DNA of 64,000 nt, from positions 932,185 through 996,184 of the forward strand of contig NZ_JH584241.1 in the NCBI RefSeq assembly GCF_000241485.1, given 5' to 3'. The position numbers and the translations under genes were made by a program. The notes under the pieces are model-generated. The model ran no database searches. It saw nothing but the letters and a program-made list of their open reading frames with translations, and had not been told where the DNA came from. This DNA is from Sphingomonas sp. PAMC 26605. GTDB taxonomy: Bacteria; Pseudomonadota; Alphaproteobacteria; Sphingomonadales; Sphingomonadaceae. Positions within the stretch are counted from its first letter, which is position 1. Every line of letters begins with the position of its first letter. This document shows positions 1 to 64,000 of the stretch, piece by piece.

Positions 1-1015
1 GGGCGAGCCTCCGCCCGCCCGCCGCACTCTCGCGCGCAAGCGCGATCAAGCGCATGACGCTCAGTGCTTCCCCCGCCGGAACCGGCGCTGCGGCGCCTGC
101 GGTAAGCGTCGCCACGACCCCTTCGTAATAGCCCCGCCAGTCGCCGCGTTCGCTCGGCACCGCCCGCGCGACGCCGTCGGCATCGGTCAGCGTGCCATAG
201 GCATCGGGCGCATCCTCCCCGAAGCCAGGCGTCGTCGGCGGCAGCCCCGCGCGCAGCACCGCTTCCTGCGGATCGATGCCATGTTTGACGAAGCTCCCGC
301 CGGTCCCGTGGAGCGCAAAGCGCGGGCGCGGTGCCGCAAGCAGGGTTGCCGCCGAGACGATCACCCGGCGCGCACCATAGTGCAGCGTGAGTTCGAAATA
401 ATCCTCGGTCGTTGCCGCCGTGCGCTGCGTGGCCAGATCGGCAGTGAGCGCTTCGGGCATCCCGAACAGCTGCAGCGCCTGGTCGAGCAGATGCGGGCCG
501 AGATCGTTGAGCAGCCCCGCCCCCGCGGTCTCGCGCCAGCCGGGCTTGATCGCCGGGCGAAAGCGGTCCCAGCGCAACTCGGCGAGCGCGATCTCGCCGA
601 GCAGCCCCGCATCAAGCACGGCACGCGCCGTCAGGAAATCTGCATCCCAGCGCCGATTGTGGAACGCCGACAGCATGAGCCCCTTCGCGTCCGCCAGCGC
701 GATCAGCGCGGCACCATCGGCGGGATCGGTCACGAACGGCTTGTCGATCACGACGGGCTTGCCCGCTTCGAGCGCGGCCATGGCGAGCGGCGCGTGGAGA
801 TGGTCGGGCGTGGCGATCACCACCAGGCCGATATCCGGATCGGCAAACAGCGCGTCGGCATCGCGCACCGCCTTCGCCTCGGGCCAGTCGCGCGTCACCG
901 CCTCCGCCCGCGACGTCACCACGCTCGCGAGCCGCAACCCCGCAACCGCGCCGATCAGCGGCGCATGGAAGGACGCCCCGGCGAGCCCGTACCCGATCAA
1001 TCCGACATCTATCAT
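1..1015 (-). CDS. Gfo/Idh/MocA-family oxidoreductase (3' end missing)
   Basis: NAD(P)-dependent sugar or inositol-type dehydrogenase. The product starts MIDVGLIGYGLAG, a Rossmann nucleotide-binding start, and has EAGKPVVIDKPF near residue 90, the EKP-type motif of the family. The reading frame stays open to the left edge, so the C-terminus lies outside the window. The ATG at 1015 is only 9 bases after the stop of the upstream hydrolase gene on the same strand, so it is probably the last visible gene of the minus-strand uronate operon. The substrate cannot be told from sequence; a uronate- or sugar-derived compound is inferred from context. Confidence 0.85.
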   Translation of the reverse strand, partial: MIDVGLIGYGLAGASFHAPLIGAVAGLRLASVVTSRAEAVTRDWPEAKAVRDADALFADPDIGLVVIATPDHLHAPLAMAALEAGKPVVIDKPFVTDPADGAALIALADAKGLMLSAFHNRRWDADFLTARAVLDAGLLGEIALAELRWDRFRPAIKPGWRETAGAGLLNDLGPHLLDQALQLFGMPEALTADLATQRTAATTEDYFELTLHYGARRVIVSAATLLAAPRPRFALHGTGGSFVKHGIDPQEAVLRAGLPPTTPGFGEDAPDAYGTLTDADGVARAVPSERGDWRGYYEGVVATLTAGAAAPVPAGEALSVMRLIALARESAAGGRRLA

Positions 1016-1024
1016 CCGTGCACC

Positions 1025-2017
1025 CTAGCCGAGCCCCTGCGTCCGTGCCCAGGCCAGAAACAGCTCGGGCCAGGCCTCGGCGGGCTTCCCCATCGCGCGG
1101 CGCAGCCCGAAGCCGTGCCCGCCCGCCGTGAAGAGATGCGTTTCGACCGCAATCCGCGCCACCTTGCACGCCGCGCGGAATTCGAGCGTGTTCTCGACCT
1201 TGACCGTGGTGTCGTCCTCGGCATGCGCAAGAAAGCACGGCGGCGTCCGCGCCGTCACCGCGTGCGCGGTCGAATGCGCGAGCGCCAGCGTCTCGCTCGC
1301 AGCCCGACCGATCAGCAGATCGCGCGATCCGGGATGCGCCAGCTCGGGCGTCATCGCTTGCACCGCATAGATCAACGCCGCGACATCCGGCCGCGCCGCC
1401 AGCCGGTCGGCGGCATCGACCGGGCTGTAGACGCGCGCATCGAAACGCGTCGCGAGATCGCCGCAGACGTGCCCGCCCGCCGAAAAGCCCATCGCCGCTA
1501 CGCGCTCGGGATAGACGCCATAGTCCCGCGCGCGCGACCGGATGACGCGCATCGCGCGCTGCGCATCAGCAAGCGCGACGTCAGGGCCCGCCGCCCAGCC
1601 CTCGCCCGGCAAGCGGTAGAAGAGCACGAACACCGTGAAGCCGCGCGCCGCGAGCCAGCGGCCCAGCTCATAGCCCTCCTTGTCGATCACCACGCGCGCA
1701 TAGCCCCCGCCCGGCGCGACGAGCACCGCCGAGCCGTTGGCGATGCGCGGCCTAAACACGACGAGCCGCGGGCGGCTGATCCCGGTCATTGCGCGATCGG
1801 CCAACACCGGATCGGTGCTGCGCTCCTCGACCGTCTCGACCAACGCGCGCGCGGGCGCACCGGGCGCGCCGTGCGGCCACAGGTCGATCGTCTCCTCGGG
1901 CTCGGGCAAGCCGGCCACCGCAGCACCCGCCCTCCGCGGAGGTGCAGTCTGCGCGAGCGCGCTGCCCGCCAGCCCGCTCGCCAGGGTCCCGAGTATCGCG
2001 CTGCGCCGGTCGAGCAT
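1025..2017 (-). CDS. Secreted alpha/beta hydrolase (BD-FAE / acetyl-esterase type)
   Basis: Product of about 330 residues. It starts MLDRRSAILGTLASGLAGSALAQ, a signal peptide with a twin-arginine-like start. VLVAPGGGY forms the oxyanion region, the nucleophile elbow is GFSAGGH, and HAEDD and GGHGFGL supply the likely Asp and His. This is the fold of small esterases that deacetylate plant polysaccharides. The open frame extends upstream to 2230, but that stretch runs into the TonB receptor gene, so the ATG at 2017 just before the leader is preferred. A role in removing acyl groups from uronate-rich glycans is inferred from the neighbours. Confidence 0.8.
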   Translation of the reverse strand: MLDRRSAILGTLASGLAGSALAQTAPPRRAGAAVAGLPEPEETIDLWPHGAPGAPARALVETVEERSTDPVLADRAMTGISRPRLVVFRPRIANGSAVLVAPGGGYARVVIDKEGYELGRWLAARGFTVFVLFYRLPGEGWAAGPDVALADAQRAMRVIRSRARDYGVYPERVAAMGFSAGGHVCGDLATRFDARVYSPVDAADRLAARPDVAALIYAVQAMTPELAHPGSRDLLIGRAASETLALAHSTAHAVTARTPPCFLAHAEDDTTVKVENTLEFRAACKVARIAVETHLFTAGGHGFGLRRAMGKPAEAWPELFLAWARTQGLG

Positions 2018-2091
2018 CCAACGGCTCCTGAAAAAGAGACGGACGATGCCGGGGTCCGGCACCGTCCGCGAGGGGAGGAAAGCGTTCGAGG

Positions 2092-5049
2092 TCAGAGCTT
2101 CATGCGTGCGCCGACCAGGATCGTGCGCCCGAAATGGTTGTTCTCGTAATTCCGGTTCGCGTCGAGATCGGTGTAGCGATAGCGATAGGTGTCGGTGAGG
2201 TTGGTCCCCTCGATCGACATTTCGAGCCATTTGGTGAAGCGATAGCGCACCGACGCATCGATATTGGTCGTCGCGGTATAGCCTTCGAAGACGTTCCCGG
2301 TGCCGCTGTTCTGGTCGACATACGGCCCGCGATAGCTGATCGAGCCGCGCGCGCTGAACTTGGCGTCCTCATAATAAAGCGTGCCGTTGAACGCCTTTTT
2401 CGACAGGCCGAACAGCGTCGAGGTGCGCTGCACCGCGGCCGGCGCGACCAGCCGGCAGGTGAACTGCGTCGCGCACACCAGCGTCGACGGTCCGACCACG
2501 CCGTAGCTTGCCGTGCTGTCGATGAAGGTCGCGTTGGCGATCCCGCCGAAATTCTTGAGGAAGCCCGGCAGGAACTTGAACGGCGCCTGCACCGACAGTT
2601 CGATCCCCTTGAGCGATGCACCGGTCCCGTTGACCGTGGTCGAGATGCTGTAGAGCTGGGTCGGATCGAAATTGATGAACGCGGGCGAGCTCGGCGGAAG
2701 CACGGCCTTGGTCAGCCCGGCGTCGGCGAGCGTCCCCGTGATCGTGCTCGACACCGGGAAGCTGTCGATCGATTTCTTGAACAGCGCGATCGAGGCGATC
2801 GACTGGGGTGCGAAATACCATTCCAGCGCGAGATCGTAGGCGGTCGCGCGGAACGGATCGAGGAACGGGTTGCCGTTGGTGATCTTGAAGTTGAACCCGT
2901 CGACCGACCCGCCCGGCGTCAGATTGCCGAGCGACGGGCGCGTCATCACCTTGGCGACGGCGCCGCGGACGATGATGTTCTCGGTCGGATAGAGCGCGAC
3001 GTTGAGCGACGGCAGCCAATCGTCATAGTCGCGCTTGACCGTCGCCGCGACGCCGCTGACCAGACCGGCCGAGACCTGGTCGGTCCGCACATAGCGCACC
3101 CCCGCATTGAAGGCATAGCGTAAGCCAAACAGCTCGCCCTTGGTGTCGAACTCGAGATAGGCGCCCTTGACCTCTTCGGACACGCTGCGCGTGTTGCCGG
3201 GGTCGACGACGAGCGCGCGGTTGTAGAGGTTGGTATAGGCCGCCGCGGCGGGAATGTTGGCGATCGCATATTGCGTCGTGGTCCCGGCGGGCTGCCCGGC
3301 GGAACCGAGGCTGACGACATCCGCCAGCGCCGCCGTCACCGGGAAGCCGTAGACCGACCCCGGCGCGATCGCCGAGCTCGGCGAGCAATTGAGCGTGCCG
3401 AGCACCAGATCCTTACCGCCATTGCCGCACACCACGGTGTCGCGCGTGAAGCCGACGGTATCGAAGCTGAACTTGCGGTAGACGCCGCCCGCCTTGATCT
3501 GGAACCCCTCGGCGACGTCCCACTCGCCGCGCAGCTGCGCGGTACGGAATTTGTTGACCGTGTCGGACGGGCGATCGCGGATTTCGGAGAGCTGATAGCT
3601 GGTCGGATCGGCGACGTTGCCGCCGAAGGTCAGCTTGGGGCTCGCCATGTTGGTGTAATCGTATTGATACCCCTGCGCCGCCTTGTTGTCGAACAGGATG
3701 GTCGTCTCGACCGGGATGCTCGCGTCGGACTTGGACACGCCGCCGAGCAGCGTGAAGCGGAGCTTGTCGGTGACGTCCTGGTCCCAGGTGCCGCCGATCT
3801 GGTAGAATTCGGTGCTCGACTTGCGCAGATAATGTTCGTTGCGGTTGTACGCGTCGTTGAGCGTCGCCGAGATCAGATTGTTGTTCTTGTCATAGACCGG
3901 GTTGACCAGATCGATCGACCGCTCGTTGCTGCGCATGAGCACTTCGGCCCATTGCTCCTCGCGCGTTTCCTTGAACTTCGAATAGAGCCCGTCGATCGAG
4001 ATCCTGGTCTTCTCGGTCGGCGCGAACTGGACGCTCGCGGTCAGGCCGAGCCGTTCGCGGTCATGCTTGATCACGCCGTAGCGCGGGATGCGCGGGTGGA
4101 AGGCGAGCGACGCCTTGTCGCACGCCGCGCTCGAGCGATAGACGCCGCCGCTGTTCGACGCGCGTGTCGTGAAGACCTGCGCCGCGCCGGTGCCGGTCGT
4201 GTTGAAATAGCACGGTGTGCCGTTGACCGAGTCGAACTGCGCCTGCGCCCAGCGCGTCGTGTTGTTGCCGAGCTCGAGCGTGTCGAGCTTCGAATAGGCG
4301 CCCGAAATCGATACGCCGAAGGTCCCGGCGTCGTTGCGCCACGACAGCAGCCCCGCGACGCGCGGGCCGATCGTCTTGGCGAGCGTATTGTACGAACCCT
4401 GCACCGACAGCGCGCCGGTGAAGCCCGTTTTCTTGCCGCCGAGCGGGTTGCCCGTGTTGAGATCGACCACCGCGCCGAGCGAGCCTTCGTCGAGCGAGGC
4501 TTCGGCGGTCTTGTGGACGACGAGCGAGCTGAACAGTTCGGAGGCGAAGACGTTGAAATCGAATGCGCGGTCGCGGTTTGCGCTGGCGCCATCGGTCGAG
4601 GTCGCGACCGTCTCCATCCCGTTGACGCGGACGCGGGTGAATTGCGCGCCCAACCCGCGCACGGTGATCGCGCGGCCTTCGCCCGCGTCGCGCTGGATCG
4701 AGATGCCGGGAATGCGCTGGAGCGATTCGGCGAGATTCTGGTCGGGGAACTTCGCGATGTCCTCGGCGACGATCGAATCGACCGCGGCGACCGAGTTCTT
4801 CTTCACGTTGAGCGCCGCCTGCAGTGACTGGCGGAAGCCGGTGACGACGATGTCCTGGCCGGTGCTATCGGCGGCGGAATCTGGGGTCGTGTCGGTGGCT
4901 TGGCTGTCAACTGGACCCGCGGTGACCGGCTGCGCGGGCGAGCCCGGCGTGGCTTGCGCAAACGCGGCGGCGGGCAGCAGCAAGGCGGCGACGATCGCGC
5001 CGGCCGAAACGCCGTGCTGTAGCTTCAAGCTTTTGGAAAGCGTGCTCAT
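2092..5049 (-). CDS. TonB-dependent outer-membrane receptor
   Basis: A 985-residue outer-membrane receptor, probably importing an oligosaccharide. It has an N-terminal signal peptide ending near AAAFAQA, then IVVTGFRQSLQAAL (TonB-box-like region), then a plug domain with SIVAEDIAKFPDQNLAESL and ITVRGLGAQFTRVRVNG, and a long beta-barrel. It ends in LVGARMKL, in keeping with barrel insertion. This is the large sugar-type receptor common in sphingomonads and Caulobacter. It lies downstream of the carboxylesterase gene but has its own 219-base upstream region with two ACCGGT dyads, so it is probably controlled by the local LacI-family protein. The substrate (pectin- or glucuronan-derived) is inferred from context. 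Confidence 0.92.
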   Translation of the reverse strand: MSTLSKSLKLQHGVSAGAIVAALLLPAAAFAQATPGSPAQPVTAGPVDSQATDTTPDSAADSTGQDIVVTGFRQSLQAALNVKKNSVAAVDSIVAEDIAKFPDQNLAESLQRIPGISIQRDAGEGRAITVRGLGAQFTRVRVNGMETVATSTDGASANRDRAFDFNVFASELFSSLVVHKTAEASLDEGSLGAVVDLNTGNPLGGKKTGFTGALSVQGSYNTLAKTIGPRVAGLLSWRNDAGTFGVSISGAYSKLDTLELGNNTTRWAQAQFDSVNGTPCYFNTTGTGAAQVFTTRASNSGGVYRSSAACDKASLAFHPRIPRYGVIKHDRERLGLTASVQFAPTEKTRISIDGLYSKFKETREEQWAEVLMRSNERSIDLVNPVYDKNNNLISATLNDAYNRNEHYLRKSSTEFYQIGGTWDQDVTDKLRFTLLGGVSKSDASIPVETTILFDNKAAQGYQYDYTNMASPKLTFGGNVADPTSYQLSEIRDRPSDTVNKFRTAQLRGEWDVAEGFQIKAGGVYRKFSFDTVGFTRDTVVCGNGGKDLVLGTLNCSPSSAIAPGSVYGFPVTAALADVVSLGSAGQPAGTTTQYAIANIPAAAAYTNLYNRALVVDPGNTRSVSEEVKGAYLEFDTKGELFGLRYAFNAGVRYVRTDQVSAGLVSGVAATVKRDYDDWLPSLNVALYPTENIIVRGAVAKVMTRPSLGNLTPGGSVDGFNFKITNGNPFLDPFRATAYDLALEWYFAPQSIASIALFKKSIDSFPVSSTITGTLADAGLTKAVLPPSSPAFINFDPTQLYSISTTVNGTGASLKGIELSVQAPFKFLPGFLKNFGGIANATFIDSTASYGVVGPSTLVCATQFTCRLVAPAAVQRTSTLFGLSKKAFNGTLYYEDAKFSARGSISYRGPYVDQNSGTGNVFEGYTATTNIDASVRYRFTKWLEMSIEGTNLTDTYRYRYTDLDANRNYENNHFGRTILVGARMKL

Positions 5050-5093
5050 ATCTCATCCCCCCTAACCGCCGCGCGTTGTCGCGGAGCGGTGAT

Positions 5094-5108
5094 TGACACC
5101 GGTTGCTG
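5094..5108. promoter_or_regulatory. Possible LacI-type operator (imperfect ACCGGT dyad)
   Basis: TGACACCGGTTGCTG lies 45 bases upstream of the TonB-receptor start. The left half and the ACCGGT core match the better copies at 5240, 11074 and 12249; the right half is weaker. With the copy at 5240 it makes a pair about 146 bases apart, a spacing that could allow looping. Binding is inferred. Confidence 0.5.
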
Positions 5109-5239
5109 CGCCGGCTCCTTGGCGGAGCTTCGGAACAGCGAGCGGGAGAGGGAATTCTACGCCGCGACGGCGCGTGACTCCTCTCCTGCGCGACGGTCGC
5201 TCTGCGGCGATCTCGTCCTGGCGCTATGAATGTCCATTT

Positions 5240-5254
5240 TGGTAACCGGTGTCA
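5240..5254. promoter_or_regulatory. Probable LacI-type operator upstream of the TonB receptor
   Basis: TGGTAACCGGTGTCA is identical over all 15 bases to the copy upstream of uxaC at 11074 and nearly the reverse complement of the copy upstream of uxaA at 12249. It sits between the carboxylesterase stop and the TonB-receptor gene. Repetition at several promoters of one catabolic locus is the evidence for an operator. The partner regulator is inferred to be the LacI-family protein encoded at 11123-12160. Confidence 0.65.
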
Positions 5255-5268
5255 ACGACGTTTTTGAG

Positions 5269-6837
5269 TCAGCTGCCAGGCTGGATGTAGGGGACGCGCG
5301 CGAACAGTTCGCGCTGCCAGCGGCGCGGATCGTCGGCGCGCTGGGGGACGCTGTCGATCATCATCGTCGCACGTTGGGCGAGCCCGTAGCGCGGCCATTC
5401 GGGCAGGCCTGGATGGTTCGGATCGCCGGTCTTGGCGAAGGCAACGAAGCTGTCCTGCAACGCGCGCGATGCGGCCCGTGCGTCGGCGCCCGTGCCGGTC
5501 TGCGACCCGCGCGCGCCGAGCGTGCCGAACGCTAGCGGAATGTCCATCGTATGAAAGGCGCCGCGCCGCGGATCGGTGCGCGAGCCGAAATTGACCTGAT
5601 AGACCCAGGCCGGCGCCCCGGCTTGCGCGCGCGCCTCGGCCTCGATCACCTGACCGCGCCAGCTCCGCCCGGCGGTGGTCGCACCGTAGAACACATCGAC
5701 CGGCGACCAGTCGGGGAAATGGGCGCGATATTGCGCGACGACCCATTCTGGGAGGATATCGATCCGCAGTTCGGGCGCCATCCGGGCGGCGATATTGTCC
5801 CAGCTGAGGCCTTTGATCTTGGGACCGTCGATCGCGATGAAGCCGCGCGTCTCGTCGCGGACATTTCCCAGGATCAGCGGAATACCGAGCCCCTGCGGAT
5901 TGGCGTCGGGCCAGAAGGGATGCCGCTCGAGCCATTTCATGTCGAGCACCGGGCCGAAATAGACCCCGCCGCCGAGGATCGGATCGGTCGCATCGAGCGC
6001 GGCGACGAGCCGCTCGGGCGGCATCGCAAGCAACGGTGCCAGGTTATGCTCGTCGACCCCGAGCTTGCCGAGATAGGCGCGCGCGCGCGCGGTCGCGTTC
6101 AGCGGGCCCGAGGCGGTGACCTGCTGCCCGCTCATCGTCGCGGCGCGCTGGAACAGCCCGCGCGCGGCGGGCATGCCCATCATTGTGGCGATCTTGGCCC
6201 CGCCGCCCGACTGGCCGAACACCATCACGCGGTTCGGATCGCCGCCGAACGCCGCGATATTGTCGCGCACCCATTTCAGCGCGAGGATCAGGTCGAGCTG
6301 CCCGGCATTGCCGCTATCGGCAAAGCGCGGGTCAAAGCGCGCCAAGTACAGATAGCCGAGCGCGTTGAGCCGGTGGTTGACCGTCACGACCACGACATCG
6401 CCACGCGCCGCGAGCGGTGCGCCGTCGTTGAGCGGATCGGTGACGCTGCCGCCGGAATAGGCACCGCCATGGATGTAGAGCATCACCGGCTTGGCGCGCG
6501 CCGCGCTGGGGTCGGTCCAGATGTTGAGAAACAGACAGTCTTCCGACTGTGGCCCGTACAGCGTCCCCGATTGCGGTGCGACCGCGCCGAACTGGTCGGC
6601 GCGATGGACGTCGCTGCCGTAGCGGAACGGCGTCGGCGCGCGGAAGCGCTCGGCGCGGCCGTAGCGGATCCCGCGATACGCGACCGTTTCCCCCGAGCGG
6701 ACCCCCTCGAAGCGGCCCGCCTGACACGCGATCACGCGCGGCGTAGCCGTCGCCGCGCGCAGTCCGCTCGCGCCGATCGCCAAGGTTGCAACGCCGCTGC
6801 CGAGCAGCGCGCGCCGCGTCAGCTCAGCGCCGGACAT
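5269..6837 (-). CDS. Type-B carboxylesterase, secreted
   Basis: Carboxylesterase/lipase-family enzyme of about 522 residues. It begins MSGAELTRRALLGSG, a twin-arginine-like leader. It has the family pattern ACQAGRFEGVRSGETVAYRG, then EDCLFLNIW, the oxyanion segment YIHGGAYSGGS, the nucleophile motif VFGQSGGGA and a late histidine in GAFHTMDIPLAFG. In most family members the nucleophile motif reads GESAGG; here Gln replaces Glu. The start at 6837 overlaps the end of kdgK by 14 bases; an ATG at 6861 is also in frame. It probably removes ester groups from glycan breakdown products in the periplasm; the substrate is unknown. Confidence 0.87.
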   Translation of the reverse strand: MSGAELTRRALLGSGVATLAIGASGLRAATATPRVIACQAGRFEGVRSGETVAYRGIRYGRAERFRAPTPFRYGSDVHRADQFGAVAPQSGTLYGPQSEDCLFLNIWTDPSAARAKPVMLYIHGGAYSGGSVTDPLNDGAPLAARGDVVVVTVNHRLNALGYLYLARFDPRFADSGNAGQLDLILALKWVRDNIAAFGGDPNRVMVFGQSGGGAKIATMMGMPAARGLFQRAATMSGQQVTASGPLNATARARAYLGKLGVDEHNLAPLLAMPPERLVAALDATDPILGGGVYFGPVLDMKWLERHPFWPDANPQGLGIPLILGNVRDETRGFIAIDGPKIKGLSWDNIAARMAPELRIDILPEWVVAQYRAHFPDWSPVDVFYGATTAGRSWRGQVIEAEARAQAGAPAWVYQVNFGSRTDPRRGAFHTMDIPLAFGTLGARGSQTGTGADARAASRALQDSFVAFAKTGDPNHPGLPEWPRYGLAQRATMMIDSVPQRADDPRRWQRELFARVPYIQPGS

Positions 6838-7828
6838 CGAGCCCGCCCGCGAGATAGGCATCGATGTCGGCCTGGCGGAACAGCGAAGCGTCGCCGGGCA
6901 GCGAATGCTTCAACGCAGCGAGCGCAAGGCCCGTCTTGGCCGCTTCGCCAATGTCACCGCCGCGTCGCAGCGCGTGGAGCACGCCGGCCGCAAACGCATC
7001 GCCGCCGCCGATCCGGTCGACGATCCCGGCGAGCACGACCTCGTCGGTCTGCGCATGGCCCTGGCGCGTATCGATTCGCGCGGACAGGCGGTGGAGATCG
7101 ACATGCTCGACGTGGCGCGCCGTGGAGGCGATCGTCTGGAGCTTTGGGAACGCTTCGAACGCGGCCTCGACCGCTTCGCGTCGCCGATCCTCGCCATCGC
7201 TGCCGAAATCGCGATCGAGCAGCAGCGCGATGTCGCGGTGGTTGCCGAACAGCAGATCGGCGTGCGCGACCAATTGCGTCAAGATGCCGCGCGGGTCGCT
7301 GTCCCAGCGCTCCCACAATTTGCCGCGCCAATTGCCGTCGAACGAGATCGCGATGCCCTTGGCGGCGGCGGCTTGCGCCGCGGCGATCGCGCTGGCGGCA
7401 GGGACTGGCCCGAGCGCGGGGGTGATGCCCGACAGATGCAAGCGGTCGACGCCGTCTAGCAATGCGTCCCAATCCCATGCTTCGGTCGGCGTTTCGGCGA
7501 AGGACGTGTAAGCCCGGTCGTAGATCACCTCGGTCGCGCGCAGGCCGGCGCCCGAGGTGACGAAATACAGCCCCATCCGCTCGCCGCGCAGCAGGACGCC
7601 CGTGGTATCGACCCCCGAACCGCGCAGGCTGGTCAGCGCCGCGCGGCCGAGATCGTTGTCGGGCACCGCACTCGCGACCGCGACATCGTGCCCGAGTCGG
7701 GCGAGCGCGCTGGCGACATTGGCTTCGGCGCCGGCGATCCACACGTCGAGCTTCGGCGTCTGCATCAGCAGCTCGCGCCCGGGTGGCGACAGGCGCAGCA
7801 TGAGTTCGCCGAATGCCAGAAACGTCAT
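6824..7828 (-). CDS. kdgK: 2-keto-3-deoxygluconate kinase (PfkB family)
   Basis: Phosphorylates 2-keto-3-deoxygluconate to KDPG, which joins the Entner-Doudoroff pathway. The product starts MTFLAFGELMLRLSPPG and contains the substrate-side GAEANVASALARLG and the C-terminal PfkB signature region GGGDAFAAGVLHAL, with the catalytic Asp in GDAF. Length of about 334 residues is normal. An ATG 9 bases upstream is also possible. It follows kduD after a palindromic repeat and slightly overlaps the esterase gene. It is the point where the kdu and uxa branches of the island meet. Confidence 0.88.
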   Translation of the reverse strand: MTFLAFGELMLRLSPPGRELLMQTPKLDVWIAGAEANVASALARLGHDVAVASAVPDNDLGRAALTSLRGSGVDTTGVLLRGERMGLYFVTSGAGLRATEVIYDRAYTSFAETPTEAWDWDALLDGVDRLHLSGITPALGPVPAASAIAAAQAAAAKGIAISFDGNWRGKLWERWDSDPRGILTQLVAHADLLFGNHRDIALLLDRDFGSDGEDRRREAVEAAFEAFPKLQTIASTARHVEHVDLHRLSARIDTRQGHAQTDEVVLAGIVDRIGGGDAFAAGVLHALRRGGDIGEAAKTGLALAALKHSLPGDASLFRQADIDAYLAGGLDVRR

Positions 7829-7844
7829 GTCACCCAATCCCCAA

Positions 7845-7934
7845 CCGTCACCCCGGCCTCGTGCCGGGGTCCACTCCTAAACTCGACCCCCCGCATGCGG
7901 CGCGGTGGACCCCGGCACAAGGCCGGGGTGACGG
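7845..7934. repeat. Large intergenic palindrome (CACCCCGGCC family)
   Basis: The outer arms CCGTCACCCCGGCCTCGTGC and its inverted partner enclose about 35 bases, so the 90-base element folds into one long hairpin. It fills the gap between kduD and kdgK. A related copy lies at 45736-45832. Such elements are frequent in sphingomonad genomes and behave like REP sequences; they may affect mRNA decay or termination. It contains no gene. Confidence 0.85.
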
Positions 7935-7942
7935 TTGAAGGC

Positions 7943-8695
7943 TCAGCGCGCCAGCCAGCCGCCATCGACCGCCAGGATATGCCCTTGCACATAGGCCGCC
8001 GCCGCGCTGCACAGAAACACCGCCGCGCCGCCGAGATCGCTCGCATCGCCCCATTTGCCCGCCGGGATGCGCTCGAGGATCGAGCGGTTGCGATTTTCGT
8101 CGGCCTGCAGCGCCGCAGTATTGTTGGTCGCGATATAGCCCGGCGCGATCGCGTTGACGTTGATCCCCTTTGCCGCCCATTCGTTCGCGAGCAGCTTGGT
8201 GAGGCCGCCGATCCCGCTCTTCGACGCGGTGTAGCTCGGCACGCGGATGCCGCCCTGGAAGGTCAGCATCGAGGCGATATTGACGATCTTGCCGCCACCA
8301 TTCGCGATCATGTGGCGCCCGGCCGCCTGGCACAGGAAGAACACCGACTTGAGGTTGGTGTCGATCACCGCGTCCCAATCCTGCTCGGTGAAATCGACCG
8401 CGTCAGCGCGGCGGATGATGCCGGCATTGTTGATGAGGATGTCGAGCCCGCCGAGCTTGTCCACGGTTTCGTCCACGACTCTTTGCACAGGCTCGATCGT
8501 CGACAGATCGGCCGAGACGATCTCCGCGCGCCGCCCGAGCGCGCGGATCTGCTGGACGGTGTCCTCGGCCGGGGTGCGGCCGACACAGGCGACATCGGCG
8601 CCGGCCGCGGCGAGCGCAACGGCGATCGCCTGGCCGATGCCGGTGTTGGCGCCGGTGACGATGGCGACCTTGCCGGTGAGATCGAAGGGATTCAT
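7943..8695 (-). CDS. kduD: 2-dehydro-3-deoxy-D-gluconate 5-dehydrogenase (SDR)
   Basis: Short-chain dehydrogenase of 250 residues that interconverts 2,5-diketo-3-deoxygluconate and 2-keto-3-deoxygluconate. It has the TGANTGIG cofactor motif near residue 14, NNAG, the catalytic YTASKSG, and the close PGYIATNNT stretch typical of KduD. The start MNPFDLTGKVAIVTG is the normal family start. It sits directly after kduI, its pathway partner, with a small hairpin between them. Other SDR activities cannot be excluded by sequence, but the kduI-kduD-kdgK order makes this call strong. Confidence 0.9.
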   Translation of the reverse strand: MNPFDLTGKVAIVTGANTGIGQAIAVALAAAGADVACVGRTPAEDTVQQIRALGRRAEIVSADLSTIEPVQRVVDETVDKLGGLDILINNAGIIRRADAVDFTEQDWDAVIDTNLKSVFFLCQAAGRHMIANGGGKIVNIASMLTFQGGIRVPSYTASKSGIGGLTKLLANEWAAKGINVNAIAPGYIATNNTAALQADENRNRSILERIPAGKWGDASDLGGAAVFLCSAAAAYVQGHILAVDGGWLAR

Positions 8696-8705
8696 TCGTC
8701 TTCTC

Positions 8706-8731
8706 CTCCCCTCCCGCAAGCGGGAGGGGAG
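8706..8731. repeat. Short perfect hairpin repeat between kduI and kduD
   Basis: A 12-bp perfect stem with an AA loop (arms CTCCCCTCCCGC and GCGGGAGGGGAG) fills the short gap between kduI and kduD. The same hairpin core occurs inside bchB at 33308-33329, and a diverged form occurs inside bchY at 53831-53855, so it is a mobile or recurring small palindrome and not a gene-specific terminator. Confidence 0.8.
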
Positions 8732-8739
8732 CAGGAAGA

Positions 8740-9582
8740 TCACGCCAGCTGGCAGATATCCAGCACGCTCATGTCGGTATAATCCTGGTTCTCGCCCGCC
8801 ATCGCCCAAATGAAGGCATAGGCCTTGGTGCCCGACCCCATATGGATCGACCAGGGCGGCGAGATCACGGCTTCCTCGTTTGCCATGACGATGTGGCGCG
8901 TCGCTTCGCCCTCGCCCATGTAATGGAACACGCGGTCCTTATCGAGATCGTCGAGTTCGAAATAGAAATAGATCTCGCTGCGGCGCTCGTGGATGTGCGG
9001 GGGCATCGTGTTCCACACCGAACCCGGCTTGAGCACGGTCAGGCCCATCACCAGCTGCGCGCTGTCGCAGATGCCGGGGATGACCATCTGGTAGATCGTC
9101 CGCTCGTTCGATTCGGCGAGGGTCCCGCGCTCGAGCGCGGTCGCATCGGCGACCGAGATCATCCGCGTGGTGAACGCCTTGTGCGCGGGGCACGACGCCA
9201 GATAGAAACGCGCGCCCTCGCCCGAGAACTGCACGTCCTTCGCGCCCATCGTGACGTAGAGGCAATCCTTGTTGCCGAGCGTGAAGGTCTTTCCATCGAC
9301 GGTCACCACGCCCTCGGCGCTGCCGACATTGACCACCGCGAGCTCACGCCGCTCGAGGAACGGATGCCCCGCCGCCGAGGCCGGCTCGGTCTGGTCGGGC
9401 AGCTTGACCGCACCGCCCGCGACTGCCACGCCGCCGATCACGAAGCGGTCGGCATGCGTGTAGTTGAGCACGCACTCACCGGCGCGGAATAGATCCTGGA
9501 TCAGGTAGCGATCGCGCAGTTCGTCATTCGAGACGCATTCCATCATGTCGGGATGCGTGGCGTAATAGGTACGGTCGAACAT
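8740..9582 (-). CDS. kduI: 5-dehydro-4-deoxy-D-glucuronate isomerase
   Basis: Cupin-type, metal-dependent isomerase of 280 residues acting on the unsaturated uronate product of polysaccharide lyases; it feeds KduD. The product starts [20 protein letters not shown] and carries [20 protein letters not shown], the conserved metal-binding segment with its two histidines and Glu. It ends SVLDICQLA. The ATG at 9582 is 15 bases after the uxaC stop, so both are in one operon. Its presence implies that the cell meets lyase products (pectate, alginate-like or glucuronan) as well as free uronates. Confidence 0.93.
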
Positions 9583-9596
9583 GGGGCTCTCCGGGG

Positions 9597-11042
9597 TCAG
9601 GCCGCCTTGGCGGCAGCTTCGGGTTGGTCGATACGGTAAGCGCGGCGGACGAGGCCGCTGGTGAGTTCGTGCGCGAGCTCGGCGGCTTCCCAATCCTCGA
9701 GCCGGTGCTCGGCGACGAGCTGTGCGAGGAAACCGCAATCGATCCGTCGCGCGACGTCGTGCCGCGCCGGGATCGACAGGAAAGCGCGCGTGTCGTCGTT
9801 GAAGCCGACGGTGTTGTAGAAGCCCGCGGTCTCGGTGGTCATCTCGCGGAAGCGGCGCATCCCCTCGGGGCTGTCATGGAACCACCATGACGGTCCGAGC
9901 TTGAGGCACGGATAATGGCCCGCGAGTGGCGCCAGCTCTCTCGCGTAGACGGTCTCGTCGAGCGTGAAGAGGATGATCGACAGCGCGGTCGACGTACCGA
10001 AGCGATCGAGCAGCGGTTTCAACGCGTGAACGTAGTCGGTGCGCATCGGGATGTCGGCGCCCTTGTCGCGGCCGTGGCTCGCGAACAGGCCGGCATTGTG
10101 GTTGCGGAAACTCCCCGGGTGGATCTGCATCACCATCCCGTCGTCAATCGACATCGCCGCCATCTCGGTCAGCATCTGCGCGCGGAACAGCTCGGCGTCG
10201 GCCGGGGTCCAGGTCCCGCCGACGATTTTCCCGAACAGCGCCTCGGCCTCGACTGGCGAGAGGTTGGCGGTGGCGGCAGTCGGATGGCCGTGGTCGGTCG
10301 CGGTCGCGCCCGCCGCGCGGAAATCGGCGCGGCGCTTGCGGTGCGCGGCAAGGTAGCCGGTCCAGCTATGGACGTCCTCGCCGGTCAACTCGGCGAAGCG
10401 CGTCATCGCGCGGCCGAACTGCTCGTGCTCGACGTCGATCACGCCGTCGGGGCGATAGGTCGTGACGACGCGGCCCTGCCAGCCCGATGCGCGGATGCGA
10501 TGATGCGCGCCGAGATCGTCCTGCGGGCCCTCGGTCGTCGCGAGGAAATCGATCTTGAAGCGATCGAACAACGCACGCGGCCGGAACGCCGGGCTGGCGA
10601 GCTTCTCGGCGATCGTGTCGTAATACAGATCGGCGGTGCTTGCCTCGAGCGCGACATCGAAGCCGAACACTTCGGCAAAGACATGATCGAGCCAAATTCG
10701 CGACGGCGTACCGCGGAACAGGTGGACGTTCTGCGCGAACAGCCGCCACGCTTCGCGCGGATCGGTCGCGGGGACGCCGGCGCGGCGCGGGATCGCCAGC
10801 GCATCGAGGTCGATCCCCTGGCTGTAAAGCATGCGGAAGATGTAGTGATCGGGCGCGAGCAGCAGCGCGGTCGCATCGCTCCACGGCGCATCGTCGGCGA
10901 ACCAGCCGGCATCGGTATGGCCGTGCGGGCTGACGATCGGCAGGTCGGCGATCTCGGCGTAGAGCGTGCGCGCGATCGCACGGGTCGACGGGTCGCTCGG
11001 AAACAGACGGTCAGGGTTCAAGTCGAGTGGTCGTGTCATCAT
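9597..11042 (-). CDS. uxaC: Uronate (glucuronate) isomerase
   Basis: Amidohydrolase-fold isomerase converting D-glucuronate to fructuronate and D-galacturonate to tagaturonate. Product of about 480 residues starting [31 protein letters not shown] holds the HxH metal motif near residue 40, and the family segments [20 protein letters not shown] and [15 protein letters not shown] are present. The start was placed after a GGGAGAAG ribosome site; the second ATG, 3 bases on, is equally possible. It is the first gene of the minus-strand operon and has an ACCGGT dyad 32 bases upstream of its start. Confidence 0.93.
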
Positions 11043-11073
11043 CTTCTCCCTTCCCGCTCGGCTTTTGCGGGCT

Positions 11074-11088
11074 TGGTAACCGGTGTCA
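11074..11088. promoter_or_regulatory. Probable LacI-type operator upstream of uxaC
   Basis: TGGTAACCGGTGTCA lies between the lacI-family stop and the uxaC start. It is identical to the site at 5240-5254 and is a near-palindrome around ACCGGT. Its position fits repression of the uxaC-kduI-kduD-kdgK operon. Confidence 0.65.
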
Positions 11089-11122
11089 GGGTGTCTCGCA
11101 AGATCGCAGCGCGGGAAATTCT

Positions 11123-12160
11123 TTAATGGCTCGGCGCCGCCACCGAGGCGCGACGGATCAGCGTCGACAGGAACAGCGACGGCTCCTCGACGATCTCCTC
11201 GCCGTCGAGCCCCGCGGTCAACTTCAGCGCGGCGGAGCGCGCCATCGATGCGATCGGCCACCGCACCGTCGTCAAGGGCGGCCAGACATGCGCGGCGACG
11301 GGCGTATCGTCGAACCCGACGATCGACAGGTCCTTCGGGATATCGAGTCCCCGCTGGCGCGCGGCGTGCATCACGCCCGCCGCCATCTCGTCATTGCACG
11401 AGAAGATCGCGGTCGGCCGCGGCATCAGGTCGAGCAGCCGCTCAGCCGCGGTCAGCCCCGATTCGAACGTATAGGTCCCATCGGCGATCATGCTGCGCGG
11501 GAGCGCGATGCCGGCATTGGCGAGCGCCTGTTCGAACCCCAGCCGCCGCTCGCGCGCCGAGCGGAAGCCGTGCGGCCCGGCGATCAGCCCGATTCGGCGA
11601 TGCCCCTGCGCGATCAGGAATTCGGTCGCGCCGCGTACCGCCTCGCAATCGTTCGACGCGACCATGTGATCGTCGTCGTCGAGCCGCGCCGATCCCATCC
11701 GGACGTAGCGACAGCCGATCTCGGCGCAGAGCTGCGCGATCGTGTCGTTCTCGCTGATCGGCGGGAGCAGGACGAGCCCGAACAGCCGCTGCCGCTCGAG
11801 GAAATGGCGCAGATCGACCAGCATCGTCGGCGAGCCGCGATCGACCGGGCGCACGACCAGCTCGAATTCGGTGCCGTGCAGCGCTTCGAGAATGCCCTGC
11901 TGGACGTTCATCACCATCTGCGCGTTGGGATTGTCGTGGACCAGCCCGATCAGGAAATTGCGGCGCAGCGCAAGCGCGCGTGCCTGCGGGTTGGGAATAT
12001 AGGCGAGTTCGGCGATGACGTCCTCGACGCGCCGCCGCGTATCGTCGTTGAGCAGCGGCGAGCGGTTGATCACGCGGCTGACGGTCTTCTTCGAAACGCC
12101 CGCAATCCGCGCGACATCGTTGATCGTCGGTTGTCCGCTGCTCTTCATCGCTCCTCGCAT
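11123..12160 (-). CDS. LacI-family transcriptional regulator of the uronate island
   Basis: 345-residue regulator. The N-terminal HTH with hinge helix is PTINDVARIAGVSKKTVSRV (about residues 11-31), followed by the periplasmic-binding-type effector domain, with IGLVHDNPNAQMV near its start and IFSCNDEMAAGV late. An in-frame ATG 12 bases downstream is an alternative start. It lies between the two arms of the catabolic island and is divergent from uxaA with an ACCGGT dyad between them, so autoregulation and control of both arms is the simplest reading. The effector, probably a uronate or 2-keto-3-deoxygluconate-type intermediate, is inferred. Confidence 0.9.
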   Translation of the reverse strand: MRGAMKSSGQPTINDVARIAGVSKKTVSRVINRSPLLNDDTRRRVEDVIAELAYIPNPQARALALRRNFLIGLVHDNPNAQMVMNVQQGILEALHGTEFELVVRPVDRGSPTMLVDLRHFLERQRLFGLVLLPPISENDTIAQLCAEIGCRYVRMGSARLDDDDHMVASNDCEAVRGATEFLIAQGHRRIGLIAGPHGFRSARERRLGFEQALANAGIALPRSMIADGTYTFESGLTAAERLLDLMPRPTAIFSCNDEMAAGVMHAARQRGLDIPKDLSIVGFDDTPVAAHVWPPLTTVRWPIASMARSAALKLTAGLDGEEIVEEPSLFLSTLIRRASVAAPSH

Positions 12161-12248
12161 ACCCGTGCAGGGGTCGGCTTGGCTAGTGGCCTGACCATCG
12201 CGCGCCCATCACGCCCTTGCCAAGCCGCCGCCGTCTGGGGCAAGGCGA

Positions 12249-12263
12249 TGATACCGGTTACCA
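12249..12263. promoter_or_regulatory. Probable LacI-type operator between lacI and uxaA
   Basis: TGATACCGGTTACCA sits in the divergent gap, 12 bases before the GTG start of uxaA. Its reverse complement differs by one base from the copies at 5240 and 11074. It could block uxaA and the regulator gene together. Confidence 0.65.
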
Positions 12264-12275
12264 AAAGGCCTTGCC

Positions 12276-13772
12276 GTGCCCAAAGCGCTTCTGATCGATC
12301 CCACCGACAGCGTCGCGACGCTGGTAGAGCCGGCGCACGCCGGCGATACGCTGCTGTTCGGCGTGCATCCCGTGATCGCGTTGAGCGACGTTCCGAGCGG
12401 CCACAAGGTCGCGGTCGTACCGATCATGCGCGGGACGCCGGTGCTCAAGTTCGGCTTCCCGATCGGCACCGCCACCGCCGATATCGCGGTCGGCGCGCAT
12501 GTCCATTCGCACAATCTCGCGACCGCGCTCGACGGCACGCTCGACTATCGCTTCACACCGGGCGCGGTCGCCGCGCCGCCGGGCGGATCCGACCGCGCAA
12601 CCTTTGAGGGGTATCCGCGCGCCGACGGCCGGGTGGCGACGCGCAACGAGATCTGGGTGCTGCCGACCGTCGGCTGCGTCGCGCGCACCGCGACGCGGAT
12701 CGCCGCGCTCGCCGACGCGGCGCTGGCGCGGGAGACCGGCGACGGCATGGTCGATGGCGTGCACGCCTTCACGCATCCGTTCGGCTGTTCGCAGCTCGGC
12801 GACGATCTCGACGGCACGCGCAGCATCCTTGCCGCGCTCGCCTGCCACCCCAATGCCGGTGGCGTGCTGATCGTCGGGCTGGGCTGCGAATCGAACCAGA
12901 TCGCGGCGTTGCTCGAGGAAATCCCGGCGACGCGGCGGCCGATGGTCCGCACGCTGGTAACGCAGCTTGCCGGCGACGAGATCGACGAAGGCGTCGCCAA
13001 GGTCGCCAAGCTCGTCACGCTCGCGCGCGCCGGGCGCAGCACGGTCGGGCTCGACCGGCTCGTGCTCGGCGTCAAATGCGGCGGGTCGGACGGACTGTCG
13101 GGGCTGACCGCGAACCCGCTCGTCGGGCGGATCAGCGAGCGCGTCGTCGCGGCGGGCGGCAGCGTCGTGCTGACCGAGATCCCCGAAATGTTCGGCGCCG
13201 AACGCCTGCTGATGGACCGCGCGACCGACGAAACCGTGTTCGATGGCATCGTCACGATGGTCAACGGTTTCAAACGCTATTTCCTCGACCATAACGAGCC
13301 GGTTTCGGAGAACCCCTCGCCGGGTAACGTCGCCGGCGGAATCACCACGCTGGAGGAGAAATCGCTCGGTGCGGTGCAGAAGGCGGGTCGCGCGGCGGTG
13401 TCGCAAGTGCTGGCCTATGGCGGGCGGGTTTCGGCGACGGGGCTGACGCTGCTCGAAGCGCCCGGCAACGATGCCGTGTCGTGTACCGCGCTCGCTGCGG
13501 CGGGCGCGACCGCGATCCTGTTCACGACCGGGCGCGGGACGCCGCTCGGCTTCCCGGTGCCGACGCTCAAGATTGCGTCGAACAGCGACCTGGCGATGCG
13601 CAAGCCCGGCTGGATCGACTTCGATGCCGGCGCAGTGCTCGAGCACGGCTTCGCCCCGGTTGCCGAGGACCTCGCCGGGACGCTATGCGCGATCGCCTCG
13701 GGGGCTGCGACCGCGGCCGAACGCAATGGCGAACGCGAGATCGCGATCTGGAAACGGGGTGTCACGCTGTGA
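12276..13772 (+). CDS. uxaA: Altronate dehydratase family protein
   Basis: Iron-dependent dehydratase making 2-keto-3-deoxygluconate from altronate. The 498-residue product has the SAF-like N-terminal domain (VPIMRGTPVLKFGFPIGTAT, then HVHSHNLAT) and the UxaA main domain with FGCSQLGDDLDGT, GLGCESNQI and VKCGGSDGLSGLTANP. The start is GTG at 12276; no ATG fits. It heads the plus-strand arm right after the operator and overlaps the next gene by GTGA, so translation of the two is coupled. No mannonate dehydratase (uxuA) is present in the window. Confidence 0.9.
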   Translation: MPKALLIDPTDSVATLVEPAHAGDTLLFGVHPVIALSDVPSGHKVAVVPIMRGTPVLKFGFPIGTATADIAVGAHVHSHNLATALDGTLDYRFTPGAVAAPPGGSDRATFEGYPRADGRVATRNEIWVLPTVGCVARTATRIAALADAALARETGDGMVDGVHAFTHPFGCSQLGDDLDGTRSILAALACHPNAGGVLIVGLGCESNQIAALLEEIPATRRPMVRTLVTQLAGDEIDEGVAKVAKLVTLARAGRSTVGLDRLVLGVKCGGSDGLSGLTANPLVGRISERVVAAGGSVVLTEIPEMFGAERLLMDRATDETVFDGIVTMVNGFKRYFLDHNEPVSENPSPGNVAGGITTLEEKSLGAVQKAGRAAVSQVLAYGGRVSATGLTLLEAPGNDAVSCTALAAAGATAILFTTGRGTPLGFPVPTLKIASNSDLAMRKPGWIDFDAGAVLEHGFAPVAEDLAGTLCAIASGAATAAERNGEREIAIWKRGVTL

Positions 13773-15208
13773 ACCGACTCGACTATGCCGCGCTCGACGC
13801 GCTTCCCGCCGCGATCGCCCGGCCCAGCCGCAGCGCGCCACCCGCGACCGGGATCGTCCATTTCGGCCCCGGCGCATTCCACCGCGCGCATCAGGCGGTC
13901 TATGTCGACACGCTGCTTGAGCACGATCCGAGCTGGGGAATCGCCGCCGTCTCGCTGCGCAGCGCGGGCACGGTCGAGGCGCTCTCGGCGCAGCAGGGGC
14001 TCTACACGCTCGCGATCCGCGATGCCGCATCGGCGTTCCGCGTGATCGGCGCGCACAGCCGCTTTCTCGGCCCCGACGATGCCACTGAAACGCAGGCCCT
14101 GCTCGCCGACCCGGCGGTAAAGCTGATCACGACGACGGTGACCGAGAAAGGATATTGTCTGGCGGCGGATGGCAGTCTCGATCCTGCGCATCCCGACGTG
14201 GTGCATGATCTGGCCGCACCGGCGGTGCCGCGCAGCGTGATCGGCTGGATCGTCGGCGGGCTTGCCGCGCGACGGGCGGCGGGGACCGCGCCGTTCGTGA
14301 TGATGCCGTGCGACAACCTCGCCAACAACGGCGCCAAGGTGAAGGCCGCGCTGGTGGCGTTCGCCGCCGCGACCGACGCGGACCTCGCCGCCTGGATCGC
14401 GGCGGAAGTCCTCGTCCCCGGCACGATGGTCGATTCGATCACGCCCGCCAGCGATGCCGCGTTGTACGAGACCGTCGCCGCCGCGCTCGGCGTCGAGGAT
14501 CGCGCCGCGGTCCAGCGCGAGGCGTTCACGCAATGGGTGATCGAAGATGTCGGCTCCCCCGTCTGCGCAGCACTCGCGCGCGCCGGCGCGACGCTGACCG
14601 ACAATGTCGCGGGCTATGAGCAGGCCAAGCTGCGCGTGCTCAACGGATCGCATTCGACGCTCGCTTATGCCGGGCTGCTGCGCGGCCATGCCAGCGTGTC
14701 CGAGGCGATGGGCGATGCCGCACTCGCCGGCTTCGTCGATGCGATGATCCGCAAGGATATCATCCCGACGCTTCAGCCGGTCGCCGGGCTCGACCAGGAT
14801 TCGTATCGCGAAGCCGTGCTCGCGCGCTTCCGCAACCCGGTGATCGTCCACCGGCTCGACCAGATCGCCGGCGATGGCAGCCAGAAGATCCCGTATCGGC
14901 TCGGCGATACGCTCGCCGCGCACCGCGCGCGCGGCGCGATGCCGCAGCATGTCGTCGTGGCGCTCGGCTGCTGGGTCGCCTTCCTGATGCAGCGCGCGCG
15001 CGCCGGGGTGCCGATCATCGATCCGGCGGGCGCTGCTCTCGCCAGCGCGGCTGCCGAGGGGGACGCCGCGAGCGTGCTCGATCGGTTGATGGCCGCCATA
15101 CTTGGCTTCTCGGGCGACCTCGCGAGCGATCCCGACACGCGTGCGGCGATCGCCCGCGCTGCCCAGTCGGCCTTCGACGGGGACTGGGCGATCCTTTCGG
15201 GCGACTGA
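13769..15208 (+). CDS. uxuB: Mannitol dehydrogenase-family reductase (fructuronate reductase type)
   Basis: NAD-dependent polyol or uronate dehydrogenase of 479 residues. It starts at GTG with VNRLDYAALDALP, then has GIVHFGPGAFHRAHQAVYVD, the family's N-terminal fingerprint, VMMPCDNLANNG, and the long-chain dehydrogenase core KLRVLNGSHSTLAYAGLL with the catalytic Lys and Asn. The pattern is that of UxuB and mannitol dehydrogenase, not E. coli UxaB. Because uxaA and not uxuA is next to it, it may act as a tagaturonate reductase in this pathway; the substrate is unresolved. Confidence 0.85.
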   Translation: MNRLDYAALDALPAAIARPSRSAPPATGIVHFGPGAFHRAHQAVYVDTLLEHDPSWGIAAVSLRSAGTVEALSAQQGLYTLAIRDAASAFRVIGAHSRFLGPDDATETQALLADPAVKLITTTVTEKGYCLAADGSLDPAHPDVVHDLAAPAVPRSVIGWIVGGLAARRAAGTAPFVMMPCDNLANNGAKVKAALVAFAAATDADLAAWIAAEVLVPGTMVDSITPASDAALYETVAAALGVEDRAAVQREAFTQWVIEDVGSPVCAALARAGATLTDNVAGYEQAKLRVLNGSHSTLAYAGLLRGHASVSEAMGDAALAGFVDAMIRKDIIPTLQPVAGLDQDSYREAVLARFRNPVIVHRLDQIAGDGSQKIPYRLGDTLAAHRARGAMPQHVVVALGCWVAFLMQRARAGVPIIDPAGAALASAAAEGDAASVLDRLMAAILGFSGDLASDPDTRAAIARAAQSAFDGDWAILSGD

Positions 15209-15251
15209 GCGCGCCGGGGGAAACGCGATCCATCGCACACCCTCTTGTCAA

Positions 15252-15266
15252 TGACACCGGTTTCCC
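15252..15266. promoter_or_regulatory. Possible LacI-type operator upstream of the hydratase gene
   Basis: TGACACCGGTTTCCC matches the left half and core of the other operators. A second half-like match, CGACACCGGTCAAAC, lies 70 bases on, just inside the preferred start of the next gene. The first site covers the ATG at 15251, which argues against using that ATG as the start. Confidence 0.5.
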
Positions 15267-15316
15267 ATACCCACGGCGCAGAAGCCGAAAGAACGGCGCA
15301 GGGGGGATTGCGGCAC

Positions 15317-16111
15317 GTGACGTCCGACACCGGTCAAACCAACATTAGCCGAATCGCGAACGAATTCGTCGCCGCGCGGCGCAACGCGACGGCGCTCGTC
15401 GAGTATCCGGGTACGATGCCCGCCGCGCTCGCCGAGGCCTATGCGATGCAGGACGCGGCGATCGCGCTGACCGACAAGCCGATCGCCGGCTGGAAGGTCG
15501 GGCGGATCAACCCACCGATCGAGGGCACCGACCGTCTCGCCGGGCCGATCTTCGCCGACCAGACCTTTGACGCGGGCGACACGCCGCGCGCGATGCCCGT
15601 CTTCGAAGGCGGATTCGCCGCGGCCGAGGCCGAATTCCTGCTCCGCATCGGCACCGCGCCCGACCCCGCCAAGCACGACTATACGCTCGCCGAGGCGACC
15701 GCGCTGATCGACCGCGTCTGCGTCGGCATCGAGATCGCGAGCTCGCCGTTCGGCGGGATCAACGATCACGGCGCTGGCGTCACGATTTCGGATTTCGGCA
15801 ACAATAACGGGCTCGTCATCGGCGCCGATATCGCCGACTGGCGCGCGCTCGATCTCAACGCGTGGGACGTCGAGCTGACGATCGACGGCGCGACGACCGG
15901 CGTGGCGACCGCCGCGACGATGCTCGACGGTCCGTTCGGCGCGGCGCGCTTCCTGTTCGAGCTGATGGCGGCGCGCGGGATCGCGCTGTCGGCAGGACAA
16001 TGGATCTCGACCGGTGCGGTCAGCGGCGTGCATCCCGTCGGAATCGGCGCGAACGTCGTCGCGATCTTCGATAACCGCCTCCGCGTGGAGTGCAGCATCT
16101 CCGCGCAATAA
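15317..16111 (+). CDS. 2-keto-4-pentenoate hydratase / FAH-superfamily protein
   Basis: Hydratase- or decarboxylase-type enzyme acting on short 2-keto acids. The core has IAGWKVGRIN, FEGGFAAAEAEFLLRIG with metal-binding Glu residues, VCVGIEIASSPF and ISTGAVSGVHPVGIGANV near the end. The GTG at 15317 (VTSDTGQTN) is preferred; ATGs at 15245 and 15251 overlap the operator-like dyad. It may handle a dehydrated 2-keto-3-deoxy acid in this island, but the substrate is not shown by sequence. Confidence 0.8.
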   Translation: MTSDTGQTNISRIANEFVAARRNATALVEYPGTMPAALAEAYAMQDAAIALTDKPIAGWKVGRINPPIEGTDRLAGPIFADQTFDAGDTPRAMPVFEGGFAAAEAEFLLRIGTAPDPAKHDYTLAEATALIDRVCVGIEIASSPFGGINDHGAGVTISDFGNNNGLVIGADIADWRALDLNAWDVELTIDGATTGVATAATMLDGPFGAARFLFELMAARGIALSAGQWISTGAVSGVHPVGIGANVVAIFDNRLRVECSISAQ

Positions 16112-16169
16112 GACCGACCCGACATTTGCGGACAAGGCCCAGCATAGGGCCGCCGACAGGAGAGTGAGC

Positions 16170-17483
16170 ATGGCGACGGCCGAATTTCCGATCGACACGG
16201 GCCCGGCAAGCGTGGGGGGCGCGGCAAGCGTGGCGGGCGCCGCCGGGCGCTATCGCTGGGTGATCTGCGGCCTGCTCTTCGCCGCGACTGCGATCAACTA
16301 TGTCGACCGGCAGATGATCGGGCTGCTCAAGCCCAACATCTCGGGCGAATTCGGCTGGGACGAGAACGCCTATGCCGACATAGTCTTCTGGTTCCAGGCG
16401 GCGTACGCGATCGGCTATATCAGCTTCGGGTCGATCGTCGATCGGCTGGGCGCGCGCGTCGGCTATTCGGTCGCGTTCGTCATCTGGACGCTCGGCCACA
16501 CGCTGTGCGGCTTCGCCGGATCGACCTTGCAGTTCGCCGCCGCGCGCGCGGTGCTGGGTCTCGGCGAATCGGGCAATTTCCCGGCCGGCATCAAGGCGGT
16601 GTCGGAATGGTTTCCGGCGCGCGAGCGCGCGTTCGCGACCGGGCTGTTCAACGCCGGCGCCAATATCGGCGCGGTCATCACCCCGCTGATCGTACCCGCG
16701 ATCACGCTCGCCTTCGGCTGGCGGATGGCGTTCATCGTCACCGGCGTGGCGAGCCTCGTCTGGCTCGTCGCGTGGATCGCAATCTATCGCCGTCCGCGCG
16801 AACAGCCGCGCGTCTCCGCCGCCGAGCTCGCCTATATCGAGAGCGACCCCGCCGACCCGGCGCAGAAGATCGCCTGGACGCGCCTCCTCGGCTATCGCGA
16901 AACCTGGGCCTATGCACTCGGCAAGTTCCTGATCGATCCGATCTGGTGGCTCTTCCTGTTCTGGACGCCCGATTTCCTGTCCAAGGCGTATCACCTCGAC
17001 CTCAAGAGCTTCGGCCCGCCGCTCGTCGTGATCTATCTGATCTCCGATTTCGGCAGCATCGCCGGCGGCTGGTCGTCATCCAAGCTGATGAAGCGCGGCT
17101 GGTCGGCCAATCGCGCGCGCAAAACGACGATGCTGGTCTGCGCCTTCCTCGTCATGCCGATCTTCTTTGCGCAATATGTCGCCAATCTATGGGCGGCGGT
17201 GGCGATCGTCGGGCTGGCGACCGCGGCGCACCAGGCCTTCTCGGCCAATCTCTACACGATCCCGTCGGACATGTTTCCGCGAAAAGCGGTCGGCTCGGTC
17301 GTCGGGATCGGCGGGATGGTCGGCGCGATCGGCGGGATGGGGATGGCTAAGTTCACCGGCTATATCCTGCAGACGACGGGCAGCTACACGCTGATCTTCG
17401 CGGTCGCGGGCAGCGTCTATCTGATCGCGGTCGGGGTGATCCACTTGCTCTCGCCGCGGCTGGCGCGTGTCGATGCGCTGTAA
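16170..17483 (+). CDS. exuT: MFS hexuronate transporter (ExuT type)
   Basis: Inner-membrane major facilitator of 437 residues with about 12 hydrophobic segments. It has NYVDRQMIGLLKP after the first helix and GFAGSTLQFAAARAVLGLGE with ESGNFPAGIKAVSEWFPARE, the anion:cation symporter fingerprint shared with ExuT and GudP. AGGAG lies 8 bases before the ATG. It fits import of glucuronate or galacturonate for the adjacent enzymes. Its last bases overlap the start of the next gene. Confidence 0.88.
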   Translation: MATAEFPIDTGPASVGGAASVAGAAGRYRWVICGLLFAATAINYVDRQMIGLLKPNISGEFGWDENAYADIVFWFQAAYAIGYISFGSIVDRLGARVGYSVAFVIWTLGHTLCGFAGSTLQFAAARAVLGLGESGNFPAGIKAVSEWFPARERAFATGLFNAGANIGAVITPLIVPAITLAFGWRMAFIVTGVASLVWLVAWIAIYRRPREQPRVSAAELAYIESDPADPAQKIAWTRLLGYRETWAYALGKFLIDPIWWLFLFWTPDFLSKAYHLDLKSFGPPLVVIYLISDFGSIAGGWSSSKLMKRGWSANRARKTTMLVCAFLVMPIFFAQYVANLWAAVAIVGLATAAHQAFSANLYTIPSDMFPRKAVGSVVGIGGMVGAIGGMGMAKFTGYILQTTGSYTLIFAVAGSVYLIAVGVIHLLSPRLARVDAL

Positions 17484-20400
17484 GCTCGCCCTGACGAGCC
17501 TGGCCGCAATCGCCGTCGCCTCGCCGGCGATCGCGCAGGAAAAGGACGGCCTGCTGTTCCGCGTCTCGGCCGATACGAGCCTGACCGCCGACGTGGCGGC
17601 TGGCGATCCCGTACCAAACTTCCGCAGCAATGTCGGTGTCGTCCCCGACGGCGCGATCGGCGGCGCGGCGCGCTGGGCCGACGACGGCTATGTCGCGTGG
17701 AAGGCGCCCGGCAACATGCGCGCCGGGCGCGGCACGCTGAGCTTCTTCTGGCGGCCGCGCGAGCCGCTCGGGCAAGCGCCGTTCGTGATCTTCCGCGCAG
17801 GGTTCGCCGATCATACCAGCTGGGACATGGCGTTCCTGCGGATCGACTGGAACGGCCACGGCTTCGATGCCTTCGTCACCGACGCCAATCTGTCGCGCAT
17901 CCGCGTTTCCTGGACGATCCCGCAGACACCTGCGGCCGATGCGTGGAAGCATATCGCGTTCGGCTGGGACGAGACCAAGGGCGTGCAGCTCTTCGTCGAC
18001 GGCGCGCTGGTTGCGCGCAAGGATCAGGTCGCCGATCTCGATTCGGGGCTCGACCAGTTCGGACTCGCCGGACGCGTGATCTCGCCGCACCAGGTGCAGA
18101 GCCGCTACCATTTCATGCGCGGCAGCGATCTCGACGAGATCCGCGTGTACGACCATCTGCTCGATCCCGCCGGCATTGCGGCACTCGCTGCGAAGCGCGA
18201 GCCCGCCGCCGTCCCCGCCGACACCGCTGGCCGCCGCACCGCCTGGCTCCATCGCTATGGCTGGGACAAGACGCTCCCGCCGGTGCTCGACGCGCCCGCC
18301 ACCATGGTGCGGAAAGTCGAGTTCGCGGACGCGAAGGATCTCAAAGAATGGATGTGGAAAGGCGTCGACGGCATTGCCGAGACGACCTGGCCGGGCGTCT
18401 ACAACCGCTCGAAGCTCCCCGGGCGCGACGACTATTTCGAGCTGCCCGACTGGAACGTCTATGTCGAAGGCGGCAAGCGCTACGATTTGACCGTGCCGGC
18501 GGGCGAGCGCTTCAACCGCGTCGAGATCCGCGGTGCGGCATACGGCGCGCTCTCCTGGTCGAATGGTGCCACATCCACTCTGCTCGCGACGCGCGCGAAG
18601 GGCGTCGTGCGCAGTGTCACCACTGCGCCCGAGCGGCAGGGCGGGACGCTGAGATTCGTCAACACGATGCAGGAGCAGCCGATCCAGGAGCTGTGGGCGT
18701 ATGACGTCCGCCCCGGCGCCGAGCCCGCCGGACGCTTCAAACTGTCCTACACGATCGACGCCAACGCCTCGACGCGCATCGCCGCGCTCGGCCCGCTCGA
18801 AACCTTTATCGCCGGGCGATACGCCCCCGACGAACGCAGCACCGTCGTCGCGCTGCCGAGCGCGGGGATCAAGGCCGCCGTCGGCGCGGGTGCCGCGGGT
18901 GCCGGCGCACCGGTGCAGCCACGAACGCCCGGCCTGCCGATCGTCCATGTGCTGATCCCGGCAAGCTTCGGCGACGCCTATCCCGACGCGCCGCTGGCGC
19001 GCGCGTTCGATTACGGCTGGCAGAACCTCCACGACGGCCTCGACGGCATCGCGATCGACCTGCCCGCGCTGAAAGGCAGCGGCCCTATCGCGCTCGCCAT
19101 CCGCGTGAAGGACCCGATCTGGCCCGCGCGCGACATGATCGACCTGTCGGTGTCGGTCCGCCCGGGCGAAGCGCGCACGCTATGGCTCGATTTGCGCGAC
19201 CGCATCCTGTCGAACGACAGCCTGTATCTCAGCGTCGCATCGAACGACGCCAGCTTCGACGCCGCCGCGATCAACGGCGCCAAGATCAGGCTCGTGTTCA
19301 AGGACCGCGCCGCCGCGCTGCCCGAGCACATCGCCGACCGGCTCAGCCAGGTGAAGGACAATTGGGGCTTTCTCGTCGAGGAGCACACCGCCTCGAAGCG
19401 CGAGGCGCTCTACGCGCGCGTGTTCGGCGACATCGGCGACCTGCTCCGCGTCGATCCCGACAATGTGCTCGCGCGGCAATATTGGGCCGACATCGACTAT
19501 CGCCCCGAGAACATGCCCGCCTTCGTCCAGCCGACCGCCCCCGCCGGCGTGCCGCTCTGGGCGTTCCGTCAGCTCGAGGATCTCAAGCTGACGAAGCAAT
19601 TCGTCGATTGGTGGATCGACCATCGCCAGGTCCCGTACGGCGATTTCGGCGGCGGCATCTCCGACGATACCGACCTGACGCAGCAATGGCCCGGCCTCGC
19701 GCTGATGGGGGTCGAGCCCGACAAGATCAACGCCTCGCTCCGCGCGCTCGCTGACGCATCGTACAAGAACGGCATGCGCGTGAACGGCCTCGGCTATATC
19801 ACCACCGACGAGCTCCACGCCTATGAAGAAGGGCTCAATTCGGACGCCGAGCGGCTCTATCTGAATTGGGGCGAGCCGATCGCGATCGAGCGGCTGATGG
19901 CGACCGCCAAGGCGCTGCAGGGCGTGATCCTCAAGAACCCCGCCGGCCATGTCCACTTCGCCAGCAACTGGTACGGCGGGCGGATGATGTACCGCGAGGG
20001 CGCATTCGAATGGCAGAAGCCGTATAGCTGGACCGTGCTGCACGCGCCGATCCTGCTCGGCCTGTACAACGGCAATGCCGCCGCGCGCGGCCTCGTAACC
20101 GGCACCGTCGATGGCTGGATGGCGCACGGCAAACAGGGCCCCGACGGGCTTTGGTCCTATCCCAACGAGATCAACTGGCGCAGTGACGCCACCCGCGTCG
20201 GCGATGGCGGCGGGGTGACGACGCCGCTGCAATCGGCCTGGGCGGCGTGGCGCTTCACCGGCGACGTGAAATATCTCCGCCCGATCGAAACCCGCATCGC
20301 CAGGGGCGGCGGCGGCGCGCTTGCCGAGTTCAACGAGAACGCCTTCACCGCGCTGCCCCAAGGCCCGACGTTGCTCGCCCGCGCGGCGAAGGGCGACGAG

Positions 20401-21255
20401 GCCTTTGCGCGCTATGCCGCCTGGTCGGCGAGCGGCGATGTCGGCGCGCTTGCCGCGCTCCATGCCGATGCGATCGCCGACAAGACGCAGCACATGGCGA
20501 TGTATACCGAGGGCCATTGGTGGACCGACCGCGTCGAGCAGCCCAACGAGATCCTCCAGCGCGAGCGGCTCGGCGGGATCGCGCTCCGGCGCAACCAGAC
20601 CTGGCCCGGCAATACGGTGAGTTGGCGCTTCGCCGAGCCAGGCGCGGCGGAGCAGGTCGCGATCCTGCTCCCGAACGCGACGACGACGCATTTCCGCGTG
20701 CTCGGCTACAACACGAGCACGACGGTGCAGGCCGCAACGATGACCGCTTGGAACGTCACCGCCGGGCGCTGGTCGATGACACGCGGCACCACGAGCGACG
20801 ACGGAAAGACGATCACCGCAGCCGAAGCGCCCATGGCGATCGCGCTCGAGCGAAGCGCCGGCGTTCCGGTGTCCTTCACCCCGGGGGCGATGACGGTCTA
20901 TGATTTCACGCTCGTCACGCCCACGGCGCCGGTCGAGACTCGGCCGGATCTCGGAATCGGCCGCGACGACATCCGGGTCGAAGGGCGCACGGTGCGGGTC
21001 ACCGTGCATAGCCTCGGTGCGGTGGCAACGCCGCCCGCGCGCGTCTCGCTATGGGGCGATGCGATGATCGCGAGCGTCGCGCTCGCCCCGCTCCCGGCGC
21101 CGAACGATCTGCTGCCGCATACTGCGACCGTCACGCTGACAATCCCGGCAGGCCGCGCCCTGCGCGATCTCGCGGTGCAGGTCGATCCGGTCGATGGCGC
21201 AGCCGAGGTCACGCGACAGAACAACCGCGTCGCGCTCGCCGACCGCGCACGATGA
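17473..21255 (+). CDS. Large secreted LamG-domain protein, function unknown
   Basis: 1260-residue exported protein. A cleavable leader, MRCKLALTSLAAIAVASPAIA, is followed by a concanavalin/LamG-like jelly roll (about residues 28-235, with GTLSFFWRPREP and WKHIAFGWDE...VQLFVDG). Next is a beta-rich middle, then a helical stretch from about 620 to 1010 with many aromatic and acidic residues (VDWWIDHRQVPYGDFGGG, SDDTDLTQQWPG, HFASNWYGGRMMY), and finally a beta-sandwich. The helical part looks like an alpha/alpha-barrel of glycan-active enzymes, but no family was recognised. ATG 17473 overlaps the exuT stop. It is probably a glycoside hydrolase or lyase of this island; that is inference. Confidence 0.75.
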   Translation: MRCKLALTSLAAIAVASPAIAQEKDGLLFRVSADTSLTADVAAGDPVPNFRSNVGVVPDGAIGGAARWADDGYVAWKAPGNMRAGRGTLSFFWRPREPLGQAPFVIFRAGFADHTSWDMAFLRIDWNGHGFDAFVTDANLSRIRVSWTIPQTPAADAWKHIAFGWDETKGVQLFVDGALVARKDQVADLDSGLDQFGLAGRVISPHQVQSRYHFMRGSDLDEIRVYDHLLDPAGIAALAAKREPAAVPADTAGRRTAWLHRYGWDKTLPPVLDAPATMVRKVEFADAKDLKEWMWKGVDGIAETTWPGVYNRSKLPGRDDYFELPDWNVYVEGGKRYDLTVPAGERFNRVEIRGAAYGALSWSNGATSTLLATRAKGVVRSVTTAPERQGGTLRFVNTMQEQPIQELWAYDVRPGAEPAGRFKLSYTIDANASTRIAALGPLETFIAGRYAPDERSTVVALPSAGIKAAVGAGAAGAGAPVQPRTPGLPIVHVLIPASFGDAYPDAPLARAFDYGWQNLHDGLDGIAIDLPALKGSGPIALAIRVKDPIWPARDMIDLSVSVRPGEARTLWLDLRDRILSNDSLYLSVASNDASFDAAAINGAKIRLVFKDRAAALPEHIADRLSQVKDNWGFLVEEHTASKREALYARVFGDIGDLLRVDPDNVLARQYWADIDYRPENMPAFVQPTAPAGVPLWAFRQLEDLKLTKQFVDWWIDHRQVPYGDFGGGISDDTDLTQQWPGLALMGVEPDKINASLRALADASYKNGMRVNGLGYITTDELHAYEEGLNSDAERLYLNWGEPIAIERLMATAKALQGVILKNPAGHVHFASNWYGGRMMYREGAFEWQKPYSWTVLHAPILLGLYNGNAAARGLVTGTVDGWMAHGKQGPDGLWSYPNEINWRSDATRVGDGGGVTTPLQSAWAAWRFTGDVKYLRPIETRIARGGGGALAEFNENAFTALPQGPTLLARAAKGDEAFARYAAWSASGDVGALAALHADAIADKTQHMAMYTEGHWWTDRVEQPNEILQRERLGGIALRRNQTWPGNTVSWRFAEPGAAEQVAILLPNATTTHFRVLGYNTSTTVQAATMTAWNVTAGRWSMTRGTTSDDGKTITAAEAPMAIALERSAGVPVSFTPGAMTVYDFTLVTPTAPVETRPDLGIGRDDIRVEGRTVRVTVHSLGAVATPPARVSLWGDAMIASVALAPLPAPNDLLPHTATVTLTIPAGRALRDLAVQVDPVDGAAEVTRQNNRVALADRAR

Positions 21256-22478
21256 CGACGCGGCGCGCGATGCTCGCGGGCGGCGCTGCGCTCGCGGTGA
21301 CGCCATGGCGGGCCGGAGCGGCCGCGAACGCGCTTCGCACCGCGCTCGACGCCGCACGAGCGCAGCGCGATCCGGTGGTGGCGTTGCGCACGCTGGAGCA
21401 ATTCGAACCGGCATTGCTGCCGCCCGCCGCACGCCTCGATCTGACCACGGCGCGCGCAGGGCTCGCGATCGACGCCGCGATCGCCGCGCGCGGTATCGAT
21501 CCACGCGCCAAACCGGCGGCGACGCGGGACGCCACGCTGCTGACGCTCCTGCTCCGCCGAAAGGTCGGCGACGGAATCGCGCTCGATGCCGTGACGCGGC
21601 GGCTCGAGCAGGAGCGCGCGCAGGCCGAAACGCGCGCCGCCCGGCTCTTCCGCGACATCGGCATAAGCGGTGCGAGCACCGGCGCGTGCTTCACGCGCCT
21701 GTGGCAGGACGCGCACGCGCTCTATCCCGATTCGGATGCCGGTCGCGACGCCGCAGTCGCCGAGATGAACCGATGGCTGGCGCTGTTCGCGGCGGACGTG
21801 CCCGCGCTGATCGGACCGGTACCGCCCTATTGCCGCGATGTCGCGGCGATCCGCCCGAGCGCGGCCGACCTCGCAACGGGCCATGTCGGCGTCCGCACCC
21901 TGCCCACCCCCGGCCATCCCGGCGGCTACATCGTCGATCTCACGCAGGTCCGCGATCGCCCGCGCTGGACGCTGCCGAGCGTCGTCGCGCACGAACTGCT
22001 GCCCGGCCACATGATCCAGCTCCCGATCGAGGCGCTCGCCGATCCGCATCCGCTGCGGCTCGATTACGCACCGTGCTTTCCGGAAGGCTGGAGCATCGCG
22101 ATCGAACAGGCGATCGCCGACACCGGCGCTTATGCGCACGATCCACGCGCCGCGCTCGGCCAGCTGCACTGGCGATTGTTCCGGATCGGCCGCGCGCTGG
22201 TCGACCTCGCGATCCACTGCCAAGGCCAGTCGCTCGATGCGGCGCGCGCGCAGCTCGTCGCGTGGCAGGGCGAGCCCGTCGCCTTCGCGCCGTTCGACGC
22301 CGATCTCGCACGGATCGCGCACGATCCGATGACGCGCACCGCCGAGATGCTGGCCGCGCTGGCGATCGAGGACGGCGCGCGCGGGCGCAGCGGTGCCGCG
22401 CTCCGCCGCTATCATCAGGCGCTGCTGATCGACGGCCGGATGCGCAGCGAGGAGATCGGCCGGCGCGCCGAAACGTGA
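21252..22478 (+). CDS. DUF885 family protein, exported
   Basis: 408-residue protein that starts MTTRRAMLAGGAALAV, a leader with twin arginines. It carries VVAHELLPGHMIQL near residues 244-257, the HExxPGH zinc-site pattern of DUF885, with EGWSIAIEQ later supplying a likely third ligand. Members are thought to be metallopeptidase-like. The ATG overlaps the stop of the LamG gene, and a hairpin follows its own stop, so it is the last gene of the plus-strand island. Its substrate is not known. Confidence 0.8.
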   Translation: MTTRRAMLAGGAALAVTPWRAGAAANALRTALDAARAQRDPVVALRTLEQFEPALLPPAARLDLTTARAGLAIDAAIAARGIDPRAKPAATRDATLLTLLLRRKVGDGIALDAVTRRLEQERAQAETRAARLFRDIGISGASTGACFTRLWQDAHALYPDSDAGRDAAVAEMNRWLALFAADVPALIGPVPPYCRDVAAIRPSAADLATGHVGVRTLPTPGHPGGYIVDLTQVRDRPRWTLPSVVAHELLPGHMIQLPIEALADPHPLRLDYAPCFPEGWSIAIEQAIADTGAYAHDPRAALGQLHWRLFRIGRALVDLAIHCQGQSLDAARAQLVAWQGEPVAFAPFDADLARIAHDPMTRTAEMLAALAIEDGARGRSGAALRRYHQALLIDGRMRSEEIGRRAET

Positions 22479-22494
22479 CGGACGCCACCGTCCG
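22479..22494 (+). terminator. Hairpin after the DUF885 gene
   Basis: CGGACG-CCAC-CGTCCG forms a 6-bp stem directly after the TGA at 22476-22478. No T-run follows, so termination is only possible. It marks the end of the uronate island before the photosynthesis promoter. Confidence 0.5.
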
Positions 22495-22511
22495 CCCCAC
22501 GATCGACCGAG

Positions 22512-22529
22512 TGTCAAAGTGTCTGGACA
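22512..22529. promoter_or_regulatory. PpsR/CrtJ box upstream of cytochrome c
   Basis: TGTCAAAGTGTCTGGACA fits TGT-N12-ACA exactly. It lies 66 bases before the start of the cytochrome c gene and is the leftmost such box. It places that cytochrome in the photosynthesis regulon and sets the left limit of the cluster. Confidence 0.75.
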
Positions 22530-22594
22530 GACATGCCCCGATAGTGTCGAATACGCCAAGCGGGAGAGTCTAAACGACCAACAGGAGCAGGATC

Positions 22595-23152
22595 ATGCGC
22601 ACACCATCAACGATGCGGATTGGCCACCTTATCTTCGGCGTTTCGTGCGCCGCGCTCGCGATGACGGCGTTCGCAAAAAAGACCGAAGACACCAGCACCA
22701 GTACGACGACTGAAACCACCGCGGCGGCCACGACGCCGGCCGCGGCACCCGCCGGCGCGCCGGCAACGACGCCAGGCGCCGCTGCGCCCGCGGTCGCCGC
22801 TGACAATACCGACACGATCGCCGGGGTGAAGCTCGCCGCCTATACGGGCGACGCGAAGAAGGGCGAGGCCGACTTCCTTACCTGCAAGACATGCCATGCG
22901 ATCGAAGCGGGGGTGAACAAGATCGGGCCGTCGCTGCACGGAGTCGTCGGGCGCAAGGCCGGGATCATCCCCGGCTTCGTCTATTCGACCGCCAACAAGA
23001 ATAGCGGCATCACCTGGACCGAGGACAAGCTCTTCCAGTATCTCGAGAATCCGCAGCGCGTCGTGCCGGGGACCAAGATGACCTTCGCGGGCTGGCCGAC
23101 CGACCCGCAGAAGCGCGCCGACGTCATCGCCTATCTCAAGGCGAATTCCTGA
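22595..23152 (+). CDS. Class I cytochrome c, probable electron donor to the reaction centre
   Basis: 185-residue c-type cytochrome with an N-terminal hydrophobic segment (residues 8-27), then about 45 residues rich in Thr, Ala and Pro, then a haem domain. Haem binds at CKTCH (97-101) and the likely sixth ligand is Met162 in PGTKMTF. The domain resembles mitochondrial/c2-type cytochromes (GPSLHGVVGRKAG, GFVYSTANKNSGITW). AGGAG precedes the ATG. If AFA is not cut, the protein is membrane-anchored on a flexible linker like cytochrome cy; if cut, it is soluble. The PpsR box and location support a role in photosynthetic electron transfer. Confidence 0.87.
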   Translation: MRTPSTMRIGHLIFGVSCAALAMTAFAKKTEDTSTSTTTETTAAATTPAAAPAGAPATTPGAAAPAVAADNTDTIAGVKLAAYTGDAKKGEADFLTCKTCHAIEAGVNKIGPSLHGVVGRKAGIIPGFVYSTANKNSGITWTEDKLFQYLENPQRVVPGTKMTFAGWPTDPQKRADVIAYLKANS

Positions 23153-23169
23153 CGCTCGCGTGATCACGG

Positions 23170-23197
23170 GCCGTCGCGGGGCCAGCCCCGCGACGGC
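23170..23197. terminator. Bidirectional hairpin terminator
   Basis: A perfect 12-bp stem (GCCGTCGCGGGG and its complement) with a CCAG loop lies between the convergent cytochrome c gene and the small membrane protein gene. It has no clear U-tract, but the position between two converging stops fits a shared terminator. Confidence 0.65.
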
Positions 23198-23230
23198 GCG
23201 GATCGCACCGTCGCCGCCGGATCAGCCGGA

Positions 23231-23500
23231 TCAGCCGGCGCGGCGCGTGCGTGACATCACGTCCGCCAGATGCGCCGGGAACGACAGCGCCAGCGCCAAG
23301 GCAACCCATGGCCAGGCGAGCCCGATCAACGCCGCACGCACCGCCAGCAGCAAGGCCGCGCCCGGCAAGAGGCACAGCACCGCGGCGCCCGGCGGCCAGT
23401 TGCGCCATCGCACCAGCCAGACCGCCTCGACCAGCAGCACGCCGAGAATCACGTCGATCGCATGCCCCTGCGCATAGAGCCAGGTCGCGACCCCGTTCAC
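23231..23500 (-). CDS. Small membrane protein at the end of the bchG-bchP-tspO operon
   Basis: 89-residue protein starting at GTG (VNGVATWLYAQG) and overlapping the tspO stop by GTGA. It has about three hydrophobic segments (AIDVILGVLLVEAVWLV, GAAVLCLLPGAALLLAVRAAL, WPWVALALALSF) and a short basic C-terminus. No family was recognised. Its tight coupling to a bacteriochlorophyll operon suggests a membrane role linked to photosynthesis. The frame stays open upstream through tspO, but the residues there look like a shadow of tspO. Confidence 0.7.
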   Translation of the reverse strand: MNGVATWLYAQGHAIDVILGVLLVEAVWLVRWRNWPPGAAVLCLLPGAALLLAVRAALIGLAWPWVALALALSFPAHLADVMSRTRRAG

Positions 23501-24000
23501 CCGAACGGGCCGTTGAGCCGCGCGATCGTCATCGTCAGATAGCCCGCGAAAGTGACCCCGCCGAGATACGGCAGCAGCAGCAAGGCGGCAGCAAGCGAGC
23601 GCGGCCACAGCGTATAGATCCACAGCGCGATCGCGACCCACCACGCCACCGCGTCGATCGCCGCCCAATCGGGCCGGTGGAGCCGGAAGAACAACAGACT
23701 CCACACGATGTTGAGCAAGCCGCTGAGCGCGAACAGCCCGATCATCCACTCGGCGCCGTGCCGATCGGGGATCGCGCGCCAGCCGGTGACCGCGGCGCAG
23801 GCGGTGATCAGATAGAGCGTCGTCCAAGCGACGCCATAGGCCGCGTCGGGCGGCGACCAGCGCGGCTGCGCAAGGCCATGATACCAGGCGCCGGTTTCGG
23901 TGATCGTCCCGCCCATCACCACGACGACCAGCGCGGCGAGCGCCGCGGCCGCGACCGGCAAGCCCCAGGCGGGGTGCAGCAGGGGCGCGTGGCGCCTCAT
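23497..24000 (-). CDS. tspO: TspO/MBR family tryptophan-rich sensory protein (copy 1)
   Basis: 167-residue membrane protein with five hydrophobic segments. It has the family features GAWYHGLAQPRWSPPDAAYGVAWTTLY, NIVWSLLFFRLHRPDWA, and a late NGPFG end matching TspO proteins. TspO binds porphyrins and haem, and in Rhodobacter sphaeroides it modulates photosynthesis gene expression. The ATG overlaps the bchP stop (ATGA). A second copy lies at 63192-63659; the two share a layout but differ in sequence. Confidence 0.88.
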   Translation of the reverse strand: MRRHAPLLHPAWGLPVAAAALAALVVVVMGGTITETGAWYHGLAQPRWSPPDAAYGVAWTTLYLITACAAVTGWRAIPDRHGAEWMIGLFALSGLLNIVWSLLFFRLHRPDWAAIDAVAWWVAIALWIYTLWPRSLAAALLLLPYLGGVTFAGYLTMTIARLNGPFG

Positions 24001-25214
24001 GCCGGCGCCAGCCCGAGCAGATGGCGCATGTCCTTGAGGAAGATCCGGAGATGCGCGGCGGGCTCGGCGCGGACGAGCCGCTTGTGCATATAGGCGTCCC
24101 AGGTCAGCCGCTGGACATCGGGATCGGCACACATTTTGACGAAGCGCTCGCGCCGCTTGTCATTGGCGTACCAGAAATATTGCAGGATCCCGAGAATCCA
24201 GAACACCCGGCCATGCGCCCGCAGAAAGCGTTTGCGCGCCTGTCGTAGCGCCGCCGCCTTGCCCGTCGCGAGATAGGCCTCGATCGCTTCGGCGGCATAA
24301 CGCCCCCCCGCCATCGCGTAATAGATGCCTTCACCCGAGGCGGGTGCGACGACGCCCGCGGCGTCGCCCGCGACGAGCACGTCGCGGCCATTGTCCCAGC
24401 GCTTGAGCGGCTTGAGCGGGATCGGCGCGCCTTCGCAGCGCAGCGTCTCACAGGCATCGAGCCCGGTCTGCGCGCGCAGCGCGGCGACCGATGCGCGCAG
24501 GCCGAACCCTTTGCGCGCGCTGCCGACGCCGATGCTCGCAGTGTCGCCGTGCGGAAACACCCAGGCGTAGAAATCGGGCGAATGCTTGCCCTGATAGAAG
24601 ACGTCGCAGCGCGCCGGGTCGAAATCGATGCCGCGGTCACCCCCGCCATCGCCCCCGCCATCGCCATCGCCGCCGCGCGGTGCGGCGATGATCTCGTGAT
24701 AGGCGAAGACGCATGGCACCGGCGGTACGCCGACGAGTTGCGTCCGCGCCACTTCCGACCGCGCGCCGTCGGCACCGATCACGCAGCGCGTCGCGATCCG
24801 CTGCTCGGCCTCGCCGCGCGTCGCGCGCACGACGACGACCGGATGCCCGGCGTCGCGCTCGATCCGCACGAAGCGGCCTGTCAACCGCTCGGCCCCCGCG
24901 ATGGCGGCGCGCGCGCGCAGCCATTCGTCGAAATCGGCGCGATCGACCAATCCGACAAAGCCGTCGCCGACAGGCATGTCGACCACTTTGGCCGAGGGGG
25001 CGACCATCCGCGCGGAGGTCGCGCGCGCGACGAGCAGATGCTCGGGGATCGCGAAATCGGCGATCGCGCGCGGCGGTATCGCCCCGCCGCACGGCTTGAT
25101 CCGCCCGCCGCGGTCGAGCAGCAGCACGCGCCGCCCGCTTTGCGCGAGATCGGTCGCGGCGATCGCGCCGGCGGGCCCCCCGCCGATAACGACGCAATCG
25201 AAGTCGGGGGTCAT
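23997..25214 (-). CDS. bchP: Geranylgeranyl diphosphate / geranylgeranyl-bacteriochlorophyll reductase
   Basis: Flavoprotein of 405 residues that reduces the geranylgeranyl tail to phytyl. The N-terminus is MTPDFDCVVIGGGPAGAIAA (FAD-binding GxGxxG type), followed by GGRIKPCGGAIPPRAI, characteristic of BchP, and DVLVAGDAAGVVAPASGEGIYYA near residue 290. An unusual run of Gly and Asp (about residues 179-193) comes from a short tandem DNA repeat. Both ends overlap neighbours by ATGA, so it is translated together with the PucC-like gene and tspO. Confidence 0.95.
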   Translation of the reverse strand: MTPDFDCVVIGGGPAGAIAATDLAQSGRRVLLLDRGGRIKPCGGAIPPRAIADFAIPEHLLVARATSARMVAPSAKVVDMPVGDGFVGLVDRADFDEWLRARAAIAGAERLTGRFVRIERDAGHPVVVVRATRGEAEQRIATRCVIGADGARSEVARTQLVGVPPVPCVFAYHEIIAAPRGGDGDGGGDGGGDRGIDFDPARCDVFYQGKHSPDFYAWVFPHGDTASIGVGSARKGFGLRASVAALRAQTGLDACETLRCEGAPIPLKPLKRWDNGRDVLVAGDAAGVVAPASGEGIYYAMAGGRYAAEAIEAYLATGKAAALRQARKRFLRAHGRVFWILGILQYFWYANDKRRERFVKMCADPDVQRLTWDAYMHKRLVRAEPAAHLRIFLKDMRHLLGLAPA

Positions 25215-26518
25215 ATCGCCACCTCGCGGCCGATCGCGCCGACGCGGCGCGGGACGTCGATCGCCAGCGCAGCGGCGAGCAGGAACAGCACCGCCTCGGC
25301 GCCGAAGACGAGCATGAAGGTCTCGGGCAGCGATCCGATCAGCGCACGGCCCGCATCGACCGCGACCGCCCCGGTCAGCCCGCCCAATCCGAACGCGATC
25401 GCTTGCGCCGCCCCCCACACGCCCATCCGCAACCCCGCCTGCGAATCGCCGTCGGCGCCCGCCAGCGCCATCATCGCGCCGATCGCGGCGACCGCGAACA
25501 CGCCGTTGGCGAAGCCGAGCGCGAAGATATTGGCGAGGATCGGCCAGCCCGGCCCGACGCGCGCGGCGAGCGCGAGCCCGCCCAGCGCCAGCGCCGAGCC
25601 GAAGCAGCCGCCGACGATCCAGCGCTGCAACCCCCCGCCGCGCCGCGTGTCGAACGCCCCGCCGCCGACTCCGGCAAGGATCATCCCGAGCAGCACGCCG
25701 CCATGCTGGATCCCCGAGATCTGCGTCGATTGGCTCGGCGTCATGCCGAAGCGCAAGCCGGTGAACGGCTCGAGGATCAGATCCTGCATCGCATAAGCGA
25801 GCATCGACATGAAGACGAAGCCGGTGAAGCCGCGCGCGCGCCGATCGGCCCAGAGTGCGGCAAGCGCCGGGCGCAAGGGTGCGGGCGGCTGGCGCGGGAC
25901 GCCGGCTGCGGCTTGGCCGACACCTTCGACGCCCCAGATCGCGAGCGTCGCGATCACCACCGCCGCCCCGGCAATGCCATCCACCACCGATTGCAGCCGC
26001 GCGAACGAGAAGGGATCGACGAGCTTGCCGGCGACCCCCGCCGACACCGCGATCCCGGCGACCATCATGATCCAGGTGATCGCCGCAGCCGCCGCGCGGC
26101 GTTCGGGGGCGACGCGCGTCGCGAGCACCGCCAGCAGCGACGTCCCGGCGGCACCGACGCCCGCGCCGATCAGCGTGAAGCCGAGCACGGACAGCGCTAC
26201 GCCCAACGCCGCCGAGCGCGGCATGATCCCGATCGCCGCGACCGCGAGCATCGCGCCGCCCGCGAGCACGACCATCCCGCCGATCACCCACGGCGTCCGC
26301 CGCCGCCCGGCGTCGGAGCCATGCCCCCAGAGCGGGCGCGCGAGCTGCACCGCATAATGCCACGCGACCAGTCCCGCCGGGAGCGCCGCAGGCAGCGCAT
26401 ATTCGACGACCATCACGCGGTTGAGCAGCGAGGTCGCCAGCATCACGATCGCGCCGATCGCGCTTTGCACCAGCCCGAGGCGGACGATGCCGATCCAGCC
26501 AAGGCCGGCGCGCGTCAC
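25211..26518 (-). CDS. PucC/LhaA-family transporter-like protein of the bchG-bchP operon
   Basis: 435-residue membrane protein of the major-facilitator-like BCD family (about 12 segments). It starts at GTG (VTRAGLGWIGIVRLGLVQ), shows SLLNRVMVVEYALPAALPAGLV and FMSMLAYAMQDLILEPF, and matches the family that includes PucC, LhaA and Orf428-type assembly factors. In many phototrophs a member is encoded between bchP and bchG. No pucBA genes are visible, so a role in LH1 assembly or bacteriochlorophyll delivery is more likely than LH2. GTGA overlap with bchG, ATGA overlap with bchP. Confidence 0.9.
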   Translation of the reverse strand: MTRAGLGWIGIVRLGLVQSAIGAIVMLATSLLNRVMVVEYALPAALPAGLVAWHYAVQLARPLWGHGSDAGRRRTPWVIGGMVVLAGGAMLAVAAIGIMPRSAALGVALSVLGFTLIGAGVGAAGTSLLAVLATRVAPERRAAAAAITWIMMVAGIAVSAGVAGKLVDPFSFARLQSVVDGIAGAAVVIATLAIWGVEGVGQAAAGVPRQPPAPLRPALAALWADRRARGFTGFVFMSMLAYAMQDLILEPFTGLRFGMTPSQSTQISGIQHGGVLLGMILAGVGGGAFDTRRGGGLQRWIVGGCFGSALALGGLALAARVGPGWPILANIFALGFANGVFAVAAIGAMMALAGADGDSQAGLRMGVWGAAQAIAFGLGGLTGAVAVDAGRALIGSLPETFMLVFGAEAVLFLLAAALAIDVPRRVGAIGREVAI

Positions 26519-27426
26519 AGCCCGAGCACTCCGCCGAGCGCGAGCGCCGTCGCGAGCATGCCGAGCACGTAGAGGCTCGTCCCCGTCGCATTGTACCACG
26601 GCGTGAAGCGCAGCGGATCGCGCAGCAACCGCGCCATCAAGGCGAGCTGCCCGACGAGCAACGCGGCGATCACGGCGGCGACGAGCTGATGCTGCCAGTG
26701 CAGCAACAGCGCGACCACGGCGCATTGCGGGACGACCATCACGACGCACGCCAGCCGCGCCGCCCGATCGACGCCGAGCGTCGCGGGTAGCGAGCGGATC
26801 CCCATCGCGCGGTCACCCGCGACCGCCTTGAAGTCGTTGAGCGTCATGATCCCGAACGCGCCGGCGCTGTAGAGCAGCAGGATCGCCATGATCCGCCGCG
26901 ACGGAAAAGCCCCGGCCATCGCGGCGGCGCCGGTGAACCAGGTCAGCCCCTCATAGGTCAGTGCGACCGCGCTCGGCCCCCAGATGCCGCTTTGCTTCAG
27001 CCGCAAGGGCGGCGCGCTATAGGCCCAGGCAAAGGCCAGGCCGAGGCAGGTCGCGGCAAAGACCCAGCGATCGGTCGCCGCCGCCACGAGCAGCGCTGCG
27101 CCGGTGCCGATCACCGCGATCCACAAACCCCATTGACCCGCGATCCGGCCCGACGGGATCGGGCGGCCGGGCTCGTTGATCGCATCGACATGGCGATCGA
27201 ACCAGTCGTTGACCGCCTGGCTGGTGCCGCACACCAGCGGCCCGACCAGGGCAATCCCCGCGATCAGAAACGGCCAGCGGCTAGAAAGCGGTATCCCGGC
27301 CGACGCGACGCCGCACAGAAACGCCCAGATCGGCGGAAACCAGGTGATCGGCTTGAGCAGCTCGACGACATCGCGGAACCGCGGAGGCTGCGCAGCAGCG
27401 AGCGAAAGAGTCGTCACACGTGCCAT
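26515..27426 (-). CDS. bchG: Bacteriochlorophyll synthase (prenyltransferase)
   Basis: 303-residue UbiA-family membrane enzyme that esterifies bacteriochlorophyllide a with the geranylgeranyl or phytyl chain. It has the aspartate-rich motif CGTSQAVNDWFDRHVDAINE followed by PGRPIPSGRI, YSAPPLRLKQSGIWG, and the second motif TLNDFKAVAGDRAMGIRSLP. The start MARVTTLSLAAAQPP lies downstream of a PpsR-like box, so it is the first gene of its operon. Confidence 0.95.
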   Translation of the reverse strand: MARVTTLSLAAAQPPRFRDVVELLKPITWFPPIWAFLCGVASAGIPLSSRWPFLIAGIALVGPLVCGTSQAVNDWFDRHVDAINEPGRPIPSGRIAGQWGLWIAVIGTGAALLVAAATDRWVFAATCLGLAFAWAYSAPPLRLKQSGIWGPSAVALTYEGLTWFTGAAAMAGAFPSRRIMAILLLYSAGAFGIMTLNDFKAVAGDRAMGIRSLPATLGVDRAARLACVVMVVPQCAVVALLLHWQHQLVAAVIAALLVGQLALMARLLRDPLRFTPWYNATGTSLYVLGMLATALALGGVLGL

Positions 27427-27455
27427 CAGACGAGGCTATGGCGACGCCGCGGCGT

Positions 27456-27473
27456 CGTCAAATTATTTTGACA
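27456..27473. promoter_or_regulatory. PpsR-like box upstream of bchG
   Basis: On the coding (minus) strand this reads TGTCAAAATAATTTGACG, i.e. TGT-N12-ACG, one base from the consensus and AT-rich in the middle. Next to it is a second dyad, TTGACA-N7-TGTCAA (27468-27486). Its minus strand contains a TTGACA that could be a -35 element. Control of the bchG operon by the adjacent PpsR is the natural reading. Confidence 0.65.
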
Positions 27474-27501
27474 ATGCCGATGTCAATATTTGTTGTCGGC
27501 C

Positions 27502-31938
<4,437 letters not shown>

Positions 31939-31978
31939 GCGGCGCCCGCGCCCGCGCTTCCGGCCTCCGGTGGCTGCC

Positions 31979-33364
31979 ATGCAGCTGACCGTCTGGACCT
32001 ATGAAGGCCCGCCGCATGTCGGCGCGATGCGCATCGCGACCGCGATGGAAGGCGTGCATTATGTCCTCCACGCGCCGCAGGGCGACACCTATGCCGATCT
32101 GCTGTTCACGATGATCGAGCGCCGCGGCAAGCGCCCGCCGGTCACCTACACGACCTTCCAGGCGCGCGATCTCGGCAAGGATACCGCCGCGCTGTTCCAG
32201 ACCGCGGTGCGCGACGCGGTCGAGCGATTCGCGCCGCAAGCGCTGCTGGTCGGGGCGTCGTGCACCGCCGAGCTGATCCAGGACGATCCGGCCGGGCTCG
32301 CCTCTGCGCTGCGGCTGCCGATCCCGGTGATCGCGCTCGAACTGCCGAGCTATCAGCGCAAGGAGAATTGGGGCGCGGCAGAGACCTTCTATCAGTTGGT
32401 CCGCGCACTCTGCCCCGTAGCGAAAGCGGACGCGCGGCCTGCGCCGGCGCGCAAGACCGCGAACATCCTCGGGCCGACCGCGCTCGGCTTCCGGCACCGC
32501 GACGACGTGGTCGAGATCAGCCGCTTGCTCGAAACGCTCGGGATCGGCGTGAATGTCGTCGCCCCCTTGGGCGCGACCCCCGCCGATCTCGCGCGGCTCC
32601 CCGACGCCGATTTCAACATCTGCCTCTATCCCGAGATCGCCGATACCGCCTGTCGCTGGCTCGAACGCACCCATGGGCAGAAGACGGTACGCACCGTCCC
32701 GATCGGCCACGGCGCGACGCGCGACTTTATCGCCGAGGTCGCTGCGCTCGCCGGAGTCGACCCCGCCGCCGCGCTCGACACGTCGCGCCTGCCATGGTGG
32801 AGCCGGTCGGTCGATTCGACCTATCTCACCGGCAAGCGCGTCTTCATCTTCGGCGATGCGACGCATGCCGTCGCCGCGGCGCGCGTCGCGCGCGACGAGT
32901 TCGGTTTCGAAGTGGTCGGGCTCGGCTGCTACAATCGTGAATTCGCGCGCGACATCCGCACCGCCGCCGCGCTCTACGGGCTCGAGCCGCTGATCACCGA
33001 CGACTATCTCGAAGTCGAGGACGCGATCGCCAGGCTGCAACCCGAGCTCGTGCTCGGCACGCAGATGGAGCGGCACATCGCCAAGCGACTGCGGATGCCG
33101 TGCGCGGTGATCTCGGCGCCGGTCCACGTCCAGGATTTCCCCGCCCGCTACAGCCCGCAAATGGGGTTCGAGGGCGCGAACGTGTTGTTCGACACCTGGG
33201 TGCACCCGCTGGTGATGGGGCTCGAGGAACATCTGCTGACGATGTTCCGCGACGATTTCGAGTTTTCGGATGCCGCGGGCGCGAGCCATCTGGGACACTC
33301 TTCTGCCCCCCTCCCGCAAGCGGGAGGGGAGATTGGAGTGCCGAAGCCGAGCGCGAGCTGCTGA
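31979..33364 (+). CDS. bchB: Light-independent protochlorophyllide reductase subunit B, C-terminus frameshifted
   Basis: NB-component partner of BchN. From [20 protein letters not shown] the frame gives 461 residues. Asp36 (HAPQGD), the unusual fourth ligand of the NB cluster, is present, and Asp279 in WWSRSVDS matches the catalytic Asp274 of Rhodobacter. Sequence agrees with the family to about GASH (residue 437). A short GC hairpin follows, after which this frame reads out of register and stops at 33362. The usual C-terminal domain is encoded intact one frame away (33334-33486). A 6-C run lies at the junction; one extra base would restore a full-length protein of about 502 residues. Whether the gene is active is open. 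Confidence 0.9.
33308..33329. repeat. Short hairpin repeat inside bchB
   Basis: A 10-bp perfect stem (CCCCTCCCGC / GCGGGAGGGG) with an AA loop sits in the bchB linker. It is preceded by C residues making a 6-C run (33306-33311). The same hairpin lies between kduI and kduD at 8706-8731. It coincides exactly with the frame change in bchB. Confidence 0.85.
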
Positions 33365-33475
33365 AGATCCCGTTCTTCGTGCGCGGCAAGGCGCGCCGCA
33401 ACACCGAGCGCTATGCCACCGAGCAGGGCATCGCCGCGATCACGCTCGACACGCTGTACGACGCGAAGGCGCATT

Positions 33476-33486
<11 letters not shown>
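33334..33486 (+). pseudogene. bchB: Detached C-terminal domain of BchB (frame -1 relative to the main part)
   Basis: In this frame the sequence reads [20 protein letters not shown] and continues through [15 protein letters not shown] to [10 protein letters not shown] and a stop at 33484-33486. That is the complete C-terminal domain typical of BchB/ChlB, so it has stayed intact although it is out of frame with the catalytic part. No good ribosome site or start for independent translation is obvious near it. Its stop overlaps the bchH start by 11 bases, the usual kind of coupling, which suggests that ribosomes once (or still) read through to here. Confidence 0.85.
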
Positions 33487-38097
<4,611 letters not shown>

Positions 38098-38121
38098 TGC
38101 TGGGTGTCGCTCCCCCTTTGC

Positions 38122-38218
38122 CCGTCATCCCCGCGCAGGCGGGGATCCATACGGGCAAACGTCTTCTGTCGCTTGCGAGCGTTGCGGCAATGGATCCCCG
38201 CCTTCGCGGGAATGACGG
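38122..38218. repeat. Large intergenic palindrome between bchL and bchM
   Basis: Outer arms of about 28 bases (CCGTCATCCCCGCGCAGGCG with its inverted partner ending CGCGGGAATGACGG) enclose a short central region that is itself dyadic around CTTGCGAG. This is a different sequence family from the copies at 7845 and 45736 but has the same design. It lies inside an otherwise tight operon, so it may form a decay-blocking or attenuating structure in the mRNA. Confidence 0.85.
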
Positions 38219-38233
38219 AATCGGAGGGCGGCG

Positions 38234-38920
38234 ATGACAACCGCGAGCTACACCCACTTTCGCGGCAACCTCGAAACCTATTTCGATCGCACGGCGGCCA
38301 AGGCGTGGGAGCAGCTCACCTCCGACGCGCCGGTCAGCGGCATCCGTGCGACCGTCCGCGCCGGGCGAAGCGCAATGCGCGATACGCTGCTCTCCTGGCT
38401 GCCCGCCGACATGACCGGGCTGCGGCTGCTCGATGCCGGCTGTGGCACCGGCGCGCTCGCGGTGGCGGCGGCCGAGCGCGGCGCGCAGGTGGTGGCGATC
38501 GACGTCGCGGGCAGCCTCGTCCGGATCGCGCGCGACCGCGCGCCCGCGCATCTTGCGATCGACTGGCGCGTCGGCGATCTGCTCGACCCGGCGCTGGGCG
38601 CGTTCGACCATGTCGTGGCGATGGATTCGCTGATCCACTACCCGGCGTTCGACATCGTCGCCGTGCTGCAACAGCTCGCCGAGCGGACGCGCGGCTCGAT
38701 CGCCTTCACCTTCGCCCCGCAGACGCCGCTGCTGATGGCGATGCTCGGCATGGGTCGGATGTTCCCGCGCGGCGACCGCTCGCCCGCGATCCTGCCGGTG
38801 CGCGATCGCTTGCTGCGCACGCTGATCACCAACGCCGTCCCGACCAGCCGGATCGCACGCGACCGGCGCATCTCAGCGAGCTTCTATACCAGCCACGCGC
38901 TCGAAATGGTCGCCGCATGA
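38234..38920 (+). CDS. bchM: Magnesium protoporphyrin IX O-methyltransferase
   Basis: SAM-dependent methyltransferase of 228 residues that makes Mg-protoporphyrin monomethyl ester, the AcsF substrate. It begins MTTASYTHFRGNLETYFDRTA, the BchM type, has the SAM site LLDAGCGTGALAVAAAERGA (about 61-80) and VAMDSLIHYP. GGAGGG lies just before the ATG. It overlaps lhaA by ATGA. Confidence 0.95.
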   Translation: MTTASYTHFRGNLETYFDRTAAKAWEQLTSDAPVSGIRATVRAGRSAMRDTLLSWLPADMTGLRLLDAGCGTGALAVAAAERGAQVVAIDVAGSLVRIARDRAPAHLAIDWRVGDLLDPALGAFDHVVAMDSLIHYPAFDIVAVLQQLAERTRGSIAFTFAPQTPLLMAMLGMGRMFPRGDRSPAILPVRDRLLRTLITNAVPTSRIARDRRISASFYTSHALEMVAA

Positions 38921-40410
38921 GCGGGTTCGCCGCCTTGAAGGCGTCGTTGCTGCCGCACGCCGACGCCCAGCACGGCCGGCTCGCCGCGGTCAGGAGCGGC
39001 GCGTTCTGGGGCCAGCTCGGCACGCGCTTCCTGCCCTTCGCCGATGCCGCCACCGCCGAGCTGCCGCTCGGCCGGCTGCTGCGGCTGTCGCTGTTCCAGG
39101 TCTCGGTCGGGATGGCGGCGGTGTTGCTCACCGGTACGCTCAACCGCGTGATGATCGTCGAGCTCGGCATGGCGTCGTGGGCGGTCGCGGCGATGGTCTC
39201 GCTGCCCTTGCTGTTCGCGCCGCTGCGCGCGCTGATCGGTTTCAAGTCGGATCATCACCAGTCGATCCTCGGCTGGAAGCGCGTCCCCTATATCTGGTTC
39301 GGCACGCTGCTCCAGTTCGGCGGTTTCGCGCTGCTGCCCTTCGCCTTGCTGGTGATGACCGGGCTCGGCCATGGTCCGACGATCGTCGGGCAGCTCGGCG
39401 CGGGCGTCGCCTTCCTGATGATCGGTGCGGGCATGCACACGACGCAGACCGCCGGCCTCGCGCTCGCGACCGATCTCGCGCCGCCCGACAGCCGGCCGCG
39501 CGTCGTCGCCTTGCTCTACGTCATGCTGCTGCTCGGGATGATGGTCAGCGCGATCGTGATCGGCCGGCTGCTCGACCATTTCACGCCGACGCATCTCGTC
39601 CAGATCGTCCAGGGCGCCGCGGTGCTGACGGTGGTGCTTAACATGACCGCTTTGTGGAAGCAGGAAGCGCGCCGCCGCGGCGGCACCGCGCCCGAGGAAA
39701 CCCCCGCGCCCTTCCGCGAGATCTGGGCGCTGTTCATCGCGCGGCCGCGCACGCTGCGGTTGCTCGTCGCGACCGGGCTGGGGGCGGCGGCTTTCTCGAT
39801 GCAGGACGTGCTGCTCGAACCGTATGGCGGGCAGATCCTTGGCCTGTCGGTCGGCGCGACGACCTCGCTCACCGCTTTGTGGGCGGTCGGCATGCTGAGC
39901 GGTTTCGCGCTCGCCGCGCGCAGCCTCGCCAAGGGCGGCGAGCCGCACCGGCTCGCGGGCTTCGGCGGAGTCGCCGGGATCGCCGCGTTTCTCTGCGTCA
40001 TCTTCGCCGCCCCGCTGCACGCGGTGGCGCTGCTCGCGGTCGGCGCGACGATCATCGGCTTTGGCGGCGGGCTGTTCTCGGTCGGCACGCTGACCGCGGC
40101 GATGGCGATTTCGGACACGGCCGAGCTCGACGGCCGCAACGGCCTCGCGCTCGGTGCCTGGGGCGCGGTTCAGGCGACCTGCGCGGGGGCGGCGATCGCG
40201 ATCGGCGCGATCGTCCGCGACGTGACGAGCGCCGCCGCGATCGCGCACGACCTTGGTCCGACGCTCGCCGACCCGGCGACCGGCTACGGTGTCGTCTACG
40301 GCGTCGAGATCGTCTTGTTGCTCGCCACGCTCGTCGTACTCGGCCCGCTCGTCCGACCGATTGCGCCCAATCAGACCATCCGGTTCGGCCTCGCCGAATT
40401 TCCGGCTTGA
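38917..40410 (+). CDS. lhaA: Light-harvesting 1 assembly protein LhaA (PucC family)
   Basis: 497-residue, about 12-segment membrane protein of the BCD family. It has GTLNRVMIVELGMASWAVAAMVSLP, FKSDHHQSILGWKRVPYIWFG and FSMQDVLLEPYGGQILGLSVG. In purple bacteria LhaA, encoded between bchM and puhA, is needed for LH1 assembly, and the position here is the same. It differs from the shorter paralogue at 25211-26518. Confidence 0.94.
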   Translation: MSGFAALKASLLPHADAQHGRLAAVRSGAFWGQLGTRFLPFADAATAELPLGRLLRLSLFQVSVGMAAVLLTGTLNRVMIVELGMASWAVAAMVSLPLLFAPLRALIGFKSDHHQSILGWKRVPYIWFGTLLQFGGFALLPFALLVMTGLGHGPTIVGQLGAGVAFLMIGAGMHTTQTAGLALATDLAPPDSRPRVVALLYVMLLLGMMVSAIVIGRLLDHFTPTHLVQIVQGAAVLTVVLNMTALWKQEARRRGGTAPEETPAPFREIWALFIARPRTLRLLVATGLGAAAFSMQDVLLEPYGGQILGLSVGATTSLTALWAVGMLSGFALAARSLAKGGEPHRLAGFGGVAGIAAFLCVIFAAPLHAVALLAVGATIIGFGGGLFSVGTLTAAMAISDTAELDGRNGLALGAWGAVQATCAGAAIAIGAIVRDVTSAAAIAHDLGPTLADPATGYGVVYGVEIVLLLATLVVLGPLVRPIAPNQTIRFGLAEFPA

Positions 40411-40428
40411 ACCCAGGGGAGACCGCCC

Positions 40429-41199
40429 ATGCATCCGACCCTCACTCCCGGCATCGATGTGGCGATGCTCGTCTTCTACGCCTTCGTGCTGTTCTTCGTC
40501 TGCCTGGTCTTCTATCTGCGCCGCGAGGATCGCCGCGAGGGTTACCCGCTCGAGCATGAGGTCAGCGGGCAGGTCGAGACCGAAGGCGGGCCGTTCCACA
40601 CCGCGATCGCCAAGACCTTCAGGCTCTCGTTCGGCCGCGGCTTCGTCACCACGCCGACGCAAGGGCGCGAACCCGTCGATATCGCCGCACGCCGCACCGA
40701 TCGCTTCGCCGGCGCACCCTATGCGCCGACCGGCAACCCGCTGATCGACGGGATCGGCCCGGCGGCCTACGCCAACCGCAGCAAACATCCCGACATCGAC
40801 ATGGAGGGGCACCCGCGGATCGTCCCGCTCGGCGCCTCGCTCGAGCTGACGATCGCGACGCGCGATCCCGACCCGCGCGGAATGCCGATCTATGGGTGCG
40901 ACGGACTTCGGGCGGGCACCGTCACCGAAGTGTGGATCGACCGCGCCGACCGGCTCGTCCGCTATCTCGCGGTCGACGGCGCGGCGGGAGCGGGTGCGAT
41001 TCTTGTGCCGATGATGATGGTGACGATCGACCGCCGCCGCGGCGCGGTGCTGTGCGACGCGATCACCGCCGCGCAATTCGCCGACGCCCCGCGCATCGCG
41101 ACCGCCACGATCACGCTGTACGAGGAGGAGCGCGTGCTCGGCTATTTCGGCGGCGGCTATCTCTATGCCAGCGTCGACCGTCAGGAGCCGTTCCTGTGA
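40429..41199 (+). CDS. puhA: Photosynthetic reaction centre H subunit
   Basis: 256-residue H subunit with one N-terminal membrane helix (VAMLVFYAFVLFFVCLVFYL, then RREDRREGYPLE) and a cytoplasmic beta-rich PRC-barrel domain. It has KTFRLSFGRGF, NPLIDGIGPAAYANR and ITAAQFADAP. GGGGAGA precedes the ATG. Its stop overlaps the GTG of puhB. Confidence 0.96.
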   Translation: MHPTLTPGIDVAMLVFYAFVLFFVCLVFYLRREDRREGYPLEHEVSGQVETEGGPFHTAIAKTFRLSFGRGFVTTPTQGREPVDIAARRTDRFAGAPYAPTGNPLIDGIGPAAYANRSKHPDIDMEGHPRIVPLGASLELTIATRDPDPRGMPIYGCDGLRAGTVTEVWIDRADRLVRYLAVDGAAGAGAILVPMMMVTIDRRRGAVLCDAITAAQFADAPRIATATITLYEEERVLGYFGGGYLYASVDRQEPFL

Positions 41200-41846
41200 C
41201 CGAGCATGATTACGAGCCGATCCCGGGGCTGCCGGGACTGCTCCCGCCGGGCGAGCGCATCGTCTGGCAGGGCGCGCCCGACTGGCGGGTACTCGCGCGG
41301 CATGCCTATCATACGCGTGCGGTAACCGCCTATTTCGGTCTGCTTGGCGTCTGGGCGGCGATCGCCGCGGTTTCGCGCGGTATCCGCGGCCCCGGCGATC
41401 TGTCGGGGGTAGCGCTGACGGCGATGTTCGGGATCGTCGCGGTCGGCCTGTTGCGCGCCCTCGCCTGGGGCGCGGCGCGCACGACGCTCTATACCTTGAC
41501 GAATCGCCGCGTCGTGCTGCGCATCGGCGTGGCGTTTCCGAAATGCATCAACTTGCCGCTGGCGATGATCGGCACCGTCGGGCTTGCGGTGCAGAATGAT
41601 CGATCGGGCGACATTCCGCTGGCGCTGACCGGCGAGCGAAGGCTCGGCTATCTCGCGCTGTGGCCGCACGCGCGGCCGTGGCATCTTGCCGCGGCGCAAC
41701 CGATGCTGCGCGCGCTCCCCGATGCGGCGCAGGTCGCGTCGCTGATCGCGCGCGCATGCCTTGAGGTGCAGCCGAGCGGCCAGATCGCGGTGCCCGTCGT
41801 GGCAGCGGCGACCGCCACCGGCTTGCGCCAGGCGGTGGCGGCATGA
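41196..41846 (+). CDS. puhB: Photosynthetic complex assembly protein PuhB
   Basis: 216-residue membrane protein starting at GTG (VTEHDYEPIPGLPGLLPPGE), with about three helices and the PH-like segment TTLYTLTNRRVVLRIGVAFP. PuhB helps reaction-centre assembly in Rhodobacter. The start is fixed by the GTGA overlap with puhA, and its end overlaps puhC by ATGA. Confidence 0.93.
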   Translation: MTEHDYEPIPGLPGLLPPGERIVWQGAPDWRVLARHAYHTRAVTAYFGLLGVWAAIAAVSRGIRGPGDLSGVALTAMFGIVAVGLLRALAWGAARTTLYTLTNRRVVLRIGVAFPKCINLPLAMIGTVGLAVQNDRSGDIPLALTGERRLGYLALWPHARPWHLAAAQPMLRALPDAAQVASLIARACLEVQPSGQIAVPVVAAATATGLRQAVAA

Positions 41847-42328
41847 GCCAAGCCCAACCCCAAGCCGAACAGCTCCCGCGCGGCGCGCTGATCCTCGCCG
41901 GGTCGCTGGTCGGATTCGCCTTCCTGCTCACTGCGACCGTCCGCATCGCGCATATCCCGCCCGCCGGATCGCCCGCCGCACTGCGCGAGACGACGCATGT
42001 CGCGCCGCTGCAGTCGCGCTCGCTGCGCTTCCTCGACTCGGCCGATCGCGGCGTGCGGATCGAGGATGTCGGCACCGGGCGGACCGCCGGCACGATCACG
42101 CCGGGACAGCAGACCGGCTTCATCCGCGGGGTGATGCGCGGACTCGCGCGCGAGCGGCGGATGCACGGGATCGGCAGCGAGGCGCCCTTCACGCTGACGC
42201 AGTGGCGCGACGGCGAACTGACGCTGACCGACAGCGCGACCGGCCGCTCGATCGAGCTCAACGCCTTCGGTACGACCAACCGCGCCGCCTTCGCCGCACT
42301 GCTGAGCGCCCCGGAGACGTCGCGATGA
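41843..42328 (+). CDS. puhC: Photosynthetic complex assembly protein PuhC
   Basis: 161-residue protein with one N-terminal membrane helix (GALILAGSLVGFAFLLTA) and a periplasmic domain with LRFLDSADRGVRIEDVGTG and GQQTGFIRGVMRGLARERR, the PuhC fingerprint. It is involved in reaction-centre/LH1 organisation. Overlaps both neighbours by ATGA. Confidence 0.92.
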   Translation: MSQAQPQAEQLPRGALILAGSLVGFAFLLTATVRIAHIPPAGSPAALRETTHVAPLQSRSLRFLDSADRGVRIEDVGTGRTAGTITPGQQTGFIRGVMRGLARERRMHGIGSEAPFTLTQWRDGELTLTDSATGRSIELNAFGTTNRAAFAALLSAPETSR

Positions 42329-42621
42329 GCCCGTTCCGCCGCGCCCGCTTCGACACGCCGTGCCGGATCGAGGTCGAGCATAGCGACGAATTCCTTTGCG
42401 CGCATGTCGAGCTCGCCGGCGGCGTCGCGATCAACCCGGGCGACCGGGTGCGCGTCCATGGCGATCCGATCCATGTCGCGTTCGGCAGCGCACGCGTGTT
42501 CGAGCGCATCGCGACGATCGAGCGCGCCGGGCCGATCGAGCGGCTGTGGACCAAGCTGCGCGGCCATTTCGAGATGCGCGAACTCTACGAAGTCAGCTTT
42601 TCGGATCGGAGACTGTCATGA
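42325..42621 (+). CDS. 98-residue protein between puhC and acsF
   Basis: Small soluble protein starting [20 protein letters not shown], rich in beta-prone residues and without a signal peptide or membrane segment. It overlaps puhC and acsF by ATGA at both ends, so it is certainly translated with them. An ORF in this position is a recurrent but uncharacterised member of alphaproteobacterial photosynthesis clusters. It could be an accessory factor of the cyclase or of reaction-centre assembly; nothing in the sequence decides. Confidence 0.8.
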
Positions 42622-43679
42622 ACGCCATCACGCCGATTGCGCCCGCCGATACGCTGGCAATCGCCCGCGAAGACACGGTGCTGTCGCCGCGCTTCTACAC
42701 CACCGATTATGCCGCGATGGACCGGATCGATGTCTCGCCGGTGCGCGCCGAATGGGACCAGCTGATCGCCGAGATGGTCGCCGATCCGAACCGGCGCCAT
42801 TTCCGCCGCACCAATGCATTCGACGGCGTGATCGAAAGCTTGCCCGACGGCTTGCGCGAGGAATTCATCGATTTCCTGGTGAGCTCGCTCACCGCAGAAT
42901 TCTCGGGCTGCATCCTCTATGCCGAGATCCAGAAGCGCGCGCAGAACCCCGACATCAAGGCGCTGTTCCGGCTGATGAGCCGCGACGAAAGCCGCCATGC
43001 CGGCTTCATCAACGATACGCTCAAGGATGCCGGAATCGGGGTCGATCTCAGCTTCCTCACCAAGACCAAAAAATACACCTATTTCCGGCCGAAATTCATC
43101 TTCTACGCGACCTATCTCTCGGAGAAGATCGGCTATGCGCGCTACATCACGATCTTCCGGCATCTCGCGCAGCATCCGGAGTGGCGCTTCCACCCGATCT
43201 TCAACTGGTTCGAGGAATGGTGCAACGACGAGTTCCGCCACGGCGAGGCCTTCGCCATCCTGATGCGGACCGATCCCAAATTGCTGCGCGGGCACAATGT
43301 GCTGTGGATCCGCTTCTTCCTCGTCGCGGTCTATGCGACGATGTACGTGCGCGACCATAATCGCCCGGCGTTCCACAAGGCGCTCGGGATCGACCCCGAC
43401 GAGTACGACTACCGCGTCTTCACGGTCTGCTCGCAGATCACGCGCCAGGTCTTCCCGCTCGTGCTCGACACCGAGTCGCCGCGCTTTCGCGCCGGGCTCG
43501 AGCGGATGCGCCGGATCGCCGCCGGAATCGACGCCGCCAAGGCGCAAGGGGGGGTGATCGGCGGGATCAAACGGATCGGCCTGATCGGCGCGGCGGCGGT
43601 AAACTTCGCGCGGCTGTATCTGACGCCTGTCCAGCGCAACGCGATCCCCGCCTCGGCCCGGCTGGTTCCCGCCTGGTGA
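42618..43679 (+). CDS. acsF: Mg-protoporphyrin IX monomethyl ester oxidative cyclase (aerobic)
   Basis: Oxygen-dependent di-iron enzyme that closes ring E; 353 residues. It shows the ferritin-like iron ligands in [28 protein letters not shown] and [13 protein letters not shown]. No radical-SAM alternative bchE is visible, so ring-E formation here appears to depend on oxygen, in line with aerobic phototrophy. The ATG is fixed by overlap with the 98-residue gene. Confidence 0.96.
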
Positions 43680-44455
43680 CGATCCCGCCGCTCCTGTTCG
43701 CGCTTGTGATGTGGTTCATCGGGACGGCTGCAGTGGTGTGGCTCGACAGCCGACCGCGCGCGACTTTCCGCACAAGCTTCCGGCTCGCCGGCGTCGCGGC
43801 GGTGGCGGCGACAGGCGCAGTGTGGTGGTCGGCCGATGATGCGAGCTGGGGCGGCGCCTATCTCGGCTTCGCGGCGGCGATCGTGATCTGGGGCTGGCAC
43901 GAGATGGGCTTCCTGATGGGGTTCGTCGCCGGGCCCAATCGCGCGCCCTGCCCGCCCGCGGCGACCGGCTGGACGCGATTGAGGCTCGCCACCGCGACGG
44001 TGATCCATCACGAAGTCGCGATCGCGGCGACCGCGCTGCTGCTGTTCGCGCTGACCTGGCGCCAGCCCAACCAGAGCGCGCCGCTCACCTTCCTTTTGCT
44101 GTTCGGTCTGCGGCTCAGCGCCGAGTTCAATCTCTATCTCGGCGTGCCCAACCTCAGCGACGAGGTCTTCCCGGCGCATCTCGCCTATCTCAAGAGCTAT
44201 TTCCGCAAGCGCGCGGGCAACGCGCTGCTGCCAGTGTCGGTGATCGGCTCGAGCGCGCTCGCCTGCTGGGCGTGGAACGTCGCCGAGGCTGCTCCGACGC
44301 AGAGCGGCGCGGCCGTCACCGCGACCTTGCTCGCCGGATTGGCGGCGCTGGGGCTCGTCGAGCATCTTTTTCTTGTGTTGCCGCTGCGCGATGCCAGACT
44401 GTGGCAATGGGCGGCAGCAAAGACCCAAGCGGCCAAAGCCGCAATAAGCGAGTAG
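43676..44455 (+). CDS. puhE: PuhE, putative photosynthetic complex assembly protein (DUF3623)
   Basis: 259-residue membrane protein starting at GTG, with about seven hydrophobic segments and the family stretches [32 protein letters not shown] and [12 protein letters not shown]-like [21 protein letters not shown]. It follows acsF with a GTGA overlap, as in other alphaproteobacterial clusters. In Rhodobacter it affects photosynthetic unit formation. Confidence 0.9.
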
Positions 44456-44467
44456 GAGGGGTACGCC

Positions 44468-45688
44468 ATGGACTATGAGGCATTCTTTCAGGTCGAGCTC
44501 GACGCGCTGAAGGAGGATGGGCGCTACCGCATCTTCGCCGAGCTCGAGCGCAAGGCCGGCAGCTTCCCGCGTGCGCGCCATTATGCCGAGGACGGCGTCG
44601 GCGATGTCACGGTGTGGTGCTCGAACGACTATCTCGGGATGGGGCAACACCGCAAAGTGCTCGACGCGATGCACGCCACGCTCGATGCGTGCGGCGCCGG
44701 TGCCGGTGGGACGCGCAACATTTCCGGCACCACCCACGCGCATGTCGTGCTCGAGGCCGAGCTCGCCGATCTGCACGGCAAGGAAGCGGCGCTCCTCTTC
44801 ACCTCGGGCTATGTCTCGAACTGGGCGGCGCTCGGTACGCTCGCCGCGCGGCTGCCGAATTGCGTCGTGCTGTCGGACGAGCTCAACCATGCCTCGATGA
44901 TCGAAGGCATCCGCCACAGCCGCGCGGAGTGCCTGCGCTTCAAGCATAGCGACCCTGACGATCTCGATCGCAAGCTCGCGCAGATCGACCCGGCGCGGCC
45001 CAAGCTCGTCGCGTTCGAAAGCGTCTATTCGATGGACGGCGACATCGCGCCGATCGCCGAGATCCTCGACGTGTGCGAACGCCATGGCGCGCTGTCGTAT
45101 CTCGATGAAGTCCACGGCGTCGGGCTGTACGGCCCGCGCGGCGGCGGCGTCGCCGAGGAACGCGGGCTGATGGACCGCATCACCGTGATCGAGGGCACGC
45201 TCGGCAAGGCGTTCGGCGTGATGGGGGGCTATATCGCCGCCTCGGCCGCCTTGTGCGATTTCATCCGCAGTTTTGCGAGCGGCTTCATCTTCACGACCGC
45301 GCTGCCGCCGGCGCTCGCCGCGGGCGCGACCGCGAGCATCCGCCATCTCAAAGCAAGCGGCTGGGAACGCGCGCAGCACCACGCGCGCGTCGCGCAGGTC
45401 CGGCGGCGGCTCGACGCGATCGGCATCCCGACGATCGACAATCCGAGCCACATCATCCCGGTGATGGTCGGCGACGCCAAGAAGTGCAAGATGATCAGCG
45501 ACTGGCTGCTCGAGCAGCATGGCATCTATGTCCAGCCGATCAACTATCCGACGGTCCCGGTCGGCACCGAGCGGCTGCGGCTGACGCCGTCGCCGGTACA
45601 TACCGACGGGGACGTCGACAGGCTCGTCGACGCGCTGTCGGAGATCTGGTCGCAATGCGCGCTGGCGCGGCGCGCGATGGCGGCTTGA
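44468..45688 (+). CDS. hemA: 5-aminolevulinate synthase
   Basis: PLP enzyme of 406 residues that makes 5-aminolevulinate from glycine and succinyl-CoA, the first step of tetrapyrrole synthesis. It has [56 protein letters not shown] and the PLP-lysine segment [22 protein letters not shown] precedes the ATG. As the last gene of the bchF run it links precursor supply to bacteriochlorophyll synthesis. Confidence 0.97.
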
Positions 45689-45735
45689 AGGGACCTAAAG
45701 CGAGGCGGCTGATTTTCTGCGCAATCGCCATCTAA

Positions 45736-45832
45736 CGTCACCCCGGCCTTGTGCCGGGGTCGACGGCTCAGCGCGGCACGGCGCCTGATGCGACAGCGGC
45801 ACGGTGGACCCCGGGAAGAGCCCGGGGTGACG
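45736..45832. repeat. Large palindrome between convergent hemA and DUF3422 operons
   Basis: Inverted arms CGTCACCCCGGCCTTGTGCC ... GGGGTGACG share sequence with the element at 7845-7934. It stands where the plus-strand bchF-hemA run meets the minus-strand puf run, so its RNA hairpin could end transcription from both sides. No gene is seen in the rest of 45689-45883. Confidence 0.85.
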
Positions 45833-45883
45833 AGTCTGTGACGGACGGACTCCCTCTCTCGGCGTAAGACGGATTGTGCGGGC

Positions 45884-47143
45884 CTACTCTTCGAGCCCCC
45901 TGCGTACGCGCCGCGCGAACAGCCACGCCGCGCCGAACACCAGCGGCACCGCCCCGACCATCACCCATTCCTTCCAGGCATGCGCCGGCGCCGCGAGATA
46001 GCCGATCAGCGCCACCGCATAGTAACTGATCGCCACCACCGAGAGCCCCTCGACCGTTTGCTGCAACCCCAATTGCAGCTGGGTGCGCGTGTCCATCGAC
46101 TCGAGCAAATCGCGATTCTGCTTGGCGAGCGCGATGTCGATCCGCGTGCGGAGCAGTTCGCTCGTCCAGGCGGCGCGCTGCGACAGATCGTCGAGCCGCG
46201 CGGAGAAGCTGTCGCACGTCCGCACCGCGGGCGTCAGCCGCCGCTCGGTGAAGTCGGCGAGCGTCTGATAGCCCGCAATCCGCCCGATTCCGAGCGTCTC
46301 GAGCCGGTCGAGACTGAGTTGCGCATAAGCGCGCGTCGCGCTCATCCGATAGCGCGTCTCGGCGAGCAGCCGTGCGAGCTCGGCCGAGAGATAGGTCAGT
46401 TCGTCGAGCAGTTCGTCGTCCTGCGTCCGCCGTTCGGACACCGCGTGCGTCAGATCGGCGAGCCGGGCCTCTAGCCGCGAGACGTCGGGGGTCAGTCGCT
46501 GCGCCAGCGGCAGGCCGAGCAGCGCCATGTTGCGATAATTGCCGAGCTCCTGCAGCCGCAGCACGAGCTGCGACGGTTCGTCGCGGAGCAGGCCATGGTC
46601 GATCAGCAGCAGCCGCCCGAACCCGTCGGTATTGAGCCGGAAATCCGACAGCATCGTCGCCTTTCCACCGGCGATCTGGCAGCGGATCAGCGCATCGGGC
46701 GCGAACAGCCGGTCGAGTTGCGCTTCGGGCGGGGGCTCGCTGCCCTGCGGATAGACAGCGATCTGCGTCGCGCGGATCACTGCGCCCGGCATGTCGGCAG
46801 CGATTTCGGGCGCGAGCGGATCGAACAGATCGGTCGCGAACGGCTGCTCGAACGCGCCTTCGCGCAGAAAGGTGTAACTCGCGAATTCGGTATGCCGCTC
46901 GAGCACCAGCTTGGTCGGGCCGAAATCGACCACCGCGTAGCGCGTATCGGGGGGAAGCTTTGTCGCGACGTGCCGCGTGATGCGCTCGAAATGCGCCGCG
47001 GCACCGCTCGCGCCCTCCTCACCGAGCACGGTGACGATCTGCATCAGGCGACACGGCGCCGCAAAGCGCGGCAAGCGGCGGACGTGCATTTCCTCGGCAA
47101 GCGCGGCGCGCAGCGGATGATTGTGGAAGCTCAGGCCATCCAT
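45884..47143 (-). CDS. DUF3422 family membrane protein
   Basis: 419-residue protein: N-terminal globular part (HNHPLRAALAEEMHVRRLPRF typical of the family), a helical coiled-coil-like middle (about 210-350, many Leu, Glu and Arg) and two C-terminal membrane helices (ISYYAVALIGYLAAPA, VMVGAVPLVFGAAWLFA) with a basic tail. The function is unknown. It is the last gene of the puf direction, 58 bases after pufC, separated by a hairpin, and may be co-transcribed at a lower level. Whether it serves photosynthesis or is just a flank is open. Confidence 0.85.
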   Translation of the reverse strand: MDGLSFHNHPLRAALAEEMHVRRLPRFAAPCRLMQIVTVLGEEGASGAAAHFERITRHVATKLPPDTRYAVVDFGPTKLVLERHTEFASYTFLREGAFEQPFATDLFDPLAPEIAADMPGAVIRATQIAVYPQGSEPPPEAQLDRLFAPDALIRCQIAGGKATMLSDFRLNTDGFGRLLLIDHGLLRDEPSQLVLRLQELGNYRNMALLGLPLAQRLTPDVSRLEARLADLTHAVSERRTQDDELLDELTYLSAELARLLAETRYRMSATRAYAQLSLDRLETLGIGRIAGYQTLADFTERRLTPAVRTCDSFSARLDDLSQRAAWTSELLRTRIDIALAKQNRDLLESMDTRTQLQLGLQQTVEGLSVVAISYYAVALIGYLAAPAHAWKEWVMVGAVPLVFGAAWLFARRVRRGLEE

Positions 47144-47166
47144 GCGGGCGGCTCCGGACGAACCAC

Positions 47167-47192
47167 GCGCCCACAGCCGCGGGGCTGCGGGC
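47167..47192 (-). terminator. Hairpin after pufC
   Basis: GCCC-A-CAGCC and GGCTG-C-GGGC pair around a GCGG loop, making a 10-bp stem with one mismatch, 10 bases beyond the pufC stop in the direction of transcription. It may end or weaken puf transcription before the DUF3422 gene, or protect the puf mRNA end. Confidence 0.55.
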
Positions 47193-47201
47193 GGCGCGCG
47201 C

Positions 47202-48296
47202 TCATTGCCGCTGCGTCATCGCCTGCGGGTTGGCCAGCACCGCGGGCACCGCCTTGCCCGCAGCGCCGCCCTCGGGTGCGGCGGTCGGCATCGGCGGCGC
47301 TTTGAGCGTCGGGTTCGCCGCGAGCATCGAAATCCCGCCGAGCGGCTTGTTCTGCCCCTGGTGGCAGGTCTGGCAATTCGCCTTGTAGGGATCGCCATGC
47401 GGCCCCTTGCGATACGCCGGGAACACGCCCGTCAGCGAGTTGATATACTGCCCGTTGATATCGCGCACCATGCGGATGCCGTAATAAGCGGTGGCGCGCT
47501 GCGGGCGGCTGAGCGTCCAGGATCGGAACGACTGCGTATTGTGGCAATAGGTGCAATTGACGCCGAGCGCGGTGCTCATGTGCATCATCAGGCCATAGGT
47601 CTTTTCGGCATCCTTGATCGACACGACATGGCTCGGCGAAGGATATTGGCTGCTTGCCGCGACGCGGATCTGCGCCGTGCCGTTGAGATAGGTCTGGAAC
47701 GGATCATAGGGCAGTGAGGCATAGCCGACCGCGACGTTGGGCGTGTTCTGGCCATGCTTGTTGCGCACGATCGAATCGGGATCGGCGACGCCTTCGGCGA
47801 TCGCCCATTTGTAGACCGGCACCGCATTGCCGCGGTGGCAGGTCCAGCACGTCACGCCGGTCTGTTGGACGTGGCTCGACCATTTGCCGTTGATCTGCCG
47901 CGTCATCTGCAGCATCCGCCGCGCGACGACCTTGGTGTATTTCTCGTCCGACGCCATGTTGTTGGGGTTGTGGCAATAGTTGCAGCCCTGTTCGGGCGGC
48001 GCGACCCATTGGTTGATCGAGGCCATCAGATGGTTGAAGCGCTCGGTCGAGACGTCGCCGAGCACCTTGACGTTCTGATAGGTTTCGCGCGCGCGCGGGC
48101 CGCTATCGTCGGGGAGCGCATAGGGTGGCGCGGGGATCGCCGAGGCCTTGACCATGTGGCGCACGTCGATGATCTGGTCGCCGCCGGTGCCGCGATAGCC
48201 CGTCTGCTGCGTGATTTTCCGCCCGAATTCGCAGCCGCCCAGCATCAACGGGCCGGTCAGGGCAACGATCATCAACAAGCTGTGCCGCGCGGTCAT
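47202..48296 (-). CDS. pufC: Reaction-centre tetrahaem cytochrome c subunit
   Basis: 364-residue periplasmic lipoprotein that re-reduces the special pair. The leader ends in a lipobox LMLGGC with Cys22. Four haem motifs are at CNYCH (105-109), CWTCH (150-154), CTYCH (248-252) and CQTCH (308-312), with Met ligands expected in upstream helices such as [11 protein letters not shown] and [11 protein letters not shown]. The ATG overlaps the pufM stop. Confidence 0.97.
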
Positions 48297-49267
48297 TGCG
48301 ATGCTCCCGGAAGCGTCGCGGGATCGACGACGCCGGTCCCCGGATAATTGGGCGCATAGCCGTGCTGGATCGCCCAGAGATACCAATTGTCGACCACGGT
48401 GCCGGTCAGCAGGATGCCGATCCCGCCGGTCAGCGTGGTCAGCACCGCGAACCACCAGGCCCAGCGATGGATCGATTCGTAGGTCGCGTTGAACCCCATC
48501 GTCCAGCGCCAGAACAGCGCCGCGCGCTCGGCGGCGGTGCCGCGATCGGTGATATGCTCGAGCTCGCGCTCGCCGCCGTAACGCCCGACCGCGAGGATCG
48601 TCGCGCCGTGCATCGCGAACAGCAGCGTCGACCCGTAGAGGAAGACGATCGAGAGGCAGTGGAACGGGTTGTAGAAGAGGTTGCCGTAACGGATCGAGAA
48701 GGCTGCGGTCCAATCCAGGTGCGGGAAGATCCCGAACGGCACCGCCTCGGCCCAGCTCCCCATCAGCATCGGCCGAATGAAGCCGAGCACGAGCATCAGC
48801 CAGATCGCGCTCGCGAACGCCCAGGGGACGTGCGTCCCGAGACCCAGCGCCTTGGCGCGGCGGAAGGTGCGCAGCCACCACAGCAGCACCGAGGTGGTCA
48901 TCGAGAAGCCGGCGATCTGCCACCAGCCGCCATGCGCGAGCGGCACGAACAGCTGGAAGCCATATTCGGGTCCGGGCGGCTCGAGCGCGAGCCACGGCAG
49001 CTGCCGCGCGAACTGGATCGGGTTCCAGCCGACCGACGCCCACATGTTGAGCCCGATCACCTCGAACGCGAGGAAGCCGAACATCAGCGACAGGATGCCG
49101 AGCCCGCCGAGATAGATCGGCCCGATCTGCGCATTGCCGATCTTGCCCATCCAGTAGGAGAAGGCCGGCTTGCCGAGCCGCGGGAAATCATACGCCCCAA
49201 GCGCCGGCCCGGTCTCGGGCGCCCCGCGCAGCTGGATCTGGGTGAAGATGTTCTGATAGCTTGCCAC
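48293..49267 (-). CDS. pufM: Photosynthetic reaction centre M subunit
   Basis: 324-residue membrane subunit starting at GTG ([15 protein letters not shown]), with GGGGAGA before it. Five helices; typical stretches are [61 protein letters not shown] and [13 protein letters not shown], which supply histidine ligands to bacteriochlorophyll and iron. It ends LPGASQ, without a PufX gene after it; pufC follows instead. Confidence 0.96.
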
Positions 49268-49280
49268 GCGAAATCTCCCC

Positions 49281-50120
49281 TCAGGACCAGATCGGCAGGT
49301 TGAGCCACCAGCTCCACCATTCCGGCCAGCCGCGTGTCCACAGCGGCCCCGAGATGATGATGCAGACGGCACTCCAGAAGCCCGCGCTCAGCGCGAGGAA
49401 CAGCCCGAGCCGGTGGATGCCGAGCGTGCCGATCGAATAGCCGATCGTGTCGCGGAAGAAGGCGTCCTCATATTCGGGCGACTTGACCTCGCCCTGCGTT
49501 CCGTCGGGGTTCTTCGCGGGGTTCGCCGCCGACAGCACCAGCCCGCCATGCAGCGCGAGCGCGAGCGTCGTGGTGAAGAAGAAGCTCACCGCGAGCATGT
49601 GCGCGGGATTGTAGTGGAAATGGAGATATTGGTAGCCGGTGTTCGACACCCAATCGAGATGGCTGAAGATGCCGTAGGGAAAGCCGAAGCCCCACGCGCC
49701 GAGCAGCATCGGGCGGATCACGACGAGCGAGACATAGGCGAAGATCGCGACGCCGAACGCGGCGGGGACATGATAGCCGATGCCGAGCTTGCGGCAAATC
49801 TCGACCTCGCGCAGCGCCCAGGACACGAACGACCCGACCGCGCAGATCGTGATGATCTGCCAGAACCCGCCCTCGCGCAACGGCGCCAGCGACAGACCGT
49901 AGCGCAGGTCGGGCGGCGCGATGCTGATCAGCCAGATGTTCCAGGTCGGCCCGAGCGACGCGGCATAGACGATCAACGCCGTGCCAAGCCCTGCAAACAG
50001 GGCCGTGGTCACCCCGAAGAACCCCACATAAAAGGGCCCGACCCAGAAGTCGAAAAGGTCACCGCCGAGCAGCGTGCCGCCGCGGACGCGGTATTTTCGT
50101 TCGAAACTCAGCAGCGCCAT
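49281..50120 (-). CDS. pufL: Photosynthetic reaction centre L subunit
   Basis: 279-residue five-helix subunit starting [20 protein letters not shown]. It shows [40 protein letters not shown] and [16 protein letters not shown] with chlorophyll- and iron-binding histidines. The frame is open to 50180 but the family start is at 50120. Two hairpins lie just upstream in the pufA-pufL gap. Confidence 0.97.
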
Positions 50121-50142
50121 GACGCCATCCTCCACCGCCTGT

Positions 50143-50160
50143 CCACGGCTGAATCCGTGG
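50143..50160 (-). promoter_or_regulatory. Small hairpin before pufL
   Basis: CCACGG and CCGTGG pair around a six-base loop 22 bases upstream of the pufL start. It may join the larger pufA-pufL stem in controlling the ratio of LH1 to reaction-centre mRNA. Confidence 0.5.
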
Positions 50161-50190
50161 CACGCGAATCCCTCACGCAAGTGTCCGGCT

Positions 50191-50229
50191 TCGAGCGGAT
50201 GGGGCGGCTGTCACGTCCCATCCGCTCGA
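50191..50229 (-). promoter_or_regulatory. pufA-pufL intercistronic stem-loop
   Basis: TCGAGCGGATGGG and its exact complement form a 13-bp perfect stem with a 13-base loop, starting 9 bases after the pufA stop. In Rhodobacter an intercistronic hairpin at this place protects the pufBA mRNA from 3' decay and gives an excess of LH1 polypeptides over reaction centre. The same role is inferred here from position and strength. Confidence 0.75.
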
Positions 50230-50238
50230 GCGCGCGCG

Positions 50239-50421
50239 CTATGGCGCTGGCGTCGTCGCCGGCGCGGTCGCTGCCGCCGGGGCGGTATGCGGACCATCGA
50301 GCCAGTTGAACCGATCGGTGCTGAGCAGGATGAAATGAATCAGCAGCGCCAGCACGAACAGGAAGGCGAACAGAGCGACGAGCGTGCGCCGCGGATCGAA
50401 GATAAGCCAAATTCTCCACAT
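50239..50421 (-). CDS. pufA: LH1 alpha polypeptide
   Basis: 60-residue antenna polypeptide [19 protein letters not shown]..., with one membrane helix. The bacteriochlorophyll-binding histidine is in [18 protein letters not shown]. The C-terminus is an Ala/Thr/Pro-rich tail of about 18 residues. It follows pufB by 28 bases. Confidence 0.96.
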
Positions 50422-50449
50422 GACGTGGTCTCCTCGCTAAGATGGAAGA

Positions 50450-50611
50450 TCAGTGAATCCAGGGGCGCCACATCCACACGAGGATGTGCGCGACGATCGC
50501 CACCGCGGTGAACAATGCGAAGCTGGTGATGAAGAGTTTATGGAACTCCTTCGCTTCTTCCGGGGTCAGATATGTCCCCGGCCCGAACCTTTCGTCTCGT
50601 TTGTCGCTCAT
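50450..50611 (-). CDS. pufB: LH1 beta polypeptide
   Basis: 53-residue antenna polypeptide starting [20 protein letters not shown]. The single helix carries the pigment-binding His in [13 protein letters not shown] and an upstream His in FHKLF. GGAGA precedes the ATG. It is the first puf gene, 121 bases after bchZ; no pufQ-like gene is visible in that gap. Confidence 0.96.
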
Positions 50612-50732
50612 TGCTGCGTCTCCATTCTGACGACCACGAACAGGAGCGTCAGAGGCGCTCCCCGGCTGCATCCACGCGGCACCTGCCGTGGGATCCTGGG
50701 TCCGCGCGAACGCGGAAAAAGACGCCGCGCGG

Positions 50733-52178
50733 TCACCCGCCGCGGCTTTCGGTGATGGCGTGCGCGAGACGTACCGGCGACACCGACGCTTCGCCGGCGC
50801 GGCGCGCGCCGCGTTCGGCGGCATCGCGGATCCGCTTCGCGGCGGAGATGCGGACCAATACGGGCTCGCGCTCGACCACTTCATCGAACGCCGCCTTGGC
50901 GGCATCGTCCCACGCGACCTCGCGCTCGATCCGCGCGGGCGTCGCCTCGACCGCATCGAGCTGCCCGGCGAGCGGCAGGATGTGGAAGAGCGCGTCGAAC
51001 AGCGCGTTGCACACTTCCTGGATGAGATAGGTCGCGCCGGCATAGCCCATGAACGGCGTGCCAATGTGGCGGCGGATCACCGCGCCGGGGAAGCTCGCCG
51101 GGATATAGACACCGCGCGCGCCGGCCTCGGCCATGTACATCCGCTCGTTGAAGCTGCCGAACACGATCAGCGGCGGGTTGGCGCGGATCGCGTCGATCAC
51201 TGCGTGATTGTCGGGCTTGATCCCGGCCGAGCGCGCGAAGGCGAAGTGGCACGGCAGCCCCATATCGCCTTCGAGGAACGCGCGGATGCCTCTCGCATAG
51301 GTTTCGGTCGCGACGATACCGAAGCTTGCGGTACCGAAGAAATCCTGCGTGACCGAGCGCCACAGATCCCACAGCGGCTTGATCGTGGTGTGCTTCTCGC
51401 GCTCGATGAACGGCTCCGGATCGAGTCCGAGCAATTCGCCGAGCTTGCGGAGAAAGAGCGTGGTGCTTTCGAGGCCGATCGGCGCCTGGAGGTAAGGCCG
51501 CTCGAGCGCTTCGCACAGCCCCCGGCCGAATTCGCGATACAGGCAGACATTGACCTGCGCGTCCGCGAGCTTGCGGACATCGGCGAGATGGCTGCCCAAT
51601 GGGAAGACCATGCCGATTTCGGCGCCGATCCCTTCGATCAGACGGCGGATCTCGGCGAGATCGGACGGCATGTTGAAGCAACCATACATCGGGCCGATCA
51701 GATTGACCTTGGGGCGCTCCCCCTCCTTGAGCGGGCGCAGCGCGGGCACTTTCTTCGGGCCGAACTGCGTCCACAGCCAGGTCAGCGCGCGGTCGCCCGA
51801 CTGCCACTGATCCTCGTCGATCGTGCGCGGCAGGAAACGCTGGATGTTGGTGCCCTCGGGCGTGACGCCGCCGCCGATCATCTCGGCGATCGATCCGGTC
51901 ACGACGACCGCGGGCAGATCGGGGTCGAGCGCCGCCCAGGCGCGCTTCATCGCGCCCTCGGTGCCGTCGCGGCCGAGTTCCTGTTCGCCGAGCCCCGTGA
52001 CGACGATCGGCAATTCGTGCGGCGGGAGCGCATCGGTATAGTGCAGGACCGAGGTGACGGGCAGGTTTTCGCAGCCGACCGGGCCGTCGATGATCACCTG
52101 CAATCCCTTGATCGCGGTGAAGGCGTAGACCGCACCCCAATAGCCGCCGGCGCGATCATGATCGAGGATGAGCGTCAT
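50733..52178 (-). CDS. bchZ: Chlorophyllide a reductase subunit Z
   Basis: 481-residue NifK-like subunit of the enzyme that reduces ring B. It begins [20 protein letters not shown], then [21 protein letters not shown] with a cluster-ligating Cys, and [20 protein letters not shown]. The start is chosen on the family N-terminus; the upstream frame enters a palindromic repeat. It is separated from bchY by 160 bases holding that repeat. Confidence 0.95.
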
Positions 52179-52192
52179 GGCTCCACCTCCCT

Positions 52193-52274
52193 CGTCACCC
52201 CAGCGGAAGCTGGGGTCTCGTGGCAAGTGGCGCGCGCGTGCAGCGGGAGATCCCAGCTTTCGCTGGGGTGACGG
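52193..52274. repeat. Large palindrome between bchY and bchZ
   Basis: Arms CGTCACCCCAGCGGAAGCTG and CAGCTTTCGCTGGGGTGACG enclose about 35 bases. A third sequence family of the same design as those at 7845 and 38122. Beside it, a short open frame starting at 52342 ([15 protein letters not shown]) overlaps the bchY stop and faintly recalls the BchZ N-terminus. Confidence 0.85.
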
Positions 52275-52338
52275 ATATGGGCTGGGTGACGGCCGCGGCT
52301 GGCGTCGCGGTCGTAAAGGACGAGGTTGGCCGCGACGC

Positions 52339-53883
52339 TCATACCCCGACGCTCTCTTCCGCCTTCGCGGCGGCGATGCGTTTGGCGGCGTATTTGGCCT
52401 TGAATTCGGGCCGGTCGACCGGCGTGTCTTCCCACACGCCGGCCGACGGCCCCACCCCCACCCCTTCGAAGAAGCGCGTCATCTTGTCGAAGCGCGCCCG
52501 GTTGGCGAGCGCGGCGTTGACCACCAGCGCCAGACTCCCCGCCCCCGCCGGCCCCATCAGCGGCCGCGCCGAGATGAGGTTGGTGAAATAAAGCGCCGGG
52601 ATCGCCTTCTGCTTGGCATGCTGGACGACGGGCGTCGTGCCGATCGCGAGATCGGGGCCAAATTCCTCGACCGCGGCCAGATCCTGCTCGAGGCTCGCAC
52701 GATACTGGACGCGGCACCCATGCGCCTCGAGCCAGTCGCGATCGGGGTCGGACCACACCGTGCGCGGGCACGCCGTGCCGACATAGGGGACGTCCGCCCC
52801 GCTTTCGATCAGCAGCCGCGCGACGAGCAGTTCGGAGCCTTCATAGCCCGAGACGGTGATCCGCCCCGAAATGGGTTTGGCGGCGAGCGCGCCGCGGATC
52901 GCGGGGAGAAAGCGGTTCTTGGCCGCATCGACCCTTCCCTGAGCAATACCGCACGCCGCGCCGATCGCGTCGAGCCACGCCGCCGTCCCCTCCGCGCCGA
53001 CCGGCGCCGAACCCACTACGCTGCGCCCCGCCGCCTCGAACTCGCGGACGCTCGCGGTATAGAAAGGATGGATCGCCGCCACCGCGGCACAGTCGAGCGC
53101 GGCGTAGAGCTCGCGCCATTCGCGCGTCGGGACGACCGGGCCGGCGGCCAGGCCCAGCGGCTCGAGCAGCAGCCCGATTCCGGGCGGGTCGGCGGGGAAC
53201 ATCTCGCCCAGGAGCGTCACGCTCGGCCGGTCGGCGCGGTGCTTCGGTGCGGCGACGGGGCCGTGCTCGGCTTCCTTGCGCGCATAGGCGAGCATCGCGC
53301 CGGCGAGCACGTCCTTCGCTTCGGCGTGCGTCGGGACGCCGAAGCCGGGGACGTCGATGCCGATGATGCGCACGCCGTTGATCTGGTCGGGGAGCAATTG
53401 CAGCGGAACGCCGCTCGCGGTCGGCACGCAGAGGTTGGTGACGATCACCGTGTCGTACAGCGCCGGGTCGGCGAGTTGATGGACCGCATCGCGAATGTCC
53501 TCGAACAATTTTCCCGTGACGAGCGTCTCGGACGAGAAGGGGACGTAGCCGACGCTGCGTTTGGCGCCGTAGAAATGCGAGGTGAAGGTCAGGCCATAGA
53601 CGCAGCAGGCCGAGCCGGAGAGGATCGTCGCGGTGCGGCGCATGCGTAAGCCCACGCGGAGCGAGCCGAACGCCGGGCACATCGATTGCGGCTGATCGTG
53701 CGGGCCCTTGGGATAATCGGCGTCGTAGCGTGCGAGCAGGTCGGACTTGCCGGCGAGTTCGGCGGCTTCGCGCAGGGTGGCGCCGCTTGAGCAGCCGCCT
53801 TGGGCCGAAAGGTCGATCCGGTCGCGGCCTCTCTCCTCCCTTCCAGGGAGGGGAGCGGCGACGAGGCGCGCGTCAGACGGCAT
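52339..53883 (-). CDS. bchY: Chlorophyllide a reductase subunit Y
   Basis: 514-residue NifD-like subunit. The family part begins with [20 protein letters not shown] and has [20 protein letters not shown] and [20 protein letters not shown], which contain the cluster cysteines. The ATG at 53883 overlaps the bchX stop by 11 bases. Residues about 11-18 (PLPGREER) are encoded by a small palindromic repeat that keeps the frame. Confidence 0.95.
53831..53855. repeat. Small hairpin within the 5' end of bchY
   Basis: An imperfect stem (CTCCTCCCT with AGGGAGGGGAG, loop TCC) of the same kind as the hairpins at 8706 and 33308. It is translated in frame and lies before the conserved part of BchY. Confidence 0.65.
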
Positions 53884-54856
53884 CGTAGATCACCTCGAGC
53901 GTCGGCTTCGCCACGAACGCAACCCCGCGCATATCCGACTGGCTCGCGGGTTTCAGCGCGTAATCCGCCCCCGTCACATCCGCCGAGAACAGCCCGAGCA
54001 ACCCGTCCTGATCGAGCGGCGTCGGCCGCAGCGGCGGCGCCTCGGCGACGTTGACCGCGAGCTGCTCGAACAGGCTCGCCCACTGCCCGCCGGGCTTGCC
54101 GATGATCTGATAGTTGGCGCTCTTCTTGCGGATGTCCTCGTTCGCCGGGATCGCGGTCAGCACCGGAATCCCGACGGCATCGGCAAACGCATTGGCTTCG
54201 CCTGTGCCGTCATCCTTGTTGAGGATCATCCCCGCGACGCCGACATTGCCGCCCATCTTGCGGAAATATTCGACCGCCTTGCAGACGTTGTTGGCGACAT
54301 AGAGCGACTGGAGGTCGTTCGAGGCGACGACGATCACCTTCTGGCACATGTCGCGCGCGATCGGCAGGCCGAAGCCGCCGCACACCACGTCGCCGAGGAA
54401 ATCGAGCAGGACATAGTCGAAGCCCCATTCGTGGAAGCCGAGTTTCTCGAGCGTCTCGAAGCCATGGATGATCCCGCGCCCGCCGCAGCCGCGACCGACT
54501 TCGGGCCCGCCGAGCTCCATCGCGAACACCCCGTCGCGCTGGAAGCAGACGTCCTCAATCCCGATCTCCTCGCCCGCGAGCTTCTTCTTCGAGCTCGTCT
54601 CGATGATCGTCGGAGTCGACTTGCCCCCGAACAGCAGCGACGTCGTGTCGCTCTTGGGGTCGCAGCCGATCAGCAGCACGCGCTTGCCCTGCTGCGCCAT
54701 CATGTAACTGAGGTTGGCCAGTGCGAACGACTTGCCGCTGCCGCCCTTGCCGTAGATCGCGATGATCTGCGTTTCCTTGGTCACCGGCCCGGTCGGAACG
54801 GGATCGGGCTCGTACGCGGCTTCGTCGCGCAGCGGGCCTGGGTCGAGCATCGTCAT
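53873..54856 (-). CDS. bchX: Chlorophyllide a reductase iron protein subunit X
   Basis: 327-residue NifH-like ATPase that passes electrons to BchYZ. It has the P-loop YGKGGSGKS (about 35-43), IGCDPKSDTTSLLFGG, and cluster cysteines in EVGRGCGGRG and DVVCGGFGLP. The ATG at 54856 (MTMLDPGP) overlaps the bchC stop by ATGA. Confidence 0.96.
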   Translation of the reverse strand: MTMLDPGPLRDEAAYEPDPVPTGPVTKETQIIAIYGKGGSGKSFALANLSYMMAQQGKRVLLIGCDPKSDTTSLLFGGKSTPTIIETSSKKKLAGEEIGIEDVCFQRDGVFAMELGGPEVGRGCGGRGIIHGFETLEKLGFHEWGFDYVLLDFLGDVVCGGFGLPIARDMCQKVIVVASNDLQSLYVANNVCKAVEYFRKMGGNVGVAGMILNKDDGTGEANAFADAVGIPVLTAIPANEDIRKKSANYQIIGKPGGQWASLFEQLAVNVAEAPPLRPTPLDQDGLLGLFSADVTGADYALKPASQSDMRGVAFVAKPTLEVIYDAV

Positions 54857-55779
54857 ACCGCACTCCAATCGAGCACCATCTTGAGACAGGCGGGGTCGCC
54901 GAACGCGGCGGGATAGGCCTCGACCACCGCCGCGGCCGGGCGGACATGGCTGATCAGCCCGTCGAGCCGCAGCGCGCCGGAAGCGATCAGCGCGCTGGTC
55001 GCGGCGACATCGTCGGGAGTGAATTCGGCGGAGATGCGCAACCGCGCCTCGCGCTGGAAGGCGGGCGGAAACGCGAAGTCGAGCCGGTCGTAAAAGCCCG
55101 CGAGCACGATCTCGCCGCGCTTCGCAAGCCGCGGGACGATCGTGTCGAGAATGGCGGACGCCCCGCTTGCCTCGCAGATCGTCGCATAATCGCGGCGCGC
55201 GTCGTCCGCCGGGTCGATCACCGCGTAGCCGACGGCGTCGCGCCGCTCGGGGTTGGTTTCCCAGACGGTCGGAGCCGCCGCGCCCAGCGCGAGCGCGATC
55301 CGCGCCACCAGCCGACCGACGATACCGTGGCCGATCACCAGCTCCGGAGCAGCGCCCCCCGCCACGGCATGATAGGCCGTCGCGGCCAGCGCAGTGAGGA
55401 TTCCGTCGGCGCCGAGCGATTCGTCGACCGGCAGCGCGCGCGCCGACGGCAGCACGACGCGCCGCGCCGATCCGCCGAACAAACCACGCGCGCCCTCATA
55501 GCAATTGGCGCCGGGAACGAACACCCATTCGCCGATCCGCCCGCGGACCTCGCCACCCGCATCGACGATCCGGCCGACCGATTCATACCCCGGGACCAGC
55601 GGATAGCCCATGCCGGGAAAGGCCGGCATCTTGCCCGACCAGAGCAGTTTCTCGGTGCCGGCGCTAATCCCGCTCCAGGCAATCTCGATCAGCACGTCGG
55701 CGGGGCCGACCGGGTTCAACGCCAGACGTCGCAGAGCAACCTGTTCGGGAGCCTCCAATACGATCGCCAACGTCTCCAC
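54853..55779 (-). CDS. bchC: 3-hydroxyethyl bacteriochlorophyllide a dehydrogenase
   Basis: 308-residue medium-chain-like dehydrogenase that oxidises the hydroxyethyl group to acetyl. It has GYPLVPGYESVGRIVDAGGE, VFVPGANCYEG, and a cofactor site around VIGHGIVGRLVARIALALGA. It heads the bchCXYZ-puf run and has two PpsR boxes upstream. Confidence 0.95.
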   Translation of the reverse strand: METLAIVLEAPEQVALRRLALNPVGPADVLIEIAWSGISAGTEKLLWSGKMPAFPGMGYPLVPGYESVGRIVDAGGEVRGRIGEWVFVPGANCYEGARGLFGGSARRVVLPSARALPVDESLGADGILTALAATAYHAVAGGAAPELVIGHGIVGRLVARIALALGAAAPTVWETNPERRDAVGYAVIDPADDARRDYATICEASGASAILDTIVPRLAKRGEIVLAGFYDRLDFAFPPAFQREARLRISAEFTPDDVAATSALIASGALRLDGLISHVRPAAAVVEAYPAAFGDPACLKMVLDWSAV

Positions 55780-55817
55780 CCTGCATCCCCTGCAGCGGCC
55801 CTTTAGGGTCCTGATGG

Positions 55818-55861
55818 TGTCAGTCTATATGGACACTTAACATTGTCAATCTTGATTGACG
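55818..55861. promoter_or_regulatory. Paired PpsR boxes upstream of bchC
   Basis: TGTCAGTCTATATGGACA (55818-55835) is an exact TGT-N12-ACA. TGTCAATCTTGATTGACG (55844-55861) is one base off but a near-perfect dyad. They are 8 bases apart, the spacing described for CrtJ sites in the Rhodobacter bchC promoter. They lie between crtF and bchC. Confidence 0.8.
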
Positions 55862-55868
55862 AAACACC

Positions 55869-57002
55869 TCATCGGTCGGCGATCACGACCCGGCAGGTAA
55901 TCGGTAGCGCGGTCGGCAAGGGCCGCGCGCGCGAAAAACCGGCGGTCGCGAGCATCGCACATATTTCCCCTGCGGACCGGGGACGGCCCGAGCCCATCGC
56001 CAGCAGATACCACCCGAAATACGCATCCCCGGCGGGTTCGGCGCCGGGGGTCTGTGCCATCGGTTCGGCGATGAGCAAGCGTCCGGCCGGCGGCAGCGCG
56101 GCATGGATCGCGCGCAGCAGCGCAAGCGCAACCGCGTCGTCATGATCGTGCAGCACGCGGACCAAGGTGATCAGATCGTATCCGTGCGGCACCGGATCGC
56201 TCAGAAAGCTGCCGCGATGGACCGTCAGCCGCGCCTCGAGGCCGGCCGCCGCAAAGCGGGCTTGCGCGCGGTCGCCGACCGCGGGGAGGTCGAACAGCGC
56301 CAGCTCGAGCGTGGGCACGCGCGCCGCGACCGACTCGAGAAAGCCGCCCTCGCCGCCACCGATATCGAGCAGGCGCCGATGCCGCGCGAAGCGGTACGCG
56401 TCGAGCGTCTGCGCCGCGACGAGCGGCTGCGACGCCGCCATCAGCTTGGAATATGGCGCGACCGACTCGGCATTGCCAGGGTCCGCCCCACCCGCATAGC
56501 GCCAATAATCGGCCAGCGCCCCGCCCCCGCCGCCGCGCCGCAACAGCGCCACGGGATCGGCCAGATCGGCGTAGAGCAAGGCGTGATGCGCGACCATCTC
56601 GGCGATCCCGCGATTCCCGCGCAGCGCCGCCCCGGCGCTGCCCAGCACCCAGCCGTCGCCGAGTCGCTCGACCAAGTGCAGCGCCGCCGCGGCGCGCAGC
56701 AAGCGCAGCGTGCCCTCTGGCGGGACGTCGATCTGCGCGGCGAGCGCGGCGCAGTCGAGCGGGCCCTGCGCGAGCCGGTCGAGCAACCCGGTCGCGACGC
56801 ACGCGGCGAGCGTCTGCGAATAGACGAACCCCGCGACCAGGTCGAACAGGCCGCGCGCCCGCGCCCGCGCGATCGGACGGGTCAGCCAGCAGCGCGCCGC
56901 GAAACGCTGGAAGCGCGGCGAGGCCAGCCAGCGGTTGCGCCACGCGAGCCGGATCCCCTGCATGGCGGCCGACACGGATTTGCTCGAGAGAGGCTTTGAC
57001 AT
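55869..57002 (-). CDS. crtF: Demethylspheroidene/hydroxyneurosporene O-methyltransferase
   Basis: 377-residue SAM-dependent enzyme that methylates the C-1 hydroxyl of carotenoids. It starts MSKPLSSKSVSAAMQ, has a helical dimerisation domain and the SAM site LLDIGGGEGGFLESVAARVP, then LFDLPAVGDRAQARF and LVRVLHDHDD. It is divergent from crtD with PpsR boxes between, and precedes bchC by 89 bases. Confidence 0.94.
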   Translation of the reverse strand: MSKPLSSKSVSAAMQGIRLAWRNRWLASPRFQRFAARCWLTRPIARARARGLFDLVAGFVYSQTLAACVATGLLDRLAQGPLDCAALAAQIDVPPEGTLRLLRAAAALHLVERLGDGWVLGSAGAALRGNRGIAEMVAHHALLYADLADPVALLRRGGGGGALADYWRYAGGADPGNAESVAPYSKLMAASQPLVAAQTLDAYRFARHRRLLDIGGGEGGFLESVAARVPTLELALFDLPAVGDRAQARFAAAGLEARLTVHRGSFLSDPVPHGYDLITLVRVLHDHDDAVALALLRAIHAALPPAGRLLIAEPMAQTPGAEPAGDAYFGWYLLAMGSGRPRSAGEICAMLATAGFSRARPLPTALPITCRVVIADR

Positions 57003-57045
57003 GTCTTTCACAGTGGACGATGCTCGCTGTCCAGTCGAGTGGACA
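57002..57045. promoter_or_regulatory. Paired PpsR boxes between crtF and crtD
   Basis: TGTCCAGTCGAGTGGACA (57028-57045) is an exact TGT-N12-ACA and an almost perfect palindrome. TGTCTTTCACAGTGGACG (57002-57019) is one base off and touches the crtF start codon. The two are again 8 bases apart and sit between divergent genes, so they could control both. Confidence 0.78.
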
Positions 57046-57067
57046 TCGGCTGGGTGAGGATCGCGAC

Positions 57068-58630
57068 ATGAGCTCGCAGGACACTGTGTTGGTCGTCGGT
57101 GCCGGGATTGGCGGTCTGGCCAGCGCCGCGTTGCTTGCCGCACGCGGCGTGCCCGTCACGGTGGTCGAGGCGGCGGCCGGCCCCGGCGGCAAGATGCGTG
57201 AAATCGTCGCGGGCGGCGTGGCGATCGATGCCGGGCCAACGGTGTTCACGCTGCGCCAGGTGTTCGACGAAATCTTCGCCGACTGCGGCAGCGCGCTCGA
57301 GTCGCATTTGACGCTGACCCCGGCGACGGTGCTGGCGCGCCATGCCTGGGGCGACGATCGCCTCGACCTGTTCGCCGATCCCGCCGCGAGCGAGGCGGCG
57401 ATCGGCGCCTTTGCCGGCGCGCGCGCCGCCGCCGGCTATCGCGCCTTCCGCGCCGAGGCGCGGCGAATCTTCGAGACGCTCGATGCGCCGTTCCTGCGCG
57501 CGCCGCAGACCAATCCGCTCGGGCTGACGTGGCGGATGGGATGGCGCGGCCTGACCGACCTCAACCAGATCCGGCCCTATGAAACCTTATGGTCCGCGCT
57601 CGGCACGCATTTCGACGATCCGCGGCTGCGGCAATTGTTCGGGCGCTATGCGACCTATTGCGGCTCCTCGCCTTTCCTGTGCCCCGCGACGCTGATGCTC
57701 GTCGCGCATGTCGAGGCAGCCGGGGTGTGGCTGATCTCCGGCGGCATGCATGCCCTGGCCAAGGCGCTCGAGGCGCTGGCGCTGCGCCACGGCGCGATCT
57801 TCCGCTATGGCGCGCCAGTGCGCGACATCGTGATCGAGCGCGGCCGTGCGGCCGGCGTGCGACTCGCCTCGGGCGAGCGGATCGACGCCGCCGCGATCGT
57901 CTGCAACGCCGATCCCGCCGCGCTCGCGCACGGTGCGTTCGGCGCGGCGGCGCGCGCCGCGGTCGCGCCGCAGCCGGCGCGCGGCCGCTCGCTTTCGGCG
58001 CTGGTGTGGTGCGCGAACGGCATCGCGCGCGGCTTTCCGTTGGTCCGCCACTCTGTCTTCTTCGCGCGCGACTCGGCCGCCGAATTCGCCGACCTCGCCG
58101 CCGGCCGCGTGGCCGCCGACCCGACCGTCTATGTCTGCGCGCAGGATCGCGACGCCAAGACGGGCGCGGGCGCGGGCGGATCCGAGCGGCTCCAGATCAT
58201 CGTCAACGCCCCCGCCACCGGCGACACCGCCCCCCTGACCCAAGCGGAGATCGAGCAATGCACGCAATCGATGCACGCCACGCTGCAGCGCGCTGGCCTG
58301 ACGCTGGAGCTGCCCGAGGAAGCGACGGTGCTGACGACGCCGAGCGGCTTCAACGGCCTGTTCCCACGGACGGGTGGAGCCCTTTATGGACCGGCCTCGC
58401 ACGGGTGGGCGGCCTCCTTCCGCCGCCCGGGCAGCCGGACGCGGATCCCTGGGCTCTATTGCGCGGGCGGGAGCACCCATCCGGGCGCGGGCGTGCCGAT
58501 GGCGGCCTTGTCCGCCCGGCTAGCCGTCGCCTGCCTGCTCAAGGACCGCGTTTCGACGTCACAGTCGACGCGAACGGCTATGCCTGGTGGTATGTCGACG
58601 CGCTCAGCGCCGATCGTCGCTTCGGCCTGA
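57068..58630 (+). CDS. crtD: 1-hydroxycarotenoid 3,4-desaturase
   Basis: 520-residue phytoene-desaturase-family flavoprotein. The N-terminus MSSQDTVLVVGAGIGGLASA is the FAD site, with GPGGKMREIVAGGVAIDAGPTVFTLRQVFD (shown in part: GGKMREI) and the C-terminal FAD segment YCAGGSTHPGAGVPMAALSA. The CrtC and CrtF neighbours make CrtD a better fit than CrtI. About the last 25 residues after LLKDR are encoded in DNA that also encodes the start of CrtC in another frame. Confidence 0.93.
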   Translation: MSSQDTVLVVGAGIGGLASAALLAARGVPVTVVEAAAGPGGKMREIVAGGVAIDAGPTVFTLRQVFDEIFADCGSALESHLTLTPATVLARHAWGDDRLDLFADPAASEAAIGAFAGARAAAGYRAFRAEARRIFETLDAPFLRAPQTNPLGLTWRMGWRGLTDLNQIRPYETLWSALGTHFDDPRLRQLFGRYATYCGSSPFLCPATLMLVAHVEAAGVWLISGGMHALAKALEALALRHGAIFRYGAPVRDIVIERGRAAGVRLASGERIDAAAIVCNADPAALAHGAFGAAARAAVAPQPARGRSLSALVWCANGIARGFPLVRHSVFFARDSAAEFADLAAGRVAADPTVYVCAQDRDAKTGAGAGGSERLQIIVNAPATGDTAPLTQAEIEQCTQSMHATLQRAGLTLELPEEATVLTTPSGFNGLFPRTGGALYGPASHGWAASFRRPGSRTRIPGLYCAGGSTHPGAGVPMAALSARLAVACLLKDRVSTSQSTRTAMPGGMSTRSAPIVASA

Positions 58631-59463
58631 CGATCATCGCCTTTATCGGCAGCGTCTTCTCGCCGTATTACAAGCTTTCGGGGCGCGGGCGGCCCGACAA
58701 CCATTGCGCAATCAACGTGGCGCTGTGCGGTCCGCGCGGGGGGGCATGGGCGATGACCGAGCGCGGCGAACGCCACGTCCGCCGCGATGCCGACCATTTC
58801 CAGGTCGGCCCGAGCGCGCTCAGCTGGGACGGCGACACGCTGGTGATCGCGATCGACGAACGCTCGGCGCCGCTGCCATCCCGCGTGCGCGGGACGGTGC
58901 GCGTTACCCCGGAACAGATCGGCACGACCGCCTTCGCGCTCGATCCCGCGGCGCGGCACCGCTGGCACCCGGTCGCGCCGCGCGCGCGAGTCGCAGTGGC
59001 GATGACGCATCCCGATCTCGGCTGGTCGGGGCAGGGCTATGTCGATTCGAACTTCGGCGACGAGCCGCTCGAGGCGGGGTTCGACGATTGGCACTGGTCA
59101 CGCGCGCATCTGCGCAACGACGTCGCCGTGCTCTATGAGGGGCGGCGGCGCGGCGGCGATCCGTTCGAGCTCGCGCTCAAATTCGATCGGCAAGGCCGCT
59201 GGCACGATGTCGCGCCGCCACCGCGCGTGTCGCTGCCGCATACCGGCTGGCGTGTCGCGCGCGCGACGCGCGCCGATGCGGACGCGACGCCGCGCGTGAC
59301 GCGGACCTGGATCGACGCGCCCTTCTATGCGCGCTCGGCGCTGTCGACGCGGCTGTTCGGCGAGAGCGTCGATGCGGTGCACGAGAGCCTGTCGCTCGGG
59401 CGCTTCCGCTCACCGATCGTCCAGTCGATGCTCCCCTATCGCATGCCCCGCGCGCTCTGGTGA
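58459..59463 (+). CDS. crtC: Carotenoid 1,2-hydratase (hydroxyneurosporene synthase)
   Basis: Adds water to the carotenoid end group; about 334 residues. The conserved part begins FDVTVDANGYAWWYVDALS (from 58546), then FGLTIIAFIGSVFSPYYKLS, NHCAINVALCGP and GFDDWHWSRAHL, and it ends LPYRMPRALW. No ATG lies in frame before the conserved region: the candidates are TTG at 58459 (used here) and GTG at 58405. Either way the gene overlaps crtD by well over 80 bases in a different frame. Confidence 0.88.
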   Translation: MRGREHPSGRGRADGGLVRPASRRLPAQGPRFDVTVDANGYAWWYVDALSADRRFGLTIIAFIGSVFSPYYKLSGRGRPDNHCAINVALCGPRGGAWAMTERGERHVRRDADHFQVGPSALSWDGDTLVIAIDERSAPLPSRVRGTVRVTPEQIGTTAFALDPAARHRWHPVAPRARVAVAMTHPDLGWSGQGYVDSNFGDEPLEAGFDDWHWSRAHLRNDVAVLYEGRRRGGDPFELALKFDRQGRWHDVAPPPRVSLPHTGWRVARATRADADATPRVTRTWIDAPFYARSALSTRLFGESVDAVHESLSLGRFRSPIVQSMLPYRMPRALW

Positions 59464-59601
59464 CTCGTCGGAAGGCGCGGCCTTTGCGGCCCGATCGCGC
59501 GCGATCTCGCGATTGATCGAGACGAGCTGCCAGATCACGAACAGGATCGTCGGCACCCCGACGATCGCCATGTCGAGCAAGGCGAAATAGCTATTCGGCA
59601 T
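59410..59601 (-). CDS. Small single-helix membrane protein after bchO
   Basis: 63-residue protein with one hydrophobic segment (LLDMAIVGVPTILFVIWQLV) followed by a basic and then acidic tail. It overlaps the bchO stop by 11 bases, as other coupled genes here do, and its 3' end overlaps the convergent crtC end by about 54 bases. No family was recognised. The helix and the coupling support a real gene at the end of the bchI-bchD-bchO operon; its role is unknown. Confidence 0.65.
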   Translation of the reverse strand: MPNSYFALLDMAIVGVPTILFVIWQLVSINREIARDRAAKAAPSDESPERAGHAIGEHRLDDR

Positions 59602-60472
59602 CGGGCTGCTCCGCGAAATCCCGGATCAAGGCCGCGACCGTATCGGGGCGTTCCTCGTGCGCGAGATGGCCGAGCCCGGCGAGCACCTCCAGCCGGCAGT
59701 CGGGGAGCAAGGCGGCAGCCTGGCGGACCGAGGCGAGCGGGATCGCGGCATCGGCCGCGCCGTGGACGATCAGGCTCGGCCCGCGCATGCGCGGCAGATC
59801 GCGCGCGAGCGAGTCGAGATCCCACTCCGCCATCATCGTGATCGCGCCTGCGACATGGTCGGAGGTCGCGAACAGCCGCCGGTACAGCGCGACGCCGGTC
59901 GGATCGATCGTCGACCCCGTCGCCCGCATGAGGTAGCGCCCGGCATCGCCCGGCCCGCGCGCGAGCCCGGCGACGAGATGCGGCACGAACGGATTGACGA
60001 ACAGCAACCGCGCCAGCCCCGGGAAAAGCGTCGCGGCAAGCCCGGGAAAGGGCAGCAGCGCGGGGCTGAGCCCGACGATGCGCGCCGGCACCGCGATCCC
60101 GTCGAGCACCAGCCGCATCCCGATCGCCGCGCCCGCGGAATGCCCGACGATGAGCGCCGGCTCGAGCGCCAGGCCGTGCAGCAGCTCTCCGACCGCGCGC
60201 GCCATCGCCGGCATCGCCAGCCCGCCGCTGGGGCGCCCTCGCGTGAAGCCATGCCCCGGCAGATCGGGCGCGACCACGGTGAAGTGTTCCGCGAGCAGCG
60301 GCGCGAGATCGCGCCAGCTGTGCGTCGCCGCGCCCGTGCCGTGGAGCAGCAGCAGCACGGGCCCCGCGCCCATCACCTGGACGTGCCAGCGCAGCCGCGC
60401 GGTATCGACGAAGCGGCTCGCGCCGCGATTGGGCCAGTCGCGTCCCTCGACCTCCCAGCGCGGCTGGCTCAT
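59591..60472 (-). CDS. bchO: BchO, magnesium chelatase accessory alpha/beta hydrolase
   Basis: 293-residue alpha/beta-hydrolase-fold protein starting MSQPRWEVEGRDWPNRGASR, the normal BchO start. It has LLLHGTGAATHSWRDLAPLL, the nucleophile position GHSAGAAIG, and GLGHLAHEERPD with the late His. BchO accompanies bchI and bchD in purple bacteria and is assigned to the Mg-chelatase step; its biochemical role is not settled. ATG overlaps the bchD stop. Confidence 0.93.
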   Translation of the reverse strand: MSQPRWEVEGRDWPNRGASRFVDTARLRWHVQVMGAGPVLLLLHGTGAATHSWRDLAPLLAEHFTVVAPDLPGHGFTRGRPSGGLAMPAMARAVGELLHGLALEPALIVGHSAGAAIGMRLVLDGIAVPARIVGLSPALLPFPGLAATLFPGLARLLFVNPFVPHLVAGLARGPGDAGRYLMRATGSTIDPTGVALYRRLFATSDHVAGAITMMAEWDLDSLARDLPRMRGPSLIVHGAADAAIPLASVRQAAALLPDCRLEVLAGLGHLAHEERPDTVAALIRDFAEQPDAE

Positions 60473-62148
60473 GCGGCTTGCGCGGCGGTGACCGCGCGGT
60501 GCATCGCCGCGGCGTCGGCGCGCGGCAACGGCAGATAGCGCGCGCCCATCGCCAGCGCGAGCCGCGCCCCCTCGGGGCGCGGGCGCGGCGCGGTATCGAG
60601 GAAAACCGCGCCGATCCCCGCTTGGCCGATCGCGCGCGCCGCCTGCTCGGCATCGCGCTCGGCGCGCTCGCGCACCGCGCTGCCATCGATCGCGATATTG
60701 CCGCGCCCGTCGGTCAGCACGACAAGAAACGGGGTGCGCCCGCGTGCGCGCGCCGCTTCGGCGAGCGTGCGCGCCGCGTCGAGCCCCGCGGCAAGCGGCG
60801 TTCCCCCGCCGCCCGGCAGATCGGCGAGCGCGCGCCGCGCGCGGGTGAGCGAGCGCGTCGGCGGCAGCAGCACTTCGGCCGCCAACCCGCGAAACGCCAC
60901 CAAGGCGACTTGCGCGCGCTTCACATAGGCCTGCGCGAGCAGCAGCTCGACCGCGCCTTTCGCCTCGGCCAGTCGCGTCGCCGCCGCCGAACCGGAGGCG
61001 TCGACCGCGAAGATCGTCAGCGTCTCCGCGCGCAGTTCGAAGCGGCGGATGCGCAGATCGTCGCGCCGGATCCGGATCGGCCCCGCACCGCGATCGCGCA
61101 GCTTCTGCCACGGCGCGGCCGCGCGCAACGTGTCGATCAGGCTGAGCCGCAGACCGCCGCGCGGAACCCCGGCGCGCGCGCCGAGCGGTCGTCCTCGCAA
61201 GGGGGATTTGCGCCGTTCGCCGGCACCGCGCGCGAACGTGCGCCCGCGCCGCGCCGCGCCTGCCGCGAGCCGTTCGAGCACGTCGCGCGGGAGCGCGGCG
61301 AGCGCTGCCGCGAGGACGAGGTCTTCGGGGGGCTCGGGCGTACCGCGGTCTTCGTCGCCCTGCTCGCCCTCGGGCGGCGGTGGCGGCGACTCGGGCGCGC
61401 TTTCGTCCTGCGGTGGTGCGGGAACACGCGTCGCGCGCGGGGCGAGCACGAGGCGGATCGCGAGGATCAGATCGTCCGCATCCGGCGCATCGCGCCCGGC
61501 CAAGCCCGCCGCCGCGCGCGCCGCGCGCAGCGCGAAGAGCGGTGCCCGCGCCGAATCGACACCGAGCGCTGCCGCTGCCGCCGCAAGGATCGCAAACGGA
61601 TCGAGCGGCTGCGCGTCGCTGCATGGCACGGCCGAGTCAGCGTCGGACGGCGTTGCATCGCTCGGCGCGTGGCAGTCGGACAGATCGATCCGGAACGCCA
61701 GTCGCTCGACCAGGGCCTGCGGCGGCGCTTCCTCCCCGACCCCGTCGTCGAGCGCGACCACCGCGACGCACACCGGCGCATCCTCGATCGCGCGCGCGTC
61801 GAGCACCGCGGTGATCCGCGCCGCGCTCGCTTCGCTGATCCGCTCGGCCATCGGCAGCACGACGATCCCGCCATCTGCCGCGGCGAGCAATCCCCGCTGC
61901 CGCACCGGCCGCCCGAGCGCGAGCGTCGCGCCGAGGTCGAGTCCCCCGAGCAGCGCGTCGTCATCGACATGCGCCGGCACCCGCCGGAGGGGCGCGCCCG
62001 CAGGGAGCGCCGCACGCAGCGACGCGAGCACAGCGTCGCGCATCTCGCCGCCACCGCGCAAAATCATCCCGCCAAGGCCGACCGGATCGATCGCACACAG
62101 GCGCGCCGCAAGCATCGCGTCGTCGAGCGGCGCGCGTCCCGCGCTCAC
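60469..62148 (-). CDS. bchD: Magnesium chelatase subunit D
   Basis: 559-residue subunit starting at GTG (VSAGRAPLDDAMLAARLCAID). It has a degenerate AAA-like N-terminal half without a clear Walker A, a Pro/Glu/Asp-rich linker (PAPPQDESAPESPPPPPEG), and a C-terminal integrin-like VWA domain with the metal-site motif VDASGSAAA. The GTGA overlap with bchI fixes the start. It forms the platform for BchI and acts with BchH. Confidence 0.94.
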   Translation of the reverse strand: MSAGRAPLDDAMLAARLCAIDPVGLGGMILRGGGEMRDAVLASLRAALPAGAPLRRVPAHVDDDALLGGLDLGATLALGRPVRQRGLLAAADGGIVVLPMAERISEASAARITAVLDARAIEDAPVCVAVVALDDGVGEEAPPQALVERLAFRIDLSDCHAPSDATPSDADSAVPCSDAQPLDPFAILAAAAAALGVDSARAPLFALRAARAAAGLAGRDAPDADDLILAIRLVLAPRATRVPAPPQDESAPESPPPPPEGEQGDEDRGTPEPPEDLVLAAALAALPRDVLERLAAGAARRGRTFARGAGERRKSPLRGRPLGARAGVPRGGLRLSLIDTLRAAAPWQKLRDRGAGPIRIRRDDLRIRRFELRAETLTIFAVDASGSAAATRLAEAKGAVELLLAQAYVKRAQVALVAFRGLAAEVLLPPTRSLTRARRALADLPGGGGTPLAAGLDAARTLAEAARARGRTPFLVVLTDGRGNIAIDGSAVRERAERDAEQAARAIGQAGIGAVFLDTAPRPRPEGARLALAMGARYLPLPRADAAAMHRAVTAAQAA

Positions 62149-63122
62149 GCCGCCAGTTCGTCGAGCGCGCGTTCGATCCGCACGGTCGAGCCCGTCTCGT
62201 CGAGCACCCCGCGCCGCAACCGGTGCCGCAGCGCCAGCGGCGCGACTTGCGCAAGCTGCGCCGGCCCGACGACCGCTTCGCCGTCGAGCGCGGCGAGCGC
62301 GCGCGCCGCGCGCATCAGCGTCAGTTCGCCGCGCAAGCCATCGGCGCCGACCGCCATGCACAAGCGCGCCGCCCGCGCGAGCATCGCATCGGGCATGCTC
62401 ACCGTAGCGAGCGCGGCGCGCGCGCGCGCCAGGCGGCGCAGCGTCTTCTTCTCGGCCGCGCGCCACGCCTCGGCGAACGCCGCCGGGGTCCGCTCGAACG
62501 CGTCGCAGCGCTTGAGGATCTCGATCCGCGCGGCCAGATCTTGCGGTGTGCGCACCTCGACCGACAGGCCGAAGCGGTCGAGCAGTTGCGGCCGAAGCTC
62601 GCCCTCTTCGGGATTGCCGCTCCCGACCAGCACGAAGCGCGCCGGATGCCGCACCGACAGCCCCTCGCGTTCGACGACATTCTCGCCCGACGCCGCGACG
62701 TCGAGCAACAGGTCGACGATATGGTCCTCGAGCAGGTTGATCTCGTCGATATAGAGGAAGCCGCCATTGGCGCGCGCGAGCAGCCCCGGCTCGAACGCCT
62801 TGACGCCTGCGCCCAGCGCGCGCTCGAGATCGAGCGCGCCGACGACGCGGTCCTCGGTCGCGCCGAGCGGGAGATCGACGAAGGGGACGGGCACGGTCGC
62901 CTTGCGATCGGGCGGCGGCGCGCCCTCGGGATGGAACCCGGCAAGGGCAGCAGGCATTGGTGGCAGCAAGGCCGCGAGCGCGCGCACCGCGGTGGACTTG
63001 CCGGTGCCACGGTCGCCGAATACCATCACGCCGCCGATCCGCGGATCGATCGCGGCGAGCAGCAGCGCCAGTTTCATCTCGTCCTGGCCGACGATCGCCG
63101 AAAAGGGAAATGCCATGCCCAT
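62145..63122 (-). CDS. bchI: Magnesium chelatase ATPase subunit I
   Basis: 325-residue AAA+ ATPase. MGMAFPFSAIVGQDEMKLALL opens it; Walker A is GDRGTGKST (about 37-45), Walker B is LYIDEINLL, and GSGNPEEGELRPQLLDRFGL contains the sensor and arginine region. An ATG 6 bases downstream is also possible. It is divergent from tspO with a PpsR box between. Confidence 0.96.
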   Translation of the reverse strand: MGMAFPFSAIVGQDEMKLALLLAAIDPRIGGVMVFGDRGTGKSTAVRALAALLPPMPAALAGFHPEGAPPPDRKATVPVPFVDLPLGATEDRVVGALDLERALGAGVKAFEPGLLARANGGFLYIDEINLLEDHIVDLLLDVAASGENVVEREGLSVRHPARFVLVGSGNPEEGELRPQLLDRFGLSVEVRTPQDLAARIEILKRCDAFERTPAAFAEAWRAAEKKTLRRLARARAALATVSMPDAMLARAARLCMAVGADGLRGELTLMRAARALAALDGEAVVGPAQLAQVAPLALRHRLRRGVLDETGSTVRIERALDELAA

Positions 63123-63130
63123 TGCGCCAG

Positions 63131-63148
63131 TGTATCACGCGCTTGACA
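63131..63148. promoter_or_regulatory. PpsR box between bchI and tspO
   Basis: TGTATCACGCGCTTGACA fits TGT-N12-ACA exactly, 8 bases upstream of the bchI ATG and 43 bases before the tspO start. No second 8-base-spaced partner was found, though a TGTCCA half site (minus strand) lies just beside it at 63158-63163. Confidence 0.7.
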
Positions 63149-63191
63149 CTCGGCAAGTGGACAGTGGCCGAAAGGCGAAGGGTATCGCGCG

Positions 63192-63659
63192 ATGAGCCCG
63201 CTGATCGTTTCCGGCGGCTGCGCGATCGTCCTGCTCGTGGCCGGCGGGCTCGCGACGCCGATCGGGTCCTGGTACCACGCGCTGCGCAAGCCTGCCTGGC
63301 AGCCGCCCAACTGGCTGTTCGGGCCGGCCTGGACGGTCATTCTCGGGCTCGCCGCCTGGTCCGCGGCGATCGCGTGGCGCGCCGCGCCCGACGACTCGGC
63401 GCGCCACGCCGTCATCATCCTGTTCGCGGTCAACGCTGCGTGCCATTTCGCGTGGAGCCCGCTGTTCTTCGCGCTGCGCCGGCCCGATTGGGCGCTGGTC
63501 GAGGTCGTCTTCTTATGGGGCTCGCTCGTCGCGCTGCTCGTCGGTCTCTGGCCGATCTCGCCCTTCGCGGCGTTGCTGATCGTGCCCTATTTCCTGTGGG
63601 TCAGTTTCGCCGCCATGCTCAACCTGACGATCGTGCGGCTCAACCGCCCCTTCGGCTGA
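63192..63659 (+). CDS. tspO: TspO/MBR family tryptophan-rich sensory protein (copy 2)
   Basis: 155-residue, five-helix membrane protein. It has TPIGSWYHALRKPAWQPPNW, NAACHFAWSPLFFALRRPDWA and the C-terminal NLTIVRLNRPFG typical of TspO. Because it shares a PpsR-box promoter region with bchI, it is likely part of the photosynthesis regulon, as TspO is in Rhodobacter sphaeroides. It is the right-hand border gene of the cluster; the other copy is near the left border. Confidence 0.9.
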   Translation: MSPLIVSGGCAIVLLVAGGLATPIGSWYHALRKPAWQPPNWLFGPAWTVILGLAAWSAAIAWRAAPDDSARHAVIILFAVNAACHFAWSPLFFALRRPDWALVEVVFLWGSLVALLVGLWPISPFAALLIVPYFLWVSFAAMLNLTIVRLNRPFG

Positions 63660-63681
63660 GATTGTCGGGAACGCCCGAAAG

Positions 63682-63717
63682 GCGTACACTGCAGCGACAA
63701 GAAGAAGGAATGTACGC
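63682..63717. promoter_or_regulatory. Inverted repeat upstream of the DUF2189 gene
   Basis: GCGTACA and TGTACGC are exact complements separated by 22 bases, 20 bases before the next start codon. It could be a protein-binding dyad or a weak hairpin; the spacing argues against a simple terminator. Confidence 0.4.
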
Positions 63718-63737
63718 TTAGGACGAGGACCGAACAG

Positions 63738-64000
63738 ATGACCACCACGCTGCACGCAACCGCTACGCCCGCCCCCGCCGCCGATCTTCCCGAGATCCGG
63801 CGAATAGGCCCGGCGGATTTGAGCTGGGCGCTGGCCGAGGGGTGGAAGGACTTTACCGAGAAGCGCGGCGATCTGATCTTTCTCGGGCTGCTCTATCCCG
63901 TCATCTGCTTCGTCGCGGTCGCGCTTGCGTTCAACGCGCCGCTGCTGCCCTTGCTCTTCCCGCTCGTCGCCGGGCTGTCGATCGCCGGGCCGGCGGTCGC
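63738..64000 (+). CDS. DUF2189-type integral membrane protein (3' end missing)
   Basis: The frame starts at ATG (MTTTLHATATPAPAADLPEI) and runs off the right edge after 87 codons. The segment RRIGPADLSWALAEGWKDFTEKRGDL followed by hydrophobic stretches (IFLGLLYPVICFVAVALAF, LLPLLFPLVAGLSIAGPAV) matches the start of DUF2189 membrane proteins. Function unknown; probably outside the photosynthesis cluster proper. Confidence 0.75.
   Translation, partial: MTTTLHATATPAPAADLPEIRRIGPADLSWALAEGWKDFTEKRGDLIFLGLLYPVICFVAVALAFNAPLLPLLFPLVAGLSIAGPAV

Follow-up and report, generated by a model that had tools for sequence, protein, structure and literature searches.

The bchB locus and its change of frame

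The stretch of DNA analyzed here, a window of 64,000 nucleotides from Sphingomonas sp. PAMC 26605 (genome G000, contig NZ_JH584241.1), carries a bchB gene that is read in two frames as assembled (Table 1). Its upstream part starts with ATG at 31979 (alternatively with GTG at 31970), has codons beginning at positions equal to 2 mod 3, is recognized by Pfam as PF00148 (Oxidored_nitro, E 7.3e-85) and runs out at TGA 33362-33364. The C-terminal domain of BchB, recognized as PF08369 (PCP_red, E 3.6e-21), is out of this frame: its codons begin at positions equal to 1 mod 3 and lead, uninterrupted by a stop, from W (33334) to TAG (33484-33486), overlapping the start of bchH at ATG 33476. In the in-frame relative G032 both domains are found by Pfam within a single protein. 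No ATG, GTG or TTG that could serve as a separate start of the domain occurs in its frame from the palindrome to PCP_red.

The two parts meet at a perfect 10-bp inverted repeat with arms 33308-33317 and 33320-33329 and a 2-nt loop. Thus the original prediction, which placed the split of bchB exactly at a palindrome, assigned these phases to its two sides and described a domain lacking stops and decay with an end overlapping bchH, agrees with the locus. It also spoke of a 10-bp hairpin preceded by six C; both the hairpin and the six C are present, but four of these C lie inside the stem, so that the run overlaps the hairpin instead of preceding it. If the split were true, a phototroph would have lost, or would recode, an enzyme subunit that it seems to need. 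A second BchB-like protein with PCP_red was considered as a candidate and rejected, the only other PCP_red match of the genome being the end of a 581-aa ORF on the minus strand of the window (50763-50912, 32.8 bits, barely above the cut-off), which we take to be BchZ.

Table 1. Features of the bchB region and the second copy of the palindrome, in coordinates of the window
Feature	Position	Strand	Basis
bchB as assembled: PF00148 catalytic part, then out-of-frame tail	31979..33364	+	ORF reading, Pfam
Six-C run (also six in in-frame G032 and in G243)	33306..33311	+	
REP-like palindrome CCCCTCCCGC AA GCGGGAGGGG	33308..33329	.	inverted-repeat search, phase reading
PCP_red domain (PF08369), C-terminal part of BchB, frame 1, ending with TAG	33334..33486	+	Pfam
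bchH, start overlapping the bchB end, in the frame of the upstream bchB part	33476..37195	+	
Second copy of the palindrome, likewise a tail-less single	8710..8727	.	

Palindromic repeats in the BchB linker of related genomes

With a BchB cut-off of E <= 1e-100, the protein was found in 41 of 295 genomes of the genus and in 78 of 397 genomes drawn from the family, three being common to both samples, which gives 116 genomes in which the linker was read. It is in frame in 112, split in two (G000 and G243) and cut by a contig end in two others (G570 and G546), which leaves 112 in-frame cases among 114 evaluable genomes; relatives therefore do not normally end BchB ahead of its C-terminal domain, an arrangement that the original prediction had named as grounds for its dismissal. 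In another collection of 80 named loci, with species partly overlapping, 79 were in frame and one (L104) was cut by a contig end.

Linker length varied from 17 to 79 residues among the loci measured, the shortest belonging to G266 (= L031). In many sphingomonads the linker is built of inverted repeats read in frame, with arms of 13-27 nt. For G049, G105, G225, G054, G117, G213, G047, G180, G154 and G396, none of the 100 single-base shuffles made for each matched such arms. Chance alone would give arms as long as those seen in many other genomes. One family of linker repeats, with the core CTCCCGCNNGCGGGAG, is dispersed within the same genomes, and another, CTCCCCGGCACGGGGAG, gives 45 matches in G225, including two within the BchB linker. 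Palindromic repeats have repeatedly entered the BchB linker in frame, and they belong to more than one family. This is a real phenomenon, though a modest case of a known kind (repeats in coding sequence), and the suggestion that the repeat moved into the linker is borne out by the entry of such repeats in many relatives.

Further repeat-like linker peptides, of the RHPGPVPGSTVP, LPGTGRGT...GGGG and SEVE types, were noticed in L005, L007, L020, L022, L023 and L207; one such family was tested and is dispersed. A second loop of BchB, near residue 155, bears in-frame inserts resembling another repeat (PAQAGAQ or PAKAGAQ ... GPRPSPG) in L048, L049 and L050 (= G117, G213 and G243), and BchB of G000 is devoid of this insert.

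The dispersed palindrome and its inverted pairs

The core CTCCCGCNNGCGGGAG occurs in 75 copies in the genome of PAMC 26605, and the same pattern read backwards in none. Within the window alone, allowing up to three mismatches, two matches are found, which is not above the shuffles (mean 2.78), and both are exact; the second (Table 1) confirms the predicted presence of the same palindrome elsewhere in the window, at a site that the original prediction placed between kduI and kduD. Among the 50 cores listed of the 75, 24 form 12 inverted pairs with members 76-96 bp apart. Each paired palindrome bears a G-rich tail (for example, GGGGCTGGGGGTGGGC or its complement) and the two tails face inwards, an arrangement that could fold into a single long hairpin.

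Cores were present in 16 of the 17 genomes searched. By its many dispersed near-identical copies and its inverted pairs the palindrome is REP-like. A transposase of the RAYT type (Y1_Tnp, PF01797) was found in none of three genomes (G000, G243 and G032), the control giving hits in 5 of 14, and the repeat is for this reason called REP-like and not a RAYT-linked REP.

Phases of paired palindromes and the nature of the frame change

Core matches with three or four mismatches, many of which are due to chance, were set aside in the analysis of phases. In G032, G056, G047 and G396 the in-frame linker contains a complete pair, each core having one mismatch or none, and in all four the left core is read in phase 0 and the right one in phase 1. 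The spacing between cores is 82, 79, 79 and 79 bp, respectively, each value being 1 mod 3, so that merging of the two cores must shift the frame by one. The single core of the window, like that of G243, has phase 0 when read from upstream and phase 1 when read from the domain, and in the window no inner tail adjoins it on either side. As far as the letters can tell, it exactly fits a merged pair, to which the left palindrome would have contributed its outer left side and the right palindrome its outer right side.

This bears directly on the proposal that one extra C would restore the protein. A single base, missed in base calling or lost by mutation, would indeed join both frames, leaving a short linker with a length near that of the shortest one measured (17 residues in G266). 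However, six C are present in three assemblies (G000, G243 and G032), and G032 (L009), having the same GCCCCCCTCCCGC, is in frame with an identical run; besides, a missing C leaves the left and right phases unexplained. A one-base error in the C run was therefore rejected, its probability being next to nothing, and phase variation at this run found no positive evidence. What sets this gene apart from an intact one is most plausibly the absence of sequence between two palindromes and not of a C, the phases agreeing with a loss of 3k+1 bp (in relatives, 79 or 82 bp).

Another way to reconcile a real split with a complete protein is slippage by -1, either of the ribosome or during transcription, at the C run and the hairpin. 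The hairpin is predicted to be stable (-32.3 kcal/mol, z -2.67, with 6 of 200 shuffles as good), and endosymbionts are known to correct the frame by slippage on poly(A) runs (PMC5009743). Nevertheless, the codons GCC CCC CTC make no tandem slippery heptamer and would permit the slip of a single tRNA only, the run is short, consists of C and lies mostly within the stem, and its presence in in-frame G032 means that it predates the shift. No positive evidence thus emerged for ribosomal slippage on the C run, which had been among the proposed options, and full-length BchB produced in this way from a real split appears very improbable.

A second genome with the same split

The draft genome G243 (L050) has the same split, the same single palindrome and six C as G000, which at first argued against an error. 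In the tree of bchN, bchB, bchH and bchL, G000 clusters with G048 and G049 (support 95), both having other linkers that are in frame, and G000 and G243 were not joined in any of the four single-gene trees; simple shared descent of the lesion was therefore rejected. With regard to a possible local exchange, the flanks of G000 and G243 are identical to 0.917 over 60 nt on each side, which is the highest value for this pair on the 5′ side only, G032 reaching 0.95 on the 3′ side. A serine codon AGT following W occurs in G000, G243 and G032 only (3 of 114 scored loci; 11 others have AGC), making it likely that these three share an allele with the pair.

Deletion between direct copies flanking a hairpin is a well-known type of event. 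It may be supposed that the two palindromes, as 22-bp direct copies flanking the hairpin, recombined or slipped in the living cell with the loss of PCP_red, an event that would be recent, probably harmful and tolerable in heterotrophic culture. Such a deletion yields the same sequence and the same phases, and the rare AGT codon of G000, G243 and G032 looks as if derived from one pair allele. The same state of G243, which is not a sister of G000, also speaks for it, as the event could have happened twice; a real collapse could equally have arisen once and spread. Moreover, a solved BchB chain without PCP_red exists, as judged from the part of the entry available (9efu, 419 aa). On the other hand, the domain is in frame in all 112 other evaluable genomes, an LPOR that could replace the enzyme exceeded the cut-off in none of nine close genomes, and the domain itself is undecayed. 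Between G000 and G243 it differs at 14 sites distributed over codon positions as 2/0/12 (p = 8e-5 against even positions; dN 0.027, dS 0.39). Real loss of the domain is thus rather unlikely, though well ahead of slippage.

The same bias has a further consequence. With a split both real and old, the 12 third-position differences of 14 would require translation of the domain in the shifted frame, which would favor slippage; if the split is not real, they are the plain pattern of an intact gene, which is equally expected to conserve the domain. The combined picture, in which the single palindrome is true in two Sphingomonas lineages, slippage at a REP within the coding sequence preserves full-length BchB and PCP_red is selected in the shifted frame, seems to us scarcely credible; were it true, it would represent a mobile repeat carrying its own frame correction. 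No stop closes the shifted bchB frame of G243, which is read on in frame into bchH (an open frame of 1829 aa), so that a collapse, if real there, predicts a BchB-BchH fusion.

Probable merging of the palindromes during assembly

The split is probably a product of genome assembly, in which two palindromes of an inverted pair were merged, and is itself most likely not a real feature. According to this explanation, the bchB linker of PAMC 26605 would hold an in-frame inverted REP-like pair, as seen in relatives. Short reads would fail within the long hairpin that the pair may form, and two contig ends bearing the identical 22-bp palindrome would be merged into one copy, with removal of 3k+1 bases that shifts the frame on paper only. 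The living strain would then have BchB of full length. The options put forward originally included an error in a GC hairpin, which corresponds to this likely course of events.

Traces of such difficulties are visible elsewhere in the assembly. Inside six other pairs of G000 there are N runs of 20, 36, 665, 740, 751 and 867. At the run of 751 (C1 769382, L254) the flanking contig ends overlap by 33 nt and at the run of 740 (C1 2697762, L251) by 40 nt, which implies that the contigs ended inside the hairpin. The gaps at these two pairs are, by the same token, wrongly sized. Contig ends fall into the same BchB linker in three other drafts (L104, G570 and G546).

Of the 50 cores listed for G000, 26 are isolated, and nine of these are tail-less singles that look merged, both palindromes of the window included. 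In contiguous genomes (1-2 contigs) only 2 of the 39 isolated cores retrieved look merged (p = 0.003): 0 of 12 in G047, 1 of 10 in G396, 1 of 9 in G177 and 0 of 8 in G054. Within the genus the comparison is 9 of 26 (listed cores of G000) versus 1 of 29 (p = 0.003). The rarity of such singles in contiguous genomes argues against real deletion as well. Draft G048 has 4 merged-looking cores among 16 isolated ones (50 of its 61 cores being listed; p = 0.05 versus contiguous genomes), and draft G243 has 2 among 13 cores, one pair being left out; these two drafts are intermediate or similar.

Flank classes were assigned by script and afterwards by eye. In G000 the cores 788187, 931502 (an N run hides the tail), 2698624 (a tail seen by eye) and the CCCT-variant pair 2999349/2999445 were not counted as merged despite the script's no-tail call, while core 235242 of G048 was counted as merged-looking on visual inspection, although the script had classed it otherwise. 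G031, itself containing an N run, was excluded (1 of 10 isolated cores retrieved, CCCT variants not being counted). For G054, eight isolated cores were retrieved from those listed; 25 cores were listed in G177 and 64 in G047, and the paired cores of G047, G177 and G396 were taken from the listing.

Several observations count against assembly collapse: 12 pairs are assembled intact in G000 (among the 50 listed cores), the window contains no N, and tail-less singles exist in contiguous genomes too (2 of 39). The relation of the split to fragmentation (0 of 35 genomes with up to three contigs, 2 of 79 others, p = 0.48) is not significant and alone says little. Assembly collapse is nonetheless favored, given that G000 and G243 are not sisters, that N runs lie in six pairs and that merged-looking singles are in excess; from this excess in the draft we infer that the single palindrome of bchB was merged in silico as well.

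Implications and comparison with known systems

As the evidence points to a merged pair, an annotation of this genome as one without full-length BchB would be unwarranted. A lone palindrome devoid of an inner tail, with a change of frame across it, is a signature by which further false frameshifts can be flagged in drafts from this family. What appears new, if modest, is a single protein linker that palindromic repeats, drawn from more than one family, have rebuilt repeatedly with the frame kept, which makes the BchB linker a natural test bed for repeats turning into coding sequence. A literature search returned, among the papers listed, no description of such repeats in sphingomonad proteins or in the BchB linker, nothing on assembly gaps at hairpins and nothing relevant on PCP_red, the available part of PMC7948495 being silent on this domain.

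REP sequences and REP dimers, some of them inside genes, are described in the available part of PMC3733652, where "Sphingo" is absent from the text. The repeat studied here resembles them as a short GC-rich palindrome with a copy number in the tens, frequently paired in inverted orientation and in some cases within ORFs. It differs in that no RAYT-type transposase (PF01797) was found in G000, G243 and G032. The REPs of that source bear GTAG/CGTC tags, and the likeness concerns palindromes and pairing. Rickettsia palindromic elements, of which several families are inserted in frame into protein genes (PMC10969869, in the part available), provide another parallel, being likewise palindromic repeats of several families accommodated in coding frames. 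However, these elements are about 150 bp long and reside in many unrelated genes, whereas here one linker of one protein is affected in many lineages. With corrective frameshifting or slippage, as presented in the accessible text of PMC5009743, the locus has in common a single-base run and a stable hairpin at the change of frame, but the run consists of C instead of the long poly(A) of endosymbionts and tandem slippery codons are absent. A merged repeat pair explains the frame change in bchB better than corrective slippage does.
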